Shown one piece after another: positions 1-64,000 of a stretch of 64,000 nucleotides of DNA. Within the stretch, counting starts at the first letter, position 1; every line of letters begins with the position of its first letter. The notes beneath the pieces were generated by a model. It saw only the letters and a program-made list of their open reading frames with translations, made no database searches and had not been told where the DNA came from. Location of the stretch: contig BLLK01000045.1 in the NCBI GenBank assembly GCA_021927905.1, forward strand, positions 496,001 to 560,000, given 5' to 3'. Made by a program: the position numbers and the translations under genes. Origin of the DNA: Chaetoceros tenuissimus (Eukaryota; Bacillariophyta; Thalassiosirophyceae; Chaetocerotales; Chaetocerotaceae).

Positions 1-95
1 TTCCTGTCATCGATAAAGCAGGAGCCATCAACACAGTTCTACTTTTTCATCACAGCTGAAATTTCAATCAGATCCAAATAGAGCTGATCGATGAA

Positions 96-2127
96 ATGGA
101 CGACAACGTAGAGCATACGTTAAGTCAATTTGATCTTGCCAATGGGGCATTGAAAACTCTAGATCCACCAGCAGATTTTGCTGGTCCTGTGAGGAAAAGG
201 AGAATCACAGATCCTTTATTCTTCTTGTTGATATTGGGAGCTTGGGGAGTGTCATCTTGGATCGGTGTGTATTCACTTCAAAATGGAAACTATAATAGAG
301 TCGTTCATCCTGTTGACTATAAAGGAAGAGTTTGCGGAGTAGATAAGGATTCCAGTGGACAAGTTCTTCCATCGTTTTGGCATCCAGTTGACAATTCTTC
401 AAATGGAGTATGTGTCGAGGAATGCCCTACACAAAACAATTTTCAACCTAATTCAAAGAATGAATTGATTTGCAGAGACAACGAAGATCTGCTTTCTATG
501 GACGGATGTTCAATTGCAGGAGTTTTGTCAAGTGACGTCTCTGCACTCATTGCATGCGGTGGCTGTATGTTCAAGACAGAGTCAAAAGTTTTGAACGATT
601 TTTGTATCCCTAATGATGTATCATCTGTTGTAGAGAAAGTGAACGAAGCTTATGTTAGCCAAGGAGTTTCTCTTTCAAATTGGTCTACTTTCAAGTATTC
701 AACTTATATGCAAAGACTCGTGAGGGATGTTAGAACAGCATTTGTAATTGTCGCAGGAGTAGGAATAGGTGGGAGTGTCTTCCTTGGAATAATCTTTTTG
801 ATTTTATCCATGTTCCCAATAGGTGTTGCTCCAATGATTTGGAGTTCCGCACTCTTGACTCCATGTGCTTTAGGTGGATGTGGTACTTACTTGTTTTTCC
901 TTGCGAATAAGTACTCCATTGATCAATCTGGAATGCATACAACTGCAGAAGCATATACAATATTGATTGCTTCATATGTTTTATGGAGTGTTGCTGGACT
1001 CATCCTTTGCGCTGTCCTCATCATGAGACAAGATATCACGAAAACAATCTTGGTTGCAAAAGCAGTAACTCGTTCCATCAAAGAAATCTCCTTCTCATCT
1101 GTTCTCGCCATCGTTCAAATGATTTTGTACTTGGCAACTGTTGGAACTTTTGGATTTTGGGTAGTTTTGCTTTCTACCACTGGAGATAAGGATTACTCTG
1201 TTCTTACACACTACATGTAAGTTACACTTGACTACGAGAATATATGTTGTGTCTTTCTTCCAGGAAACCAATACTGACATTTTCTTTTTACATAGGTTTG
1301 CATTTCTTATTTTCTCTTTATTGTGGACGTCAGAATTCATCACAGCTCTAGGAAAGATTGCTTTATCTCACTCTTATGCTGGCTGGTACTTTACTCCAGA
1401 AAAAGAAGAGGGTCACGGAGTTTCAGTTTTCAAGTGCACAATGGCCTCCATCACTTTCCACGCTGGAACTGCAGCATTCGGTTCATTGTTCATCAAGTTT
1501 GTAACGCTACTACGTTCTCCCATTCTCCTACTTCAGTCATGTATCAAGAGGTCAGGGATGGACAATATTTGCGCAGATGCAGTAATCTGCTGTTGCCAAT
1601 GCAATCTTTTCATTCTTGAACGCTTCTTGAAGTTCATGAGCAAAAAAGCATACACTCATTCTGCAATTTTCGGAACATCCTTTTGTAAATCGTCTCACGA
1701 GTCATACTACTTGAAGCTCCGCAACAATGATGTTTTTGAAGATGCAGGCCCATTTTCCTTGTTCTCAGTATTTTATACAAGACTCTTCATCGTATCCACT
1801 GTAACTGTCTCATCCTATGCACTTTTGGATACATTTTACTCTGAAAATCTCTTCTCGATTCTCTCAGTAATCGGGGTCATTGTGATGATTTCATATTACA
1901 TTAGTGAAATCTTTACGGATGTTTTGGGCGAAGCAGTATCTACATCAATGTACTGCTACATCGCCGATGAAGAAATTATGGGAGGAGAAGGCGCACAGTT
2001 TGTATACCCGGAGCTTGACGAATGTCTTGAGAAGATTTACACTAGTAATAGTAGAAAGCTAGCTATCGGAGGCGTTTCCAGTGAAAGATATGATGTAGAT
2101 GTACCAAAGGCGGTCGATGTTGTTTGA
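96..2127 (+). CDS. Choline transporter-like protein (CTL/SLC44 family), 2 exons
   Basis: Two exons, 96-1216 and 1296-2127, with a 79-nt GTAAGT...TAG intron (1217-1295), give about 650 residues, the usual CTL length. The N-terminal cytosolic tail is followed by a membrane segment near residues 38-60, a Cys-rich extracellular loop (about 70-200), then many membrane segments. The late cytosolic loop holds ERFLKFMSKKAY near residue 481, which closely resembles the family signature. CTL proteins carry choline or ethanolamine across plasma or organelle membranes; the substrate here is inferred from the family only. The ATG at 96 is preceded by an out-of-frame ATG at 91 that opens a short overlapping reading frame. 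Family assignment is firm; location in the cell is not shown by the sequence. Confidence 0.9.
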
Positions 2128-2635
2128 AAATAGTTGAAGATGAAAATAGTTAGGTATCAGAAAGTTTGATTTAATCGCTAAAATGTGTTTATGTTTTTAT
2201 AAAGTAAAGAAGTACTTCTTCAAAACTGGAATACTTAGTCTACTTTTCCAATTTTGCAAAGTCATCACACCGAATAATCTTTGCGCCTATTCTTTCTCAA
2301 CCATGCGTGTTTGTCGTAAAATGACACAGGGGTTTGGAATTTCTCCCTTCCCCTCCTCTACCCTTTCTCTTTTCTTAGAAAAACTTTGTGGCTGCAGCTG
2401 CAGCAACAAGCAACAAGCGACCATTGACAGAACATTAGTACACTGATATAACTGATATCTTGCATAGTTTCATCTATTATACTTAGCAATACATTCACTT
2501 TGCAGAATCAAGCTTCATTGGAAAACATTGACTAAAAGGAGCAGACTGGGGAGTAATACGCAATCTTTTTGACAACGAAATATTATAAACAAGCAACCAG
2601 CGCAAAACACATCCAAGAATAAAAATAAAACAAAT
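2128..2635. other. Intergenic, CTL to L27
   Basis: This stretch holds the 3' end of the transporter transcript and the upstream region of the L27 gene. A self-complementary CTGCAGCTGCAG lies near 2392-2403. No convincing coding sequence was seen. Confidence 0.6.
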
Positions 2636-2986
2636 ATGTCAAGCATAATAGTTAATTCACTGAGATCAAAGTCTGGTGTTTTCATGCAGCAACCAAATTC
2701 TAATTTTCTGCTGAGCCAAGTTCGAACAGCTACTAAAAAGGCTGGAGGTAGTACAAATAACGGAAGAGACTCAGCTGGACGTCGTCTAGGTATCAAGATT
2801 TATGGAAACCAAAAAGTAACAGCTGGGAATATAATCGCAAGGCAAAGAGGCAAGAAATGGTATCCAGGCGAGAATGTTGGAATGGGAAAAGACCACACTT
2901 TATTTGCAAAAACTGATGGAGTTGTGAAGTTCACTAGCCATCCATGGAAGAATAAGAAAAAGGTGGTGAACGTTGTAAGTGCATAG
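2636..2986 (+). CDS. Mitochondrial large-subunit ribosomal protein bL27m
   Basis: A 116-residue intronless protein. Residues after about 38 match bacterial L27: the [14 protein letters not shown] start, [37 protein letters not shown] and a GVVKF strand. L27 lies near the peptidyl-transferase centre of the 50S-type subunit. The first 35 or so residues are rich in Ser, Arg and hydrophobics, lack acids and end at VRTA, consistent with a mitochondrial presequence cleaved just before the L27 core. No signal peptide or plastid motif is visible, so the mitochondrial copy is preferred. The core looks complete. Confidence 0.93.
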
Positions 2987-4705
2987 ATATTGAAATGGGT
3001 GGTTTGGAAGATGAAAGTTGAAGTACTCGTAGAGCTATAACAACAAAATCACAGTAATCCAATACCTATACTCGTATTATAAGAGTAATCTATTATGACT
3101 GAATCATTTTCATTAATTGTTCAATGTAATACAGCGACAAGTGTAGTGGAAAAAGATGTTCGATTATATACGTACGTATTAATACCGAAAATAGTATTGG
3201 TAGATCAAAAAGATACTAAACAAAAGTGATAGCATTTAGAACGAGAGAAGAAACTGCGCACCATACGGGCATACGTGAAACGGAAAGAATAAAAACACTC
3301 AAAAATGCTGCAGCCACAGCATCACATCTCCTCATGAACCAGATAATTATTATTGCGTCTTGTTTCTTTTACCAAAAAGGAGTGAACAGATGAAATTGAG
3401 AGCATAATGGAATTTGCTCTTTGTATTTTCTACTCTATATATACAGCAAGCGAGAGTGCTTCGAAAATCATACGCGACAGTACTATACGTATTAATTTTT
3501 GAGTTCCATAGGTCATTCTCTGATGTACAACGGTAGCTTTCACTCATTTTCAACCAAAGAAAAGAGAGATACAGTAAAACGAATATTAGAAATGAAGTCA
3601 GCGTGAAAAACTGGGTAGAATAGAGTACCATAAAGTGTTGTTTAGACTTGCTTTCAGAAACTTTAAAAATGATCGTACGTAGTTTGAAGATGCATTGAAG
3701 AGCCTCTACGATGGTCTAGCTTGGGCATTAAGATCGTCGTAGATGCAAAAAGAAGGTTGATTCACTTACATATTCTCTTTTCTAGTAGTGTCATTGGAAT
3801 TCTCATCATTGGTCCAAGCGATGGCCGACGCCTCATTTTCTGTTCTTGGACATCGTCGGCCAAATTAGCTTTGAAAAGACTTTTCGGAGTTTGTATTCAG
3901 AGATCTCAATGCCATTGATGCCTTTCTCCGAGGATTACGCCTTCTACCATTCTCTTCCATGGCATTGGAATTCACAATGGATGGATGGAATGAGATTGGA
4001 ATTTGAATTTGTAGTAGCGACGAGTTTTCTGTGAGAAAAATCAAGTCGAACAAAAGGAAAGCACTTGAAATCAATACAATTGAGAAAGCTGGAGAGACAA
4101 GCGAATCAATGAATGCTCTTTTGATGATTCGAATAAGAAATGTCTGTATTCAAAAGGTGGCTGCGGGTGAGGGATTGTATTGAATTCGAAAAGATGATTT
4201 GAAATGAAGAAATCGTGAGTTTACCTTTTTCCACTGTAACTTTTTCTAAAGTGCTCCAGACGCCAAGCGGTCTTTTCGAATTAGATTCAAATCTATCAAT
4301 GCAGCAATGATGTAAGTATCAGCTTCTATCAATAGTCAGAATGAAATGATTCGAAAAAGAGTGCTGCATGGAAAATTGATGGTGTGTGGTTTTCCTTTTG
4401 TGTCTGAACAGACGGTCCTACGTCCTTCGTTTATCGTCCTACGTCCTACTCATCCGACATCGGTCATAAGCTAAAATGGCTTTCTCGTTGGGTAAATTTT
4501 TTTTCTCGAATCTGGACTGTAAAGAAGGAGCTACAAACTTCCTTTTATTTCTTCGACGATACGTTTATGACGTTGAAAATTGTGCTGAAATGTTTGATGA
4601 TTTTTTGAATACTGTGAAAGTACTTACGGCATATTCACAAAGTGTGGATTTCATTTAGTTTCATGTTGATACTTTTTTGCGGCTCACATAAAAGCAAAAA
4701 GAAAT
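2987..4705. other. Gene-poor stretch before tRNA-Glu
   Basis: No credible protein gene was found; the open frames are short and without recognisable content. It contains TACGTAC-type palindromes near 3169-3178 and 3674-3681, an inverted repeat GGCCGACG (3823-3830) / CGTCGGCC (3854-3861), two copies of GTCCTACGTCCT (about 4415-4426 and 4436-4447), and one copy of a roughly 38-nt element also found at 61042-61080. Confidence 0.55.
4293..4330 (+). repeat. Dispersed 38-nt element, copy A
   Basis: This stretch matches 61042-61080 with about one substitution and one single-base gap. Both copies contain GATGTAAGTATCAGCTTC and lie in non-coding DNA about 57 kb apart. The nature of the element is unknown. 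Confidence 0.6.
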
Positions 4706-4778
4706 TTCCGGATCGGGGACTCGAACCCCGGGATCCTGCGTGAAAGGCAAGTATGTTAACCACCTACATCAATCCGGA
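4706..4778 (-). tRNA. tRNA-Glu (anticodon UUC)
   Basis: On the minus strand the sequence folds as a full cloverleaf: acceptor TCCGGAT/ATCCGGA (perfect 7 bp), D stem ATGT/ACAT with GGTGG in the loop, anticodon stem CTTGC/GCAGG with loop CTTTCAC giving anticodon TTC, and T arm CGGGG-TTCGAGT-CCCCG. The discriminator base is A. No intron is present. A run of five T downstream on the minus strand (4696-4700) can serve as the RNA polymerase III terminator. The tRNA reads GAA and, by wobble, GAG. Confidence 0.93.
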
Positions 4779-5912
4779 TCTTGTTGAACGAATCGCTCTC
4801 ATGACACTATAGATTCTCTCAAAATGTTTTCGCAGTGAAAGTAATCATATTCCTGTTGCAGGCATATGTTCTTGTACACCATGTACCATTGCCATCATCT
4901 CTATTCATTCTTTACCTAATACCTAGTTACAATGGAAGTGCATCAATGTTTACCTCAATCTATTGTAATTCCTTTCTTGGTAACATGTTTAGCAATAATG
5001 CTAAGTTTTAAGCTACGAGAATACGGTATTCGATAGTTGTCATGGGTTTATAATTATCAAACTTTTCTCAGTGTTGCTGCTATAGCAAACATCTTTGTGG
5101 TTCTTGGACTGACTTGAAAATAGATTATTTCAACCTCTTCATGATTTATTTTGAAGCCCTCAACACCAGAAAACTAAAGGAAACAATGACGTACCATCGC
5201 CATCTTAGGCTAAATACTGAATCTCCTATGGAAACACACAACCAGCAATTGAATATCTCGCCATTTGAGATGAAGGTAAGGGGAGATTATAGTGTTTACT
5301 TCAATGATACATTCTCATGAGGAAGGGCAAGTACTAGTATTCCAAAGAGTCGAAATATTTTCATTTCATGAACTCGTCGTTATGTCCCAACCTAACGAAG
5401 ATATCCTTTTCTAAAAATAGAGCCCAATTTAGCATGACAGAACAGGCCTTATTTGCAACAGTCTACTTGTTTTATTTCATTTCTTTTTATAATTTTGATG
5501 ACTCTACAGTTTATATATGGTATAGGATAAGATTTATCATGGATGGCAATCATCTGAGGTTAGAGTGGAAGCATCAACCAGTCATAATTTTAACTTTTCT
5601 TCAGCTAGAAGAAAACTTGCTGAAGGCAATTTTTATATCTTTAAAAAAGCCGTACAATCTACTCAACAACTTTTAAAAGAGGGAGGTATTAGCGGATAGT
5701 GGTTGCATGTTGGTGGCGTCAATACGAGTAGATTTTATATTTTTTATTGCTGCTTTTGTGACGCATAGATGACGTCAGACCCCCATGACATTGGACATGA
5801 AGATGAGATGTACATTGTACATACTACATAAGTACCATAGTGCAAACAACAACCTCACACCCACACTATATCCAATCTAGTTACAAACGACTATGTTCCA
5901 CCTGAAGAAGAA
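4779..5912. other. Intergenic between tRNA-Glu and SGNH gene
   Basis: This is AT-rich sequence with only short unconvincing open frames. The last 150 bases before the ATG at 5913 hold TGACGTCA-like sequence around 5770 (GATGACGTCAGAC), which resembles CRE/bZIP sites known in diatom promoters. That reading is inference. Confidence 0.4.
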
Positions 5913-7989
5913 ATGAAAACCTCTACTATTATATCATTCACAATTGGTTTTGGAGTTTGCTATCTCCTTTTTGCTGGTTTGAATCTTTTCCATGCAATCC
6001 ATATTTCTTCATCCATAATAACTACTGCTGAAGATGTTCAAAAGACAACATTTATACAAGATAGTAAAACTGACGGTAATGATAGTGACCCACATATCCA
6101 AATTGAAAATGAATTACTGAACAAACAAAATGAAGAAGCAAGTATAAAAGACACTAACATGTGTTCCATGCTTGGGCTGCACCTCAAATCGCCGTCATAT
6201 ATATGGAACCAAAACATTGAAATGATATTCAACTCTAGTCGGCACCTCCAAGATAAGGAGTCGGAATATATATGGCACGACTATACCGCAAGATTATTGA
6301 ACTATATGACAACACAGAGAATGCAAATAAGTGTAAAGAATCTGCCATTTCGATATTGGTATCAAGTCGATAGAATTCTTAAACTTTTGTACGAAAGAAT
6401 AAAATATATACAAGAGAATGGGAACAAAGATAACGACAATGCTCCTCGAAAAGTAAACATTTTGGTAATGGTGAGTTAAATTGTTTTCGAAAAGAAAGGC
6501 TAGTCCATGAATACAAAATCTGAAATTGTGTTTCAAAATCGTCCAGGGAGGAAGCGTGACTATGGGGGTTTTATGTAATCAAAATCCAATCATGGTTACC
6601 TCCAGATTTGCTCGTAGAAATTGTGCCTGGCCTACAAGGTTAGAAATGTTCTTGAATTCAGTAGCTCGTAATGCTCTTGGTGTGGAAGGCGACATTGTCA
6701 GTCTTCAAATGATTACTCTAGGTGGAACAAACACGGAGTCGGCAATAAAAATTTGGGACTATGATTTATTTCCTGCTGATATGCCATTTCCAGATATTGT
6801 ATTTCATGGATATGCTACAAATGATATGCATGTATTGAGTGTTCAAGAAGCAGAAAAGCGTGGTATCACCTTGGAAGACATGATTTTGGAAGTGAACCAA
6901 CAATTTGTACGAGCGATATTGAAACCTAGAGCAAGTTGTGAAGACAATTTGGAACCTCTACTTATCTATTATGACGATTATATTGGCAATGAGCAACGTG
7001 AACTTGTTAATACTCATTCTTTTGCGAGAGCAGCACAGACATTAGCATCTTACTATGGCTTTGGGCTCATATCTTATGCTGACGCCGTAAGACACTTAGT
7101 GTATGCAGATACAAAAGAAGACTTTTTTTCTCCTAGTGGCTGGCCTGATCGACAAGTACATCCAAGCATGTCTATGCACATCTCTTCAACTTGGATCATT
7201 GCATATAATCTCCTGAACATGGCAGCTACATTTTGTTCAAGCAATGGTATAGACAATGAGTTTAGTCATTCCATAAATAAGACGAATGACCACAAAACAA
7301 AGCTAGAATACAAGAATAAAAATGGACTACCAAAGCTAAGAAGCGACAACAATCTTGCGGGCGAACCCGATACTGTTCCTTCCTCAATATTACCCGAGCT
7401 GACACCAAGCTTATCCTTGGATGATATTTCTTCGAAATGGCACGATTCTAGCAAGCTGTCATTCGACTCTTCGAAATGTAGCGTAAATGAAGGCAGGAGG
7501 GAAAAGCCGTGCACTTTCTCTTGGATTGGCGGGCTTGAACGCAAGTTCGACAAAGTCGCGCATCTAGAAAAAAGAATGAAACCAGTGCTTTCCAAAAATG
7601 ATGGTTGGAGAGCGACTGCTGACAACAATAAGCTCGGCTACGAAGCATCGAGGATGGGCGCTACTTTCGAAATTCTCTTGAAACCTAAGAATCTTGATGT
7701 GCTGCAGACCTTAAACTTCATGGTGATGAAAAGCTACGGTGAGAAATGGAAAGATAGCAAAGTAAGAATAGAAGCCTACGTTGATAGGTCAGGTGAAAGT
7801 CCATCATACACTCCAGCAAAGACATTGGAGATAAGTGGAATTCATGATCGTCACACTAGCGAAACATACAATCATTACCTTGATCTTGGCAGTCAAAAAG
7901 CTACATCACAAGATTCATTGAGGATCAAATTCGTTCTCGTTGGAGGTAATACGTTCAAATTTATGGGTATGGCTTTTTGTAATCATTAA
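5913..7989 (+). CDS. Membrane-anchored SGNH (GDSL-type) hydrolase-like protein, 2 exons
   Basis: Exons 5913-6470 and 6547-7989, intron 76 nt, 666 residues. A hydrophobic segment at residues 7-28 with almost no preceding residues suggests a signal anchor, so the body should be luminal or extracellular. SGNH blocks are visible in order: GGSVTMG near 187 (candidate nucleophile Ser189, just after the splice), GGTNTES near 245, GYATND near 275, and DRQVHPS near 387 with the Asp/His pair. An inserted low-complexity linker (about 425-500) leads to a C-terminal domain (about 510-666) of likely beta-sandwich type. Such enzymes are esterases or deacetylases of sugars and lipids; the substrate is unknown. 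It ends only 28 bp from the convergent THOC5 gene. Confidence 0.75.
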
Positions 7990-8017
7990 ATAACTTTTAG
8001 AGAATAGATTTTTAAAG

Positions 8018-10096
8018 TTAAAGCCCATGTTTGTAAAGCTCATATAGACTTGAGGGGCAACGACCCCTACCTCTCATTTCGTTCGCTGCACTATTCTTAA
8101 CTGCAGCTCCATCAGTATTAGAAAGCATCAGGTCCCATTCCAACATGATTTGCCTCAATTGATGACTAAGAATCCAATCAAAAGATTCCACAACTTCTTG
8201 ATTGTAATAAATCCCGTTTCCACCTTCCAAAGAATTCACTCTAGCCTCAATATTACCCAGTGTACAGTCATATAGATTCGAATCACCGCGACTATTAGGG
8301 ACCAAAGTTGTTGCTTCCTGTAAAGACCATGTTGGTGGTTGTACAGGGTATCTTGAATCAATTTTGACTTGGCACTTGAGGGTCTTTGTATTACATTTCA
8401 AAGTTAAGGCATAGATTACGGAATTGTCATCATTTGCAAGCTCACTGAAATTCAAAATCTTTGTTTTAAAATCACTTGGGTCGACGGAGGGATGAACATT
8501 CACAACGCCATTTCCAAAACTTTTCAAATGCTGGCGAAGAACTACATGCGATCGCACTCTTCTCTGGATTAATTGCATCATAGTTTTCATACTTGCTTCA
8601 ATCTGAGATTGGGTCATCATATCATTATTCTCTAAATTTTCTCCCAAATGTTTTGAAGTGAAATTCAGACCAGCTACATATTGGCACCAGTTGTAAGGTC
8701 TACCAATTTCTGAGGATGTGAAGAAACTTTGACGAAGTTTCCAAAGGGCCATCTGACTCAAAGAAGGAACTTCCTCATTTTCTTCTTCCATATCAAAGTC
8801 AATTCCATCCTCTTCTGTTTCAACATTTCTTGTTTCTATAACTCCTGACAAGGAATGAGAATTACTGTCAGCATCAATTTTCAAGATAATGTTCTCAGCT
8901 GATCCCGTAGGTAGATCTTGTCCATTATCATTTTCTATCAAGTCTTGAAGCAATAAACTGCTAACAGTTTTGCTCGTCTTTGATTTTGAAGACCAAAGTA
9001 ATTCACTAGCTTTATCTTGCACCACTCTAGCTGTGACGAAGTTTAATTCCGAGTAATACTCAAACTCAACTTTCAACATTTCATCTTTCGACCCATTCTT
9101 GACAGGAATTTGTAACTGTATACATTTTTCGTTCTTTCTTACAAGTTTCTTGTACATAGCAGCTAGTTTTTCATTTTCAGTATTGATCTCCATACTGGTG
9201 TCATTATCGATATCTTTGATTGTGACAGACCACCCGCTATATAATGGACTGTCTTTGTTGGCGTGAATAAAGGTTTTCAATTGCACATAGAGCGTATACA
9301 ATGGTCCACAAAGATTTCCAGCAACTTCATCCCTTTCATCAGTTGTCAGTGACAAAGAAGTCTCTGGATGATTGAAGTCCTGAAAATGCTTTTTAATTAC
9401 ATCCATACCCTTTTCTAATTGCTCGATTTGTTTAGGTACTGATGCCAAAAACTTCCTCTTCTTGTTCAACTCTTGAAGGAGCTGAGATTTCTCTTTCTTA
9501 GCTTTGAGGACTTGAGTATGAAGCGATCCACGAGTAGATAGTTCTTGGTGTAATTTGGATAGATTTGCACTATGTCTTGCAGTATCATGGTGTGAATATG
9601 TCGCAGTACCTTCTTTTCTTGCAGCTTTAGATGGCGCAAGAAATATATCTATTATTTCGTCTTGATCCATTTCCTCAGTGGCATCTTCTGCTTTATTTTC
9701 TTCATTAATTTCATTAGATGCGACCTCAAGCTCATCCTTTGCCATTTTGAAGAGAAAGGTAGAGTCAACTTGTGTACAACTTCTTATTTCATTTTCCAGA
9801 TGATTCTTTTCGTATAAGATATTCTGCAATAAAAGTGCTTCATTTTCAACTTGTCTTCGTTTCAAATTTACCTGCGCTGAAATATCAGACCCTACCAACA
9901 GACCTAGCTGTCTCTGACTTTTCTTTAGTTGCAACATCTGAGTGGTTGTAGCAGATGACAGTTCACCAATTTTCTTTTCACTTCCTGGTTTGCAGTTGTC
10001 CATCATAGATTTGATGGACGAGATCAAAGCTGCGGAAGCTCCAGACGATGCATCATATGTGGAGGACGCGACTTCACTTTCTTCCTGTACCTTCAT
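8018..10096 (-). CDS. THOC5: THO complex subunit 5 (THOC5) homologue
   Basis: A 692-residue intronless protein, close to human THOC5 length (683). Recognisable features are the conserved coiled-coil core (LHQELSTRGSLHTQVL, then a Lys-rich helix and IEQLEKGM), the following LCGPLYTLYVQLKTF block, and a C-terminal half with RRVRSHVVLRQHL and strands typical of the family. THOC5 belongs to the THO/TREX complex, which couples transcription to mRNA packaging and nuclear export. The ATG at 10096 is used; an in-frame TTG just upstream is not. An acidic patch (about 440-455) interrupts the middle. The gene is convergent with the SGNH gene. Confidence 0.87.
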   Translation of the reverse strand: MKVQEESEVASSTYDASSGASAALISSIKSMMDNCKPGSEKKIGELSSATTTQMLQLKKSQRQLGLLVGSDISAQVNLKRRQVENEALLLQNILYEKNHLENEIRSCTQVDSTFLFKMAKDELEVASNEINEENKAEDATEEMDQDEIIDIFLAPSKAARKEGTATYSHHDTARHSANLSKLHQELSTRGSLHTQVLKAKKEKSQLLQELNKKRKFLASVPKQIEQLEKGMDVIKKHFQDFNHPETSLSLTTDERDEVAGNLCGPLYTLYVQLKTFIHANKDSPLYSGWSVTIKDIDNDTSMEINTENEKLAAMYKKLVRKNEKCIQLQIPVKNGSKDEMLKVEFEYYSELNFVTARVVQDKASELLWSSKSKTSKTVSSLLLQDLIENDNGQDLPTGSAENIILKIDADSNSHSLSGVIETRNVETEEDGIDFDMEEENEEVPSLSQMALWKLRQSFFTSSEIGRPYNWCQYVAGLNFTSKHLGENLENNDMMTQSQIEASMKTMMQLIQRRVRSHVVLRQHLKSFGNGVVNVHPSVDPSDFKTKILNFSELANDDNSVIYALTLKCNTKTLKCQVKIDSRYPVQPPTWSLQEATTLVPNSRGDSNLYDCTLGNIEARVNSLEGGNGIYYNQEVVESFDWILSHQLRQIMLEWDLMLSNTDGAAVKNSAANEMRGRGRCPSSLYELYKHGL

Positions 10097-10474
10097 AGCC
10101 AATGCTTGGTTCGATTATTACTTTTCGCAAGAGCTCCACAATCAAACAAAACTCAGTACCGATTTACGTAGTGAGGCACTACTGAGAAATTGCACAACTA
10201 GTAATTAGTTAGTGTAATTTGTATCAAGTGCATGATAGTGCATCTCAGCTGATCATCTCATTAATGCTATGGAAAGTACCTATGCATAGAGTACGTACGC
10301 ACCAACCTCGTAAAAAATAGAGTGTCCTCAAAATTCAAAGTCAAAATTCTATTTTCATTTCAAAGAGCAAATAGAAATACATAAATGAAACTATTCAAAT
10401 TTACCATCGTATGGTAGCAATACGTACTCAAGTATAATCTATTATATATTCTTTACAACAAAAATAATAATTAT
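10097..10474. other. Intergenic, THOC5 promoter side / FkbM 3' side
   Basis: Both neighbours read on the minus strand. The stretch holds GTACGTACG at 10291-10300 and TACGTA at 10421, members of a palindromic motif that recurs in intergenic DNA of this window. Nothing coding was seen. Confidence 0.5.
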
Positions 10475-11464
10475 CTAGGAGTGCACCTTTCTTGAATCAT
10501 TTACTGTTGGCTTTGCAAATCGATCTCCATCAACAAGTGTCATCCATTTCGTACTTCTACCTCCAACCCATCCAAGTGCATCAACTGCACCTACAATATC
10601 AAGTTCATTCTTAAAGTCTGAATGTATCCATGATGTCTCCATACCATCTTCATTGTTGCCAGCCAAGTAAAGGTATCCGTTGGCGTATAATAAATCCGTT
10701 AACTCTTGACTTGGTCTTTCAACAGTCATGACTTTAAATTTGTAGTCAGAAAATGGGAAATCTTTCATAACCAAATATTCTGCTCCTTCAATGTCCAAAG
10801 ATAAGTAATCAATTAGATAAGGCGCATGATATCTCTCCAAAACCTCTTGTATCGGTACGGTGTATAAAGTATCTGGTCTTTCATTTGACTTTGGGATATT
10901 TGGATCAATAAAATCTTCAATACCTCCACTTGCACCTCTACGCCACATATCTCTGTACATTCGGAATTTCACTTTCTGCATACGTTCTTTTCCAACCACA
11001 GCCGCTGCAACATGACATTTACGATGAGCAAGATTTTGCCAATACATTGGATTTGGTTCAACACAAATTCCAGTCCAATCATGCAATGCCTCAAGTTTAT
11101 AAGTGTTTGAAAGGTTTACCGCGTCATTTGCTGCGAGGTCTAGGAAGAAGCCTCCTTTTTTCTCCTTGAATAAACTTGCTACGAGGTAGTCTTGTTTACA
11201 TTGCGACCCTCTTCCTTTTGTCTGAAGGATATCATGACCACCATAGAAGACATCGATAGGCTTCCATCCCTCAGTTTCTTTCACGGGAACATTCACGTGT
11301 AGTTTGTTCTGTGCTAGGTTGCTCAAGTAATTGTCTTCACTATCAGGGAGTAAATGAAAAATTAATGTCAACACTAAAAAGAGTATTACTAATAGTAACA
11401 CTTTGATTACTAATAACAAGGATGATGCCGAGTTTCTTGCTTTACTGCTTTGAACTACAACCAT
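10475..11464 (-). CDS. FkbM-type methyltransferase, type II membrane protein
   Basis: A 329-residue protein starting at the ATG at 11464. A strong membrane segment lies at about residues 12-35, preceded by a short basic tail, so a Golgi-type signal anchor is likely. The catalytic part shows the SAM-binding GGFFLDLAANDAVNLSNT and GICVEPNP motifs and the FkbM hallmark DYLSLDIEGAEYLVMKDF. FkbM enzymes O-methylate sugars or small molecules; with a Golgi anchor, methylation of a glycan is plausible but inferred. The frame is open further upstream to an ATG at 11584, which would place about 40 extra residues before the anchor; the shorter start is preferred for topology. No introns. Confidence 0.82.
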   Translation of the reverse strand: MVVVQSSKARNSASSLLLVIKVLLLVILFLVLTLIFHLLPDSEDNYLSNLAQNKLHVNVPVKETEGWKPIDVFYGGHDILQTKGRGSQCKQDYLVASLFKEKKGGFFLDLAANDAVNLSNTYKLEALHDWTGICVEPNPMYWQNLAHRKCHVAAAVVGKERMQKVKFRMYRDMWRRGASGGIEDFIDPNIPKSNERPDTLYTVPIQEVLERYHAPYLIDYLSLDIEGAEYLVMKDFPFSDYKFKVMTVERPSQELTDLLYANGYLYLAGNNEDGMETSWIHSDFKNELDIVGAVDALGWVGGRSTKWMTLVDGDRFAKPTVNDSRKVHS

Positions 11465-12024
11465 CTTGAGATTTAGTGAATGGTGGATGATATGGTAAGC
11501 CAGACCAGATATGAGATAGTTTGTATGAGAGATAAGGATTTCGATTGGAAGTATCGTAACTGACGAACATGAATATTGAAACATTTGGAACAAAGACCTA
11601 CAATGACGACGTTGAAAAGATTTCAGCGAGTAGACACCAAAACATTGGTGTCAATAGCTTCTCCTTACCTGACTAGCACAAAAAATGTCGGTCCCCTCTT
11701 TGGTTTGAAATCTTTTGTCTCCTGGTTGCCTATTGAATGGTGTCACCGAGGGTTACATCATCATCTAATTCTACTCAATATCTTCGCTGAATTTAGAAAG
11801 AATCCAATATCGTAGAGGTTGACTATCTAAGAAGGTAGCAATTCAATTGAAAGCCTTTTTGTTTTCTATCTTTCAAATTTACTGTCGGTCAACTTTCAAG
11901 GATTTGGAGGTTCATAGTAGATTGAAAAAACAATTGAAAGAAAAAGGAAATTGGGGTTCTTATCAACTTCCCGACTTTTCTCTTTTAGATACATATTATA
12001 TAAAAGGAGGGGATATTGTAAACC
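11465..12024. other. Divergent promoter region, FkbM / modular protein gene
   Basis: This 560-bp region separates two divergently read genes. TATATAAAAGG lies at 11997-12007, only about 20 bases before the ATG at 12025, which is too close for a normal TATA box of that start. No coding sequence was seen. Confidence 0.5.
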
Positions 12025-15000
12025 ATGAGGATTTCCCATGTAACTTTGCTTTATACACTTCTAGCATCAAGTGCTACACCTTCAGCAGCACTTTTTGTGC
12101 CACAACATAGTGTACGTGCATATGTATCTACAGAACGACTTTTCGCCTCTCCAAAGCCACTTTTTGCCACACCTGATGGGGAAGAGTCAGAAAAGGAAAA
12201 ATCTCAGCCGCCATCTATGGACAATACCAGTTCAAAAGCACTAGATGGCGTTGATGAAGTTGTAGCTGAGGCTGAAGCAGCATTGAAGGAGGCCCAAAAA
12301 GCGATGAATGAGCTTCAGAGTGAAAGCGAAGGAAATAATGTGAAAGAGGAGAAAAAGGTACCAAAACCACCAGCACCTCCAGTGCCTCCAAAGGCTGTAC
12401 CTGTGGAAAACATTGTTGAAAAGCCAAACGTATTGGTGCCGGAAGTAGATCCTGAGGAACTTCGTGTAGAGCAGGAAAGACTACGTGCTGAACAGGAAAT
12501 GAAAGCACAGCAGATGAGAGAAGCGGAAATTGCACGAAAGCAAGCTGCAGACAAGTTCAAAGATGAAGCATTGACCTCTGCAGTTGGTGGTGCAGCTCTT
12601 GGGGCACTTGCAGGTGCAGCTGTTGATATGTACCTTGACACTCAAGGTATCACAGAGATCGAACCAATTATACCACCTGTTCTTTTGGGAGTATCACTTG
12701 GAGCTGCAACGAATACTCTTGGGAAACAAGACAATGCAATCGGAGGAGCTGTCCGAACTGTTTTTGGTGGAGCAGTGAAGGGAATAAAGAATGCAGTTAC
12801 ATCTGCTGTAAGTAATGCTGTAAATAGTGCAGTTGAAGAAGTAAAAGCTACTCCAACAAAAGTCAAGACAGCAGTTGATAAAAAGGTCAAAGAAACGACT
12901 GATGAAATTAAAGCAATCCCTGGCAAAGTTTCAGCAAAGGCGAGTGAAACTGCAGAAGAAATTAGCAATGAGATTAAAGCTATCCCTGAAAAAGTAAAGG
13001 ATTCTGCTGCAAAAACTGCTGAAAGAACCAAAACTGAAATTGAAACTGCGACAAAGAAAGCTGTAGAAGAAGTCAAGGCAACTCCAGGTAAAATTGCCGA
13101 CTCGACTAAAAAGGCTGTTGTGAAGACTATTGAAGATGTTGAAACTTCTATCGAAAACACCGTGAAGGAAACGGAGAGAAAAATTACCGAGACTGTTGAT
13201 GAAGTTGTAGCACTCCCTACCAAGACGGTGGAAAAGGTGAGTACTTGTAGAAGTAATAATTACAACAAATCTCAAATCTTTTGCTTGTTTTCTAACAATC
13301 AAATAGATTTCAGAAACTGTATCCAATGTGATCCCTTCAGGTGAGAAGAAAGCTCCACCAGTTGTACCAAAACCTCCAGAGATGCCTCCACCCCCATCAC
13401 TCCTGAAAGAGCTTGAAAAGGATCCATCTACTATTAAACCACCACCTCCACCAAAGCAAACAGAAAAGAAAGATATCACTCCTCCTTCTCTACCAAAGGT
13501 TGACTTACCGAAAATCGAAGTACCAAAGATCGAAGTTCCAAAGGTCAATATTCCAAAGGCACCTGTACCAAAACCACCCGCGCCAAAGGTGGAAAATGCA
13601 GCAATTACACCTCCTGCTCCAAAAAAGAAGGAGCAGAAAAAGAAAGTTGAGGATAATTTTGTTTTCAGTGAAGTCAGTTTGAAGGAGTTTGTTTCAAAAG
13701 ACAAAGATTCCAAAGCAGCAGAAGAGCAAATTGAAAAGCAAACTGTTCAAAAAAGTACTCCAAAGAAAGATACACCAAATATCTTCAACCTCGGGGGACA
13801 ACCAAAGAAGACGCCAACAAAGGGAAGTGATTCGCCGGTCAAGGCTTCAGCTGAGTCCGATAGACCAAACATATTCTCCATCAAAAAGCAGCAAGATGAA
13901 GAAAAGAAAGCAGCAAACAAATTGTTAGACGAGAAAAAGGCTGCACAGGCACAAGCAGCAGAAGACAAGAAGAAAAAAGCTGAAGAACGCAGACTTACGC
14001 AAATTGAAGCTGCAGCAGAAAAGAAGAGACAGGCCGAAGAAAAGAGACAAGCACAGCTTGCAGTAATTGCCGAAAAGAAGCGACTTGCGGAGGAGAAGAA
14101 GGCAGAAGCTACACTAAGAAAGAAGGAAGCAGAGGAGAAGAAGTCAGCTGAGAAAAAGTTGAACAAGGCAAAACCAGGAGCTACTATTTCACTTGGATTT
14201 TTCGGTTTTGGAGGTCAAAAGGATGTGGAAGAAGAAGTCTCGAGAGCAAATACAGCTGCGCCAAAGGGTATCCCGACCATTACCCAATGGAAGCAAAATG
14301 GTGATGGTTCAATTACCGGTTTGATTTCTGGATCAAATGCTTTTCAAAGTGGAGAGCAAGTAACAACATCTCCAATAAATGTCAAAGATCCTGCAGTAAA
14401 TACAGTCGTGACAACTGTGTCCGGTTCAAAGTAAGTGATTTACAAGATTTTATCAGAATACGTCACGATTTCTACTTTATGCTAACAGCCATTTAGATAT
14501 TATTTGGGTAAAAGTGCAGGTGGTGGGTTCTTTGGAATAGCAGGACCAAGATCAGTATCCCCTGCATCTGCTCCGCCCACTCAATCCGAGCCAAAAGAAG
14601 ACCGTGTTGCTGCAGCGAGAAAGATTGCTGAGGAAAGAAAGGCAGCTGCACTCAAAGCAGCTGAAGAGCGCAAACGACAAGCAGAAGAACGACGTGCTGC
14701 AGCTGATGCAAAAAGACGCGAAGCAGAAGAGAAGCGTCAAGCATCGATTGCAGCAAGAAACGAAGCAGCTGCAAAAAGACAGGCTGAACAGAAAATCCAA
14801 AAAGCAACTCGTGGAGCTACAGTTTCTTTAGGCTTTTTCAACTTTGGAGGGAGTTCCGAACAAGAAGAGTCTGTATCGAAGTCTGTTCCAAAAGGAGTCC
14901 CTGTACTATCCAAATGGAAACAAAACCCTGACGGTTCTGTGACAGGATTTGTCTCAGGTTCAAGAGCATTTAAAAACGGAGAGTCTATCACAACATCAGT

Positions 15001-17182
15001 TCTGAAAGAAAAGAACCCTTCACCTGACTCAGTTGTCACTACAGTATCCGGATCCAAGTGAGTAATTATATGCCCTTTTTCTTTTAACTTTTAAAAAATT
15101 GTCCTAACAATGTTTCATAAGGTATTTCCTTGATACAAAACAAGGAGGCGCAAGCATCGGAGGCGGATTCTTCGGAGCTCGTACAAGCCCATCACCATCT
15201 CCAGCACCACAAGATAACTTGAAAGCCAAAATGGATATGGCTGCTGAAAAGAGAAAAGCAGATGCAGAAGCTCGCAAGAGGGCAGCTGAAGAAAAACGTT
15301 TACGCGCTGTAGAGGCTGCAGAGGCTAGAAAACGAGACGCTGCTGAAAAGAAGGCAGCACAAGAAGCAGCAAAAAGAGCACAGAAAAGTCAGGAAACTGT
15401 GGCAACCGCGAAGCCACGCACTACAATTTCTCTTGGATTCCTCAACTTTGGAGATTCATCTTCTGCAGTACCTACAGGAGCACCAGCGGGCATCCCGACA
15501 ATTACCAAGTGGAGACAGAACAACGACGGATCAATCACTGGTCTCATCTCTGGTTCAAATGCATTCCGTAACGGAGAGTCGGTGACAACTTCAGTAATTA
15601 AAGGAAATGCGAGCGACAATACTGTAGTACAGACCATCTCTGGCTCAAAGTACTATCTTTCAAACAAACCTGTATCGGCACCAAAAAAAGCAGCACCAGC
15701 TCCATCACCATCACAGAAGGCTCAACAAGCAAAGGCGAAGTCTGTAGTGGATAATGCGAAATCTGGCGCAACCATTTCTCTTGGTTTCTTGAACTTTGGT
15801 GCAGGAGATAAGACAAAAGAGGTACCTTCTAATGTTGCTCCAAAAATTGTTTCTCAGGCACCAAAAGGAGTACCTTCAATATCAAAATGGAGACAAAATA
15901 GGGATGGCTCAATTACAGGAATTATCTCTGGATCTAATGCCTACAATGATGGGGAGTCTATCACAACATCTCCTATAACCTCTGAAGCCACAGATGGTGC
16001 ACTGGTACAGACTTCTTCTGGATCGAAGTAAGTTTCTATTTTGTTATTCTGACATTGTCTAGATATGTCAACTTTTACTAACCACTATGGTGTAGATATT
16101 TCTTGGAAGCGAAACCTAAAGCAGGAGGATTCTTCGGAGGGACAAGGGCTCCGCCTCCAAGCCAGGCATCATCAAAAGGAACAGATAGTAAGGCGTCAGC
16201 TCTCGAAGCGCAAAAGAGAGCAGCAGAGGAGAAAAGACAAGCGGCACTTGCTGCAGCTGAAGCAAAGAAAGAAGCTGCACGCGCTGCTGCTGAAGCCAGA
16301 AAGAGAGAGGCTGAGGAAAAGAGAGAGGCAGCACGTGCCGCAGCTGAAGCAAAGAAGAAAGAAGCCGAGGAAAAGAGAAAGGCACTTGCAGAAGAGAGAA
16401 AGCGACAGGCAGAAGAGAAGCGTCAAGCTGCAATAGCTGCAGTTGAAGCGAAGAAACGCGAGGCTGAGTCTAAGAAGCAAGCCTCATCACAAGCTAAACA
16501 GGCCCAGAAAGCGATGGAAACTGCAAAGCCAGGAGCAACTATTTCTCTAGGATTCTTGAATTTTGGCAAGAGTAACGAAGCACAAGGAGCTCCTCCTGTA
16601 CAACAAAATGGCAAGAAGCCTGCGAAGAAAATGGCATCCGCACCTCGTGGTACACCAACCATGTACAACTGGAGGCAGAATCGCGATGGATCAATCACTG
16701 GAAAAATTTCAGGAGCCACAGCATACAGCGATGGGGAATCAGTAACAACATCTCCACTTGCTACAGATGCTGACTTTGGTGCTCTTGTCCAGACTACATC
16801 CGGTTCAAAGTATTATTTGGCTGAGAAGGGCGCAAAGATTCCTCAGGCAGGTAGTGCAGCTGCACCTTCTACGAAGACTGGGTTTTCGTTCGGGTCTCCT
16901 GCAAAGACAAAATCTGTTACTCCAGCCTCAACAAAGACTGCATTTGGCGTCGGTAAACCACAAGCTGCAGCAAAGCCACCCGCCAAGAAACCTGCTCCTC
17001 GAGGTGTACCAATTCTTTCTAGATGGAGACAGAATCGTGATTCTTCGATCACTGGATTGATTAGTGGATCACCCGGGTTTGATGATGGTGAGAGAATTAC
17101 TACAAGTCCAATTGCAAAAGGTACAGTAGCAGAAGGACAAGTAGTCCAGACTGGATCTGGTTCAAGATATTACTTGGACTGA
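12025..17182 (+). CDS. Large modular protein with six C-terminal repeat modules, probably plastid-targeted, 5 exons
   Basis: Exons 12025-13236, 13307-14430, 14497-15057, 15122-16027 and 16096-17182 give 1,629 residues. The N-terminus is a signal peptide ending near SAALF, a possible plastid motif. Then come an acidic helical and Pro-rich part (to 185), a Gly/Ala zipper-like hydrophobic region (about 185-255), amphipathic repeats of about 22 residues with A-x-P-x-K-V turns (260-405), and a Pro-rich stretch with KIEVPKIEVPK (about 410-510). After that, Ala/Glu/Lys/Arg-rich helices alternate with six modules starting near 690, 884, 1064, 1181, 1412 and 1566. A module contains ATISLGFLNFG, a variable linker, WRQNRDGSITG-x-ISGS, then ITTS and SGSKYYL. 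The last copy lacks the first motif and ends the protein. Function is unknown; a scaffold role is inference. The module may recur in other diatom proteins, which I cannot check here. Confidence 0.85.
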
Positions 17183-17335
17183 AGGGTCTTTTGGACAAGA
17201 ATATCCCCATAGTGAGGAAGCGTTAAGAAGAAGTGCGACATGCGATAGGAAAGATACAATAGAAATGAAACTGAATCAGAATAAATACTTAGAAAATTCA
17301 TTATTTGGGATATTATGTTTTTGTAAATTAAAAAT

Positions 17336-18001
17336 TCACACAAGTTCTTGTTCAAATTGTACCCCATCCTCATCATTTTGATTTACTGCTTGCCAGCCCT
17401 TGTTTTCTTTCGGAGGCCATTTGCCTGCTTGGATCAGTCTTGAAAGCAGGACATCTTTCCCTACTTTTGTTACTACAGCAATAGCTTCTCCTTGCAAAAC
17501 AACTGAACCACAATTTAATTCTTCTGCATCAACTGTTCCATCTCTATTCAAAGTTATCGTCCTTGGCTTCACAACTCCATCAATTGCAGAAGCATCGATA
17601 ATTAATTCGGTAACGTCACAGTCATTATTACCTTCTTCAAGATCTTCCTCTCCATCCGCAACCAAGTCTGCCCCCAAGCTCAAGAGTTTTAAATCAGCTG
17701 GAATAATGTCATTTTCGTGAATTCTAACTATATCCCCAACACCTAAACTACTACTGTCATAACAAACCCATCTATTTCCTAAGCGAACCTCAGCGTCTAC
17801 AGGAATAATTTTTTTATATAATTTCATGGTCGGTAAATGGTTGATACAGGGTAATATGACACATGCCCATTTTGGAAGGTTCCACGGTGGTGTAATAATA
17901 TTCATTTCATTAGTATCAACGTTTGATTTTGATCCAGTTGAGTAATTTGTCGACAAAGATTCTAGTAAATCTCTTTGCTCCTGCGATAAATGAGGCTTCA
18001 T
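17336..18001 (-). CDS. Stand-alone P-type ATPase actuator-domain-like protein
   Basis: A 221-residue protein with an ATG at 18001. Residues about 75-205 resemble the A domain of P-type cation ATPases: VRLGNRWVCYDSSSLGVGDI, RIHENDIIPADLKLLSLGA, LNCGSVVLQGEAIAVVTKVG. Where active pumps have the TGE(S) dephosphorylation loop, this protein reads DASAIDGVVKP. It has no phosphorylation domain (DKTGT), no nucleotide domain and no proper membrane bundle, and is about a quarter of a pump's length. A short hydrophobic stretch (WACVILPCINHLP) may touch a membrane. It cannot be a pump by itself; a regulatory role or a relic is possible. Convergent with the modular protein gene, 153 bp apart. Confidence 0.65.
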   Translation of the reverse strand: MKPHLSQEQRDLLESLSTNYSTGSKSNVDTNEMNIITPPWNLPKWACVILPCINHLPTMKLYKKIIPVDAEVRLGNRWVCYDSSSLGVGDIVRIHENDIIPADLKLLSLGADLVADGEEDLEEGNNDCDVTELIIDASAIDGVVKPRTITLNRDGTVDAEELNCGSVVLQGEAIAVVTKVGKDVLLSRLIQAGKWPPKENKGWQAVNQNDEDGVQFEQELV

Positions 18002-18273
18002 CTTTGTTAAGAAAAAATGATAATATTTATTGGGACCAAATACAAATATGCTTTATGTATCTGTTGAGACTATGTTATTATAGATCATGTGTATATTCAA
18101 GGTAATACAAATCTCTCTATCTATTGTTGTCATCAAAAAGAGAAGAAAGCTCACTCGATCTTTTCCAATGTCCAATGATGTTGGGAGTAAATGTGTCATA
18201 GCACAATTTTAGACGTATTAGACACAGAGAAAATACTGAAGTCAACATGTACGTACTATCGATTTTCAAGGTT

Positions 18274-19717
18274 TTAATTCTCTATTAAATTTTTACGCCA
18301 TGGCAATCCGCTTGGTTCGGCTTTAGCGTTCCTTTCCGGTGCAACATAAGCAGATTCCGCATTGAGCAATGACTCATCAAAAGAAAGAATCATGAAATTT
18401 GAATATGCTTCTAAAAGCCTCTTTCTTATTGGTTCTGCCAAACTCATTAACTCCCTTTGACGTTCTCTATACATTTTTCTTCCTTCTGGAGTCTCTACAG
18501 GGACTATACCGGCACCATAAGAAGTAGCATCATATGGACTAGCTTCAACATCTAGTCTTCTCGCCATAAGAGATATTTCCAAAACGTCACCTAAAAGTTC
18601 TGTATCTATAAAAGGTTGAAGCTTCAAAGCAATCTTTAGTAAATCCATGTGTGCATGAACGCAAGCCTTTTGTTCTAATCTTAATTGGTCAGTTCTCTCG
18701 AGTGAAGAGCCATGGTGGTTTAAAGGTCCTGCTGCAGGCGCGAAGAAACGAAGTGCGTCAACATGTGTACAAGAAATACCCTTTCGCTCTACAGTTTCAT
18801 TAATCACTTCCCTACTCACTCGCAATGGTAATGCAGATTGGTATTTTGCAGACGGTGGTGGCTCTGCTCCCTCTGGATGGTACTGCATCGCCCACTCGTG
18901 CAAACCGTAACAATGCAAAATTGGTTCTGATTCCAAAGTCGTCTGCATAATTGATGAATACCATTGAAATGGAGCAATTGTTTTTAGTAACTGTTTCTTC
19001 TCATCATCAGTATACGTACTTGGGTCAATATGACGATTGTAGAACACCCCTGGATTGTAGAGTACACCATGCATAGTTGGATCCTTATTCGAATTTTCAT
19101 CATTATTCTCTTGTGACATCAAAGGAATGCTCCCTCTCAGATGCAATGTACCACCTATATCATCAATATTTGCATTTTCTAAAAATATTCCGCCCAACCC
19201 ATGTGACTCTTTCATAGCAATATTATAAATATCTTCACTTACTCCCTCAATAACATCAAGAGTATCATGACCATCTGAAATCTTTAAGTTTCTTCTGTCT
19301 GTAAATTCTAGCAAAAGATTTGGATCCGGTGCCCATCTGGAGAGTCTCCGCGGTCCTTTCGCTCCTTCAGAACATTTATATTAGAACAATATCTAAAATT
19401 CAAGATTCAACAGGAGACCAAATATCCAACTTACCTTTGATACCATAATATTCAATCAAAAAGTTGTAGATAGGGTTGACTGGATCAAGTGCTGTCCAGT
19501 CATCCACGAATCTATTTCCCCGCCTCTTATTCCCACTGTTTATTTGTTCCTCCCTCTTGGTCAAACCGGGTTGTAAAAGCGTCTTGATTCTATTTCTATG
19601 GTTTGATGCAGCAGAACGCCAGACTGATTCAGGAATTTTGATGATGGACATGGAATAGATCTGTTGTAGCTGAAATAGTAATATATGTATTAAAAATTGG
19701 CGTTTCATCAAATTCAT
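18274..19717 (-). CDS. Homologue of bacterial proteins often labelled 3-methyladenine DNA glycosylase, 2 exons
   Basis: Minus-strand exons 19717-19435 and 19364-18274, 70-nt intron, 457 residues. The splice restores a run typical of an uncharacterised bacterial family: IYNFLIEYYGIKG, then LSRWAPDPNLLLEF. Later come HVDALRFFAPAAGPLN, LRLEQKACVHAHMDL, a helical region and LMARRLDVEASPYDATSYG followed by VPVETPEGR. From memory these features match an actinobacterial and proteobacterial family that carries an automatic glycosylase label without a known fold match; the true activity should be treated as unknown. The N-terminal 25 residues are hydrophobic and could be a targeting sequence. The ATG at 19717 is the first available; an in-frame GTG lies just upstream. 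Confidence 0.6.
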
Positions 19718-20289
19718 CTTCACGGAAACTTTCTATGCATGCATAGTTTTATTCTTTTCGCTGGAGATATGTTTACTCGGATGAGGTTTGTTTTGTTTTC
19801 ACAATAAAAACATCAACAAAACAAAAATTAGAAAGGTGTCTGCTTTTATGTGGCTATGATGAGCTCTAAGCCTTTACATCACCGTCATACATAAGCGTAA
19901 AAACGGATACTTCGAGTATGTACTTACGTAAGTGCTACTTTGGAGGTGAGGGCAAAAAATGCATACAAGTTTTGGTTTTCGAGAAAAACAAACAAACTCA
20001 CTTACAGGGGGGATCGTGAAAAAGAAAACATATTCGACATTGAATCTTTTACAAGACGACAATTTAATGTCATAAAGGAATATTTGCTTTTTTATTCAGT
20101 CTTGTATTGCCTTGTTTTTCAAGGGAAATATTTCATGCAATTTTTTCACTCGTTTTTCTTCAGCGAATGGGAAGGGCAGAGTTGCGGATGTAGGACTACC
20201 TTCACTACCTAACCACCAGTGAAGTTTACTTATCGTCACACATTAACTTTCACCATAAAACAGTGGATTAGTCCAATAGATAAACAACA
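19718..20289. other. Divergent promoter region
   Basis: This lies between the minus-strand glycosylase-like gene and the plus-strand ankyrin gene. It contains the perfect 12-bp palindrome ACTTACGTAAGT at 19922-19933, whose core TTACGTAA is a classical bZIP-type site. No coding sequence was seen. Confidence 0.5.
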
Positions 20290-21282
20290 ATGGTGAACAT
20301 CTTCCCAAGCAGAAAGAAGCTACACAGCATGCTAATGAAGCAGCAGTGGGAAAAAGCTTTGAAGCTTTTGAAGACTAAAGTCGGCAGGCAACAAGTTTCT
20401 CAATTGGACGATACTGGACTATCACCTCTAACAATAGCCGTCATGAACAAGCCTCCTATCGAGGTTGTTCAATTACTGCTATCAATTTGCCCTTCAGCAT
20501 CGAGGAAACTTGATTGTCATCAGCTCACACCTCTCCATGTCGCCTGTCGGTGTGGAGCAGACGCCCAAGTAGTTCGTGTTCTTCTGCAACATGATCACGG
20601 AGTAACTGCTTCTTTCATCGATGCACAGAACAAGACACCACTGCATTACTGTGTAGAATATATTTGCAACCCGCTAGAAGATGTTGTAGTCAACATGGAT
20701 ACTGCTCAACCTGCTGCGGTCTCGTTTTCCGGTTCAAAGCGGAAAGGAGTCAAGGTCACCATGCGTACCAAAACTGCCACATGGGACAGATCGAGCCCCA
20801 CAGAAGTAAACAATAACGCTGTACAGGCCAAAGAGCTCACAATGAGTATGGGTCAAGATGAACTTCAAGACCAGACCGATATAATACATATGCTCTTGTC
20901 TGCCTCGCCAAACACATTATGGATTCCAGACGTCAACAGCAATATTCCCATTGATCACCTTCACAATTGCAAAGCAGATCTTGTCGCTCGTTCACCGAAA
21001 TGGGAGCGTGCAGATATTGTATCATCAATCCTTAGAGAATTTGCTGTCACATTATATAGGAGAGAAAAGCAAATGTGCGAAAGATATAGTAAAGCGAAGG
21101 CTGATCCTCTGCGGATCTTGGTCAGAAGGAAGCAACACAAGCCTGTTCCAGGAGATATGTGTTTGGATGATAATGATATGGAGATCGATAATGATTTTGA
21201 AGGTGACGATATTACAGAGACTCCTCGAGAAAGTATCCAACTCGATGATTACGGCGATGTATCAATGTGTTCGATGACTTAG
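20290..21282 (+). CDS. Ankyrin-repeat protein
   Basis: A 330-residue intronless protein. Three ankyrin-type units are visible in the first half: LSPLTIAVMNKPPIEVVQLL (about 43-65), LTPLHVACRCGADAQVVRVL (about 78-100) and KTPLHYCVEY (from about 115). A further degenerate unit around 200-225 (IIHMLLSASPNTLW, then NSNIPIDHL) follows a less ordered insert. The C-terminus is acidic. Ankyrin repeats bind partner proteins; no enzymatic domain is seen. The style (LLLSICPSASR) resembles the expanded ankyrin families of diatoms and the larger ankyrin protein at 54480 in this window. The partner and role are unknown. Confidence 0.82.
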   Translation: MVNIFPSRKKLHSMLMKQQWEKALKLLKTKVGRQQVSQLDDTGLSPLTIAVMNKPPIEVVQLLLSICPSASRKLDCHQLTPLHVACRCGADAQVVRVLLQHDHGVTASFIDAQNKTPLHYCVEYICNPLEDVVVNMDTAQPAAVSFSGSKRKGVKVTMRTKTATWDRSSPTEVNNNAVQAKELTMSMGQDELQDQTDIIHMLLSASPNTLWIPDVNSNIPIDHLHNCKADLVARSPKWERADIVSSILREFAVTLYRREKQMCERYSKAKADPLRILVRRKQHKPVPGDMCLDDNDMEIDNDFEGDDITETPRESIQLDDYGDVSMCSMT

Positions 21283-22308
21283 TTCAAATCCGGAAAGGCT
21301 AGATTTCAAGATCAACTGTCTTCAAGTCAGTGCTACTGTATTGTAATAAAAATAATGTAAAATCATTTTAGGAATAACAGAGAATGTGTTCAGGCTGCCT
21401 AGCAAGAACAATGTGTGTCTGGATCCTTGACAAAAAATGGAAAGCGATAAGTAGACAATTCAAATCTTATCTCACAAAGTTTTTTATAACCAAGCAAAAA
21501 TAAATAGAAATGTTATCAAATGAATATAGTACACAAATCATAAAAGTAATGTCTTCATTGTTTGCTCTGAAAAAGTTTGTTATGATTACTATTATTATTA
21601 GTAAATTGGAAAACAAGGTTTGCATTTCAAGATTAGAATCGAATCGTAAGGGGAATGGATTCAGTTCGTTCTCTTTTTGAAGAAGAATCAAGTCATAAAT
21701 TCAAAATAACTCATTTTCAGGTTTTGATATCTCCGACTACAGAAGAGCAGCAAGAATTGCATATTATACTACACCATACTCCGCAGTAGACAACGGTAGA
21801 TAGGTGTATGCAGTTTTCATTTTAATTATAAAAACTGTTGCGTAGGTCACAGCTAACCAGGAACGAACAGGCGATTTGTCTTTTGTCTTGAGTGGAATTT
21901 TTACTTTTGAGTTGAACGTCGTCTGTCCTCAAAAACTAACTTCAAAGAAGCCTGCATTCCTGTCGATTAAGTGAAAGTGATTCTTTACGTATGTACGTAC
22001 CATACCTAAATTCCGACCTTCCCTTTAAAGGGTTTTGCATCCGTCATCTTTTCCTGTTTTCCTTACGATTGTATGGCTCTGCAGATAGCCGATTATTGAC
22101 GTGGCTACCATAATAATACTTGCTATGTATGTATTTTTTGTAGTTGAACGGTTCGGTTCTCTTCTTTCACCCTCTTCAAAACTTGTAACAGCACTTACAT
22201 AGAGAGAGTGTTGTAAAGCAATAAGAGCTGAGAGAAGAACAATAGAGAAGAACAATAGAACTACAGAGAGTAGATCCCCAAGCACGACCGCTCAACTATA
22301 CGTCCACC
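21283..22308. other. Intergenic, about 1 kb
   Basis: No gene with a proper ATG was recognised. TACGTAC occurs near 21994-22000. A minus-strand open frame at 22025-22285 encodes two hydrophobic stretches but lacks an upstream ATG and was rejected. The final bases before the next gene form CCACCATGG, an ideal start context. Confidence 0.5.
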
Positions 22309-24126
22309 ATGGCAGATCTAAATATATTGGGTAGAATACCGAAGCGCAAATACTCGTCAGATAGAACTAAGAGTACCAGCATCAGCCCAATGAAACGTGA
22401 AACCTATGGTGGGGTAGAGAAACACTCAAAGGGGTCTGATCCCATTGCTTCGTCGGATCATAATACGTACACACACTGTGAGTCTCCACCTAAGAGCTTG
22501 TTGGAAATGAAAAAGTTAAAAAAGAGCAAATATTCGCCTCCCAAGGATGCTCCAATGAAAATGGAAAATAATAGCTGGGACACCAAGAAGCCATCTATTC
22601 CTGTTTCAAGTAATAACGATACAGAAAAGACAATATCCAAAATGTTTCTTTCACAAGATTACTATGGTGGTGGGAATATTGCAGAGAAGGTCAAGTTATC
22701 GAGAAGAAAAGCTGCAATGAAGAAAGAGGAAGTTAAACCTCAAGAAGTTGCAATAAAGAAACCAATACAGAAAAAGAAGAGGAAGGCAAAGACAACGAAA
22801 CAAAAGGCACTTTCCTCACCGTCCAAGAATAGTGAGAATGCTGCTGTAGCAAAGGGTGACGAGAAAAAGAAACCATTGAGAATTTCTTTGAAAATGAATT
22901 TAGCCACAAGAATTAGGCTTTTGAACAATGCAAAGGCTGCAAGAGAAAAAGCTGCAAAAGCATCTAGAAAGGCAAAACGTCCACCAACTGTTGTTCAGAT
23001 TAAACGGAAGAAAAAGAAGAGAGTTCGTGTTTCAGAAAGTGAAAGCAATGATTCATCTTCGTCTAGCGACAGCGATAGTGATAGTTCTTCTGAAGATAGT
23101 GGATCTGATAGTGATAGTGAGAGCGGTTCCAGTGATAGTGACTCTTCTTCGTCTGACAAAAGTGATTCCTCATCTGATAGTTCAGATAGCGAATCTGAAA
23201 GTGATGATGAGGTCCCCACTAAAAAAAGAAAATTGCCTGTGAAAAAGGCTACGAAAGAAGCAATGCCCGTAAAGAAGTTAAAAGTACGCGGTAAGCCAAA
23301 AGAGAGACCTATTGCACCTCCACCAACAGAGACAAAGTACATCGAGTTCGACGAAGAGGAAGATGAGAAAGAATGCTATTCTGGAAAATGTTCAAACCCA
23401 CCAGGAGGTGAAAAGCCACTAACTGCTGCAGAGATTAGAGCCATTTTGGGAGAGGATTTCGATCAGGGAGATACAGGGTCTTCATGGGTGCGAAGATCAA
23501 CTCGTCAGCCCTCTCGTTCTGCTGTCAATGCACCAAATGTGAGAGCTGTCGTTGGGAAACTGGAAATGAATGACCCAGATATGGTTGTCTTGAAGTGTAA
23601 AAAGTACCTTCCTAGTAGTGATACTGCCCCTGTCATTGTTGATGCACTTTTAGATGCATTAGAAAAGAATACAAATTGCCAGGCCCTTTACGTTCAGAAC
23701 TTTAATACTGGTATGAAGGATGAACAAGTTTTACATTTGTTGCGAATACTTCAGCAGCCGTCGTGCAAAATTTGGTGTCTCAATATTGGGGAAACATACA
23801 ATGTGAAACGTAGAACGTGGGCAGCATTTACGAATGGACTAAAGCAGACGAAGATCACTCACATGTATGCAAGCGAACATACTATTTCGGGAGCAATGAA
23901 AGAAAAAATCAGGGAAATTATTCGCGATAATCGAAAGAAACACAACATGCACATCGATCCAAACAATTTGGAGGTTATTGTTCAATGTACACATTGCTGG
24001 TGGAATCCAATCAATGCTCGGGTTCTCCAGCCATATGTGAGACAACGTGGGTATGAACATATCCTCCAGGATAAGGTCGCGCAGGGAAGTAAGGACATTG
24101 CAACTACAGATGCATCTAATATCTAG
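22309..24126 (+). CDS. Lys-rich and Ser/Asp-rich nuclear-type protein with LRR-like C-terminal domain
   Basis: A 605-residue intronless protein whose ATG sits in CCACCATGG. Residues 1-240 are Lys-rich with several candidate nuclear localisation signals (KKKRKAKTTK, RKKKKRVRV). Residues about 243-304 are almost only Ser, Asp and Glu with short SDSDSDSS-like runs, a likely casein kinase 2 substrate tract. From about 425 a folded domain resembles leucine-rich-repeat variants (VDALLDALEKNTNCQALYVQ, MKDEQVLHLLRIL, WCLNIGETY) and ends with QCTHCWWNPINARVLQPY, a block I associate with stramenopile LRR-like proteins. A nucleolar or chromatin role is plausible but inferred; no enzymatic motif was found. 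Confidence 0.72.
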   Translation: MADLNILGRIPKRKYSSDRTKSTSISPMKRETYGGVEKHSKGSDPIASSDHNTYTHCESPPKSLLEMKKLKKSKYSPPKDAPMKMENNSWDTKKPSIPVSSNNDTEKTISKMFLSQDYYGGGNIAEKVKLSRRKAAMKKEEVKPQEVAIKKPIQKKKRKAKTTKQKALSSPSKNSENAAVAKGDEKKKPLRISLKMNLATRIRLLNNAKAAREKAAKASRKAKRPPTVVQIKRKKKKRVRVSESESNDSSSSSDSDSDSSSEDSGSDSDSESGSSDSDSSSSDKSDSSSDSSDSESESDDEVPTKKRKLPVKKATKEAMPVKKLKVRGKPKERPIAPPPTETKYIEFDEEEDEKECYSGKCSNPPGGEKPLTAAEIRAILGEDFDQGDTGSSWVRRSTRQPSRSAVNAPNVRAVVGKLEMNDPDMVVLKCKKYLPSSDTAPVIVDALLDALEKNTNCQALYVQNFNTGMKDEQVLHLLRILQQPSCKIWCLNIGETYNVKRRTWAAFTNGLKQTKITHMYASEHTISGAMKEKIREIIRDNRKKHNMHIDPNNLEVIVQCTHCWWNPINARVLQPYVRQRGYEHILQDKVAQGSKDIATTDASNI

Positions 24127-24208
24127 AAGGGGAGCTAGACAATAACACATCATAAAAGAAATGTCCACGCAAGCACAGTACATGTAGAAATGGAAATAAA
24201 ATCTAAAC

Positions 24209-25030
24209 TTAAATGGATTTGCACATTGTAAGCATAGCACATTCTTGTTCTTTGAAGGTTCCATTGTCAGTGTCTGGTCTAATTGTTGTAGAATCTTCAT
24301 CAGTATGAATTACTGTGTATCCAAGTTTTTCGTATAATGCCTTTGCGGCATCATTCTTTTCTTCAACCTTGAGCATTATCTTTGACAAACCCCAATTCTT
24401 TACTACGACTTCAACCTCAGAGCAAAGTGACTTGCCCAAACTTTTCCCTCTCGACTTTGGCGAAACACATAAATTGGCGAGAACGGCTACCGCCTCAAAG
24501 TTTCCTTGTAGATCTGGTAACTCTCCGACCAGTTCATCAACGCTCGAATCTTTGAATTGTCTTCTTTGCTTTGGACCAAGTGAAGCAACAGCATCCGTCA
24601 ACATCTTATCTGAAGTTTTATAATTCAGTATCGCATTAGTTTTGAGGTCAAACAGACCTACTTCAACTCCTACCAATCCTGAAATTTCATCATTCATTTT
24701 CCCCAGAATTAGATTAGAGGCAAGCTTGCGCTTTCCCATAATCTCTCCAAATCTTGTTCCCAGATCTGCTTCTTGTTCTGACAGCAATTCATTACTAGCT
24801 CCTTCTACTCCCCAGAAAGATTCCATCATAAAGTTTGCTGACTGCTTGATGAGACTTCCCTCTACACCCCGAGATCCATCATATGACTCCAAGGAAATGT
24901 CAGATGTTACAGAGAAACAAGATGTATCCATTCTACTTCCTTTGAAAGGCGCCCCTAAGAATGCTGACACTTTGACGGAAGTGTCAAAGACAAAGAAAAG
25001 GAGCATCAACGTCTTGTTCATGTATTTCAT
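24209..25030 (-). CDS. Plastid-type GNAT family N-acetyltransferase
   Basis: A 273-residue intronless protein. The first 25 residues form a signal peptide (TLMLLFFVFD) followed by VSAFLGAP, which fits the plastid import motif of diatoms with Phe at +1. The C-terminal half is a GNAT fold: strand VAVLANLCVSP, the acetyl-CoA loop SRGKSLGKSL (about 190-200; the family consensus is R-x-x-G-x-G/A), a helix, KIMLKVEEKNDAAKALYEKLGY and a final strand. GNATs acetylate amines of small molecules or protein N-termini and lysines; the substrate is unknown. The gene is convergent with the LRR-like gene, 82 bp apart, so the 3' UTRs probably overlap. Confidence 0.83.
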   Translation of the reverse strand: MKYMNKTLMLLFFVFDTSVKVSAFLGAPFKGSRMDTSCFSVTSDISLESYDGSRGVEGSLIKQSANFMMESFWGVEGASNELLSEQEADLGTRFGEIMGKRKLASNLILGKMNDEISGLVGVEVGLFDLKTNAILNYKTSDKMLTDAVASLGPKQRRQFKDSSVDELVGELPDLQGNFEAVAVLANLCVSPKSRGKSLGKSLCSEVEVVVKNWGLSKIMLKVEEKNDAAKALYEKLGYTVIHTDEDSTTIRPDTDNGTFKEQECAMLTMCKSI

Positions 25031-25474
25031 CCTGTGAGTTTTGTTCGTTGAAATAGAGGAGAGAGAAGGAGTTATGCTTGAAACAATATGGCAGTGGGTA
25101 TATGCCAGCTCAGATACGCAGAAATGAACTACGTTGTGATTGATTGATTATCGTCTGGATGTCTGGATCGATCATAATCATAACATTAAAAGAAGAAAGG
25201 AGAAAAGATGAGACGATGAGACAATGACGCAGACGTCCACCCATCGTCAGTAAGCGTTATTTAGAGGGTATTTGGTGTCATGGAACAAACGAGAAGGAAG
25301 TCTGAAGTGATGAGAAGGGGCAATCACAGAATAATGAAATAGGAACATCTTCGAGAAAGAGATGAGAAATGAGATGCAGCAACTGTAGTAGAACTAACAA
25401 CACTTATCTATTCATAAAACTAAGAAAACTGAGATTAAACTCATCCTGACTAATACATTCCAGAAATACCAACC
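25031..25474. other. Divergent promoter region, GNAT / glutaredoxin
   Basis: This 444-bp region lies between two divergent genes. It is purine-rich on the plus strand (many GAGA and AGAAA runs around 25190-25380), with no recognised gene. Confidence 0.45.
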
Positions 25475-25867
25475 ATGATCAGACATTGCAATAAAGATAC
25501 AACTTCTTCTTCGACATTGCACAGGCATCACCATTCCAAGATTGAGGAACACGCAGATGCCATTTTCTCTCGCGATGACTTAATTTCATTGGAGATCGCC
25601 AGTCATGATGTAGTGATATATAGTAAGAGCTATTGTCCATTCTGCACAAGAACCAAGAATTTATTCAAAACGCAATTTCCAAATGTCAAGGCAAAAATCC
25701 TCGAGTTGGATAAAATTGTATACGGAGAAGCCATGCTCACAGCATTAAAGGACATGACTGGGCAACGTACAGTTCCGAACGTGTTTGTGAAAGGGAAACA
25801 TATTGGAGGCAATGATAAGACACATCAAGCGTTCGAAGATGGAACCTTGCAGCAATTGCTTGCATAA
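25475..25867 (+). CDS. Dithiol glutaredoxin (class I)
   Basis: A 130-residue intronless protein. After a 45-residue His- and Ser-rich N-terminal extension comes a complete glutaredoxin fold: VVIYSKSYCPFCTRTKNLF with the CPFC dithiol site (the commoner plant and yeast form is CPYC), the cis-proline TVPNVFVKGKHIGG and the glutathione-binding GGNDKT. Such enzymes reduce protein disulfides and glutathione adducts at the cost of glutathione. The N-terminal extension has no clear signal peptide or transit-peptide character, so a cytosolic place is the default. Confidence 0.92.
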   Translation: MIRHCNKDTTSSSTLHRHHHSKIEEHADAIFSRDDLISLEIASHDVVIYSKSYCPFCTRTKNLFKTQFPNVKAKILELDKIVYGEAMLTALKDMTGQRTVPNVFVKGKHIGGNDKTHQAFEDGTLQQLLA

Positions 25868-26486
25868 TTTTTTTGACAAGAGTGGGGCATGTTTTTGGTT
25901 CTCCAGCATAAAAATATTCAACGAATAGGAGGATCATCTACACCTTTCAGGATTTGAAAACAAAGATTTTTCAAGAAACTTCACCTTGTAAAGTAATTAC
26001 AATTATTTCACTCTTTTTTTTCTCCGCAACAGTGACGGTGATAGTGTCATATTGCAAAAGTCATGAGTATTCATTCATATGTATGTGAACAAGTCTGCTC
26101 AAATAGTTCAATACTATTATAGAAGAAGGAAACTTCAAGCGCACACAACTTTAGAATATAACAAAACTTGGAATGAGAAATAATGAAATAACTCTTCCTA
26201 GCAGTACTCCTGATTGCATTTCTTTTTCTATTTTCGTTATAGCTATTGTACGTATTCAATCTTATCCAATCTTCTTCTTGTAGTTACTGAATAATAAATG
26301 ATCAATCGATTCTAAGCCAATAAATTACACCCATATTTTCATATCTCCAGCTATGAGTATTCTCATTAGAATCTGTACTAGTCCAATCAATAAATGAATC
26401 CAACTATGAGATATCAAATTGTGCGATTATTAATTCATTCATCCTTTTCCTTTAGCATCATCATCACCATCTATTCAATTCTCTTT
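25868..26486. other. Intergenic, about 0.6 kb
   Basis: This is AT-rich sequence between convergent genes. TACGTA occurs near 26248. No coding or RNA feature was recognised. Confidence 0.45.
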
Positions 26487-26838
26487 TTATTCTCGAAGAG
26501 TAAAAGGCTTATTTCCTGGCCAATCACTATATGGATGTGGTCTATATGGTCCAAATGGAGGTGTTAAGAATGCAACTACGAGTGCTCCTGCTACAATCAT
26601 CATATATTGTTTTGCATTTTCTTGATCAAAGTAAATTACCACTGGTAGAATGAATAAAAGAGTGGTTGCAAGGTTTAAAAGTAGCGACTTGATGTCGTGG
26701 CCTTTATTATAAAATAAAATGGTGAAAAGCATTAGCAATTTGGCAAAGATTTGGAAAAAGTGAAGGCTAACGTGTCAACTATGAACACACATGTCCTTTG
26801 AACGCACCTTGATGATACTTTTTCTTTGCTTCTGCCAT
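26487..26838 (-). CDS. Small two-TM membrane protein (81 aa), 2 exons
   Basis: Minus-strand exons 26838-26808 (only 31 nt) and 26701-26487 joined over a 106-nt GTGCGT...AAG intron. The 81-residue product starts MAEAKKKYHQ and continues GHDIKSLLLNLATTLLF in frame. Two hydrophobic segments (about 15-33 and 43-60) flank DQENAKQY, and the C-terminus is Pro-rich (PPFGPYRPHPYSDWPG). The tiny first exon would be missed by simple ORF calling; the in-frame join and the matching ATG are the support. I do not recognise the family. The basic N-terminus and paired segments fit a small organelle or ER membrane subunit, which is only a guess. Confidence 0.65.
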
Positions 26839-27269
26839 ATTTCTATTGAGTCTGTTGAATAATATTTGTAATCCGTGTTAGGAAATGTGTGAGAAGTGGT
26901 ATTCCTGTTCAAGTAAAGTGTTTCACCAACATCGCAAGACAGAGCAGAGCGTCCATACTTCACAGTTTACAGTGTAGAGACGTAGAGACGTTGATTGATA
27001 GACGGCGGCGGGAGGGGGATGATCATTAGATTTGGTAGCTCATTCGTCACTCTCTCTCGCCATTTAAAATCAATATACTTGTAAGTAGCTATGCATATAG
27101 ATTCCATAACCTTGATCTTACTAAACTTTCCTGACACTCTCTCATCTTTCCTTCTTCAACATGCTCCTCTCGTCAGATATGCTGAGTAATGTTCTACTTA
27201 CAATAAATGTACTACCTTTAACATAATCTCAACTTCCTTTTATGTTGTGCTTATCATTAAATTTATAAA
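26839..27269. other. Divergent promoter region
   Basis: This lies between the small membrane protein gene and the J-domain gene. A poly-purine GGCGGCGGGAGGGGG run sits near 27003-27017. Nothing coding was seen. Confidence 0.45.
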
Positions 27270-28766
27270 ATGATAATTCAGATCCGAAGTCTATTAGTAT
27301 GCCTTTTGGCGTTTGAGAGTAAAGCATTTATTTCTCCACAAATCAATATGAGGGCATCGACAAGTCTATTCTCGACTCAGGAAAATGCGCCATCAGAAAA
27401 AACTCTATACGAAATACTTAATTCTTCGCCGGATGCAACGAGATCTGAAATCAAGCGAAAATATGTAGAATTGGTTCGAACTTCACACCCAGATGCACGC
27501 ATAGGTATGGAAGATTCAACATATGCAGATGAACAATTTCAACTATATACAAACGCATGGAAAACATTATCAAACCCATTAGAGAGAAAAAGATATGATC
27601 GCGAACTACGTGCAAAAAAGTTTGCTCAAGATGTGGAAGATGTCATAGGAAATGTTGGAGAAAATATAGGGCCAAAATTCATGCAGGCTTTTGATAGTAT
27701 TGCAGTTCCTTTCTTAAGAAGAAGTACTGCTGCAACTGTTGCGGGTATCAATGCTGTTCAGGAGGATTTGAAGAATTATTCATCCAAAAAGGAACAAAGA
27801 TCTAACAGCTTCAATGGGGACGGTTCGGATGAATCAATAGGGATTGGGGCAATTCTCTCCAATGCAGTCAACGCGAGTCAGAAAGGATTGAAAGCTATTG
27901 ATCAAATGGAATTATTAGAAAAGAGCCAAGAGTTAAAAAAACGTGCGAGAGATGAATACATGACTGCAAATAAACTTCGAGATGAATTGGATGAAGTAAT
28001 GAGACGACGAGTGCAGCTAACGTTGCACACTCCGAATGCAAAGCTTTCGTCTCTTGAAGCCATGATAATCCTTGATGGAATGAATACTGTAGACGAAGTA
28101 GGTCTCGTAGAGTCATTAGTCAGACTACGAAAAACTGTAACATATGAAATTGAGCAACTACAATTGATTGAAAATACTTTTTCTCAACAATATGAAGAAG
28201 ATAGACAAATCGCCTTCGAGATTGAGCAGAAAATTCAAGCATTGGAACAAGCGAAGAAAAATGCAGCTGCTGCTATTGAAGCTGAAGAGAAGGCGCGAAA
28301 AGCTCTCGAAGACGCCAGAAATCTAGTTAGAAAAACCAACGAAGAAGTAGATGGTACACTTGCGACTCTTGGTAAACTTGATGATGTGAAAAATGCTTCA
28401 GACTTTGAACTGCGAAGAATTGAAGCATCCATGGAAAAGCAACAAGAAAGAATGAGATTGGCTTTACGAAGGAAGGAACAAGAGGTCGAAGGGCAGAAAT
28501 CAAAGGATGGAAAAATAAAGGGAGACTTTAAAAATGACATGGCATTGACAGCTGCTACCGAAGTTGAAAACCTTTTGAAGGAAGAACATAGACTACGATC
28601 TGAGAGTATCATGCTGCAAGCGAAAGCAGAACGTTTGGAATCTCGATCTCAGAAGCTAATGGAGAGAGCCGACGAGATAGAGCAGCAAGAGGAAGAAGCA
28701 TATAAAGCATTAGAAGAGGGGATTCGTGTTGCGAAAGATGCAACTGATCGAGGATACACTAACTAA
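27270..28766 (+). CDS. Plastid-type J-domain (DnaJ-like) protein with long coiled coil
   Basis: A 498-residue intronless protein. The N-terminus has a signal peptide (SLLVCLLAFES) followed by KAFISPQ, fitting a plastid import motif. A J domain covers about 42-115: KTLYEILNSSPDATRSEIKR, the HPD tripeptide at about 73-75, AWKTLSNPLERKRYDREL. Downstream, from about 215 to the end, lie long Glu/Lys/Arg/Ala helices predicted to be coiled coil, and no zinc-finger or substrate-binding DnaJ domains, so it is a class C type. J proteins recruit and stimulate Hsp70; here probably a stromal Hsp70 whose client or assembly is set by the coiled coil. Confidence 0.86.
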   Translation: MIIQIRSLLVCLLAFESKAFISPQINMRASTSLFSTQENAPSEKTLYEILNSSPDATRSEIKRKYVELVRTSHPDARIGMEDSTYADEQFQLYTNAWKTLSNPLERKRYDRELRAKKFAQDVEDVIGNVGENIGPKFMQAFDSIAVPFLRRSTAATVAGINAVQEDLKNYSSKKEQRSNSFNGDGSDESIGIGAILSNAVNASQKGLKAIDQMELLEKSQELKKRARDEYMTANKLRDELDEVMRRRVQLTLHTPNAKLSSLEAMIILDGMNTVDEVGLVESLVRLRKTVTYEIEQLQLIENTFSQQYEEDRQIAFEIEQKIQALEQAKKNAAAAIEAEEKARKALEDARNLVRKTNEEVDGTLATLGKLDDVKNASDFELRRIEASMEKQQERMRLALRRKEQEVEGQKSKDGKIKGDFKNDMALTAATEVENLLKEEHRLRSESIMLQAKAERLESRSQKLMERADEIEQQEEEAYKALEEGIRVAKDATDRGYTN

Positions 28767-29260
28767 AGAGGATATACTCGTAGTTTAGTGGACATGCGTT
28801 TTTGCGTATATAATTCCCTTGGTCAACTGTTTATGTTACCTACAGATATCTTTCATTATGGAACGATTAGATACAAATAATTCAATAGAATATATAATGC
28901 AGTAGTATATTCCTTGTTTCTATTCCAACTCTACCTTACAGTTTTTCGCTCCTCGTCGTAATATTTTTGTATAAAATGATGTACGTTTCTTGTGTCAATC
29001 ACTCTTCGTTGACACCACGACTAACTCATTTTGAAGATCGGATTAAGTCTTCACTTTTTTGGATTGAAATATCATTTTTCCTTTTTTCTCCTCTTCAAAA
29101 CATTCTTGAAGTGTTTGAAACATCAAAAAGAAATAAAGCACGGAGGATTCCTACAATAGGGACTCAATCTCCTCAATGCCTCGAGCTCCTTTGCGACTTT
29201 TGCATAGTAGTCGCTTAAAAAACTCCCACATCCATTTCATTTCTTTCATTACCAAGCACC
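28767..29260. other. Intergenic, about 0.5 kb
   Basis: This is the 3' side of the J-domain gene and upstream region of the sulfotransferase gene. One 83-codon open frame (28967-29218) has no recognisable content. No other signal was seen. Confidence 0.45.
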
Positions 29261-30409
29261 ATGATCCATCCTGTTGCAAGAAAACCAAAGAGAGTCTTAG
29301 CAAAGTTTGTTGTGTCGGCTGTTTTGCTGCTTAACCTCAATACCAATTTGATGGAGAGGTCTAGTATTCTCAGCGAGCATAGAGGCCTCACCAGAGCTCT
29401 TGAGAATGGTGGTTGTTCCATTGAACCTGTAGCAGAGTTCAAGACCCCAGATGCTAATGCAACCAGAACCCTCCTTACTTCCTACCCAGGATCTGGCAAA
29501 AGATTCGCTTGGTTGATCATGTCTGCTCTGACAAACTACGATGTTGCAGATGACTGGGATTTTCCCGGAAACTTGAATGAAAATGTTTTGACATTGAAAA
29601 CAAGTAAGTGTTCTCCATCAAATCATATCTTTTGTTCTATTTCTAGTCTAACCGCAAGATGTGTTTTTTCAAAAGGTTTCCCGAACCCGAATGGTATTTG
29701 GTCCTGGGAGAATCAAATGAACCAAGTAGTGCTACTTCTAAGAAATCCTCGTTGGGCAATTCCATCCTTTCACACCATGCGTTATGAGCTTGACTTTGCA
29801 GATGATTGGTTGAGTAGTTTTTACAGAATTCCTTACATTTATACTGAGCGTCCATCAGTTGCTTTATGGAACAGCTGGAGGGATGCAAACTTCGACATTG
29901 AATTGCAAGCATATGTTGATCATCTTGAGTTCTGGATGCAAGGAGGACTGGAAGCAGAGACTGGAAACATTTCACCTTACTGCGCAGATAATGACATTGA
30001 CTGTCGCCCAAAGGCTGTGATTGACTTTGACAATTTCTACAAAGAAAATCCTGATGTAGATTTCTTCCAACTCGCAGGGATTCTAGATAAAACTTACAAT
30101 TCTACTGCAGTTGAGATGCTTGCAGCTAGCGCCCGCGTTTGTGCATTGGATAAAGTTTATGAGAAAACCGATCTTCGCCATAATAACAATAGACAAGGAA
30201 GTGGACCAACTGCTCAAGAGTTCCTTTTCACTTCTACCCAACTACAGACTATGCAAGATAAAGTTACAGAAGTCAGAGACAAATATGATGCTCTTGCTCA
30301 AGGAGATGTGAATTCACTTGAGCACGAACTTGTTGCAGTCTTGGATAAATACATTGCAGAAATCAATGGAGAGAAAACTTTGATGCTTCAAGTTGAAACT
30401 GGTTACTAA
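29261..30409 (+). CDS. Sulfotransferase-like type II membrane protein, 2 exons
   Basis: Exons 29261-29603 and 29676-30409 with a 72-nt GTAAGT...AAG intron, 358 residues. Reading through the intron is also open, but the spliced junction gives KTSFPNPNGIWSW, a natural sulfotransferase continuation. The N-terminus has basic residues then a membrane anchor (about 13-31). The 5'-phosphosulfate loop reads TSYPGSGK (about 73-80) and the 3'-phosphate segment VVLLLRNPRWAIPSF (about 130-145). Sulfotransferases move sulfate from PAPS to glycans, lipids or proteins; a Golgi luminal place follows from the anchor. The acceptor is unknown. Cys-containing SPYCADNDIDC may form a disulfide. Confidence 0.75.
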   Translation: MIHPVARKPKRVLAKFVVSAVLLLNLNTNLMERSSILSEHRGLTRALENGGCSIEPVAEFKTPDANATRTLLTSYPGSGKRFAWLIMSALTNYDVADDWDFPGNLNENVLTLKTSKCSPSNHIFCSISSLTARCVFSKGFPNPNGIWSWENQMNQVVLLLRNPRWAIPSFHTMRYELDFADDWLSSFYRIPYIYTERPSVALWNSWRDANFDIELQAYVDHLEFWMQGGLEAETGNISPYCADNDIDCRPKAVIDFDNFYKENPDVDFFQLAGILDKTYNSTAVEMLAASARVCALDKVYEKTDLRHNNNRQGSGPTAQEFLFTSTQLQTMQDKVTEVRDKYDALAQGDVNSLEHELVAVLDKYIAEINGEKTLMLQVETGY

Positions 30410-30744
30410 TTGAAATTCAATAAGTTTGTGATGAATGAAGAATCTGTGTACGTTTAGGAAATAAGGAATAAGAAAAAGTTATCGTTTAAAGTCATCTACA
30501 TTGATTAGAAAGAATCATTTTTGTTGGACGTCATTGTGACACACCCCAATGTCTATTTTTTCTGATGACTGATGACAACCCGAACCCTGAACGCAAGATC
30601 AAAAAGAAGACTGTGTATCGTATCTTTTCACATTGTGTGTATTTGATACTACGAACCGTACCCTATTACTATCTCTTCACAACAATCAAAACATCAACAG
30701 ATGTGCCCAATATTATGCACCATCACTAAATTTCTGTATTAAAA
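30410..30744. other. Intergenic, 335 bp
   Basis: This lies between two plus-strand genes. No gene or clear regulatory site was recognised. Confidence 0.4.
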
Positions 30745-31927
30745 ATGAGAAAATCAAATCAACACTTTCTCGCTGGGACCATTGCATTTATTGCAGGCTT
30801 TGTAACTTCTCCAATCCCGAAGAAGCTAGGCTTCTATAGATGGCTTACTACGAAAGATTCAAGCTTGATTGGATTGACTCCTGCTCATTTTTACGGTTTG
30901 CCATGGACCTACACATTTGAAGATTTTGAACAAGACTGCAAAAGCTTGAAAGGTCAAAATGCTTTAGTGACGGGTGCAAACAGTGGTATCGGTGAGGCAA
31001 CACAATGCACAATTTTTTTCAAATGCTGATTAATATTTACACTCAAACACTTTCATCAGGCTTCTCAATAGCAAAACAACTATCAAAATGTGGAGTAAAT
31101 ATTGTAATGGTTTGTCGGAATGAAAAGAGATGTTCTGAAGCAGCACAAGCAATAGAACAAATAAAGTCATCGGAAACGACTGTTGAAATAGGTATTATGG
31201 ACACATCTTCTCTATCATCCGTTAGAGATTTTTCTTTGAGCTTTCTTGCAACATATGGAAACAGACCAATAGATATGTTGTTTCTCAATGCCGGGAGAGG
31301 AGTTACGTATGGAGAACAAACTACAAATACCAAGTTAATTCTTTCCGAAGACGGAATCGAAATTTTCTTCGCTACAAATTACCTAGGTCATCATTTGCTT
31401 TGGCACTATTTGAAAGATTTGGTTATGAAAGCCGAGACTGGACGCGTAGTTTTGACTTCATCTGCTGCAAGTTTCCGCACTTTCCCATTCAAAGTCCCAA
31501 CAACACTTTTTGAGCTGAACGAACAAGATGTCCCTCAAACTGATATGCATTATTATGGATCATCAAAGCTAGCTCAAATAATGTTCGCCAAGAAAGTAAC
31601 AAGGGATTTAGGGGAAGATGCGAACATTTTCATCAATTCCGCACATCCTGGTGCTGTGCAGACAGAAATATGGAAGAAATTAAATTTGCCAAACATTTTG
31701 GACTATTTAATCGAAAAATGGATTGGGAATATCTTATGGACCAGTGACGAAGGAGCACTAACTCTACTATATCTTGCTGCAAACGTGGAAGAATTGCGAA
31801 AAAAGATATCCGTGGGAAATATTTCCATCCGCAGTCGGTTGAAGTCGTAAATCCATATTCTCTCGACGAAAGCTTACAAGACCGACTATGGCAATTTAGT
31901 GAAGAACTCATCTCTGGTTTTATCTAG
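30745..31927 (+). CDS. Short-chain dehydrogenase/reductase (retinol-dehydrogenase-like), 2 exons, 3' frame break
   Basis: Exons 30745-30991 and 31060 onward with a 68-nt intron. The splice makes TGANSGIGFSIAKQL, the Rossmann NAD(P)-binding loop. Further SDR marks are LFLNAG, the catalytic Ser run VVLTSSAAS, YYGSSK (Tyr-x-x-x-Lys) and the HPGAVQTEIW block. The N-terminus has a membrane anchor. The frame as sequenced stops at 31850 with an unusual tail, but from the six-A run at 31799-31804 another frame reads KDIRGKYFHPQ, VVNPYSLDE, then LWQFSEELISGF to a stop at 31925-31927, exactly the C-terminus expected for this family. One base seems lost in the A run: either a sequencing error or a real allele encoding 345 residues with a wrong tail. 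Confidence 0.82.
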
Positions 31928-32098
31928 GGTAAAGAAGATGTGAACATATTTTCGAAAATTGAAAATATTATAAGTTTGAATAAGTAGAAGGTCCCAGATA
32001 ATTTTAATTAATATAACTCCTGATTTCTCCGCTCTCTTTTCTCTTTGATACTCTAAGCACATCCGTACATCCGTACGCACATCATATATGTATGCTTC

Positions 32099-32356
32099 TT
32101 ACTTTTTGTTTTCTGATGAACCTCTCTTGGATGCTTCAATTATACGAGCAACTCCACACATTACTAAATAAGCAGACGCAGCATATCCTACAATCTTCAA
32201 CATCTTGCTTGTTTCCTTCGATGTTTTCGATAATGCTAGTAATGTATGGCGAAGACTTTCTTCCATGGTCTTGCTCATCGATAATACTATTGCATGGTCT
32301 ACTGTTAGACTGCCATCGTCCGACGCAAGTCCCAATTCAGCCAATGGATTTCCCAT
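32099..32356 (-). CDS. Small protein with one C-terminal membrane segment
   Basis: An 85-residue ATG-started frame. The first 50 residues are polar and helical (SMSKTMEESLRHTLLALSKT), followed by a hydrophobic segment (about 55-74, IVGYAASAYLVMCGVARII) and a basic tail ending SKRGSSENKK, a tail-anchored layout. The composition looks coding rather than random AT-rich. I do not recognise a family. It is divergent from the metalloprotease gene with 218 bp between the starts. Confidence 0.5.
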   Translation of the reverse strand: MGNPLAELGLASDDGSLTVDHAIVLSMSKTMEESLRHTLLALSKTSKETSKMLKIVGYAASAYLVMCGVARIIEASKRGSSENKK

Positions 32357-32574
32357 ATTAGATTTTGTTTCAATATATGATTTGCTTTGAGTGAGATTAT
32401 TTCTTGAAAAAATGAATCAAACGAAACAAAGAAATTGAGTGAATGGAAATTTGTTTTTTTTGGTGGTGTCGTGTCAACCGTACGAAGCAAGACGACAGCG
32501 GAATCTTCACTTTATGGGACTAATTTTGATGTCATTGTTTTCTCTTCTTGGTGTGTGTGTTTTTTACAAAGATA

Positions 32575-34381
32575 ATGCACACTCTTCTTCTTTTCCTCGG
32601 AATTACTTTTATATTTACATCCAATGCAACACTTTTATCAACAGTAAGTTTTCCAAAAGAATGATTATGATTCATGTTTTCTGATAACAATAACAAGAGT
32701 GACAATTATGAAAACAGTCAGACACATTTGAACTAAAATTAAAAATCGGAAATGGATTAGATCTCTGGTGCTTGACCGAAGATATACATGGTTCTTGGAA
32801 AAGTGAGATTGTAGTTAGGGAATGTGATGGATCGTTTGCACAGCTATGGACACTAGATGCAAACGGGTTCCTAAAAAACTATGGAAATTTAGACTTGTGC
32901 TTGGTGCAAGGAAACAAAGTGGCCAAATTTATCAAATGCGATGGGAGAAACTTATCAAATTATGTATATTCAAGTGACGGTACAATTCGTCTTCATCGAA
33001 ATCAATTATTTGCGCTTAGGGTCAAAAGAAAGCAAATGAGGAACATTTTCAATCGGGATAAATTGCCTGTATCAGTAAAAAAGATTTTCAACAGGAGTCC
33101 AAGGGATAATGAAGTGTGGACAATGACGAAAACTCTCGAGTCTTCAATGCCCAGTGTGCATCAATCGTTCTCTCCATCTCTCAGTCCGATCTCGATACCA
33201 TCTTGTACAACTTACTCACCTTCCAGCATTGCCGATAATCACCCGTCGACTCATCCTATTTCAAGTAGAAGTGATGAACCAAATCAAGTCTCATCTATGT
33301 CGCCATCATCATCACCTTCCTCTATATCAACAGAAACAAATAGCCCTACATACGATCGATCAAGAAACTTTCACATTTCGTTAATGAACATGGGTAATGA
33401 TACTACGTTTGACACCGAGTTTCGAAAAGCAGCAACCCGATGGGAGGAAATAATTGTAGAGAAATTGAGTAAACATGAGAAGGTAGACTCGAACGATTTT
33501 GATTTGTTTGACGGAACTTTCCAAAACGCTGTGAACGTTGAAGTTGATGATGTGCTTATCGGTTACAGCATAGAAAACATTGACGGTCCTGGAGATATTT
33601 TAGGCTACGCTGGCCCAGTTTTTGTGAGACAAGTTTTTGATGACTCAGGAAATGTAAAGGCAATGAGTACCATCTCTGGGTGAGTACAAGAATATATTTA
33701 TACTCGTAAGTTTACTTTTTGCCATCTCTGACTCACTTCATGCACCCAGGATTATGAAGTTCGACATTGATGATTTCCAAAGGTTAGTGGATGCCAAATG
33801 ATTGCTTCATTACATAACACTACCTAATTCTTTTTTAGCTTTGATCAGACCGATGTTGAGCTTGTAATTCTCCATGAAATAGTAAGTAATTTTGCCGTTC
33901 CAAGACACAACATTTAAAAAACAAGGCAAAGCTCATTCTCATTACATCACTAAAGGGCCATGTATTAGGAATTGGTTCATTATTTGGATTCATGTGTGGT
34001 ACTGAGTGTAGTGAGGGTAACACTACGTATACTTGCAGTGAAGCAGCAAATGAGTACAAAATAATTAAGAATTCCACAAGTCTCGAGATTGACGGAGAAT
34101 CATGCGGTCATTGGGATGAGGATGCTTTTCTTCATGGTAATGCTTCGGAACTGATGACGCCATACTTTGAAGAGGGGATTTATCAGCCAATCTCTTCAGT
34201 GTCAGTTGCAGCTCTTGCGGATTTTGGGTACAAAGTTGATCTTCATGCAGCTGATCCGTGGATACCAGAAGAAGGAAGTCGTTTTCTTTTGGAATCCGAA
34301 CATACAGTTTTGAAACCGCATAGAACCTTCTCAACTGAAAATATTTCTCATACCAGAGCAAAAGTGTTTGATTCAAAATAA
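32575..34381 (+). CDS. Leishmanolysin-like (M8) secreted metalloprotease with N-terminal beta-trefoil-like domain, 5 exons
   Basis: Exons 32575-32643, 32718-33679, 33750-33782, 33839-33881 and 33956-34381; introns of 74, 70, 56 and 74 nt; 510 residues, all joins in phase. Exon 1 is a signal peptide (MHTLLLFLGITFIF). Residues about 26-130 resemble a single beta-trefoil, lectin-type domain (LDLWCLTED, SFAQLWTLDANG, LDLCLVQGN, DGTIRLH). A Ser/Pro/Thr-rich linker (about 140-205) follows. The protease part shows HEIGHVLGIG (zinc His367 and His371, Glu368; intron inside the motif), a third ligand in CGHWDED (about His421) and the Met-turn ELMTP (about 436), the M8 order. It probably cleaves proteins outside the cell or in the secretory route. 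Confidence 0.8.
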
Positions 34382-34666
34382 AGTGTAAATAGCGATTCCT
34401 TCATAATTTTCTTTTTATTTCAATGAGAAAAATGACCAAGAATTTTTTACTTCATTTCTACTACAAGAGATGGGACTCAGAATAATGAGCCTTCTTATTA
34501 CGAAGAGGATGTATGTATGTACGTATTGAAAGTACAAAGTACATCTTCTACCACAGCAATGAAATGTGTCAAAAGGTGCATCGTTGTATCCTCGAATTCA
34601 ACATTGAATACTTGTAATACAGCCATTACCTACCTAGCCCATTTGTTGCATCTAAACGTATTGAAA

Positions 34667-35167
34667 ATGGTGAGGTGTCTTAGTTCCAGTGTCATCGCGG
34701 TATTTCTATTGCTAAATATCTTCGAGAATTCAAATGGCTTCAGTCTACCCTCTCAAGTTTTTATTGACAACTTTGCTATCAGAAATACAGCTCACAAAAA
34801 CAGAGTTTCAGAGTTTCGGAAAAATACTAGATGCCTATCAACAGCCATATTTCAAAAAAATGAAGATGAAGACGAGAAGAAAATGGGACGTTTGGTAGTT
34901 GATATTGCTGACAAAGTGTCCCTTTTCTTTTCCTATATAATTCAATTTTTAGGTGTCTTGTTTACACTCGGTCTTGTACTCAATATATTTGGATATGCAT
35001 ATTCATTTGATCTCAAGAACGGGCTTGAGATTGATACACTTGAGAATAGAAGAAAGCAAGTTCAATTTCAAAAGGAAATGATGCGGTCTTCAACCATAAC
35101 AACAGTTACTCCAACAACTGAAACTATTCTCAGATCATTTCTCTATGATGAAGAATGCACATCATAG
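34667..35167 (+). CDS. Putative plastid membrane protein, unknown family
   Basis: A 166-residue protein. The ATG at 34667 is chosen because it begins a signal peptide (SSSVIAVFLLLNIF) followed by SNGFSLPS, which fits a plastid import motif; an upstream in-frame ATG at 34517 would add 50 residues with no sense for targeting. A transit-like Arg/Ser/Asn-rich part follows, then a long hydrophobic segment (about 83-110, LFFSYIIQFLGVLFTLGLVLN) and a polar C-terminus. One or two passes through a thylakoid or envelope membrane are likely. I do not recognise the family. It is convergent with the TrpC-like gene, 90 bp apart. Confidence 0.62.
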   Translation: MVRCLSSSVIAVFLLLNIFENSNGFSLPSQVFIDNFAIRNTAHKNRVSEFRKNTRCLSTAIFQKNEDEDEKKMGRLVVDIADKVSLFFSYIIQFLGVLFTLGLVLNIFGYAYSFDLKNGLEIDTLENRRKQVQFQKEMMRSSTITTVTPTTETILRSFLYDEECTS

Positions 35168-35257
35168 AAATAAATGTAGTAATACTAAAACCTTAATTAT
35201 AATCAGAAGAAATTATATAATTAGGTTCACTAGAGTGGAAACAGTATGAATTTGAAT

Positions 35258-36427
35258 TTACATCAGGATGTCACCAAGGTATTCTCTTGCTCCTTCTCCT
35301 TTCCCACCTAGTGCTTTAGCTGAAGCATACTTGACAGAGCTTTTGGCGCCCATACCTCTGATGATTGCTCCTGCATGTTCTGCTGGATCATTTCCTGATT
35401 TATATAAACAATCGCTCACCCAAACAGAGTTAAAACCCTTGTCTCTGCATACCCATGCTTCTTCAACTTCTTCCAAAGCTTTGTTATCATTGGCGAGGAT
35501 GTTTGCAATCTTTAATACTTGTGCACCTTCTGGAATCTCCAAATCAGTTATAACACTAACTTTCTCATCCACATCATCAACACCAGTGACAGAAACCATA
35601 CGTGCGCCTGCATTAATTGCTTTTTGTGCCTCTTCTTTGCTCGATACAGCAACAATGGATTCAAGTCCTACCGCATGTGCACAATTGATGAAAAACTCTG
35701 TCTTTTCTCCAACAACACCATATGATAATAAAACAGCTTTAGCACCAGATGCTGCACTTCTAGCAATTTGCACTTCATCAACGATAATATCACTACTAAT
35801 TACTGGACAAGGTTCTGGCATTTCTCCTCTTGCCCCTTCTTGCTCCTTTACAATAGCTTCTAATGCATCGTAATCACATGCACCCATTCTTTTATCTGCA
35901 AGTACAGCTACAGCTTTAGCTCCAAACTCCCGAAAGACTCTAAAATGTCAACATATAAGTTAGATGAAATCAATTTCTTTCTACTACAAGTATTGATATG
36001 GTACAAAGGTGACTTACGGGCTGATAATTTCTGGATCAAACATATCTTTTGCAAAACCAGTTTCCACAGTAAAAGTTTTCTTGTACTCTGCGATAATTGA
36101 GATGGTTCCTTTGCGTTTTGTCAATCCCTGTTGCAGTGGACCTGGTCCTTGATTGTCCCTGTCTTCGATTGAAGGGACGCTTTCAAGATTCACTTTCATT
36201 TCTTTAACTTTCTCCATGACAGCATCAGGGATACCAGCTTCACAATATTGGCGAACTTCAGCTTCCTTTGCTTTACGAGCAAGAACTCCGATAGCATTAA
36301 GTGCAGTCAAAGAATTTCTAGAACATTTTGGTGAAGCAACCGCGTTCTGTTGAAATTGTGGTGCGAAAGCACTCACAGGTGAAACAAAAAGAGCTGCTGC
36401 AACCGCTGCTGACAAAAAACGAACCAT
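35258..36427 (-). CDS. Indole-3-glycerol-phosphate synthase (TrpC)-like plastid protein, probably catalytically altered, 2 exons
   Basis: Minus-strand exons 36427-36018 and 35939-35258, 78-nt intron, 363 residues. The presequence is textbook diatom plastid: signal peptide then VSAFAPQF. The body follows the IGP synthase barrel in order: GTISIIAEYKKTF (family: IIAEIK-x-x-SPS), FREFGAKAVAVLADKRMGAC, CPVISSDIIVDEVQIARSAA (family: PVLRKDFIIDxYQI), AKAVLLS, GLESIVAVSSKEEA, ARMVSVTGVDDVD and a C-terminal SGNDPAEHAGAI. The first Glu-x-Lys pair is kept, but the Lys of RKDF is Ser, the Glu of EVH is Ala, and the NNR motif is gone. It may be a non-catalytic paralogue or an enzyme with a new substrate. 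Confidence 0.8.
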
Positions 36428-36782
36428 GACTTTTATGAGACTGGTAAATTAAGTTTATAATTTTCTGTACGAGATAGTTCTTGTATCTACAGTATGTTGT
36501 ATGTGATGAGGTTCATACGTTTTTCTAATTTCCAATTTGAACTTGACTTCATCTTCAATTTCTCTCTCCTTGAAGGAGACGTACGTAGGTACGTACTTGG
36601 TGAGGTCTTTCTTCCCATCCATTCATTTTTCCAACACTTTGGATTTGATATTTTCATTCTAAGGTACGTACAATAAATAGTCTACAAACATGAACATTGT
36701 TTACTACGAGTAGATCAATAGAATTAAGAAGAAATACTGGAAAACTGGAAAACTTGCTTTTCCATCAATTACAAGATAAAAT
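36428..36782. other. Divergent promoter region with clustered TACGTAC motifs
   Basis: This 355-bp region lies between the TrpC-like gene and the GCIP-like gene. It carries the densest cluster of the TACGTAC palindrome in the window: ACGTACGTAGGTACGTACT around 36579-36597 and GGTACGTAC around 36663-36670. Confidence 0.5.
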
Positions 36783-37982
36783 ATGCCATCTAATAAAAAA
36801 TCAAGCAAAAGTAAGGCAAAGGCAGCCAACCGTAATTTGAACAACGAAACAGTCGTGGTGTTAAAACGACTTCTATCTGCCATCAAAGAATTAGATAATA
36901 AAGGAAAGAATCAAACCATCACGCCGCCAAATGTTGCCATACCCATCAATCATTATAGAGACATCACTCCTGAACTAGAGGGTGCTTATAAAATGCTGGA
37001 AGACGGAGCAAACTTGATCAAAAACGTATCCACAAAATATACACTTCTGGGAAAAATAAATGTAGAAGATGGATCCAAATACACTACTGAATTAAGACAG
37101 GCTTCTGAATTAATTTCAACTTCAGCTTTTCTAGTACACCAACCTAATGTTGGCTGTGCGCTTGCTACACGAACAGTAATCAAGCAAAAATGCTCGTCAA
37201 TTTTGAATAGTGTCATTGCGTTGGTAGAGTCGTTCGTATCTTTGAAAGCACTCGACGGAAATGTAGGTGCTCAATTGACTGGAGCAGTTTGGTCAGCTTG
37301 CGATCAAGTTTTAGAAAACTTTCCGAAAGGAAATAGAACGTGTATGAGACGAGAAATGTTTACATGGGTGAGGGATTGTAATGATACAATGGAAGAATTT
37401 CAAGAGTTGATTGATCTTTCAACCAATGGAGAGGATGATACAGAAAGCGAAGTGAATGACGAAGATCAATATTCAAGCAAAGAATTAGATGTTGCAAAGG
37501 CATCACTTGCGCTGATCAAATGCTCGAGAGGTATCATCAATCTATCAATGAAAGCTAGTGAGTGTGCTGGAGCAGAGCTTTCTGAATTAGAGAAAAAGCT
37601 TCAATCTGAGGATCACTCTGATGACGAAGAATCCAAAAAAGTAATCAAAATGCGCAAGTTATCCAATTTGCAATGGATAAATAATTTACATGAAACTTGT
37701 AGGCTTGTTGGTGAAGGAATGACAAATCTTGGATGTGTTATGTACCCACCACTGAATGTATCAGACGCAGTGGAATGGACTGATACTGAAATAGGCGCTC
37801 AAGCATCTGAACAAACAAAATGTTTACTAGAAGCTGCACACATGATTGATAATCCAATTCTTGGAGATGATCCAAAAACAATTGTGATGAACGACGAAGT
37901 TAAAGAAATGTGTAGTAAACTGATATCTGCAATCGAACACAGAAGTAAAGAGGTTCAAGAAGGTATCAAGACTTTATTATAA
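36783..37982 (+). CDS. GCIP/CCNDBP1-like (cyclin-D1-binding protein 1 family) protein
   Basis: A 399-residue intronless protein, nearly all alpha-helical. After a Lys/Ser-rich start, the helices carry marks I associate with the Grap2/cyclin-D-interacting family: a block around residue 160 reading GAVWSACDQVLENFPKGNR, then MFTWVRDCNDTMEEFQELID, an acidic linker (about 217-235), and a second helical half with LQWINNLHETCRLVGEGMTNLG. In animals the family binds D-type cyclins and HLH factors and inhibits proliferation; in plants the role is less clear. No membrane or targeting feature is seen, so cytosol or nucleus. The assignment rests on motif memory. Confidence 0.6.
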   Translation: MPSNKKSSKSKAKAANRNLNNETVVVLKRLLSAIKELDNKGKNQTITPPNVAIPINHYRDITPELEGAYKMLEDGANLIKNVSTKYTLLGKINVEDGSKYTTELRQASELISTSAFLVHQPNVGCALATRTVIKQKCSSILNSVIALVESFVSLKALDGNVGAQLTGAVWSACDQVLENFPKGNRTCMRREMFTWVRDCNDTMEEFQELIDLSTNGEDDTESEVNDEDQYSSKELDVAKASLALIKCSRGIINLSMKASECAGAELSELEKKLQSEDHSDDEESKKVIKMRKLSNLQWINNLHETCRLVGEGMTNLGCVMYPPLNVSDAVEWTDTEIGAQASEQTKCLLEAAHMIDNPILGDDPKTIVMNDEVKEMCSKLISAIEHRSKEVQEGIKTLL

Positions 37983-38281
37983 GGAGACAATTTCAGAGTG
38001 TAAACATATACTTTATTTAGAATTGTGATTGCTAAAAATGAGCGGTATTGAATGTATTGTATTTTTGAAGTACTACGCAAGTACGTACGAGTACACGTGT
38101 AAAGAAAGGAGATAGAGACCCTCAACCCTCATCTCTCATCAAAAGCTTGCACCTTTGTGCACACCTCCAATTAATAGCCCTCCAATCAACTCCAATCAAT
38201 ATCTTGAATCTCACACACCTCTACTGGTACCTATCCTCTCCAACCTTTACATATTAAAGCTAAACATCACTCATTGCAAAA

Positions 38282-39391
38282 ATGGAGGACCCAAATTTGA
38301 ATCTCGGCCTATCGCTCGACGACATCATCAAGCAGCGCAAAGCAGAAGAGAAGAAGGAACAAGGTAGTAAAAAACGAACACCAGTCAAAGCTAAGGAAAC
38401 TAAAAAAGGCAAACCAACTAGTGCTCAGAAGGCAACTGGTGCAAGCAAAGCCAAGCGTGATGCAAAAATGGCTGCCAAGCGAGGAATTTCCAAGAGCCCT
38501 AAACCAACAAAGGGGCAAGTTGATAAGGAAATTAATCGGCAGCAACGAAGCGGCAAAGGCGGAGGACCAGGATCACGTGCTCTCAGCGTCTTTGTTGGTA
38601 ACTTGGCATATTCTACTAGTTGGCAGAATCTTGCAGACCATATGAGACAGGCAGGTAATGTCGACAGAGCTACAATTTTGAGTGGAAACGATGGACGCTC
38701 GAAAGGTTGCGGAGTTGTAGTTTATCAACATCCCAAAGATGCTGATCGTGCCATTCGCACACTCACTGGATCTATGCTGGATGGGCGAGAGATCTTCGTA
38801 CAAGAAGATAAGAATTCAAATCTTCCACAAGAAAATAATGGTCCAAACAAGTGTTCGGTATATGTTGGAAATCTCCCGTTTGAATGCTCTTGGCAAGACC
38901 TCAAGGATTATTTCAGGCGAGCAGGAAATGTAGACAATGCGAAGATCTTTCAAATGCCAAATGGACGTTCAAAAGGAAGTGGATTAGTGACCTATCAGCA
39001 CCCAAAGGATGCTCAACGTGCTATTCGTGATCTGAACCAGACAATGTTTCAAGGACGATCAATTGTTGTACGAGCAGACGGAGGCTCTGCTCCACCATCT
39101 AATAATGCTGGACCTCCATCTCAAAATTTCAACAGAAGAGATGCTCCAGATAACACACAGCTTTATGTAGGAAATTTGAGCTGGGAAACCTCTTGGCAAA
39201 ACCTCAAGGATCATTTCAGACGAGCAGGTGATATTGAGAGGGTAGATATTGCTAGTAAAGATGGAAGAAGCAAAGGTTTTGGTATTGTAAAGTTTTATCA
39301 TCCAAGGGATGCGCAGAAGGCGATTCAAATGTTCAGTGGAACAGAGTTTGGTGGGAGAAAATTGGAAGTAAGACTAGACAACAAAGTCTAA
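38282..39391 (+). CDS. Three-RRM RNA-binding protein with N-terminal UAP56-binding-like motif
   Basis: A 369-residue intronless protein. Three RNA recognition motifs lie at about 100-173, 191-264 and 292-366; RNP2 reads VFVGNLAY, VYVGNLPF and LYVGNLSW, and RNP1 reads RSKGCGVVVY, RSKGSGLVTY and RSKGFGIVKF. All three share SWQ(N/D)L helices, so they arose by duplication. The first 20 residues contain LGLSLDDIIKQRK, closely matching the UAP56-binding motif of ALY/REF export adaptors (consensus around LDMSLDDIIK). A Lys/Ala/Ser-rich linker (20-95) is probably an RNA-binding tail. The layout recalls yeast Gbp2/Hrb1, three-RRM partners of THO/TREX. A role in loading mRNA for export is inferred. Confidence 0.85.
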   Translation: MEDPNLNLGLSLDDIIKQRKAEEKKEQGSKKRTPVKAKETKKGKPTSAQKATGASKAKRDAKMAAKRGISKSPKPTKGQVDKEINRQQRSGKGGGPGSRALSVFVGNLAYSTSWQNLADHMRQAGNVDRATILSGNDGRSKGCGVVVYQHPKDADRAIRTLTGSMLDGREIFVQEDKNSNLPQENNGPNKCSVYVGNLPFECSWQDLKDYFRRAGNVDNAKIFQMPNGRSKGSGLVTYQHPKDAQRAIRDLNQTMFQGRSIVVRADGGSAPPSNNAGPPSQNFNRRDAPDNTQLYVGNLSWETSWQNLKDHFRRAGDIERVDIASKDGRSKGFGIVKFYHPRDAQKAIQMFSGTEFGGRKLEVRLDNKV

Positions 39392-39751
39392 GGTTTGTAA
39401 GGGAGATACAAATGTAAATGTTGAGTAGTCACTTCTTTCAAGAAGGGGATGAAAGGTGCAAACTGATAATCGCGAAAAGTTACATACTTCTATTTCAATT
39501 CTTTATATTTTGTGAGGTGGTCTACTGGTGCCTTGACCATTTAGTTTCAGTACTTATGGCTAGCAGTGAACTTTGAAAATTATTTCACAAGTTGATATGA
39601 GAACTTCTCATATGCATTGTCAAAGGGCAAGCATTAGAATGATTATGTCGAGAAGAGGTACAAATAAATATTATGGTTTGAAGCTCAATCAAGCAAGGAC
39701 CTCAAGTCACAATCTGATATAGGCATTGAATTGATGTCATCGGCAGCTACC
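39392..39751. other. Intergenic, 360 bp
   Basis: This is the 3' side of the RRM gene. No gene or clear regulatory element was recognised. Confidence 0.4.
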
Positions 39752-40006
39752 TTACTTGCGGCTTTTTGATTTGTCATGTTTGCTTCTACGAGATTTGAAT
39801 CTACGTGTAGTATAGAGTGTAATTTTTTGTACTAAAAGCAGAGGAACGTTGCAAATGTTGATTGCTCCGAGCAATATGATAGATAGAAGCAGCATGTAGG
39901 ATACGAAACAGATCACAATGACGGCTCCTTTGAAAGAATGGCAGTCGCTAATACCTGTTATATGCGCTATACTAAAAGTCCAACATAGCTTGTGAACATG
40001 AAACAT
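39752..40006 (-). CDS. Possible small membrane protein (84 aa)
   Basis: An ATG-started minus-strand frame with one long hydrophobic stretch (about 29-62) and a strongly basic tail (TTRRFKSRRSKHDKSKSRK). The hydrophobic-then-basic layout is suggestive, but AT-rich DNA yields such frames by chance, and splice-like AG sites inside make the 5' part uncertain. No family is recognised. Divergent from the sulfotransferase gene at 40125. Confidence 0.3.
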   Translation of the reverse strand: MFHVHKLCWTFSIAHITGISDCHSFKGAVIVICFVSYMLLLSIILLGAINICNVPLLLVQKITLYTTRRFKSRRSKHDKSKSRK

Positions 40007-40124
40007 GAACACAGAACACAATAGTGTTCTCCTTTTTACTCCATTCCATTGAGATAGTATTAATAAACAAAAGCGAAGTAGTTGTAATGGATATTATAAT
40101 AACATAAAGTTACTGAAGTTGAGA

Positions 40125-41168
40125 ATGAGGTGTGCAAGGGTTTATCCTTTTCGTTTAGTTCAAATCATGCTTAGCTTGGTTCTGCTTGCATCTTTGTCGA
40201 AACTTCGAATGATTCATTTCAAGAATATTACACGAAATGATGACATGAATTCGTTCACGGCAAAGGGATATCAAATGCAAGAAAATATATTTGGTCACTT
40301 ACACTTTATGAAGACTGGGGGCTCTAGCCTGAATGGAATGCTGGCTCTGAACTATGAACGAGTTTGTGGTCACAAAGGATGGAGTTTTGATAGCTACCTC
40401 TTCAATGAACGCGCTGCAAACACAACTGATTGGTTATTGATTAAAGATTCCATCACCATAGCCGAGAATTATAATAGGAGAAAGCAAGCAAAGTTGGCTG
40501 AAAGAGATAGACGCAAAGGACATCGAAATAGGGATAGAGCAAGAATGCCGCGAAATCAAACACGGAATCGAAATCGTCGTGATGAGAATGCAACATCTCA
40601 TATAAGGAATATTAAATTATTCAATAGAGGTAGAGTGCCGATATTTATTGGAGACGAAAGAGGATACCATGATTGTGATTACATTTCTGAAGAGAGACCT
40701 TGGACATTTTGGAAAGATTTACCCTCCAAACTATTTAATACTCCAATTGAGCTTCACGTACCATGTCGCGAAAAGGTTGATCATTTAATGTCTTTCTGTA
40801 ACATGAAGAAGAAACAATTCAATTGTAGTAGCGATGACTTGGCTATGGAGACCAAGTCCTGCCTTTTGGCGATGGATAGGTTTAACAAATCACTCTTTGA
40901 TGTTCCAAATCTTGAACTTAAATGCTATGATTACAAATTGCAATTTACAAAATACATGGAAATGGTGACATCAAAGCTACAAAAGAAACGTTTTCAAAGC
41001 AAATATGTTCATAGAGAGACAAATCGGCCTAGGGATAAGTCTCTTGAATGTATTTGGAAAGAACCACAAATCAAAGCGAAAGTCGAACAGATATTACTTG
41101 GAAAAGATTACTTTCATTTTTGCGATGCATGCATAAAATCTGCAGACAATCTTTTTTATAATACATGA
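40125..41168 (+). CDS. Sulfotransferase-family type II membrane protein
   Basis: A 347-residue intronless protein from the ATG at 40125. A signal anchor lies at about 8-25 (LVQIMLSLVLLASLS). The PAPS 5'-phosphosulfate loop reads HLHFMKTGGSSLNGML (about 58-72), the form typical of Golgi glycan sulfotransferases (HIPKTGGTS). An insert of about 40 residues (about 115-155) is extremely rich in Arg, Asn and Lys. Later Cys-containing blocks (HVPCREKVDHL, LMSFCNMKKKQFNC, FHFCDACIKS) suggest disulfides. The 3'-phosphate loop is not clear to me, so the enzyme may be divergent. Convergent with RCE1, 37 bp apart. Confidence 0.68.
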   Translation: MRCARVYPFRLVQIMLSLVLLASLSKLRMIHFKNITRNDDMNSFTAKGYQMQENIFGHLHFMKTGGSSLNGMLALNYERVCGHKGWSFDSYLFNERAANTTDWLLIKDSITIAENYNRRKQAKLAERDRRKGHRNRDRARMPRNQTRNRNRRDENATSHIRNIKLFNRGRVPIFIGDERGYHDCDYISEERPWTFWKDLPSKLFNTPIELHVPCREKVDHLMSFCNMKKKQFNCSSDDLAMETKSCLLAMDRFNKSLFDVPNLELKCYDYKLQFTKYMEMVTSKLQKKRFQSKYVHRETNRPRDKSLECIWKEPQIKAKVEQILLGKDYFHFCDACIKSADNLFYNT

Positions 41169-41205
41169 AAATAGGCATATCTTAAATCGTTATATTCATA
41201 CCATG

Positions 41206-42138
41206 TCATTCATAGATATCAAATCTTTTGTAGAAGAAATATATCCCGATTGAATACACAAGTGCTGAGATTATCCTGCTATTCTTCACCACTCTAGCCA
41301 TTTGCTCGTCAGCAAATCCATTACTAGATGGAATCAATAATGAGAAGTCAGGGAGCCCCAAAAAATTACAGAAAGAATGGGCAATCACGACTGCAAATAA
41401 ACTTTTGGTTTTGAGAAAGCAAAAACTTGCATATGCACCGAACAGAGTTGTGTACATCAATTGAAACAATGTACTGAACAATACTACCTTCAAAGGAGCA
41501 CCATTTTTTAATTTTGTCCAAGCATGGTGAGCATGTGATACTCCAAAGAAGAGTGGAACTAACCAACAAATCTGAGCAATGCTCATTTGTTTGTTGTAAA
41601 CAAATGGAGTGATCATGCATGATCTAAATATTATTTCTTCAGCCAAGGGTGCCACGAAGAAATTGCGACATGACTCCCAAAAGTTTGAAAAGGGCATGTT
41701 GATTCCATGTTTACATTGATTGATGATATACCTATAGCGACTGCTATCCAACTTCCGCTTTGAGCATTGAAACTTGCTAGTATAGACAAGATTGTAACGA
41801 AGGATGGCAGTCATAAACGAGCCACTGTATAATATCATTACATGCAGTAGAGGAAGCAGACTCGACCTATCAAAGTATGATATGCCAAGAATATCGTGTA
41901 ATAGATCTCCGTAGAAAATGTTACTCTTACAAAAAAAGAAGGGATATATCGATATCGCAGCCGTGAAGGTACATGTTACTGAAAAGATTCGCCATTTGAT
42001 TTGTCTTTCATCACTGCGCTGAAGTTTTGTAATACTGTGTGGCACCAAGAGATACAGGTTCAACACAAAACTTGAGCTAAGTATCACTGCCCAAATACAG
42101 CATGTGGGTAAAGAGTACTCTGCATGATTGCACGTCAT
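41206..42138 (-). CDS. RCE1: CAAX prenyl protease 2 (RCE1 homologue)
   Basis: A 310-residue intronless, multi-pass membrane protein, length close to yeast and human RCE1. Catalytic motifs of the CPBP/RCE1 family appear in order: FVAPLAEEIIFRSCM (Glu pair near 163-164), FFGVSHAHHAW (His near 197) and HSFCNFLGLPDF (His and Asn near 250 and 254). RCE1 in the ER membrane removes the last three residues of farnesylated or geranylgeranylated CAAX proteins such as Ras and Rho GTPases. The N-terminal third is hydrophobic and less conserved. All expected catalytic positions are present. Confidence 0.9.
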   Translation of the reverse strand: MTCNHAEYSLPTCCIWAVILSSSFVLNLYLLVPHSITKLQRSDERQIKWRIFSVTCTFTAAISIYPFFFCKSNIFYGDLLHDILGISYFDRSSLLPLLHVMILYSGSFMTAILRYNLVYTSKFQCSKRKLDSSRYRYIINQCKHGINMPFSNFWESCRNFFVAPLAEEIIFRSCMITPFVYNKQMSIAQICWLVPLFFGVSHAHHAWTKLKNGAPLKVVLFSTLFQLMYTTLFGAYASFCFLKTKSLFAVVIAHSFCNFLGLPDFSLLIPSSNGFADEQMARVVKNSRIISALVYSIGIYFFYKRFDIYE

Positions 42139-42534
42139 ATTTCTGTGTGAACAAACTGTTCAATTAGTTCAATGAATAGGTCAGCTTATTGTATGCTTGA
42201 TGGTCGCTGATGTTACTACAAGCTTTAGCGCTTTGGGAGTAGAACCAACATAGTACCTTTAGTACGTACTGAGACATACAGTTTAGACAAAGCGTCCGAC
42301 CTATGTCCGTCGCTTCGATCCTAAATGGTCGGATTGGTTTTAAAAAAGAGGATGCAACATACTGGCTACAAAAAGAAGATTCATTCAAGATAATGTAGTC
42401 TACTTAAAAAAAGAGCATTGGTTTTTGAAGTGTTAGTTAAGCAGAAACAAATACTGACATAGTTTTCGATATTGGAATGTGTCATATTTATAATATAGTC
42501 ATTCTTTTTATGTGCGTTTATTTTCAATTCATCT
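42139..42534. other. Intergenic, 396 bp
   Basis: This lies between RCE1 and Ycf36, both on the minus strand. It contains the palindrome AGTACGTACT at about 42261-42270. No gene was seen. Confidence 0.45.
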
Positions 42535-43559
42535 CTAATTACAGCCTTGTCCTCCATTTGCAACTGCGCGATAATATCGGGAGTTGCAGTAAGTTGGGAC
42601 TCCATTGGATTGCTCTGCTGCAACTCCAGCAATCTTATCATCATAAACTAGTCTCTCAAGCATATCTGGGTCATACTCATTAAAAAGTGGTTTAGCCTTG
42701 AAAAGAACATTCAGTCCTACGCAAGAAGCTACCCAAACTGCACCTGCTACAAGAGAAAATTTCTTCATTCTTTCTACTACAGGCTGTACATCTTGTCTAT
42801 AAAGTAATAAATCACGTGCTATTTCTGATTCAGTCTTTTCTTCAACATCTCCATCATACCTTTCAATCAAATGATGATTGTCGATTATCATGAATAATTT
42901 GTACATTATGAAAATGCTGCATCATTAAAAATGAAGTAACTAACTTACCATCCGGTTTCTTCAAACTCAATTTCTTTGCTTGTGAGTCGATCACCTACAT
43001 ATCCCCAGCCACTGTATAGACGTAGACAAAAGATTAGAATAAATCCAAGAGCTCCAATGTGACTTGACAAGATTTGATGTGGTAAGTATCCATCCATTGT
43101 GAAAGTAGCACCACTAATTGGCCAGCAAATGACACCATAGAGAGCAACGTACAAAAGACCTAGTCTTGTTATAAGTGCACTATCGCCATTTGGTCTATTA
43201 GCCCAGTCAAAGAAAGGTGCAGAGATTAAATCGAGATACTCGTTTGCTGGTCTTTGTTCCATTGGGACAGCCTCTGCTCCAAAAGTTGCTGAAGGTGAGT
43301 TTGTTTTTTCCACGTTTTCAAACTCATCATCCATGGACAAATCAATATTTTGAAGAGATGCTGGAATTTTCGAGTTGAATCCGTCATCTTCGTCATCCAT
43401 TCCATTGTCCAACTTGAACTTTGCTGAAAGAGAAGTTGCTATCCTGGATTGGCTATAAGGAAAAGGTGATGGCCTCTTGCTATTCTGAGTTTGGAAACCA
43501 TTTGTAGTCCAAGCTCTGCTCAGGAAAATGGCAATAATACTCAACGGTGCTTTGAACAT
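42535..43559 (-). CDS. ycf36: Nuclear-encoded Ycf36/CGLD27-like (DUF1230) plastid membrane protein, 2 exons
   Basis: Minus-strand exons 43559-42949 and 42859-42535, 89-nt intron, 311 residues. The splice restores EFEETGWYDGDVEEK, the best-conserved block of the family (usual form YEESGWYDGQ). Other matches are VPMEQRPANEYLDL (about 97), FFDWA, the hydrophobic PISGATF and ILIFCLRLYSGWGYVGDRL, then ARDLLLYRQDVQPVVERM. The N-terminus has a signal peptide then TNGFQTQ, fitting plastid import. Ycf36 is plastid-encoded in red algae and nuclear in plants (CGLD27), so this is consistent with transfer from the endosymbiont. Its function is unsettled; in plants it has been linked to thylakoid function and iron status. 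Confidence 0.86.
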
Positions 43560-44031
43560 GATCGAGAATTAGGGAAGTGCGAAGGGGAAAATGAAAGCTA
43601 GCTAGTATTTATATTCGTAAAACATCACATTCTGTATTCTACTGCTACACTGTGCATTTCTATTCACTGTAGTAAAGGAAACTATCAGCTACCGTAGCTA
43701 GCACAGACTGTTGAGGACACGTCACCTCTTTCTCATCATCTCGATTTTCCGCGAAGGATTGGTAGCAATGTTTCCATTCCAATGACGAGAGAAACGCATC
43801 GCTATTTATGAGTATATTCATATGTATTTTATGTGAGGTGGAAAGAGCAGGGGTCGCAAAAATATCAAAGGAAATTCTAAAAGAAGAAACAGACTCCCCT
43901 ATTATGTCTCGATCAAATTATTTTCCAGCTATTCATTAGATACAGTAAAGTCAAACCGTACACATTCTTTCTATGAAAAATACTTCCTATTATGAAATAA
44001 TTATGGCAATTATAATAGTTTGTGAAATAAT
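43560..44031. other. Intergenic, about 0.47 kb
   Basis: This is the upstream region of the Ycf36 gene and 3' side of the reductase gene, both on the minus strand. No gene or repeated element was recognised. Confidence 0.4.
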
Positions 44032-44973
44032 TTAGAACTTGTAAACCTGATCCTTGGAATATCCCATCTCTCCGAGGAGTCCAGTCACTTCCTCACTTCC
44101 ACGCTCACCACACAAGATATCATACATAATTGGCGGACCGCAAACAAAGATGAGAACATCACTTCCTGCACTTGGAGGAGGAACGACCTCTTCAATCAAC
44201 TTGCGGTCGATAAATCCCTTTCTGAAGTCTCCACTGACTTCTCCCTCTTCGTGAGAAAGTACATGAGTTACAGAGAATTTATCTGCATGACTTGCGGACC
44301 AGTTGTCCAACATTTCCTTTCCAAGGATATCATCCTTCTCGCGTGATCCGTAAAGAAGGTGAGTCTTTTCAATGCTACTAGCTTCATCTCCAAGAATCGC
44401 ATGAAGAGCTTGTGTCATAGGTGTGATTCCTGTTCCTCCAGCAATCATTACAAGATTCTTTGGTGCCTTGAATGGATATTGAATCTTCACATTGAATGGA
44501 ATATGTTTGAATGCAACTACTGGTTCCTCAGACGGCTTGAGATTAGCAATGAATTGACTCATTTTTCCATCTGGATACTTGCGAATGAGAAGATCGAAAG
44601 TTCCAACATCTGCATTGGTACTGACGGGAGTGTAGGGTCTACACACAAATTCACCATCAATATCAGCTCCAGCCAAAATACATGCACAAGTAGACAAGTT
44701 AAGAGGCTTTGTGGAGTCTGGAAGCCCAAAACGAGCAACATAAGCAGTCTTTGAAACTGGGATGTTCTCAATCAAAGGAACCTTTACAAATTCATCAGTG
44801 AATTGGCAGTTGTTTGGTTCCACTAATGATTTAATTGGTGCCGAAGTAAGAGATGCTGGTAGGTCGGTAGAATCACTCATATTATGGCTTGGGATACAAC
44901 AAAATAAAGACTTTGGAAGTTTCATTTGTGAGCAAATTCGGACGCAAGGTCTGTGTAAAGCGTAAGAAAGCAT
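44032..44973 (-). CDS. NADH-cytochrome b5 reductase
   Basis: A 313-residue intronless flavoprotein. The FAD domain shows EFVCRPYTPVS (about 108-118; RxYT contacts flavin) and RKYPDGKMSQFI. The NADH domain shows LVMIAGGTGITPMTQALHAI (about 172-190), LLYGSREKDDIL and the FVCGPPIMYDIL loop (about 274-285), then the usual C-terminal KDQVYKF. The enzyme passes electrons from NADH to cytochrome b5 for fatty acid desaturation and sterol synthesis. The N-terminal 35 residues include two more ATGs in frame (at about residues 17 and 32) and may carry a weak membrane or mitochondrial signal. Confidence 0.92.
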   Translation of the reverse strand: MLSYALHRPCVRICSQMKLPKSLFCCIPSHNMSDSTDLPASLTSAPIKSLVEPNNCQFTDEFVKVPLIENIPVSKTAYVARFGLPDSTKPLNLSTCACILAGADIDGEFVCRPYTPVSTNADVGTFDLLIRKYPDGKMSQFIANLKPSEEPVVAFKHIPFNVKIQYPFKAPKNLVMIAGGTGITPMTQALHAILGDEASSIEKTHLLYGSREKDDILGKEMLDNWSASHADKFSVTHVLSHEEGEVSGDFRKGFIDRKLIEEVVPPPSAGSDVLIFVCGPPIMYDILCGERGSEEVTGLLGEMGYSKDQVYKF

Positions 44974-45417
44974 TATTGTGGAATTCTATTGGAATCTTCT
45001 GTGGTGGCGGCGATGATAGAAAAGAAATCTTCCTTTTTCATTGGTAGAAACGATAACGACGAGCGATGAGAAGGGTTTTACAGTGTGACTCAGTAATACC
45101 CTTGTTTCAGTAGGGGGTGGATTAAGCCCACACTATAAATACATGCGATTGTGGGATTACTCAGTCTTGGAAAGGTCATTTTTCCGAAGAAGTCTTTCAT
45201 TTTTCCTCTCTAAATATATGTTCCATACATGATTCTATGTACCAATTCTCTCTTTCATTACCAAGTCTTGGTTTAGAACTTTCCTGATTGCACAAGTACT
45301 TTTGTACTTTCTTCACAAGTCAGTCACAGCCCGCCCTGTGCACTTTTTTCTTCTTTTTCCACCTTTCCAGTTGCAACAACTTCCTTGTACTTCATTTGTT
45401 CCAAATCAGACGCAACC
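44974..45417. other. Divergent promoter region
   Basis: This lies between the reductase gene and the small basic protein gene. Pyrimidine-rich tracts (CTTTTTTCTTCTTTTTCC near 45340-45360) precede the latter. Nothing coding was recognised. Confidence 0.4.
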
Positions 45418-45666
45418 ATGAGAAATTCAAGTCTTTCCCTTCTTCTCCTCTTGGGATTTATTACAATGGCGACGTCGTCCTGGACAACGATGAAAAAGAA
45501 GAAGAATCTTCGAAAAAGATTGAAGCCTAGAAATCATAATGCTTCAACAGGAAATCTAAGAGCATCGAATCGTCGAATGACCAGTAAGCGTGTTGTCCGA
45601 ATTCACAAACAGTCTGAGGGGAAAGAAAAGCTTCGAGTATGGAGGAAGAAGCATGGGTTGGTTTAA
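45418..45666 (+). CDS. Small secreted polycationic protein (82 aa)
   Basis: The ATG at 45418 (context GCAACCATGA) starts a clear signal peptide (SLSLLLLLGFITMATSS). The remaining 60 or so residues hold about 22 Lys and Arg, with KKKKNLRKRLKPR right after the cleavage region and few acids. No cysteine is seen in the mature part. Secreted, strongly basic peptides in diatoms include silaffins, which act in silica formation, but the repeated KxxK-Ser pattern of classical silaffins is not evident. An antimicrobial or wall-binding role is equally possible. No family is recognised; the gene model is supported mainly by the signal peptide and composition. Confidence 0.5.
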   Translation: MRNSSLSLLLLLGFITMATSSWTTMKKKKNLRKRLKPRNHNASTGNLRASNRRMTSKRVVRIHKQSEGKEKLRVWRKKHGLV

Positions 45667-46410
45667 TGTAAAGAGGAAGGGGCAAACAGGTGGCTTCGTC
45701 TAGAAGTGAGGTTGAGGAGGGAATTGAAGGAAAGACGTCGATCCACTCCAGAAAAATAGTCATAAACGTATGTTGCCTTCTCAGAGAGAAACAGTAAACT
45801 TTGCGAAGCAGAGGATTTTCATGAAAATGAAAAGAAAAAGGAGGAAAAAGGAAATGACGCTTTTTCGACTTCAAACTACTTTATAAATATAATTTACACA
45901 TAATGTTTATGAGACGACATTTGGAGAGATCTGTGAGTTGGTTGCAGAGAGACAGGGCTCTGAATTCACTCGCAAAAATGAGAAAGAAGTTGACAAGAAA
46001 TGGGTCAGAGATAAAGTTCTACACTACAAATCCAAATCTTGTCCCTCGCCGGTGTGTAAAGGTGGTCCTTGGGTTGCAACTAGTTAGGAGATGTGTTTGG
46101 AGAAACAAAAGAAATCTCATTAGGAGAAAGTCGCTGGGAGAGAAGTAAGCTGAAGTATAAGTTGAGTAATTGTTTGTACCTTCTTGTCCAAATCTAGTAT
46201 ATCAGTTTGCAGTTTACACAAATCATGACAATGGCGAAACTTTGAAGCAAGTAAATGATGAACTAGTATATTGAAAGCGAGTTCTGTGACTACTTGTTAG
46301 ATACATAGATAGTAGATAATTATAACAACTGCTCAAAATCGTATTCTTTCCCGTACTTATATCTTAAAGAACAAATTCACTCGAGGACTTTTAGTAACTT
46401 TCAAATTATT
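45667..46410. other. Intergenic, about 0.74 kb
   Basis: It contains an 81-codon, ATG-started frame (45903-46148) whose product is again very basic (including VWRNKRNLIRRK). It lacks a signal peptide or family and was not called. The rest shows nothing recognisable. Confidence 0.4.
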
Positions 46411-49400
46411 TTACACACATAATGTTTCCTCGCGCTGTACTCGATCCAAGTCATGTTTACATCTAACAACGCGGTAGTTTTGAGGGTTCACTCTAGTCTT
46501 TTCATAAATTTTCAAAGCTCGGGTGAACGCTTTCTTTGCAGCATCGAATTTGCAATTTCTAGAATTCACTGTCCCGATTCCATTATGGATATCAGCAATG
46601 AAGGGATGCTCACTGCTAAAAGTTTCGACTCCTACCTCTAGAGCTTTATCAAAACATTCAATTGCATCGGTATACTTTCGTTTTGCTGTGTAGTACAAGG
46701 CCAGATGATAAAGTGAATATGCAGTCTCATAGTGATCCTCTGTAAGTTCATGTCGAATCCTAAGAGCATCTTGGAAAGCATGGAATGCCTTATCAATCTT
46801 GCCTTGACGCAAGAGTAAAATACCAATTTCAGATTTGGTAGCAGCCACGTCAGGACAATCAAAATTTAATACTTTTCGTTGCATCCTATAACACTTTTCA
46901 AAGTAGTTCATGGCTCTGTTCTCGTCGTCCAGTCGAGCGTGACAAAGAGCAACCCAGTGTAGAGTAGAGGCAAGATCTGGATGCTCATTTCCAAGGAGAT
47001 CTTTTTGTACCTTGAAAACGTGCTCGAGCTGAGTGAGAGCTTCTTCAATCTCATCAGTCTCCATCAGAACCTTTGCAATTTCTAATTGTGTTGAAATTGT
47101 ATCTGGGTGATTTTGACCAATTGTTGAAAGTTGAACTTTCAAAGCATCATTGAGTAAGGACATTGCAGGGCCAAGTTCATACAATTGCCTTTTTATAACA
47201 GCCAAATGATATACTGTCTTTGCAACAAGATGATGATGTGATCCTAAGATTTTCCTTTGTCTAGAACATACACTTTCTAATAAATTGGATGCTCTCTTGA
47301 AGTTCCCCAAGTGATATTCTACTATGCCAATGTCGCAATTCGTATTGCAAATATCCAGCTCATTCGTATCAAGAGAACTTTCAATAACTTTCAGAGCCGA
47401 AGTGTGATGTTGCAACGCATCGGAATAACGCCCTACCCTCACATTGAAGTAACCTAAACTATTATGAGTGGAGGCAACCTGTTGAGCACTAACCTTTGTA
47501 TTTTGTTGCATTTCAAGTACTTCAGCATAGAATTGTATTGCTTCTATATATTCACCTCTTTCACTATGAGCAAAGGCGATCTTTCCTAACATTCCAGACT
47601 CAATGAAGCTCTTGTAATTGTCTTTGCTTGAACGAATATTTTCAAGACAATTGCGCTCTTTGTAATAAACTTTGCCCATGTTAACATAGGTCAAAGCCAC
47701 ATCAGGATTAATTTCATTTGGGGCTAGATGATGTTGTTGTATCTTTAGTGCATCTTGCAGATGTGTCATGGCTGAATCGAAATTATTCTGATCCAATTCC
47801 GCTAGAGCGATATTGTTCAAATGCTGAGCAACCTTGTGATGCTTAGAACCAAACAAATAAGAGTCAATATTCTTGGCTTCAATGAATTTGTGGATTCCTT
47901 CTGAAATATGATTGTTTTTCACATAGTATTTTCCGAGCTTCACTAAAGTTTCTGCTACTTGACTACTTTTCCTACCAAATTTCTTCCGCTGGAGGTCCAA
48001 GACTTCTTCATACTTTTTCACACCCTTCTCATGATAGCCATTTTCAAGATAAAGTCCAGCAAGAGTTAATTTTGTTTGAAGGACTTTTCCATGAGTTGGA
48101 CTATATTTATCCATGAGATCGTCAAGAGTTCCTAAACAAGCGCTGATTTTTTCAAAAGATTTGTTTTTCTTCTTCTTCGAGGATTCTGCATTTCCAGAGT
48201 CACATTTCAAAATTTCTTCGAACGGCCTCGCGCCATCATTTTCGCAAGAGACAACATTCATTTGAGCAAGCATATCATCAATATTCACATCACCGCTAGT
48301 GTCGGTACTATCTTTTTTTTCTCTTTCGGTATTTGGAAGTTTATCAGATTCGACCTGAGTAGATTTCTGCGGGCTTGATGCACCCCCAAGAAAGGAAGCT
48401 GCAACAGAAGAATCTCCCAGAAATTGTGTTCCATAGAGAGTTGATGCAGCAACTGAAGCATCTCCAACAAAATTGGTCCCAAGTAGAGACCCAGTTGCTT
48501 CCGTGTAAGCCACTGAAACCTCTGAGTCGAAATTCTGGACGTTTACATTTGAATCGGAATTTTTATCTATTGGAGTTGGTTCTGATATTTTCTTTTTTTC
48601 TACCTCTCCGCTGTAGAAGTTGGACGGATATAAACTATTGGTCAAAGCAGTCGGGACCGGGCTACTTTGGAACTCTCGAACCTCGTAGCCCTCATCAACA
48701 CACTCTAGTTCACTTTGTTTTTGTCTTCTAGCCTTCCATTTCTGTTCAACTCTTTTCAAAGATCCTTGTTGTTTTGATGGACGTTTACTTCTGTCCGAGG
48801 CTTTTGCATTGCTTGGTGTTGAAAATAGACCAATTGCTAATTCTTCCGTAGCATTGGCGAGTTTATCCACTGCTCGGAAAACATATTCGGCCGGAGACCA
48901 GTCATTCAAGTTCTTTTCTATTGTTTGGTATGATTCCCCTGCAATAGATCTAGAATCTGGAGCATGTGTCATAAAAGTAATTTGGGAAACTTCATCATCA
49001 TCGCTGTTGAATGTGGGGTTTGTTTCAACGATATGAAAGAAGCCACTTGAATCCTCCTCATCTGCTGAGAAATTTTTCTTTCTCTTACTTACTGGTGGCC
49101 GAAATGGAAGAGCATTTGTTGGAGGATCAACTGATCTTGGTGGTGCACTTTTCTTGGGTTGTTTTCTCTGGCTTGTACGAGGTGAGACTTTTTTACCTTC
49201 TTCACATATAATTCCTTCGATTTCACAAAGACATTGTATTGTTGAAACCATGTCTGGATCGTCATCGCCCACCCCATACCGTTTATACAATTTCAACGCC
49301 CTATTGAAACTAGCCCTGGCTTCTGAATAAGATTTCTTCGCCATGTAAAGATCACCTAGGACATTAAGTGTACGTGCAACATCAGGATGATCTTCTCCTA

Positions 49401-50775
49401 GGAAATTGACTTGGTGTTCAACTACCCTCAAGTAAGTCGAAATAGACCTTTCAATTTCATTCATTTGTACGTAAAGTCCACCTTGATTTTGTAGACTCCC
49501 AATAAGATGTCGTTGGACATTGTAATTTTGACTATTGCCTTTGCCATTTGAATTCTCAATTTTGCTATCTTCGTAGAGCTTTGTATATATTGATATTGCT
49601 CGTTTGTTCCAACCGAGACTTTGAGCATGATCATCCATACGTCTGTGTAGATTGCTCAAACTAGCATAGATGTTTCCAACTTGCAAAGACATTTCACCAA
49701 ACATCAATTTCCTCAACTTTAAAACGTGTTGATAACAGCTCAAAGCTTTCTCGAGATCTTTATTTTTCTCATACGCAAGAGCAAGAAGTGACTCAATCAT
49801 TTCTTGGTCCTTGTTATCGCTGTTGAGCAGTAATCTGACATCACGAGCTTGTTCATACATCGAGACTACTTCATCATACTCTTTCCTTCTCTTGTAAACA
49901 CTAGCCATTGAAAGAAGTGTTGAAACAATATCTTTTCTCAAATCAATACCATAAGTTGAACTCTTGGATGGTGTTTGCTGTGCATCAGACTCGCCATTTA
50001 TATCATCCAAAAACCCAGTATTACTAATACCTAAAATGGCATTTTTTAGTTGTGTTGTTTTGCCATTACTCAAAGCTAGAATGCGTGTTGTGGAAACTGG
50101 GTTTTCTACGGACTTGAGGAAATTTAAGCCTTCCTTATAGTAGCGCAATGCATCTTCTTCTTCTTCTAAATTATATTCTGGATCATTCAATTCTTTTGAA
50201 TAGTATAACTGTGCCAAAGCTGTTAAGGACCTCGAAATTATACGGGTTCTCTCATGATTAGTCAATGAAATAACTTGCACATTACAGCTTGTTGAATTCT
50301 TTTTCATGCTCTCAGGAGTCCCTGGAAAGTCGACCATAACACCAGTAGGAGATGTTAGATTGGTATTAGCACCATAGTCCGACGAAGATGAGGAAACATC
50401 ACTCTCTACAAGGTAGTTCTGTTTCCATTCCAAGAGCATAGTAATGGCATCTTCATTTGCTCGAACAGCTGAATCACTATCACCTAGTTGAGAATAAAGC
50501 CTTGCTATGCTTTGTAGAGTTTGAGCAATTTTTAATTCCAAATTTATAATCATTGGTGGAGAAGATTGACTTTCGAAGTCGTCAAACATTTCCAATTTTG
50601 CCTGAGAATTGTAAAATTCATTACAGTCAATGTACAAGTCCAAAGCTTCTTCATATGCACCAATAGCTTTCCTATAATTTTCTGGGTCATTTGTCTGCCT
50701 ATTTATTAAAGCAATATTATGAATTACAGCAGCCTGCTGCAGCTTTGAATGGAAGTCCTGTGGAGTCATGGACAT
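46411..50775 (-). CDS. Large TPR protein (kinesin-light-chain-type repeats), 1,454 aa
   Basis: A single 4.4-kb exon. Two arrays of tetratricopeptide repeats of the 42-residue kinesin-light-chain type are visible: one at about 1-520 (e.g. HPDVARTLNVLGDLYMAKKS) and one at about 900-1440 (e.g. VAQHLNNIALAELDQNNFDS, HPDTISTQLEIAKVLMETDE, HPFIADIHNGIGTVNSRNC). Between them lies a low-complexity, Ser- and charge-rich part (about 530-880) with a short tandem repeat of GD-x-SVAAS type (about 767-795). TPR arrays bind peptides and scaffold complexes; no catalytic domain is present. Proteins of this layout are expanded in diatoms. The partner is unknown. Confidence 0.87.
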   Translation of the reverse strand: MSMTPQDFHSKLQQAAVIHNIALINRQTNDPENYRKAIGAYEEALDLYIDCNEFYNSQAKLEMFDDFESQSSPPMIINLELKIAQTLQSIARLYSQLGDSDSAVRANEDAITMLLEWKQNYLVESDVSSSSSDYGANTNLTSPTGVMVDFPGTPESMKKNSTSCNVQVISLTNHERTRIISRSLTALAQLYYSKELNDPEYNLEEEEDALRYYKEGLNFLKSVENPVSTTRILALSNGKTTQLKNAILGISNTGFLDDINGESDAQQTPSKSSTYGIDLRKDIVSTLLSMASVYKRRKEYDEVVSMYEQARDVRLLLNSDNKDQEMIESLLALAYEKNKDLEKALSCYQHVLKLRKLMFGEMSLQVGNIYASLSNLHRRMDDHAQSLGWNKRAISIYTKLYEDSKIENSNGKGNSQNYNVQRHLIGSLQNQGGLYVQMNEIERSISTYLRVVEHQVNFLGEDHPDVARTLNVLGDLYMAKKSYSEARASFNRALKLYKRYGVGDDDPDMVSTIQCLCEIEGIICEEGKKVSPRTSQRKQPKKSAPPRSVDPPTNALPFRPPVSKRKKNFSADEEDSSGFFHIVETNPTFNSDDDEVSQITFMTHAPDSRSIAGESYQTIEKNLNDWSPAEYVFRAVDKLANATEELAIGLFSTPSNAKASDRSKRPSKQQGSLKRVEQKWKARRQKQSELECVDEGYEVREFQSSPVPTALTNSLYPSNFYSGEVEKKKISEPTPIDKNSDSNVNVQNFDSEVSVAYTEATGSLLGTNFVGDASVAASTLYGTQFLGDSSVAASFLGGASSPQKSTQVESDKLPNTEREKKDSTDTSGDVNIDDMLAQMNVVSCENDGARPFEEILKCDSGNAESSKKKKNKSFEKISACLGTLDDLMDKYSPTHGKVLQTKLTLAGLYLENGYHEKGVKKYEEVLDLQRKKFGRKSSQVAETLVKLGKYYVKNNHISEGIHKFIEAKNIDSYLFGSKHHKVAQHLNNIALAELDQNNFDSAMTHLQDALKIQQHHLAPNEINPDVALTYVNMGKVYYKERNCLENIRSSKDNYKSFIESGMLGKIAFAHSERGEYIEAIQFYAEVLEMQQNTKVSAQQVASTHNSLGYFNVRVGRYSDALQHHTSALKVIESSLDTNELDICNTNCDIGIVEYHLGNFKRASNLLESVCSRQRKILGSHHHLVAKTVYHLAVIKRQLYELGPAMSLLNDALKVQLSTIGQNHPDTISTQLEIAKVLMETDEIEEALTQLEHVFKVQKDLLGNEHPDLASTLHWVALCHARLDDENRAMNYFEKCYRMQRKVLNFDCPDVAATKSEIGILLLRQGKIDKAFHAFQDALRIRHELTEDHYETAYSLYHLALYYTAKRKYTDAIECFDKALEVGVETFSSEHPFIADIHNGIGTVNSRNCKFDAAKKAFTRALKIYEKTRVNPQNYRVVRCKHDLDRVQREETLCV

Positions 50776-51541
50776 GATTTTGAATCACTTTTAAACGTAC
50801 AGCAACAAGAACTTCAACTTTGATCTGATAAGTAATTAGAATTGAAACTATTCAAAGTGAAACTGTCGAGTTTCCATTAAGTTGGGTCCAGTTTTAAAGA
50901 AAGATCTATAGTAATGAAATGACAGCCGGAGATGTGAGTGGTAGGATTATGATTATGATTGGGTTTATTGATACGTATGAAGGTGCACCTATCGAGAGGA
51001 ACAGGGAGTGGTTTACATGTCCAAAAACATAAGAATGGTTCGTCTTTTCAAGCCGATCAAAATTTTGTTTTACACGACTCGATGTAGGGCTTCCCGGAAA
51101 AAGAAAATATAATTGGATAAATTATAACTTATGAGAATGAATGTTACTTTTTATTCTTACCAATATCCCTAGAACCCAATCCCGATTTGATCATGGCTCG
51201 AAATATTTATTTTTCAATTTGGCTATTATCGCAACGCACAGATACGTAGCGAGCAGCCTCCTTCTCGGCTCTTTCTCCTACTGAGGCTGCAGATACCCCT
51301 GTTATTTCTATTACAAGTAATTAGTGCTACTAGACTACCGACCAACTGAAAATGAGATTTTAGGAAGACAAGTAACGTAACCTACATCCATCTAAACGTA
51401 TGCGCCAATTTTAGTGTTATTCCGACATACAAAAGCAATTACAACATGCGTGTACCAAAATTTTATGTTACTGAAATATATACGTGTACTTCACTTCATC
51501 CAGGGTCCACTCTTCTTTAATTTACAAACAAAAACTTGAAA
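50776..51541. other. Intergenic, about 0.77 kb
   Basis: This is the upstream region of the TPR gene and 3' side of the next minus-strand gene. No coding sequence, RNA or repeat was recognised. Confidence 0.4.
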
Positions 51542-52964
51542 TCACATTTTATCTATGAAACCAACGCTGAGAGATTTCCCACGTGATAAAACTGAACTTT
51601 GTGATGCGCATGACTCGATAGAACCTTTTGAGAATCCTTTATGAAGTTCAATTTGAGATTTGGGTGATTCCTCGTCGCGTAGGGACGAATTTCTCAACTG
51701 AAAGACGGGTAATGCGCTTGGGTCTATATCTGAGTGCTGTGACTGGAAAACGGGCAACAAATTTTGATCTTTTACATCTCCTTCTAAGTTGATGTCTCTG
51801 CTTTTATCGCCGTCCCGATCATTGATATTATTTAGTTGGATACTTTCTGGTCGCGGTTCTCGTTTAAACTTTGTATATATACTTCCTGAACAACACAAAA
51901 TGTTGCAATCATTCCTTTTCGAAATGAAACCTGCCAAATAAGTAGCAATAAAAAGTAAAATAAAACTGCCAATCACAGTGCCTCCTATTATCAAAAAATC
52001 AGTTCTCTCAATTTCTTGGTTTTCTATGTCATCTTTTGGTGGAAATATTTTTATACAGTCATCATTCCCGCAATTATACTTTTGCAAGCAATTTTCATTT
52101 TCTAAGCAGGCCTTTCTGGGACGCCAGCATAAAACTTGATCCCCTATGGAATAAATAGGATCCGGTGCTGTCTTTGTACAATCTTTTTCAATACGCGTTG
52201 ATGAATGTACTTTTGACTCAAAAATCCCAGCAAACAACCAAGGTATATCCTCTTCTTCTTCCCCGACGGTATTTTCATCACCGTCATTATCGCCCCAATC
52301 TAAATATGTTCCCTCTAATGGGTTTGCTTCAAATATATATATGTAAGAATCACTACATGTGTGGTTTCGTCCCTCTACTTTGACCGTTTTTTGAAATATC
52401 TGCAAGTGTTCAAGTGCACATGAGTGTTTTTATTGTATGCAATTGGCTAGAAAAGAGAGACGAAGATGATTTACTTACCGTGTCAGTGATTATACATCGC
52501 TTTGATAATTTCAAAAAGTCTTTTTCACCCTCAACTGATTTTGATATTCTATTACTAATACCCTCTGAAAGGAGAATCTGTGAAAAGAGAAGGGTCAGTT
52601 TTAAGTTTTTCACCTCATCTCAAAGATAGTTGGTATAATTCAATGAAAAACTTACTATTCCTATAAACAACCCAAGATATTGTAGCGCAAAGCAATTTTG
52701 ATACTTTCTCCTCTTGTGGTCACCACAAAGTGTTGGACATTTGAATTTGTTCTCGTCTCGGACGCTATCTACTCGTATTTCATCTCTTAGTGAACGGCTA
52801 TGAGGGCGCAGAGGTTTTTCATTATCAAGTCCTAAATCGAAATCCACCTTTACTTGCATTTGGTTTTGAGGAGACTCGGAGGATGATAATGAGTTCCAGA
52901 ATATGCGCTTCTCCTCTCTTCGTGCATCATCTGAGCAGTCTTTCCCATTTTTGTCCAAACTCAT
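51542..52964 (-). CDS. Two-TM protein with Cys-rich luminal domain, 3 exons
   Basis: Minus-strand exons 52964-52656, 52577-52479 and 52399-51542 with introns of 78 and 79 nt, both in phase 0; 421 residues. A charged N-terminal part (about 88 residues) leads to a membrane segment (about 92-110, ALQYLGLFIGI). The middle domain has about eight Cys, including CWRPRKACLENENC and CGNDDCIKIF, and an acidic patch (DWGDNDGDENTVGEEEED). A second segment (about 268-292, IIGGTVIGSFILLFIATY) is followed by CNILCC and a Ser-rich tail with two copies of LPVFQ. Both ends would be cytosolic and the Cys-rich part luminal or outside. The family is unknown; a surface receptor or adhesion role is only a guess. 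Confidence 0.68.
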
Positions 52965-54479
52965 TTTCTACTAGTTTTGCTAGTGTAGGTAGTAGTGTGA
53001 TATTGAGATTTTCCAAGTTATCAAGGCAACTGAATCAAAATGGGTAGATGTACAACTATAATTCCTTCAGCGGGGTAACTTCTTAATTGTAACAGAGTAG
53101 AGAGGCAAAAGCTGCATATGACATACCGTATATTAGTGAAAATTCCATGTGCACAGGAAAGGATGAAGAGAAGATAGGGAATTTCCGGAAATTGTTCCTA
53201 GACCCGTTTTTCACGCTCTTTCCGCTGAATCTGACAGAAAAAGCACCAGAAACGATGCAAAAAAGATATGAGCGATCTAAATCTCCTTAAAATGGACAAA
53301 AGCAATCTCTGACATCCGTCAATCTATCCGTGGTGTTCGTTGTGGTAATACTGGACAGCCACAACAAATGTCTGAGAAATTCTGATTTTGGACATTTTGA
53401 TATGCGATTCCCACAAAAATAAATTAGAGCCCGAAAATGCATTGCAACGCCTACTAGTGTTGGAATATCAAAAACTAGGTTTTAATATTAATTCGGCGGG
53501 TGCAGCACATTGTTGTGCACCCGCCGATCAAAAACGAAGTCCAACGGACATCGAGAAAAAAAGTAGTAGAAGTTGCAAAATGGCCTAGAAATTGGTGCAC
53601 GGGGAATTTTCACATACGGTATGATGTGAGTACGAGTGGACCCAGACCCCCTCTTTTTCAACAGTACCTCTACGTACGTACTAACTGAATTGACGGACAA
53701 ATAATCTCTGTAATGATACTTGCTTTGTACATACCTTGTTTTACAGAAAATAGCCTATTTCGCCGATGTGTACGTATATCGAAGCTATAAATGACGTCAT
53801 CCATCCATTAATCATTGTTGTATTTCAAACCCAACGGTGAGAGAAGGTAAAATACGTAACTATGACGGTGCTATTATGTTGTGCTGAATTTATCATGACC
53901 ATATGTATTTAAAGAATTGTGAGGATATGATACATTTACATGGTCAATAATTGATGCTGTGCCTGCTCTTTCTTGTGAAGCAACGAAAGTAACGTTACCA
54001 ATGCTGATGTGACAAGAAACTAAAGCTAGTCAAGACCGGAAAAATTGCTGATAAGTGGCAGTGAATCAATCATTTGTATGAAAGATATAAATTAGATGGG
54101 AGAATACATTTTTCTACATAAACTATTTTTTTTAGACTTGTTCTTTCACCTCGAAATTTCGAAGAAGAAATTCAGCAAAGTTTACTTGAAAAAATAGCCA
54201 GTAGTATATAGAAGTACGTACACCATCCCTTTGTGGGAATGCGATTTCAAATGGGGGCAATAATGAGAAAAAGTCTGAATCTAGCTAAATTTTTAATATT
54301 TTAGTCTCGTAGAGTTGTTTCGCCTCCATTCCACAAAAAAAAGGAAACAAGCTTGCAGCCTTTCGAACCAAATCAAGTCCTGGAACATACATGAGCATTC
54401 CTGCTCATCTGATAATCTTCTCACCTCTGATCTACAAAGATATCAGAAAAACACATCTAAAGATTAGGAATTTATAATT
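52965..54479. other. Gene-free stretch, 1.5 kb
   Basis: No supported gene was found. It contains a strong GC-rich hairpin at 53493-53527, TACGTACGTAC at 53671-53681 and GTACGTAC near 54214. The bases before 54480 look like an ordinary 5' leader. Confidence 0.5.
53493..53527. repeat. Perfect 12-bp inverted repeat (GC-rich hairpin)
   Basis: The arms TCGGCGGGTGCA (53493-53504) and TGCACCCGCCGA (53516-53527) are exact reverse complements around an 11-nt loop, within otherwise AT-rich intergenic DNA. It would form a very stable stem in RNA or DNA from either strand. No T-run follows closely. Its role is unknown. Confidence 0.75.
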
Positions 54480-57400
54480 ATGACACGTGAAAAACGACGA
54501 TTTGGGCTGTTTAGTTCAAGTCATAGCAAGGGCAGCAGCAACAATAGTAATAGGGCAGATAGAGGTTTGAATTCACGACCATCAGATGCTGGCAATGATT
54601 TAGATGAACAGGACTCGCCCATCATGAAAGGATACAAGGAATGTTTGAATGCTACGAAAACTGCAAGTGAAGCTGTGAGAAAGAGTTTTGCATGTGCGAC
54701 TACCGAGAATGGTAGTACTGGTACAGCAGCAAGTAGTAACAGCACGAATAATGGTCTACGGACTCCTACTGCTGGAACTGATGAGAAAAAGATACGAGGT
54801 GGAAACATTGACTCTTCATTTGCTTCTAGTTTTAATTGTGTAGGAAATGGCTTGGCAGGAACTTCTAATAAGACCTCCATCATTGGAAGGACAAGGCTCA
54901 ATTCATTAGGTAAAACTCCCAAAACTACAAACACGAGTTCAGGTATGAATGAAAATGCGAAGCCAAAGTCTTCATCGCCGACGTCGTCTTCAGGGCGTCA
55001 TGAAATTCCTGGTATAATTCTTTTGATGGATCAGAATAATTGGTCAAGAGTCAATCAACGAGCAAAGAAGTACAGACGTGAGTGCAAGAAGACGGTATAC
55101 CTACCAAAGGACAGGAATAGATTGAAACGCGGAAGAAGTGATGCTTCTTCCGATTTATCCAAAAGCTTTGCTAGTCAAACGACTACTGCATCTACAAGGA
55201 CTGTACATCACAAGAATTCAGCAGAAGTCGAATCTGATGAAGTTGTGAAATGTAAAGCATTGCATCATGCATGTCACTGTTTGAGAAGAGTTCATGCTCA
55301 TATTCGTAAATGTATCTCGGAGTCACTCAAGGTGGAAATTCATTCTCCAAGGAAGAATTCTTCAAGAACATTTACTTCATCAGCTCCAAGCTTCGACTCC
55401 TCTGGCGATGATATGTATAGACTGTCGAGTCATTCCTTTGAGTCATTTGCATCGACTACTTCGAATCAACAGTATGATGGAGAGTGGGATGATCCATGGA
55501 TTGAGGCATGCAAGGCAATCCTAACTATTATTGAACAATACCCTGAAGCAGCAGAAATGAGAGAATCAAGACACGGTTGTCTACCAATTCATTTGGCAGC
55601 TTTTGCTATGGGTCCGACTCCAGATGTGAACAGTGTAGAAGAAATGTATGCAACTCTTGGGAAATCTATTCATGGAGAGAAGAAAACATTTTCACTCCAA
55701 GATTTACCACCACCAAGACCCATTTCCCAAAGCAGAAGAGTCACATCGACATGTAGTACGGGAGGGTCTAGTACAGGGACTTCTATAGACAGCTTTAGTG
55801 TTAATCTTGAGAAAGAACTGTATTTAGGTCCGTCTTCAAATGGTAGAAGACTACACGGTTCGTCATCTTATGATTCCAGTTGTCCACTTGAAAGAATGGA
55901 GGCCCAGCTCAGGGCATCTGCAAAGAACAAGCTAGACAACTTAGATGAGGATAGAGTCCTCATGTCTGCGCGTTCTTTATTCAATGCTGAAAAGGCGTCT
56001 ATTCCTCGTCCTCCTACTCTTAACTCGCTGAATGGGGATATGTATCGTTCAAGTTCGATTGGATCACAAACGTCAACTTGCTCCAATTCTGTCATGAGTG
56101 CTGCGAGCACTGTAGCTCCATATGCACCGTCTCCAAAGTACCGAAACTTTGATTTGAGGAAATATATTGCAAATGAGGCACGACGTGAAGAATACTCACT
56201 TCGAGTACTAAATGCTCTTCTTGATGCTTATCCTAGAGGTGTAAAAGAAGATAGTGAGGGTGGCAGACTCCCTCTCCACACTGCTATAGCTGGCAAAGCA
56301 TCATTGAAAGTGATAGAAACCATTGCTCGGGCTTATCCTGACGCATGCAGATGTCGAAACTTTGAGAACTCTCTTCCTATCCACCTTGCTGCCGTTTATG
56401 GTGTTAGTGATCCAGATATTATTCCAATGCTGTTACGCCATTACCCTTATGCGACTGTTGGGAGAAATAGATTTGAGCGGACTCCTTATGAGGAAGCATT
56501 TCTTCAGGCTGGAGAGAATGGTAGAGAGCATCAAGAAGAAATTCTAAGGGCTCTGGCAAAACCTCCAGAACACTGGAACACAGAAACTCGTCATCTACAC
56601 ACCGAGAATCAGTGGGGACAAGATTTTGGCGCATCTATTGATCATCTATTAGATGGAGAGTACCAATCTACAGGTAGAGCAAAAGCTCCACAAGATCAGC
56701 GACGTGTAGATACTAACGATCTTTTCGATTTAATCCGTGCAAGGCAATGGGACTACATTGTGGACAACATTGACATCTTCCAACATCAGGCTGAAAAAAG
56801 AAGAAGCGTCGAAGTGAGAGGTGGATACAATGCTCGCGTCTCTGCATTATACTTTGCATGTGAGCATAACCCAACGTATGACGTTGTTGAAACTCTTGTG
56901 AATGCTTGTCCTGACTCCATTGGTTGGAAGAAGCATCCTGGAGGGGAATACCCACTTCATGCAGCATGTAGTTGGTCTTCATCCAGTAGTGTCGTTGGAT
57001 TTCTACTTGCTGCAAGTCCAGATGTTGCCAGAATTCAAGATTATGCGGGAAATCTGCCTTTGCATTCTGCTTGCTACTCAGGAGCACCGAAAAAGATTGT
57101 TGAGAGTCTGATGATGACCAATCCTCGAGCTGTTGATGTAACCAATGCTATTAACTTTTCACCTATTGACATTGTTCGAAAGTTATCTCATCGCAACCGC
57201 AATGAAATTCTTCATTACATTGAGGAAGTTAGTCTGGAAGTTTTGCGAAAGAAACGTGAGCGTGAATTTGAAAGAGAACGCAGAGAGAAAGAGCGTAGAG
57301 AACAAGATCGTTTACGAGAGCTTGAAAATGAGAACAACAAGATGGAAGATAACGACAACGGCAACTCTTCAAAAACCAAAAAGAAGTCGTGGTTTTCGAA

Positions 57401-57545
57401 AAAGGACAAGAATAGTGATATCAGCAATCAGGAAAATGAATCTACTGAGAGAAAGACAAATATTACGAATTCACCTCCACCCAAGGAGAGTATTGAGGTT
57501 GAACCAGCCCATGATTCTGACAATGGTAACCTTGTCTGGGTCTGA
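54480..57545 (+). CDS. Large ankyrin-repeat protein with Ser-rich N-terminus and charged coiled-coil tail
   Basis: A 1,021-residue intronless protein. Residues 1-330 are Ser/Asn/Thr-rich and probably disordered. Ankyrin-type units of the diatom LP(L/I)H style lie near 367 (GCLPIHLAAF), 593 (GRLPLHTAIAG), 630 (SLPIHLAAVYG), 823 (EYPLHAACSW) and 858 (NLPLHSACYSG), each followed by a helix such as ETLVNACPDS or GFLLAASPDVAR. Inserts separate the units. A Glu/Arg/Lys-rich helix (about 915-965) likely forms a coiled coil. No enzymatic domain is seen. It is a binding or scaffold protein of unknown partner, in the same broad style as the smaller protein at 20290. Confidence 0.85.
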   Translation: MTREKRRFGLFSSSHSKGSSNNSNRADRGLNSRPSDAGNDLDEQDSPIMKGYKECLNATKTASEAVRKSFACATTENGSTGTAASSNSTNNGLRTPTAGTDEKKIRGGNIDSSFASSFNCVGNGLAGTSNKTSIIGRTRLNSLGKTPKTTNTSSGMNENAKPKSSSPTSSSGRHEIPGIILLMDQNNWSRVNQRAKKYRRECKKTVYLPKDRNRLKRGRSDASSDLSKSFASQTTTASTRTVHHKNSAEVESDEVVKCKALHHACHCLRRVHAHIRKCISESLKVEIHSPRKNSSRTFTSSAPSFDSSGDDMYRLSSHSFESFASTTSNQQYDGEWDDPWIEACKAILTIIEQYPEAAEMRESRHGCLPIHLAAFAMGPTPDVNSVEEMYATLGKSIHGEKKTFSLQDLPPPRPISQSRRVTSTCSTGGSSTGTSIDSFSVNLEKELYLGPSSNGRRLHGSSSYDSSCPLERMEAQLRASAKNKLDNLDEDRVLMSARSLFNAEKASIPRPPTLNSLNGDMYRSSSIGSQTSTCSNSVMSAASTVAPYAPSPKYRNFDLRKYIANEARREEYSLRVLNALLDAYPRGVKEDSEGGRLPLHTAIAGKASLKVIETIARAYPDACRCRNFENSLPIHLAAVYGVSDPDIIPMLLRHYPYATVGRNRFERTPYEEAFLQAGENGREHQEEILRALAKPPEHWNTETRHLHTENQWGQDFGASIDHLLDGEYQSTGRAKAPQDQRRVDTNDLFDLIRARQWDYIVDNIDIFQHQAEKRRSVEVRGGYNARVSALYFACEHNPTYDVVETLVNACPDSIGWKKHPGGEYPLHAACSWSSSSSVVGFLLAASPDVARIQDYAGNLPLHSACYSGAPKKIVESLMMTNPRAVDVTNAINFSPIDIVRKLSHRNRNEILHYIEEVSLEVLRKKREREFERERREKERREQDRLRELENENNKMEDNDNGNSSKTKKKSWFSKKDKNSDISNQENESTERKTNITNSPPPKESIEVEPAHDSDNGNLVWV

Positions 57546-58118
57546 GCTGATATTTTCCTTGGTGATGGTAGAGATGGAATGCATTTCATTCATGTAATCT
57601 TTATATAATTTTCTAAACAAATATTTACATAGTTTGCATGTTTCCGCTTCCACTGTGTGCTGTGGTCTTTTTTATTTTCGCGAGTGCATAGATAGTCAAA
57701 TTCATTATTAAATTCAACCAATGACGGGATGATACAAATATTAGGTTTTGAGCCTTGTATGTAGCAGCAACGTTTCGTCTCGTCGGTCGGTGCTCTTCGC
57801 TCGGCTTCGCTCTGAACCAACATGAATGCTGAATGCTTTTTACACACATGCAATGACCGTAAACTTACTCCTTTTGCAATACACAATCTTTCATTGTCAG
57901 ATTCATACATACAATAGATACATAGCTTTCACATTGAACATTTGACTATTGGCTCAAAAGGACTTGTTTCATCGCGGCTTATTTTACGTGCAAAAATAAT
58001 TTTAACCTCGACTGTCCTACATCATCAACAAAAGGAAAAGATCGCACAAAAAAGGATCCTCTGTTTTACACATCATACACCCAAATTCAACATTTCGAAG
58101 CAGCTTAAAAACAATACA
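57546..58118. other. Intergenic, about 0.57 kb
   Basis: This lies between two plus-strand genes. It holds a C/T/G-rich run with repeated TTCGCTC (about 57789-57813). No gene was recognised. Confidence 0.4.
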
Positions 58119-59740
58119 ATGATTTCATCTTTCTTCGTTCTTTCACCAAGAGGTGACACTATTCTATCTAAAATGTACCGTACTAGACCGGAGGTCGGTG
58201 CACATGAACGATCTCATACCGAAGCATTTTTCCGTAAAATCAAGTTCTGGAACGAAATGCAACAATCGCAATTAGGAGGAGCTGTAGATGGACTATCAAA
58301 TAATGAAGAAAATGGCAAAAGTAAAAGTGAAGCCAATGATAATTCTGCTGAAGCTGGGTCAACGGTATCTGTCAAGGGAAAAAAAGATCCGCCACCTGTT
58401 TTTGTCATGCCTGATGGTATGAGTTACTTGCATGTAAATCGTAATGGGCTTATTTTTGGATGCTCAACTGATAAAAATATCAGTCCATGTACTGTCATTG
58501 AGGTAAGAATCTTTAATCTATGGTTTGTTTGACGCAGAGGAGGTTTGAGGCATGACCAATTGCACAAACCAAAGCCATGGGTCATTGTGAAATTTCGATT
58601 TCTGAAATAAAGCATGTTTACTCACACGCATCTGTTTTGTTATAGCTACTTTCGCGCATTGCAAAGGTTTTCAAAGATTACTGTGGAACACTTTCCGAAG
58701 AAGCTATCCGCAAAAATTTCATCCTTTGCTACGAACTTTTGGATGAAATGATAGACTATGGATACCCTCAACTTACTCGTACGGAAACTTTGAAACCATT
58801 TGTTTACAATGAGCCTATTGTTGTACAGGCAGTACCAAACACTGGTAAAATGATTAATCCGAAAACTGCTTCTGCAAATGCAGTACATAAACCTGTCATT
58901 GGAAGTGTCAACGCAAAGGGCAGAGCAGTGAATCAAAATCAGAAGAATGAGATTTTTGTTGATATCTTGGAACGATTGAATGTTATCTTTAACAACAATG
59001 GATACGTTGTCAATAGCACTATTGATGGTTGTATTCAGATGAAGTCTTATCTTGCTGGTAATCCAGAGCTTAGATTAGCTTTGAATGAAGATTTGGTAAT
59101 TGGAAAGGCTAATGCTCCAACTAATTCATACGGGAGAGTAGTTTTGGATGATGTTAGTTTCCATGACTGTGTGAACTTGACGGAATTTGAGCATGGGAGA
59201 ACACTTAGCTTCTATCCTCCCGATGGTGAATTCGTTGTTTTAAATTATAGAGTTACTGGGGAATATAGAACTCCCTTCCGAATTTTCCCTTCTGTAGATG
59301 AAACCGGTCCAAGAACTTTTGAAGTAACAGTTATGATTAGAGCAGATATGGAACAAACGCACTTTGGAGCAAATGTTATAGTAGAATTACCACTGCCACA
59401 ATGCACTACTAGCGCTACATGCAGTCTAATGTCGTCGAAAAATGTAAATGGACCAGCTGCGGAATACATGAGCTCGGAGAAGAAGGTGTTGTGGACAATG
59501 AAGAAATTCCCAGGACAAACAGAGCAGACATTGAAGGTGAAAGTGACATTGGATAAAGCGTGCACAAGTCAGATAAGAAGAGAAATTGGTCCAGTAAACA
59601 TGAACTTTGAAATTCCAATGTTTAACGTATCAAATCTCAACGTGAGATATCTAAGAATTGCTGAAAATATGCCTGGTTACTCTCCTTATCGTTGGGTGAG
59701 ATACGTAACTCAGAGTTATTCTTATGTTTGCAGAATGTAA
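58119..59740 (+). CDS. AP4M1: AP-4 adaptor complex mu subunit, 2 exons
   Basis: Exons 58119-58502 and 58646-59740, 143-nt intron (the longest in the window), 492 residues. The start MISSFFVLSPRGDTILSKMY and the later FFRKIKFWNEM match the AP-4 mu longin-like domain; an acidic, Lys-rich insert (about 55-85) precedes PPPVFVMPDGMSYLHVNRNG. The splice gives CTVIELLSRIAKVFKDYCG, then IRKNFILCYELLDEMIDYGY, a mu-subunit hallmark. The C-terminal mu homology domain (about 215-492) binds tyrosine-type sorting signals; the final block reads NLNVRYLRIAE. AP-4 works at the trans-Golgi network in clathrin-independent sorting. Confidence 0.9.
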
Positions 59741-59876
59741 AAAAGTAAAGAATACAATGGGTGGCAAATGCAGATACTTTACTTGATAATCTTTAGCAGT
59801 AGAAGTAAGGTTCATAAATAGTTTTTATTAAAAATACAATGAAACTACCATTATTTTCGTTCTACCTTTTGCTTTT

Positions 59877-60896
59877 TCAGTCACTTGTGATTGGCTTTTC
59901 AACTTTTCCCAAGAGATTATAGTATTCCCCTGCTTTCGGTTGATAAGGAGATCCGTCCTGTCCTTCCAAATAGAATCCTATTGAAAGAGCATCTGCTTCA
60001 TCGCTTTTGAAAACTGAAAAGTGCAAGTGAGGTTCGGGGGAAAACCCAACACCACCAGAGAAACCTATTCTATCTCCTTTCTTCACAATGTCTCCCACTG
60101 CGACAGAGCTTGATTTAATATGAACATACTCTGTATATATTGGTGATTCTTCAGCATCAATTTCATGACGTAACAAAATAGAGTTCCATTTGAACATATT
60201 GCTCACACCGATGCCTGTCAAAGTATTTCCATCAGTGACTTGGACAACCACTCCATCTTCTACTGCTAGTAAAGGTGTTCCCTCTTGACAACGAAAATCA
60301 ATAGCATGCAAATTACCTGAAAAATAGTGAGTTAAATGACCTCCTACTCCTTGTGTACATAGAAAAGGCCCACCTTCTAATGGAAATCCCCGTAGTGGAG
60401 TTTTGTATTCCAAACCGGGATCTGGATGCTGCTTCCACTCTTGCACATCACTTTCTATTCGAACAAGCGTTATGTCATCAACATCAATGTGACATAGTGT
60501 ACAGAACGTTAATGCAGGCGAAAGAACTATAAATGTCACGCATGAATTTGAATTCCCGTCGTTATCTGTTGTTGAACCTGCTTCAAATTCTTTTTCTTGT
60601 CCAATACAAACAGCTTCGTAAACTGTGATATAGGCAACCTTTATCTTGTTGCTCACATTGCATAGAGTCAAAGTATTTTCATCAGGATCAATAGCTATAT
60701 CTGGAATAGATTGACCACCAAAGTCATCTTCGTGGACATCTGTATCCCATCCAAGCACGTTCGAGGGTTGATTGTATCGAATAATGTGACATCCCTGTCC
60801 TGCAGTTTGAACAAAATTCATATCATGATTTTTGGTGAGAGATTTATTGTTCAGATTCTTCTTTCCTTTTCGCTTGCTTTTATTCTTCTTTGGCAT
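59877..60896 (-). CDS. M23-type (LytM/lysostaphin-like) peptidase-domain protein
   Basis: A 339-residue intronless protein. The C-terminal half has the M23 fold marks: LTHYFSGNLHAIDFRCQEGT (about 187-207, where the form H-then-AIDF matches the bacterial subgroup with A-[IV]-DF), AVEDGVVVQV, YTEYVHIKSSS (about 255) and PEPHLHFSVF (about 290) with the HxH zinc motif. Bacterial relatives cut peptidoglycan cross-links. Here there is no signal peptide; the N-terminus is Lys/Arg-rich (MPKKNKSKRKGKKN) and could be nuclear, followed by a 130-residue domain with no match I know. The eukaryotic substrate is unknown. Horizontal origin is possible. Confidence 0.76.
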   Translation of the reverse strand: MPKKNKSKRKGKKNLNNKSLTKNHDMNFVQTAGQGCHIIRYNQPSNVLGWDTDVHEDDFGGQSIPDIAIDPDENTLTLCNVSNKIKVAYITVYEAVCIGQEKEFEAGSTTDNDGNSNSCVTFIVLSPALTFCTLCHIDVDDITLVRIESDVQEWKQHPDPGLEYKTPLRGFPLEGGPFLCTQGVGGHLTHYFSGNLHAIDFRCQEGTPLLAVEDGVVVQVTDGNTLTGIGVSNMFKWNSILLRHEIDAEESPIYTEYVHIKSSSVAVGDIVKKGDRIGFSGGVGFSPEPHLHFSVFKSDEADALSIGFYLEGQDGSPYQPKAGEYYNLLGKVEKPITSD

Positions 60897-61908
60897 GCTC
60901 AGTGAATAGAAACGAGTATGTTGTGTAGATTTACTTTGTTTGTAAAATGAGATGGAAGATGGTGATGGAGAGAGAAGTAAGTTGGTAAGTTGGAAAATAT
61001 ATGATCAAATGTCAATTCGCTTTTCCGCAACAGATGACAAGCTACCAATGCAGCAAATGATGTAAGTATCAGCTTCTATCGATGTGTAGAGTAGAATTAT
61101 CTCGAAAGCACTTAGGCCTTACTTGAAATGGATGGATGAACATCTTTTTGTGGCTCATCATCACATCATCACTCAGGCCTCATTGTCTCGCTCATCGTCG
61201 TCTTTCCTTGGCTCTGCTCCCACCCCTCTGGTTACTGGGGGATTGATGAAAATGTATGTATGTTCTAAATTATTCTGAACATGTAGATAGAGATGCGGCG
61301 CTGATGTGAAAAATGCATCAATGACGCTTCCAAAGATAGAATGTGAAAGTTTATAAAGATGAGACTCAATGTCTTTCCATTATTTTGTTTTTCCGAACTC
61401 AGTACCAATGCTGTACCATATTCATATTGAAAAAAGACAATGCTACAGACATGAGACATAATCTTGTAGGCTTGAAATATGAGTGATAATCAAACCTTCA
61501 AGGTCAAAAGAGAAGTAGGTGTAAAATGGTATTCATTCTTGGCGAGAAAAGCAGAAGTGCCAACATAGTAGTCCATGCCTTGATGTAAAATAATGTTCAG
61601 TCATTTTCACACATCAACAAGAGAGCTATAAGATGGGACTCAATGTCTGACAAAGTCAAAGCTCAAAAAGTCTAAAGTCTAAGTAAGCATCAATCTTAAG
61701 AATATCTGGTTGATATGATTCTTTCATGGCTCAATCCATGGAGAAGATCAAGAACAATAAGAGATGGTGCTGAAAGTGCCAAAAAAGTCAATTCGTTTAG
61801 AGAGAGAATAGAATAGAATAAATGTGATTGAAAATTTATTTTACCATGATTATACTAAATTAGCTAACCATTAAAAATGCAAAAAACTCTTCTTTCTTTT
61901 CAATAAAA
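60897..61908. other. Gene-free stretch with repeats, 1 kb
   Basis: No gene was seen. It contains copy B of the dispersed element (61042-61080) and a local near-duplicate, AGATGAGACTCAATGTCT (61358-61375) and AGATGGGACTCAATGTCT (61631-61648). Confidence 0.5.
61042..61080 (+). repeat. Dispersed 38-nt element, copy B
   Basis: This is the partner of 4293-4330, with the same orientation and nearly identical sequence through CTTCTATC; flanks beyond about 40 nt are unrelated. The context is intergenic. Confidence 0.6.
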
Positions 61909-62471
61909 ATGGCTTCTGCCAAGTTTGAGGTTCAAAAGAAATTGAACTTTACATCAAAGGCTTCCTTCACCGATACGGTGGTATTCTTGAAGATTTTATT
62001 CCCAGTGGAGATAAGTCATTTGACCATGCTACCATCAGCGCATGGATTCCAACAAGATGTAACAAAAGTTTGCAAACTTTCAAGAAAAACATCATGAAAG
62101 AGGTCAAAAACAAGAAGGAGTTCACTTACCAAATGTATCTTGAGAAGCTTCAAGCTCTTGTGGTGATTCGCAAGAAATGGGAGAAGTACACTGGCCACTA
62201 TGTTTCAGATCCTTGCGCTCGCTTTGCCGACAACAAGACAAATAAGCTCTTGGTTCAATGGTTCAAAGATGATGTTCACTTGTATGTTGATGTAGATACT
62301 AGAGATGAGTTTATTGCGAATTTTGTTGCAAAGCTAAAAGAGAAGAAAATTCGTGTCTATGAATATGATCATGCAAATGTGTCGTTTCGCTTGGTGGAAG
62401 AAAAACTCACCAATTTTTTCAGAACTAGATTCAAAGACTGGAACAAACGTCTAAAGCAGGGGAAGCTTTAG
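61909..62471 (+). CDS. Unresolved gene: two overlapping coding-like frames, unknown family
   Basis: The safest ATG-started frame is 62094-62471 (125 residues), Lys-rich with LVQWFKDDVHLYVDVDTR and FFRTRFKDWNKRL. The same frame stays open upstream to about 61929 and reads sensibly there (ILEDFIPSGDKSFDHATIS) but has no ATG. A different frame begins at a good ATG at 61909 (MASAKFEVQKKLNF) and runs to 62097. The two look like parts of one protein with a frame change between about 61930 and 62070, by decay, a sequence error or an unseen splice. I recognise no family, so function cannot be assigned. Confidence 0.4.
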
Positions 62472-63485
62472 ATTCTTGTGGGGTAATGTGAAATATATGT
62501 AAATTTATAACTATAATAGGAACATCATATAGACCATCTAGGCCTTTCATCGTATACTGTCGAATTGACCATGTACCATGCATTCATTTATATTGCCTTG
62601 TGTGTTCACGGATGTGAACAAGCACATCCAAGGCACTCAGCCGAGGTGCTCCAGCATTAATATTTGACCTTCATCAGTGATTACTTTCACCATACAGATC
62701 CCAGGCGCTCTAATATTAATATTTGATCTTCATCAGTGCAAATACTTAACGTAGAAACATTTTCTCTCTATAAATCTTCCATTGTCACGATGATACAAGT
62801 CACTGCGCCTTCATTTTTGCTCACATATATATATACAATAATTCATCATTTGAATTTCTTTCTTACAATATTCTTCATAGATTCTTTCACGTGGAAGCAT
62901 TGAAAGAAGCATTTTTTTCATAGATTCTTTCACACACTTTTGATCGTCCACCACCTTGATTTACTAGACCATACCATTTGTATGTCGTTGTGCACAAGTA
63001 GCAGCTGCTTTACATGTATTTGAAAGCCGAAGTATCTAGCTAGAGCAAGATTATCTCTCCTCTTTTCTAGAAAGCCATCATTGTCTCTCTTTGATTTTTT
63101 CTTTGAAGTTTCTGAGCTATCTAGAGAGATAATGTTGAGACATCATGTTATCGATAGCAACTTGGTGCAACCAGCACGCTCTCAATCTAGAGTCTAAAGT
63201 AACCTTTTTTTACTAACCTTTTCAAGTAGTAGCATAAAATAAATCTTTCTGAGCACTAGGTGTATTCTTGTCCCATATAGTTTACTCAAATGTAATGAGC
63301 TGACCACGAAAACAAACTAATTCCCTTGAAGATACTTTTCTTCAGTTCAGCTTTTTGAAGGTTGGCGATTGGTGGAATGTCCATTACAGGTTGGTAATAA
63401 AATGGGACTCAGCAATCTTGGGAAAATGTATCTGAATTTATCAAAGTAGCTGCAAAAGTTCGCTTCCATAAGCTAAAATAGAATC
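62472..63485. other. Gene-free stretch, 1 kb
   Basis: No gene was seen. It contains two imperfect 36-nt direct repeats (62644-62679 and 62703-62738), a repeated CATAGATTCTTTCAC (62876-62890 and 62921-62935) and a short TA run (about 62825-62834). Confidence 0.5.
62644..62738 (+). repeat. Pair of imperfect 36-nt direct repeats
   Basis: Copies at 62644-62679 and 62703-62738, 59 nt apart, share ATTAATATTTGA and CTTCATCAGTG with about four mismatches. Both start AGG(T/C)GCTC. Possibly a degenerate tandem repeat or paired regulatory site. Confidence 0.6.
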
Positions 63486-63558
63486 CACCCACGGCGGGGA
63501 TCGAACCCGCGACCACACGGTTAAAAGCCGGGCGCTCTACCGACTGAGCTACGTGGAC
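63486..63558 (-). tRNA. tRNA-Lys (anticodon UUU)
   Basis: A minus-strand cloverleaf: acceptor GTCCACG/CGTGGGT (the two outermost pairs are G-U wobbles), D arm GCTC-AGTCGGTA-GAGC, anticodon stem CCCGG/CCGTG with one C-U mismatch, loop CTTTTAA giving anticodon TTT, variable loop TGGTC, and T arm GCGGG-TTCGATC-CCCGC. The discriminator G is usual for tRNA-Lys. No intron. A TTTT run just downstream (63475-63478 on this strand) can end RNA polymerase III transcription. Confidence 0.88.
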
Positions 63559-63721
63559 TTGTCTTACTGAAGGCTGATAATAATTTGTACATGAAAATTA
63601 TTATGTTCATTACTGAGTCAGAAAAATTCATCGCTTTGGTCATGGTACTACTACCATACATCACACTTTACACTTGTTTTCATTTCAAATCATCCATTGA
63701 TTTACTACAATTTACATAGAT

Positions 63722-64000
63722 TTACTCAAATTTTCTCTTGATTCCAGTCTTTTTGCCAAGTAAAATCTGCTTAAATTCAACAGCGTCTTCTTTTGTATCT
63801 CCACTTGTATCCCCTTCTCCTGCCCTCCACTTCAATATTTTCTCAAGTTCTTTTACATCTACATTGCATTCATACACTTCCCACCGTTCATCACCAATCT
63901 CTACTTCACAAGATGAAATGTCATTTCCCTTGACAGAGACTTTATCAGCAGAAAAAAGTCTTGTCCCATTTTTCCATTGTTGTAAATTGCAATCAACCTT
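63722..64000 (-). CDS. C-terminal end of an unrecognised gene (partial)
   Basis: The minus strand is open from the window edge to a TAA at 63724-63722, giving 92 residues with coding-like composition: LQQWKNGTRLFSADKVSV, CEVEIGDERWEVYECNVDV, then a Lys/Glu-rich tail ending GKKTGIKRKFE. The alternation of charged and hydrophobic residues suggests a beta-rich domain followed by a basic tail that could be a nuclear signal. The gene continues beyond 64000, so neither length nor family can be stated. Confidence 0.6.
   Translation of the reverse strand, partial: KVDCNLQQWKNGTRLFSADKVSVKGNDISSCEVEIGDERWEVYECNVDVKELEKILKWRAGEGDTSGDTKEDAVEFKQILLGKKTGIKRKFE

Follow-up and report, generated by a model that had tools for sequence, protein, structure and literature searches.

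A six-copy predicted beta-barrel module in a Chaetoceros tenuissimus protein, its diatom family, and a possible role in plastid scaffolding

The six-module gene and its parts

The window analyzed here is a 64,000-nucleotide stretch of the Chaetoceros tenuissimus genome. A gene at 12025-17182 on its forward strand is predicted, from sequence alone, to comprise five exons and encode a product of 1629 residues. A first-pass annotation had placed a six-copy module at 14170-17182, and the predicted gene model confirms that all six units are encoded within one spliced product; the earlier span covers the C-terminal part, while the gene model begins at 12025. The features are listed in window coordinates with residues of the product (aa).

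12025..12174, +, N-terminal signal- or transit-like segment (aa 1-50), MRISHVTLLYTLLASSATPSAALFVPQ; canonical A|F absent
12568..12723, +, hydrophobic glycine-zipper-like hairpin (aa 182-200 and 215-233), likely a membrane anchor
12802..13354, +, amphipathic repeats with xTPGKV/xIPGKV between them (aa 260-420), including intron 1
13237-13306, +, intron 1
13364..13639, +, proline-rich segment (aa 424-515)
13658..13690, +, short element FVFSEVSLKEF (aa 522-532)
13877..14173, +, charged E/K/R/A helix-like stretch 0 (aa 595-693)
14180..14215, +, FG-type element 1, ATISLGFFGFGG
14261..14509, +, module 1 (aa 723-783), interrupted by the intron at 14431-14496
14431-14496, +, intron 2, phase 2, within SGSK|YYL
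14594..14812, +, charged helix-like stretch 1 (aa 812-884)
14816..14848, +, FG-type element 2, ATVSLGFFNFG
14888..15134, +, module 2 (aa 910-970), interrupted by the intron at 15058-15121
15058-15121, +, intron 3, phase 2, codon as in intron 2
15210..15413, +, charged helix-like stretch 2 (aa 996-1063)
15420..15452, +, FG-type element 3, TTISLGFLNFG
15483..15662, +, module 3 (aa 1087-1146)
15768..15800, +, FG-type element 4, ATISLGFLNFG
15861..16108, +, module 4 (aa 1213-1272), interrupted by the intron at 16028-16095
16028-16095, +, intron 4, phase 2, codon as in intron 2
16181..16528, +, charged helix-like stretch 4 (aa 1297-1412), the longest at 116 residues
16535..16567, +, FG-type element 5, ATISLGFLNFG
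16643..16822, +, module 5 (aa 1451-1510), the copy used for structure prediction
16874..16957, +, FG-rich spacer GFSFG...AFGVG (aa 1528-1555)
16997..17179, +, module 6 (aa 1569-1629), with the stop codon (17180-17182) directly after

The SGSK|YYL of modules 1, 2, and 4 is thus the insertion site of three introns. By exact motif count, the WRQN and DGSITG core ascribed to all six units is present in four of six modules for each motif, with WKQN in two modules. Similarly, the ITTS and SGSKYYL motifs that were said to follow are each found in three modules, the other modules carrying VTTS in three cases, SGSKYFL in two, and SGSRYYL in one. An ATISLGF-type element does precede five modules as described, but the reported separation of 80-230 residues does not hold, since the module-to-module linkers measure 126, 116, 66, 178, and 58 residues (range 58-178).

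All six tryptophans of the protein lie within modules. FG dipeptides number 11 against 1.5 expected from shuffling, an excess that is inflated because the FG-type elements are repeats of each other. Charge pairing exceeds that of shuffled sequences in four helix-like stretches (z 3.1-5.7), with few heptad hydrophobics. The isoelectric point is 9.6 for the whole protein, 10.1-10.6 for the linkers, and 5.2 to 9.5 for the modules. Because a hydrophobic hairpin and amphipathic repeats occupy its N-terminal half, the scaffold looks membrane-anchored rather than like a free linker. Matches to apolipoprotein (Apolipoprotein E against the amphipathic repeats, 5e-5, 23.5 bits with a cut-off of 90), Gly-zipper (sub-threshold, hydrophobic hairpin), TolA, fibrinogen-binding, and extensin families were below curated cut-offs and driven by composition, and were set aside.

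Predicted fold of the module

Structure prediction of a single module had been proposed in the first-pass annotation. The approximately 61-residue module, modeled with module 5, is predicted to form a five-stranded beta-barrel (core pLDDT 93-96), and the fold was predicted again in all four copies of a tail-anchored paralogue (block means 63-87). These models support an arrangement in which a folded unit recurs with charged helices in between. The module also appears undescribed, as had been suggested: nothing in Pfam or NCBIfam matched above cut-off, and no PDB sequence matched below E 0.17. Among solved folds, SANTA and DNMT1-RFTS come nearest, but only weakly, with Z too low to indicate kinship. 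Searching folds with the model of the tail-anchored paralogue (mean pLDDT 59.5) placed SANTA at rank 2 with nothing else notable, and PyShell was not among the 50 matches listed from the fold searches. None of 52 modules matched the Pfam SANTA family PF09133 at E<=1 with fast filters on; a reverse SANTA search of the genome, also without a match, is uninformative because 14 controls were unmatched as well. Proteins with a SANTA domain (M18BP1/KNL2) and DNMT1 RFTS proteins are nuclear, unlike the probably plastid-targeted module family.

A module family on unrelated protein bodies

When module 1 was used to query the 41 Mb genome, the other five modules were recovered at E 1.0e-21 to 8.6e-16 and three further loci at 2.2e-18 to 6.5e-4. 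The six-copy repeat in the Chaetoceros tenuissimus protein is real and not a product of chance. It is also not confined to one protein, as first described: the genome contains six genes, with at least 17 modules between them, that encode otherwise unrelated proteins, namely a membrane scaffold (the six-module gene), a SnoaL-like, an I29-like, and a tail-anchored protein, a protein kinase, and a single-module protein.

The module was present in all 145 retrieved relatives, and every relative with an organism name is a diatom; neither Phaeodactylum tricornutum nor Thalassiosira pseudonana was among the named matches, which were few and subject to length limits. Together with the six-module protein, these 146 sequences all gave profile matches, 386 in total, 370 of them near full length, the remainder including some single modules split in two. 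By architecture, the 146 comprise 17 membrane scaffolds, 18 SnoaL-like, 5 I29-like, 20 tail-anchored, and 2 kinase proteins, with the remaining 84 unassigned or fragments. The tail-anchored class was defined as the matches of the C58 search minus three weak ones, and 19 of its 20 members have a hydrophobic C-terminal segment. 'SnoaL-like' is no more than a lead, as C17 reaches 20.2 bits for SnoaL (cut-off 28.4) and 19.0 for DUF4440 (cut-off 25.2). For I29, P0046 scores over the cut-off (33.0 of 24.4), while the C47 frames of Chaetoceros tenuissimus fall under it (21.1 and 17.5 of 24.4).

Scaffold-class proteins contain 1 to 7 modules, and a loose pattern of the FVFSEVSLKEF element was found in 8 of 17 scaffold-type proteins. 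One-to-one module order is partly kept in P0026 and P0027 but not in P0024, P0025, or P0028. In Leptocylindrus danicus, scaffold module 1 shares 92% and 87% identity with the two modules that a SnoaL-like protein carries, higher than every cross-species pair compared (maximum 77%). Prokaryote and viral collections yielded 338 and 27 pattern matches, respectively, none confirmed by tblastn, in a search whose queries (one module and exact peptide patterns) detect only close relatives.

Targeting of family members

A signal-like start was scored in 45 of 62 assigned family proteins, with a plastid-type A|F motif in 36 of these 45, using our own loose hydropathy rule rather than SignalP or ASAFind. 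All three further Chaetoceros tenuissimus paralogues have plastid-type N-termini. The six-module protein has a signal-like start without the A|F motif (the canonical plastid-import phenylalanine); the many plastid-type N-termini of its family favor the plastid side of its description as a secretory or plastid protein.

Discussion

The modules, their family and architectures, and the shared intron position are observed in the sequences, and the fold in predictions. Since the module occurs on several otherwise unrelated, probably plastid-sent proteins, it may be a shared docking tag. We propose, with about an even chance of being right, that the six-module protein is a nucleus-encoded, plastid-targeted, membrane-anchored multivalent scaffold and that the module is a docking domain common to several proteins. 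The hydrophobic hairpin and amphipathic repeats of the N-terminal half would place the protein on a plastid membrane, while in the C-terminal part FG-type elements, which may act as stickers, and six predicted beta-barrel modules would alternate with basic charged helices. As a shared address on SnoaL-like, I29-like, and tail-anchored proteins and a protein kinase, the module might gather these on a common partner, which the six-copy protein would cross-link or tether to the membrane. The likeliest partner may be Rubisco or another bulk pyrenoid component. Overall, the earlier interpretation is partly supported.

The hairpin, the amphipathic repeats, and the tail-anchored paralogue would also suit a cross-linker of thylakoid or envelope membranes with no pyrenoid link, acting in stacking, plastid shape, or division, whose modules interact with one another or with a membrane complex. 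We consider this somewhat unlikely, as in our judgment a recruiting hub better accounts for the basic, FG-bearing linkers and for finding the module fused to a kinase and to enzyme-like parts. The location could instead be the periplastidic compartment or secretory system rather than the stroma, as the A|F motif is absent from the six-module protein, P0027, P0026, P0045, and P0073; its presence in 11 of 16 scaffold-type proteins scored signal-like, and in the Chaetoceros tenuissimus paralogues C17, C47, C16, P0001, and P0021, makes this very unlikely. Quite as improbable is an organizer of plastid nucleoids or ribosomes whose small beta-barrel modules, together with basic helices, would attach to DNA or RNA. 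The high isoelectric points of protein and linkers would fit such a role, and the best solved folds, SANTA and DNMT1-RFTS, belong to chromatin proteins. However, the modules' own isoelectric points span a wide range, SANTA and RFTS are known chiefly as protein-interaction domains, and a membrane hairpin is unusual in a nucleoid core protein.

Literature searched by title and abstract start contained no such module, although two 2024 Cell papers on diatom pyrenoids (Nam; Shimakawa), which lay outside that coverage, may describe it; queries made of motif strings and of locus tags brought up a single match, an unrelated one. Whatever its partner, a domain common to several diatom plastid-type proteins and unmatched in Pfam and NCBIfam merits a name. 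Diatoms carry out as much as 20% of global CO2 fixation according to the PYCO1 paper (PMC10288592), whose authors found no PYCO1 homologues in other sequenced algae. A 2023 review suggests that assembly via one common Rubisco-binding motif might hold across algae with differing sequences, the known motif being found in Volvocales only. The module family counts membrane scaffolds, tail-anchored proteins, and kinases among its members and offers a tangible candidate for common-motif pyrenoid assembly in diatoms.

Comparison with known systems

PYCO1, the Rubisco linker of Phaeodactylum tricornutum, is likewise a basic diatom protein with six repeats and aromatic repeat motifs (PMC10288592). PYCO1 is described as mostly disordered, whereas the six-module protein has predicted folded modules. 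The PYCO1 small-subunit stickers KWSPR and KWSP and tyrosine stickers GTGYNP are absent from the six-module protein, and an exact KWSP[RQ]GG DNA pattern had no match in the Chaetoceros tenuissimus genome in a search without a positive control. The Volvocales motif ([DN]W[RK]xx[LIVA]) has no match in the 1629 residues. With these motifs absent, membership in either family by sequence was rejected. FLIPPer takes as marks of a pyrenoid linker structured repeats spaced 20-120 residues apart and a largely disordered chain; three of the five linkers fall in this spacing range, and the linkers look helical. PyShell proteins, pyrenoid structural proteins according to a review, are likewise from diatoms.

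The closest parallel in organization is the set of Chlamydomonas Rubisco-binding-motif proteins (EPYC1, RBMP1/2, SAGA1/2, and KEY1), where, according to published accounts, one sequence unit is likewise found in a kinase and in membrane proteins as well as in a multivalent protein. RBMP2 has six motifs in a layout resembling the six-module protein, and the kinase KEY1 is directed to the condensate by its own motif, in these accounts. In Chlamydomonas, the unit is a short motif that attaches to the small subunit of Rubisco, whereas the diatom unit is a predicted folded domain. That the module represents an independently evolved diatom version of this principle, with a folded domain replacing the short motif, is an unlikely reading. 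If true, Rubisco would be the site to which the beta-barrel module brings a kinase, the SnoaL-like and I29-like proteins, a tail-anchored protein, and a membrane tether (the six-copy protein), and the pyrenoid of diatoms without PYCO1 would be organized in this way.

A module family carried by six genes

The first-pass annotation had assigned the module to one protein. Genome searches and reading of open frames instead recovered six genes with 17 modules, both lower bounds for this 41 Mb, 68-contig genome. A protein encoded on C58 matches the Chaetoceros tenuissimus protein P0001 with 100% identity, in agreement with the species named below.

Module-bearing genes of Chaetoceros tenuissimus (C16, C17, C47 and C58 are contigs outside the window)
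Scaffold gene: 6 modules
C17 gene, SnoaL-like halves: 2 modules
C47 gene, I29-like parts: 2 modules
C58 tail-anchored gene: 4 modules
C58 kinase gene, Pkinase 74.6 bits (cut-off 31.7): 2 modules
C16 gene, 33.9 bits against the family profile: 1 module

The kinase, which carries a plastid-type start as well as its two modules, and the tail-anchored protein are encoded on the same strand approximately 3 kb apart (G000:C58:341676-342149 and 345374-346618), with at least one further open frame between them. A single-module protein at L035:1240-2142 has a signal-like start, a hydrophobic C-terminal segment and no Pfam family above cut-off.

Homologues were collected by three protein searches (23, 25 and 97 matches). 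The module profile gave 386 matches (370 near full length) and hit every one of the 146 sequences, as expected since homologues were selected by similarity to module-bearing queries. Fewer than half of the matches carry an organism name, and all that do are diatoms: Chaetoceros tenuissimus, Chaetoceros sp. GSL56, Dactyliosolen fragilissimus, Leptocylindrus danicus, Amphiprora, Nitzschia inconspicua, Mayamaea pseudoterrestris and one labelled Psemu1, which we take to be Pseudo-nitzschia multiseries.

Architecture of the putative scaffold protein

In the window (G000:C32:496001-560000), stop-to-stop frames and splice-site inspection predict one scaffold gene with four introns, whose predicted product has 1629 residues, a single terminal stop and a pI of 9.6.

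Scaffold gene and other features of the window
12025-17182: scaffold gene (ATG 12025, stop 17180-17182)
13237-13306, 14431-14496, 15058-15121, 16028-16095: predicted introns, from splice-site inspection
13658-13690: FVFSEVSLKEF, between proline-rich part and helices
4706-4778, minus strand: tRNA-Glu
8018-10114, minus strand: Thoc5/FmiP open frame, 125.9 bits
17336-18052, minus strand: downstream neighbour, open frame with E1-E2 ATPase match, 45.5 bits (cut-off 28.1)
46411-50784, minus strand: TPR-repeat open frame, 1457 residues
54468-57545, plus strand: ankyrin-repeat open frame, 1025 residues
63486-63558, minus strand: tRNA-Lys

A profile search placed the six modules at aa 723-783, 910-970, 1087-1146, 1213-1272, 1451-1510 and 1569-1629. 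Pairs of modules are 47-73% identical, and each module contains one of the protein's six tryptophans. The linkers between modules (126, 116, 66, 178 and 58 residues) have a pI of 10.1-10.6. Four helix-like stretches of 68-116 residues lack P, G, F, W and Y; their opposite-charge pairing at i/i+3 and i/i+4 exceeds that of composition-preserving shuffles (z 3.1, 3.5, 3.3 and 5.7), and I/L/V/M are few at heptad a/d positions (4/28, 2/21, 3/20 and 3/34), as would be expected if each formed a single charged helix and not a coiled coil. The charge-pairing scores cover these four stretches; a fifth (aa 356-397) lies in the amphipathic part. We confirmed the earlier observation that an ATISLGF..FG element precedes five of the six modules. 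Linker and pre-module stretches contain 11 FG dipeptides versus 1.5 in shuffles, an excess inflated by repeats. Among the 372 family modules with enough upstream sequence, 167 have an element of this type upstream and 205 have none.

The N-terminal half consists, in order, of a signal-like start, hydrophobic Gly-rich segments (182-200 and 215-233), amphipathic repeats of xTPGKV type with a sub-threshold apolipoprotein match, a proline-rich part and FVFSEVSLKEF. Of the 17 scaffold-type proteins, 14 contain one or more hydrophobic 19-mers (mean hydropathy of at least 1.6, first 60 residues excluded), and 12 show the full segment pair by eye; the scanned part of P0073, P0075 and P0079 contains no such 19-mer. 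An FVFSEVSLK-like element occurs in 8 of the 17 by a loose pattern and in two unassigned fragments by a stricter one, and it could be a separate binding motif.

Probable plastid targeting

Using a simple, loose hydropathy and motif rule, we found a signal-like start in 45 of 62 assigned family proteins, 36 of which also carry an ASAFAP-type phenylalanine motif; all three additional C. tenuissimus paralogues show both features. In P0073 the "signal" is probably a stretch from the interior of a fragment; among the 17 proteins lacking such a start, several are evidently incomplete. The scaffold protein has a signal-like start but SAALFVPQ in place of the canonical motif. The ASAFind authors describe the phenylalanine as crucial, yet allow that some sequences above the score cut-off may lack it (PMC4329603).

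Evolution of the modules

Introns at the same codon, in phase 2, interrupt modules 1, 2 and 4 of the scaffold gene; the C17 gene has one at this position in its own module 1. Within the 146-sequence set, open frames ending in SGSK/R-like residues number 11 and those starting with RYYL/RYFL number 5, which would fit the same intron in other genes. Since two scaffold-gene exons are symmetric (2-2), modules could have been gained by exon duplication.

Modules 1, 3, 4 and 5 of the scaffold gene find their best match in the same-numbered module of P0026 and of P0027 (Chaetoceros sp. GSL56); module 2 does so in P0026 only and module 6 in neither. In P0025 only modules 2, 5 and 6 follow this pattern, and one-to-one order with the scaffold protein was not found in P0024 (7 copies) or P0028 (5 copies). 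A tree of 49 modules had low overall resolution, with good support for 10 of its 46 inner branches. Within it, scaffold, SnoaL-like and I29-like modules cluster (98/84) separately from tail-anchored and kinase modules, both kinase modules group with five tail-anchored modules (93/86), and a very long branch leads to the lone C16 module.

Within L. danicus, the two modules of the SnoaL-like protein P0035 share 92% and 87% identity with module 1 of the scaffold protein P0066, and 67% and 66% with module 2 of P0066; cross-species pairs in the same comparison reach at most 77%. The N-terminal part of P0035 is unrelated. Because both entries come from transcriptome collections, the likeness may be an assembly effect; no comparable excess was found in C. 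tenuissimus.

A candidate docking tag

A domain common to a multivalent membrane scaffold, tail-anchored and enzyme-like proteins and a kinase would most simply be a docking tag, gathering them on one abundant partner. Judged from sequence, we consider this docking-scaffold role an evenly balanced prospect; that the partner is Rubisco in a pyrenoid, an idea drawn by analogy, seems rather less likely. Among systems understood in detail, the Chlamydomonas Rubisco-binding motif comes closest, the likeness being in layout only. There, RBMP2 combines membrane parts with six C-terminal Rubisco-binding motifs (PMC13345187) and the KEY1 kinase is recruited by the motif it carries (PMC13086578). A review suggests that this common-motif principle may apply elsewhere with other sequences (PMC10473226).
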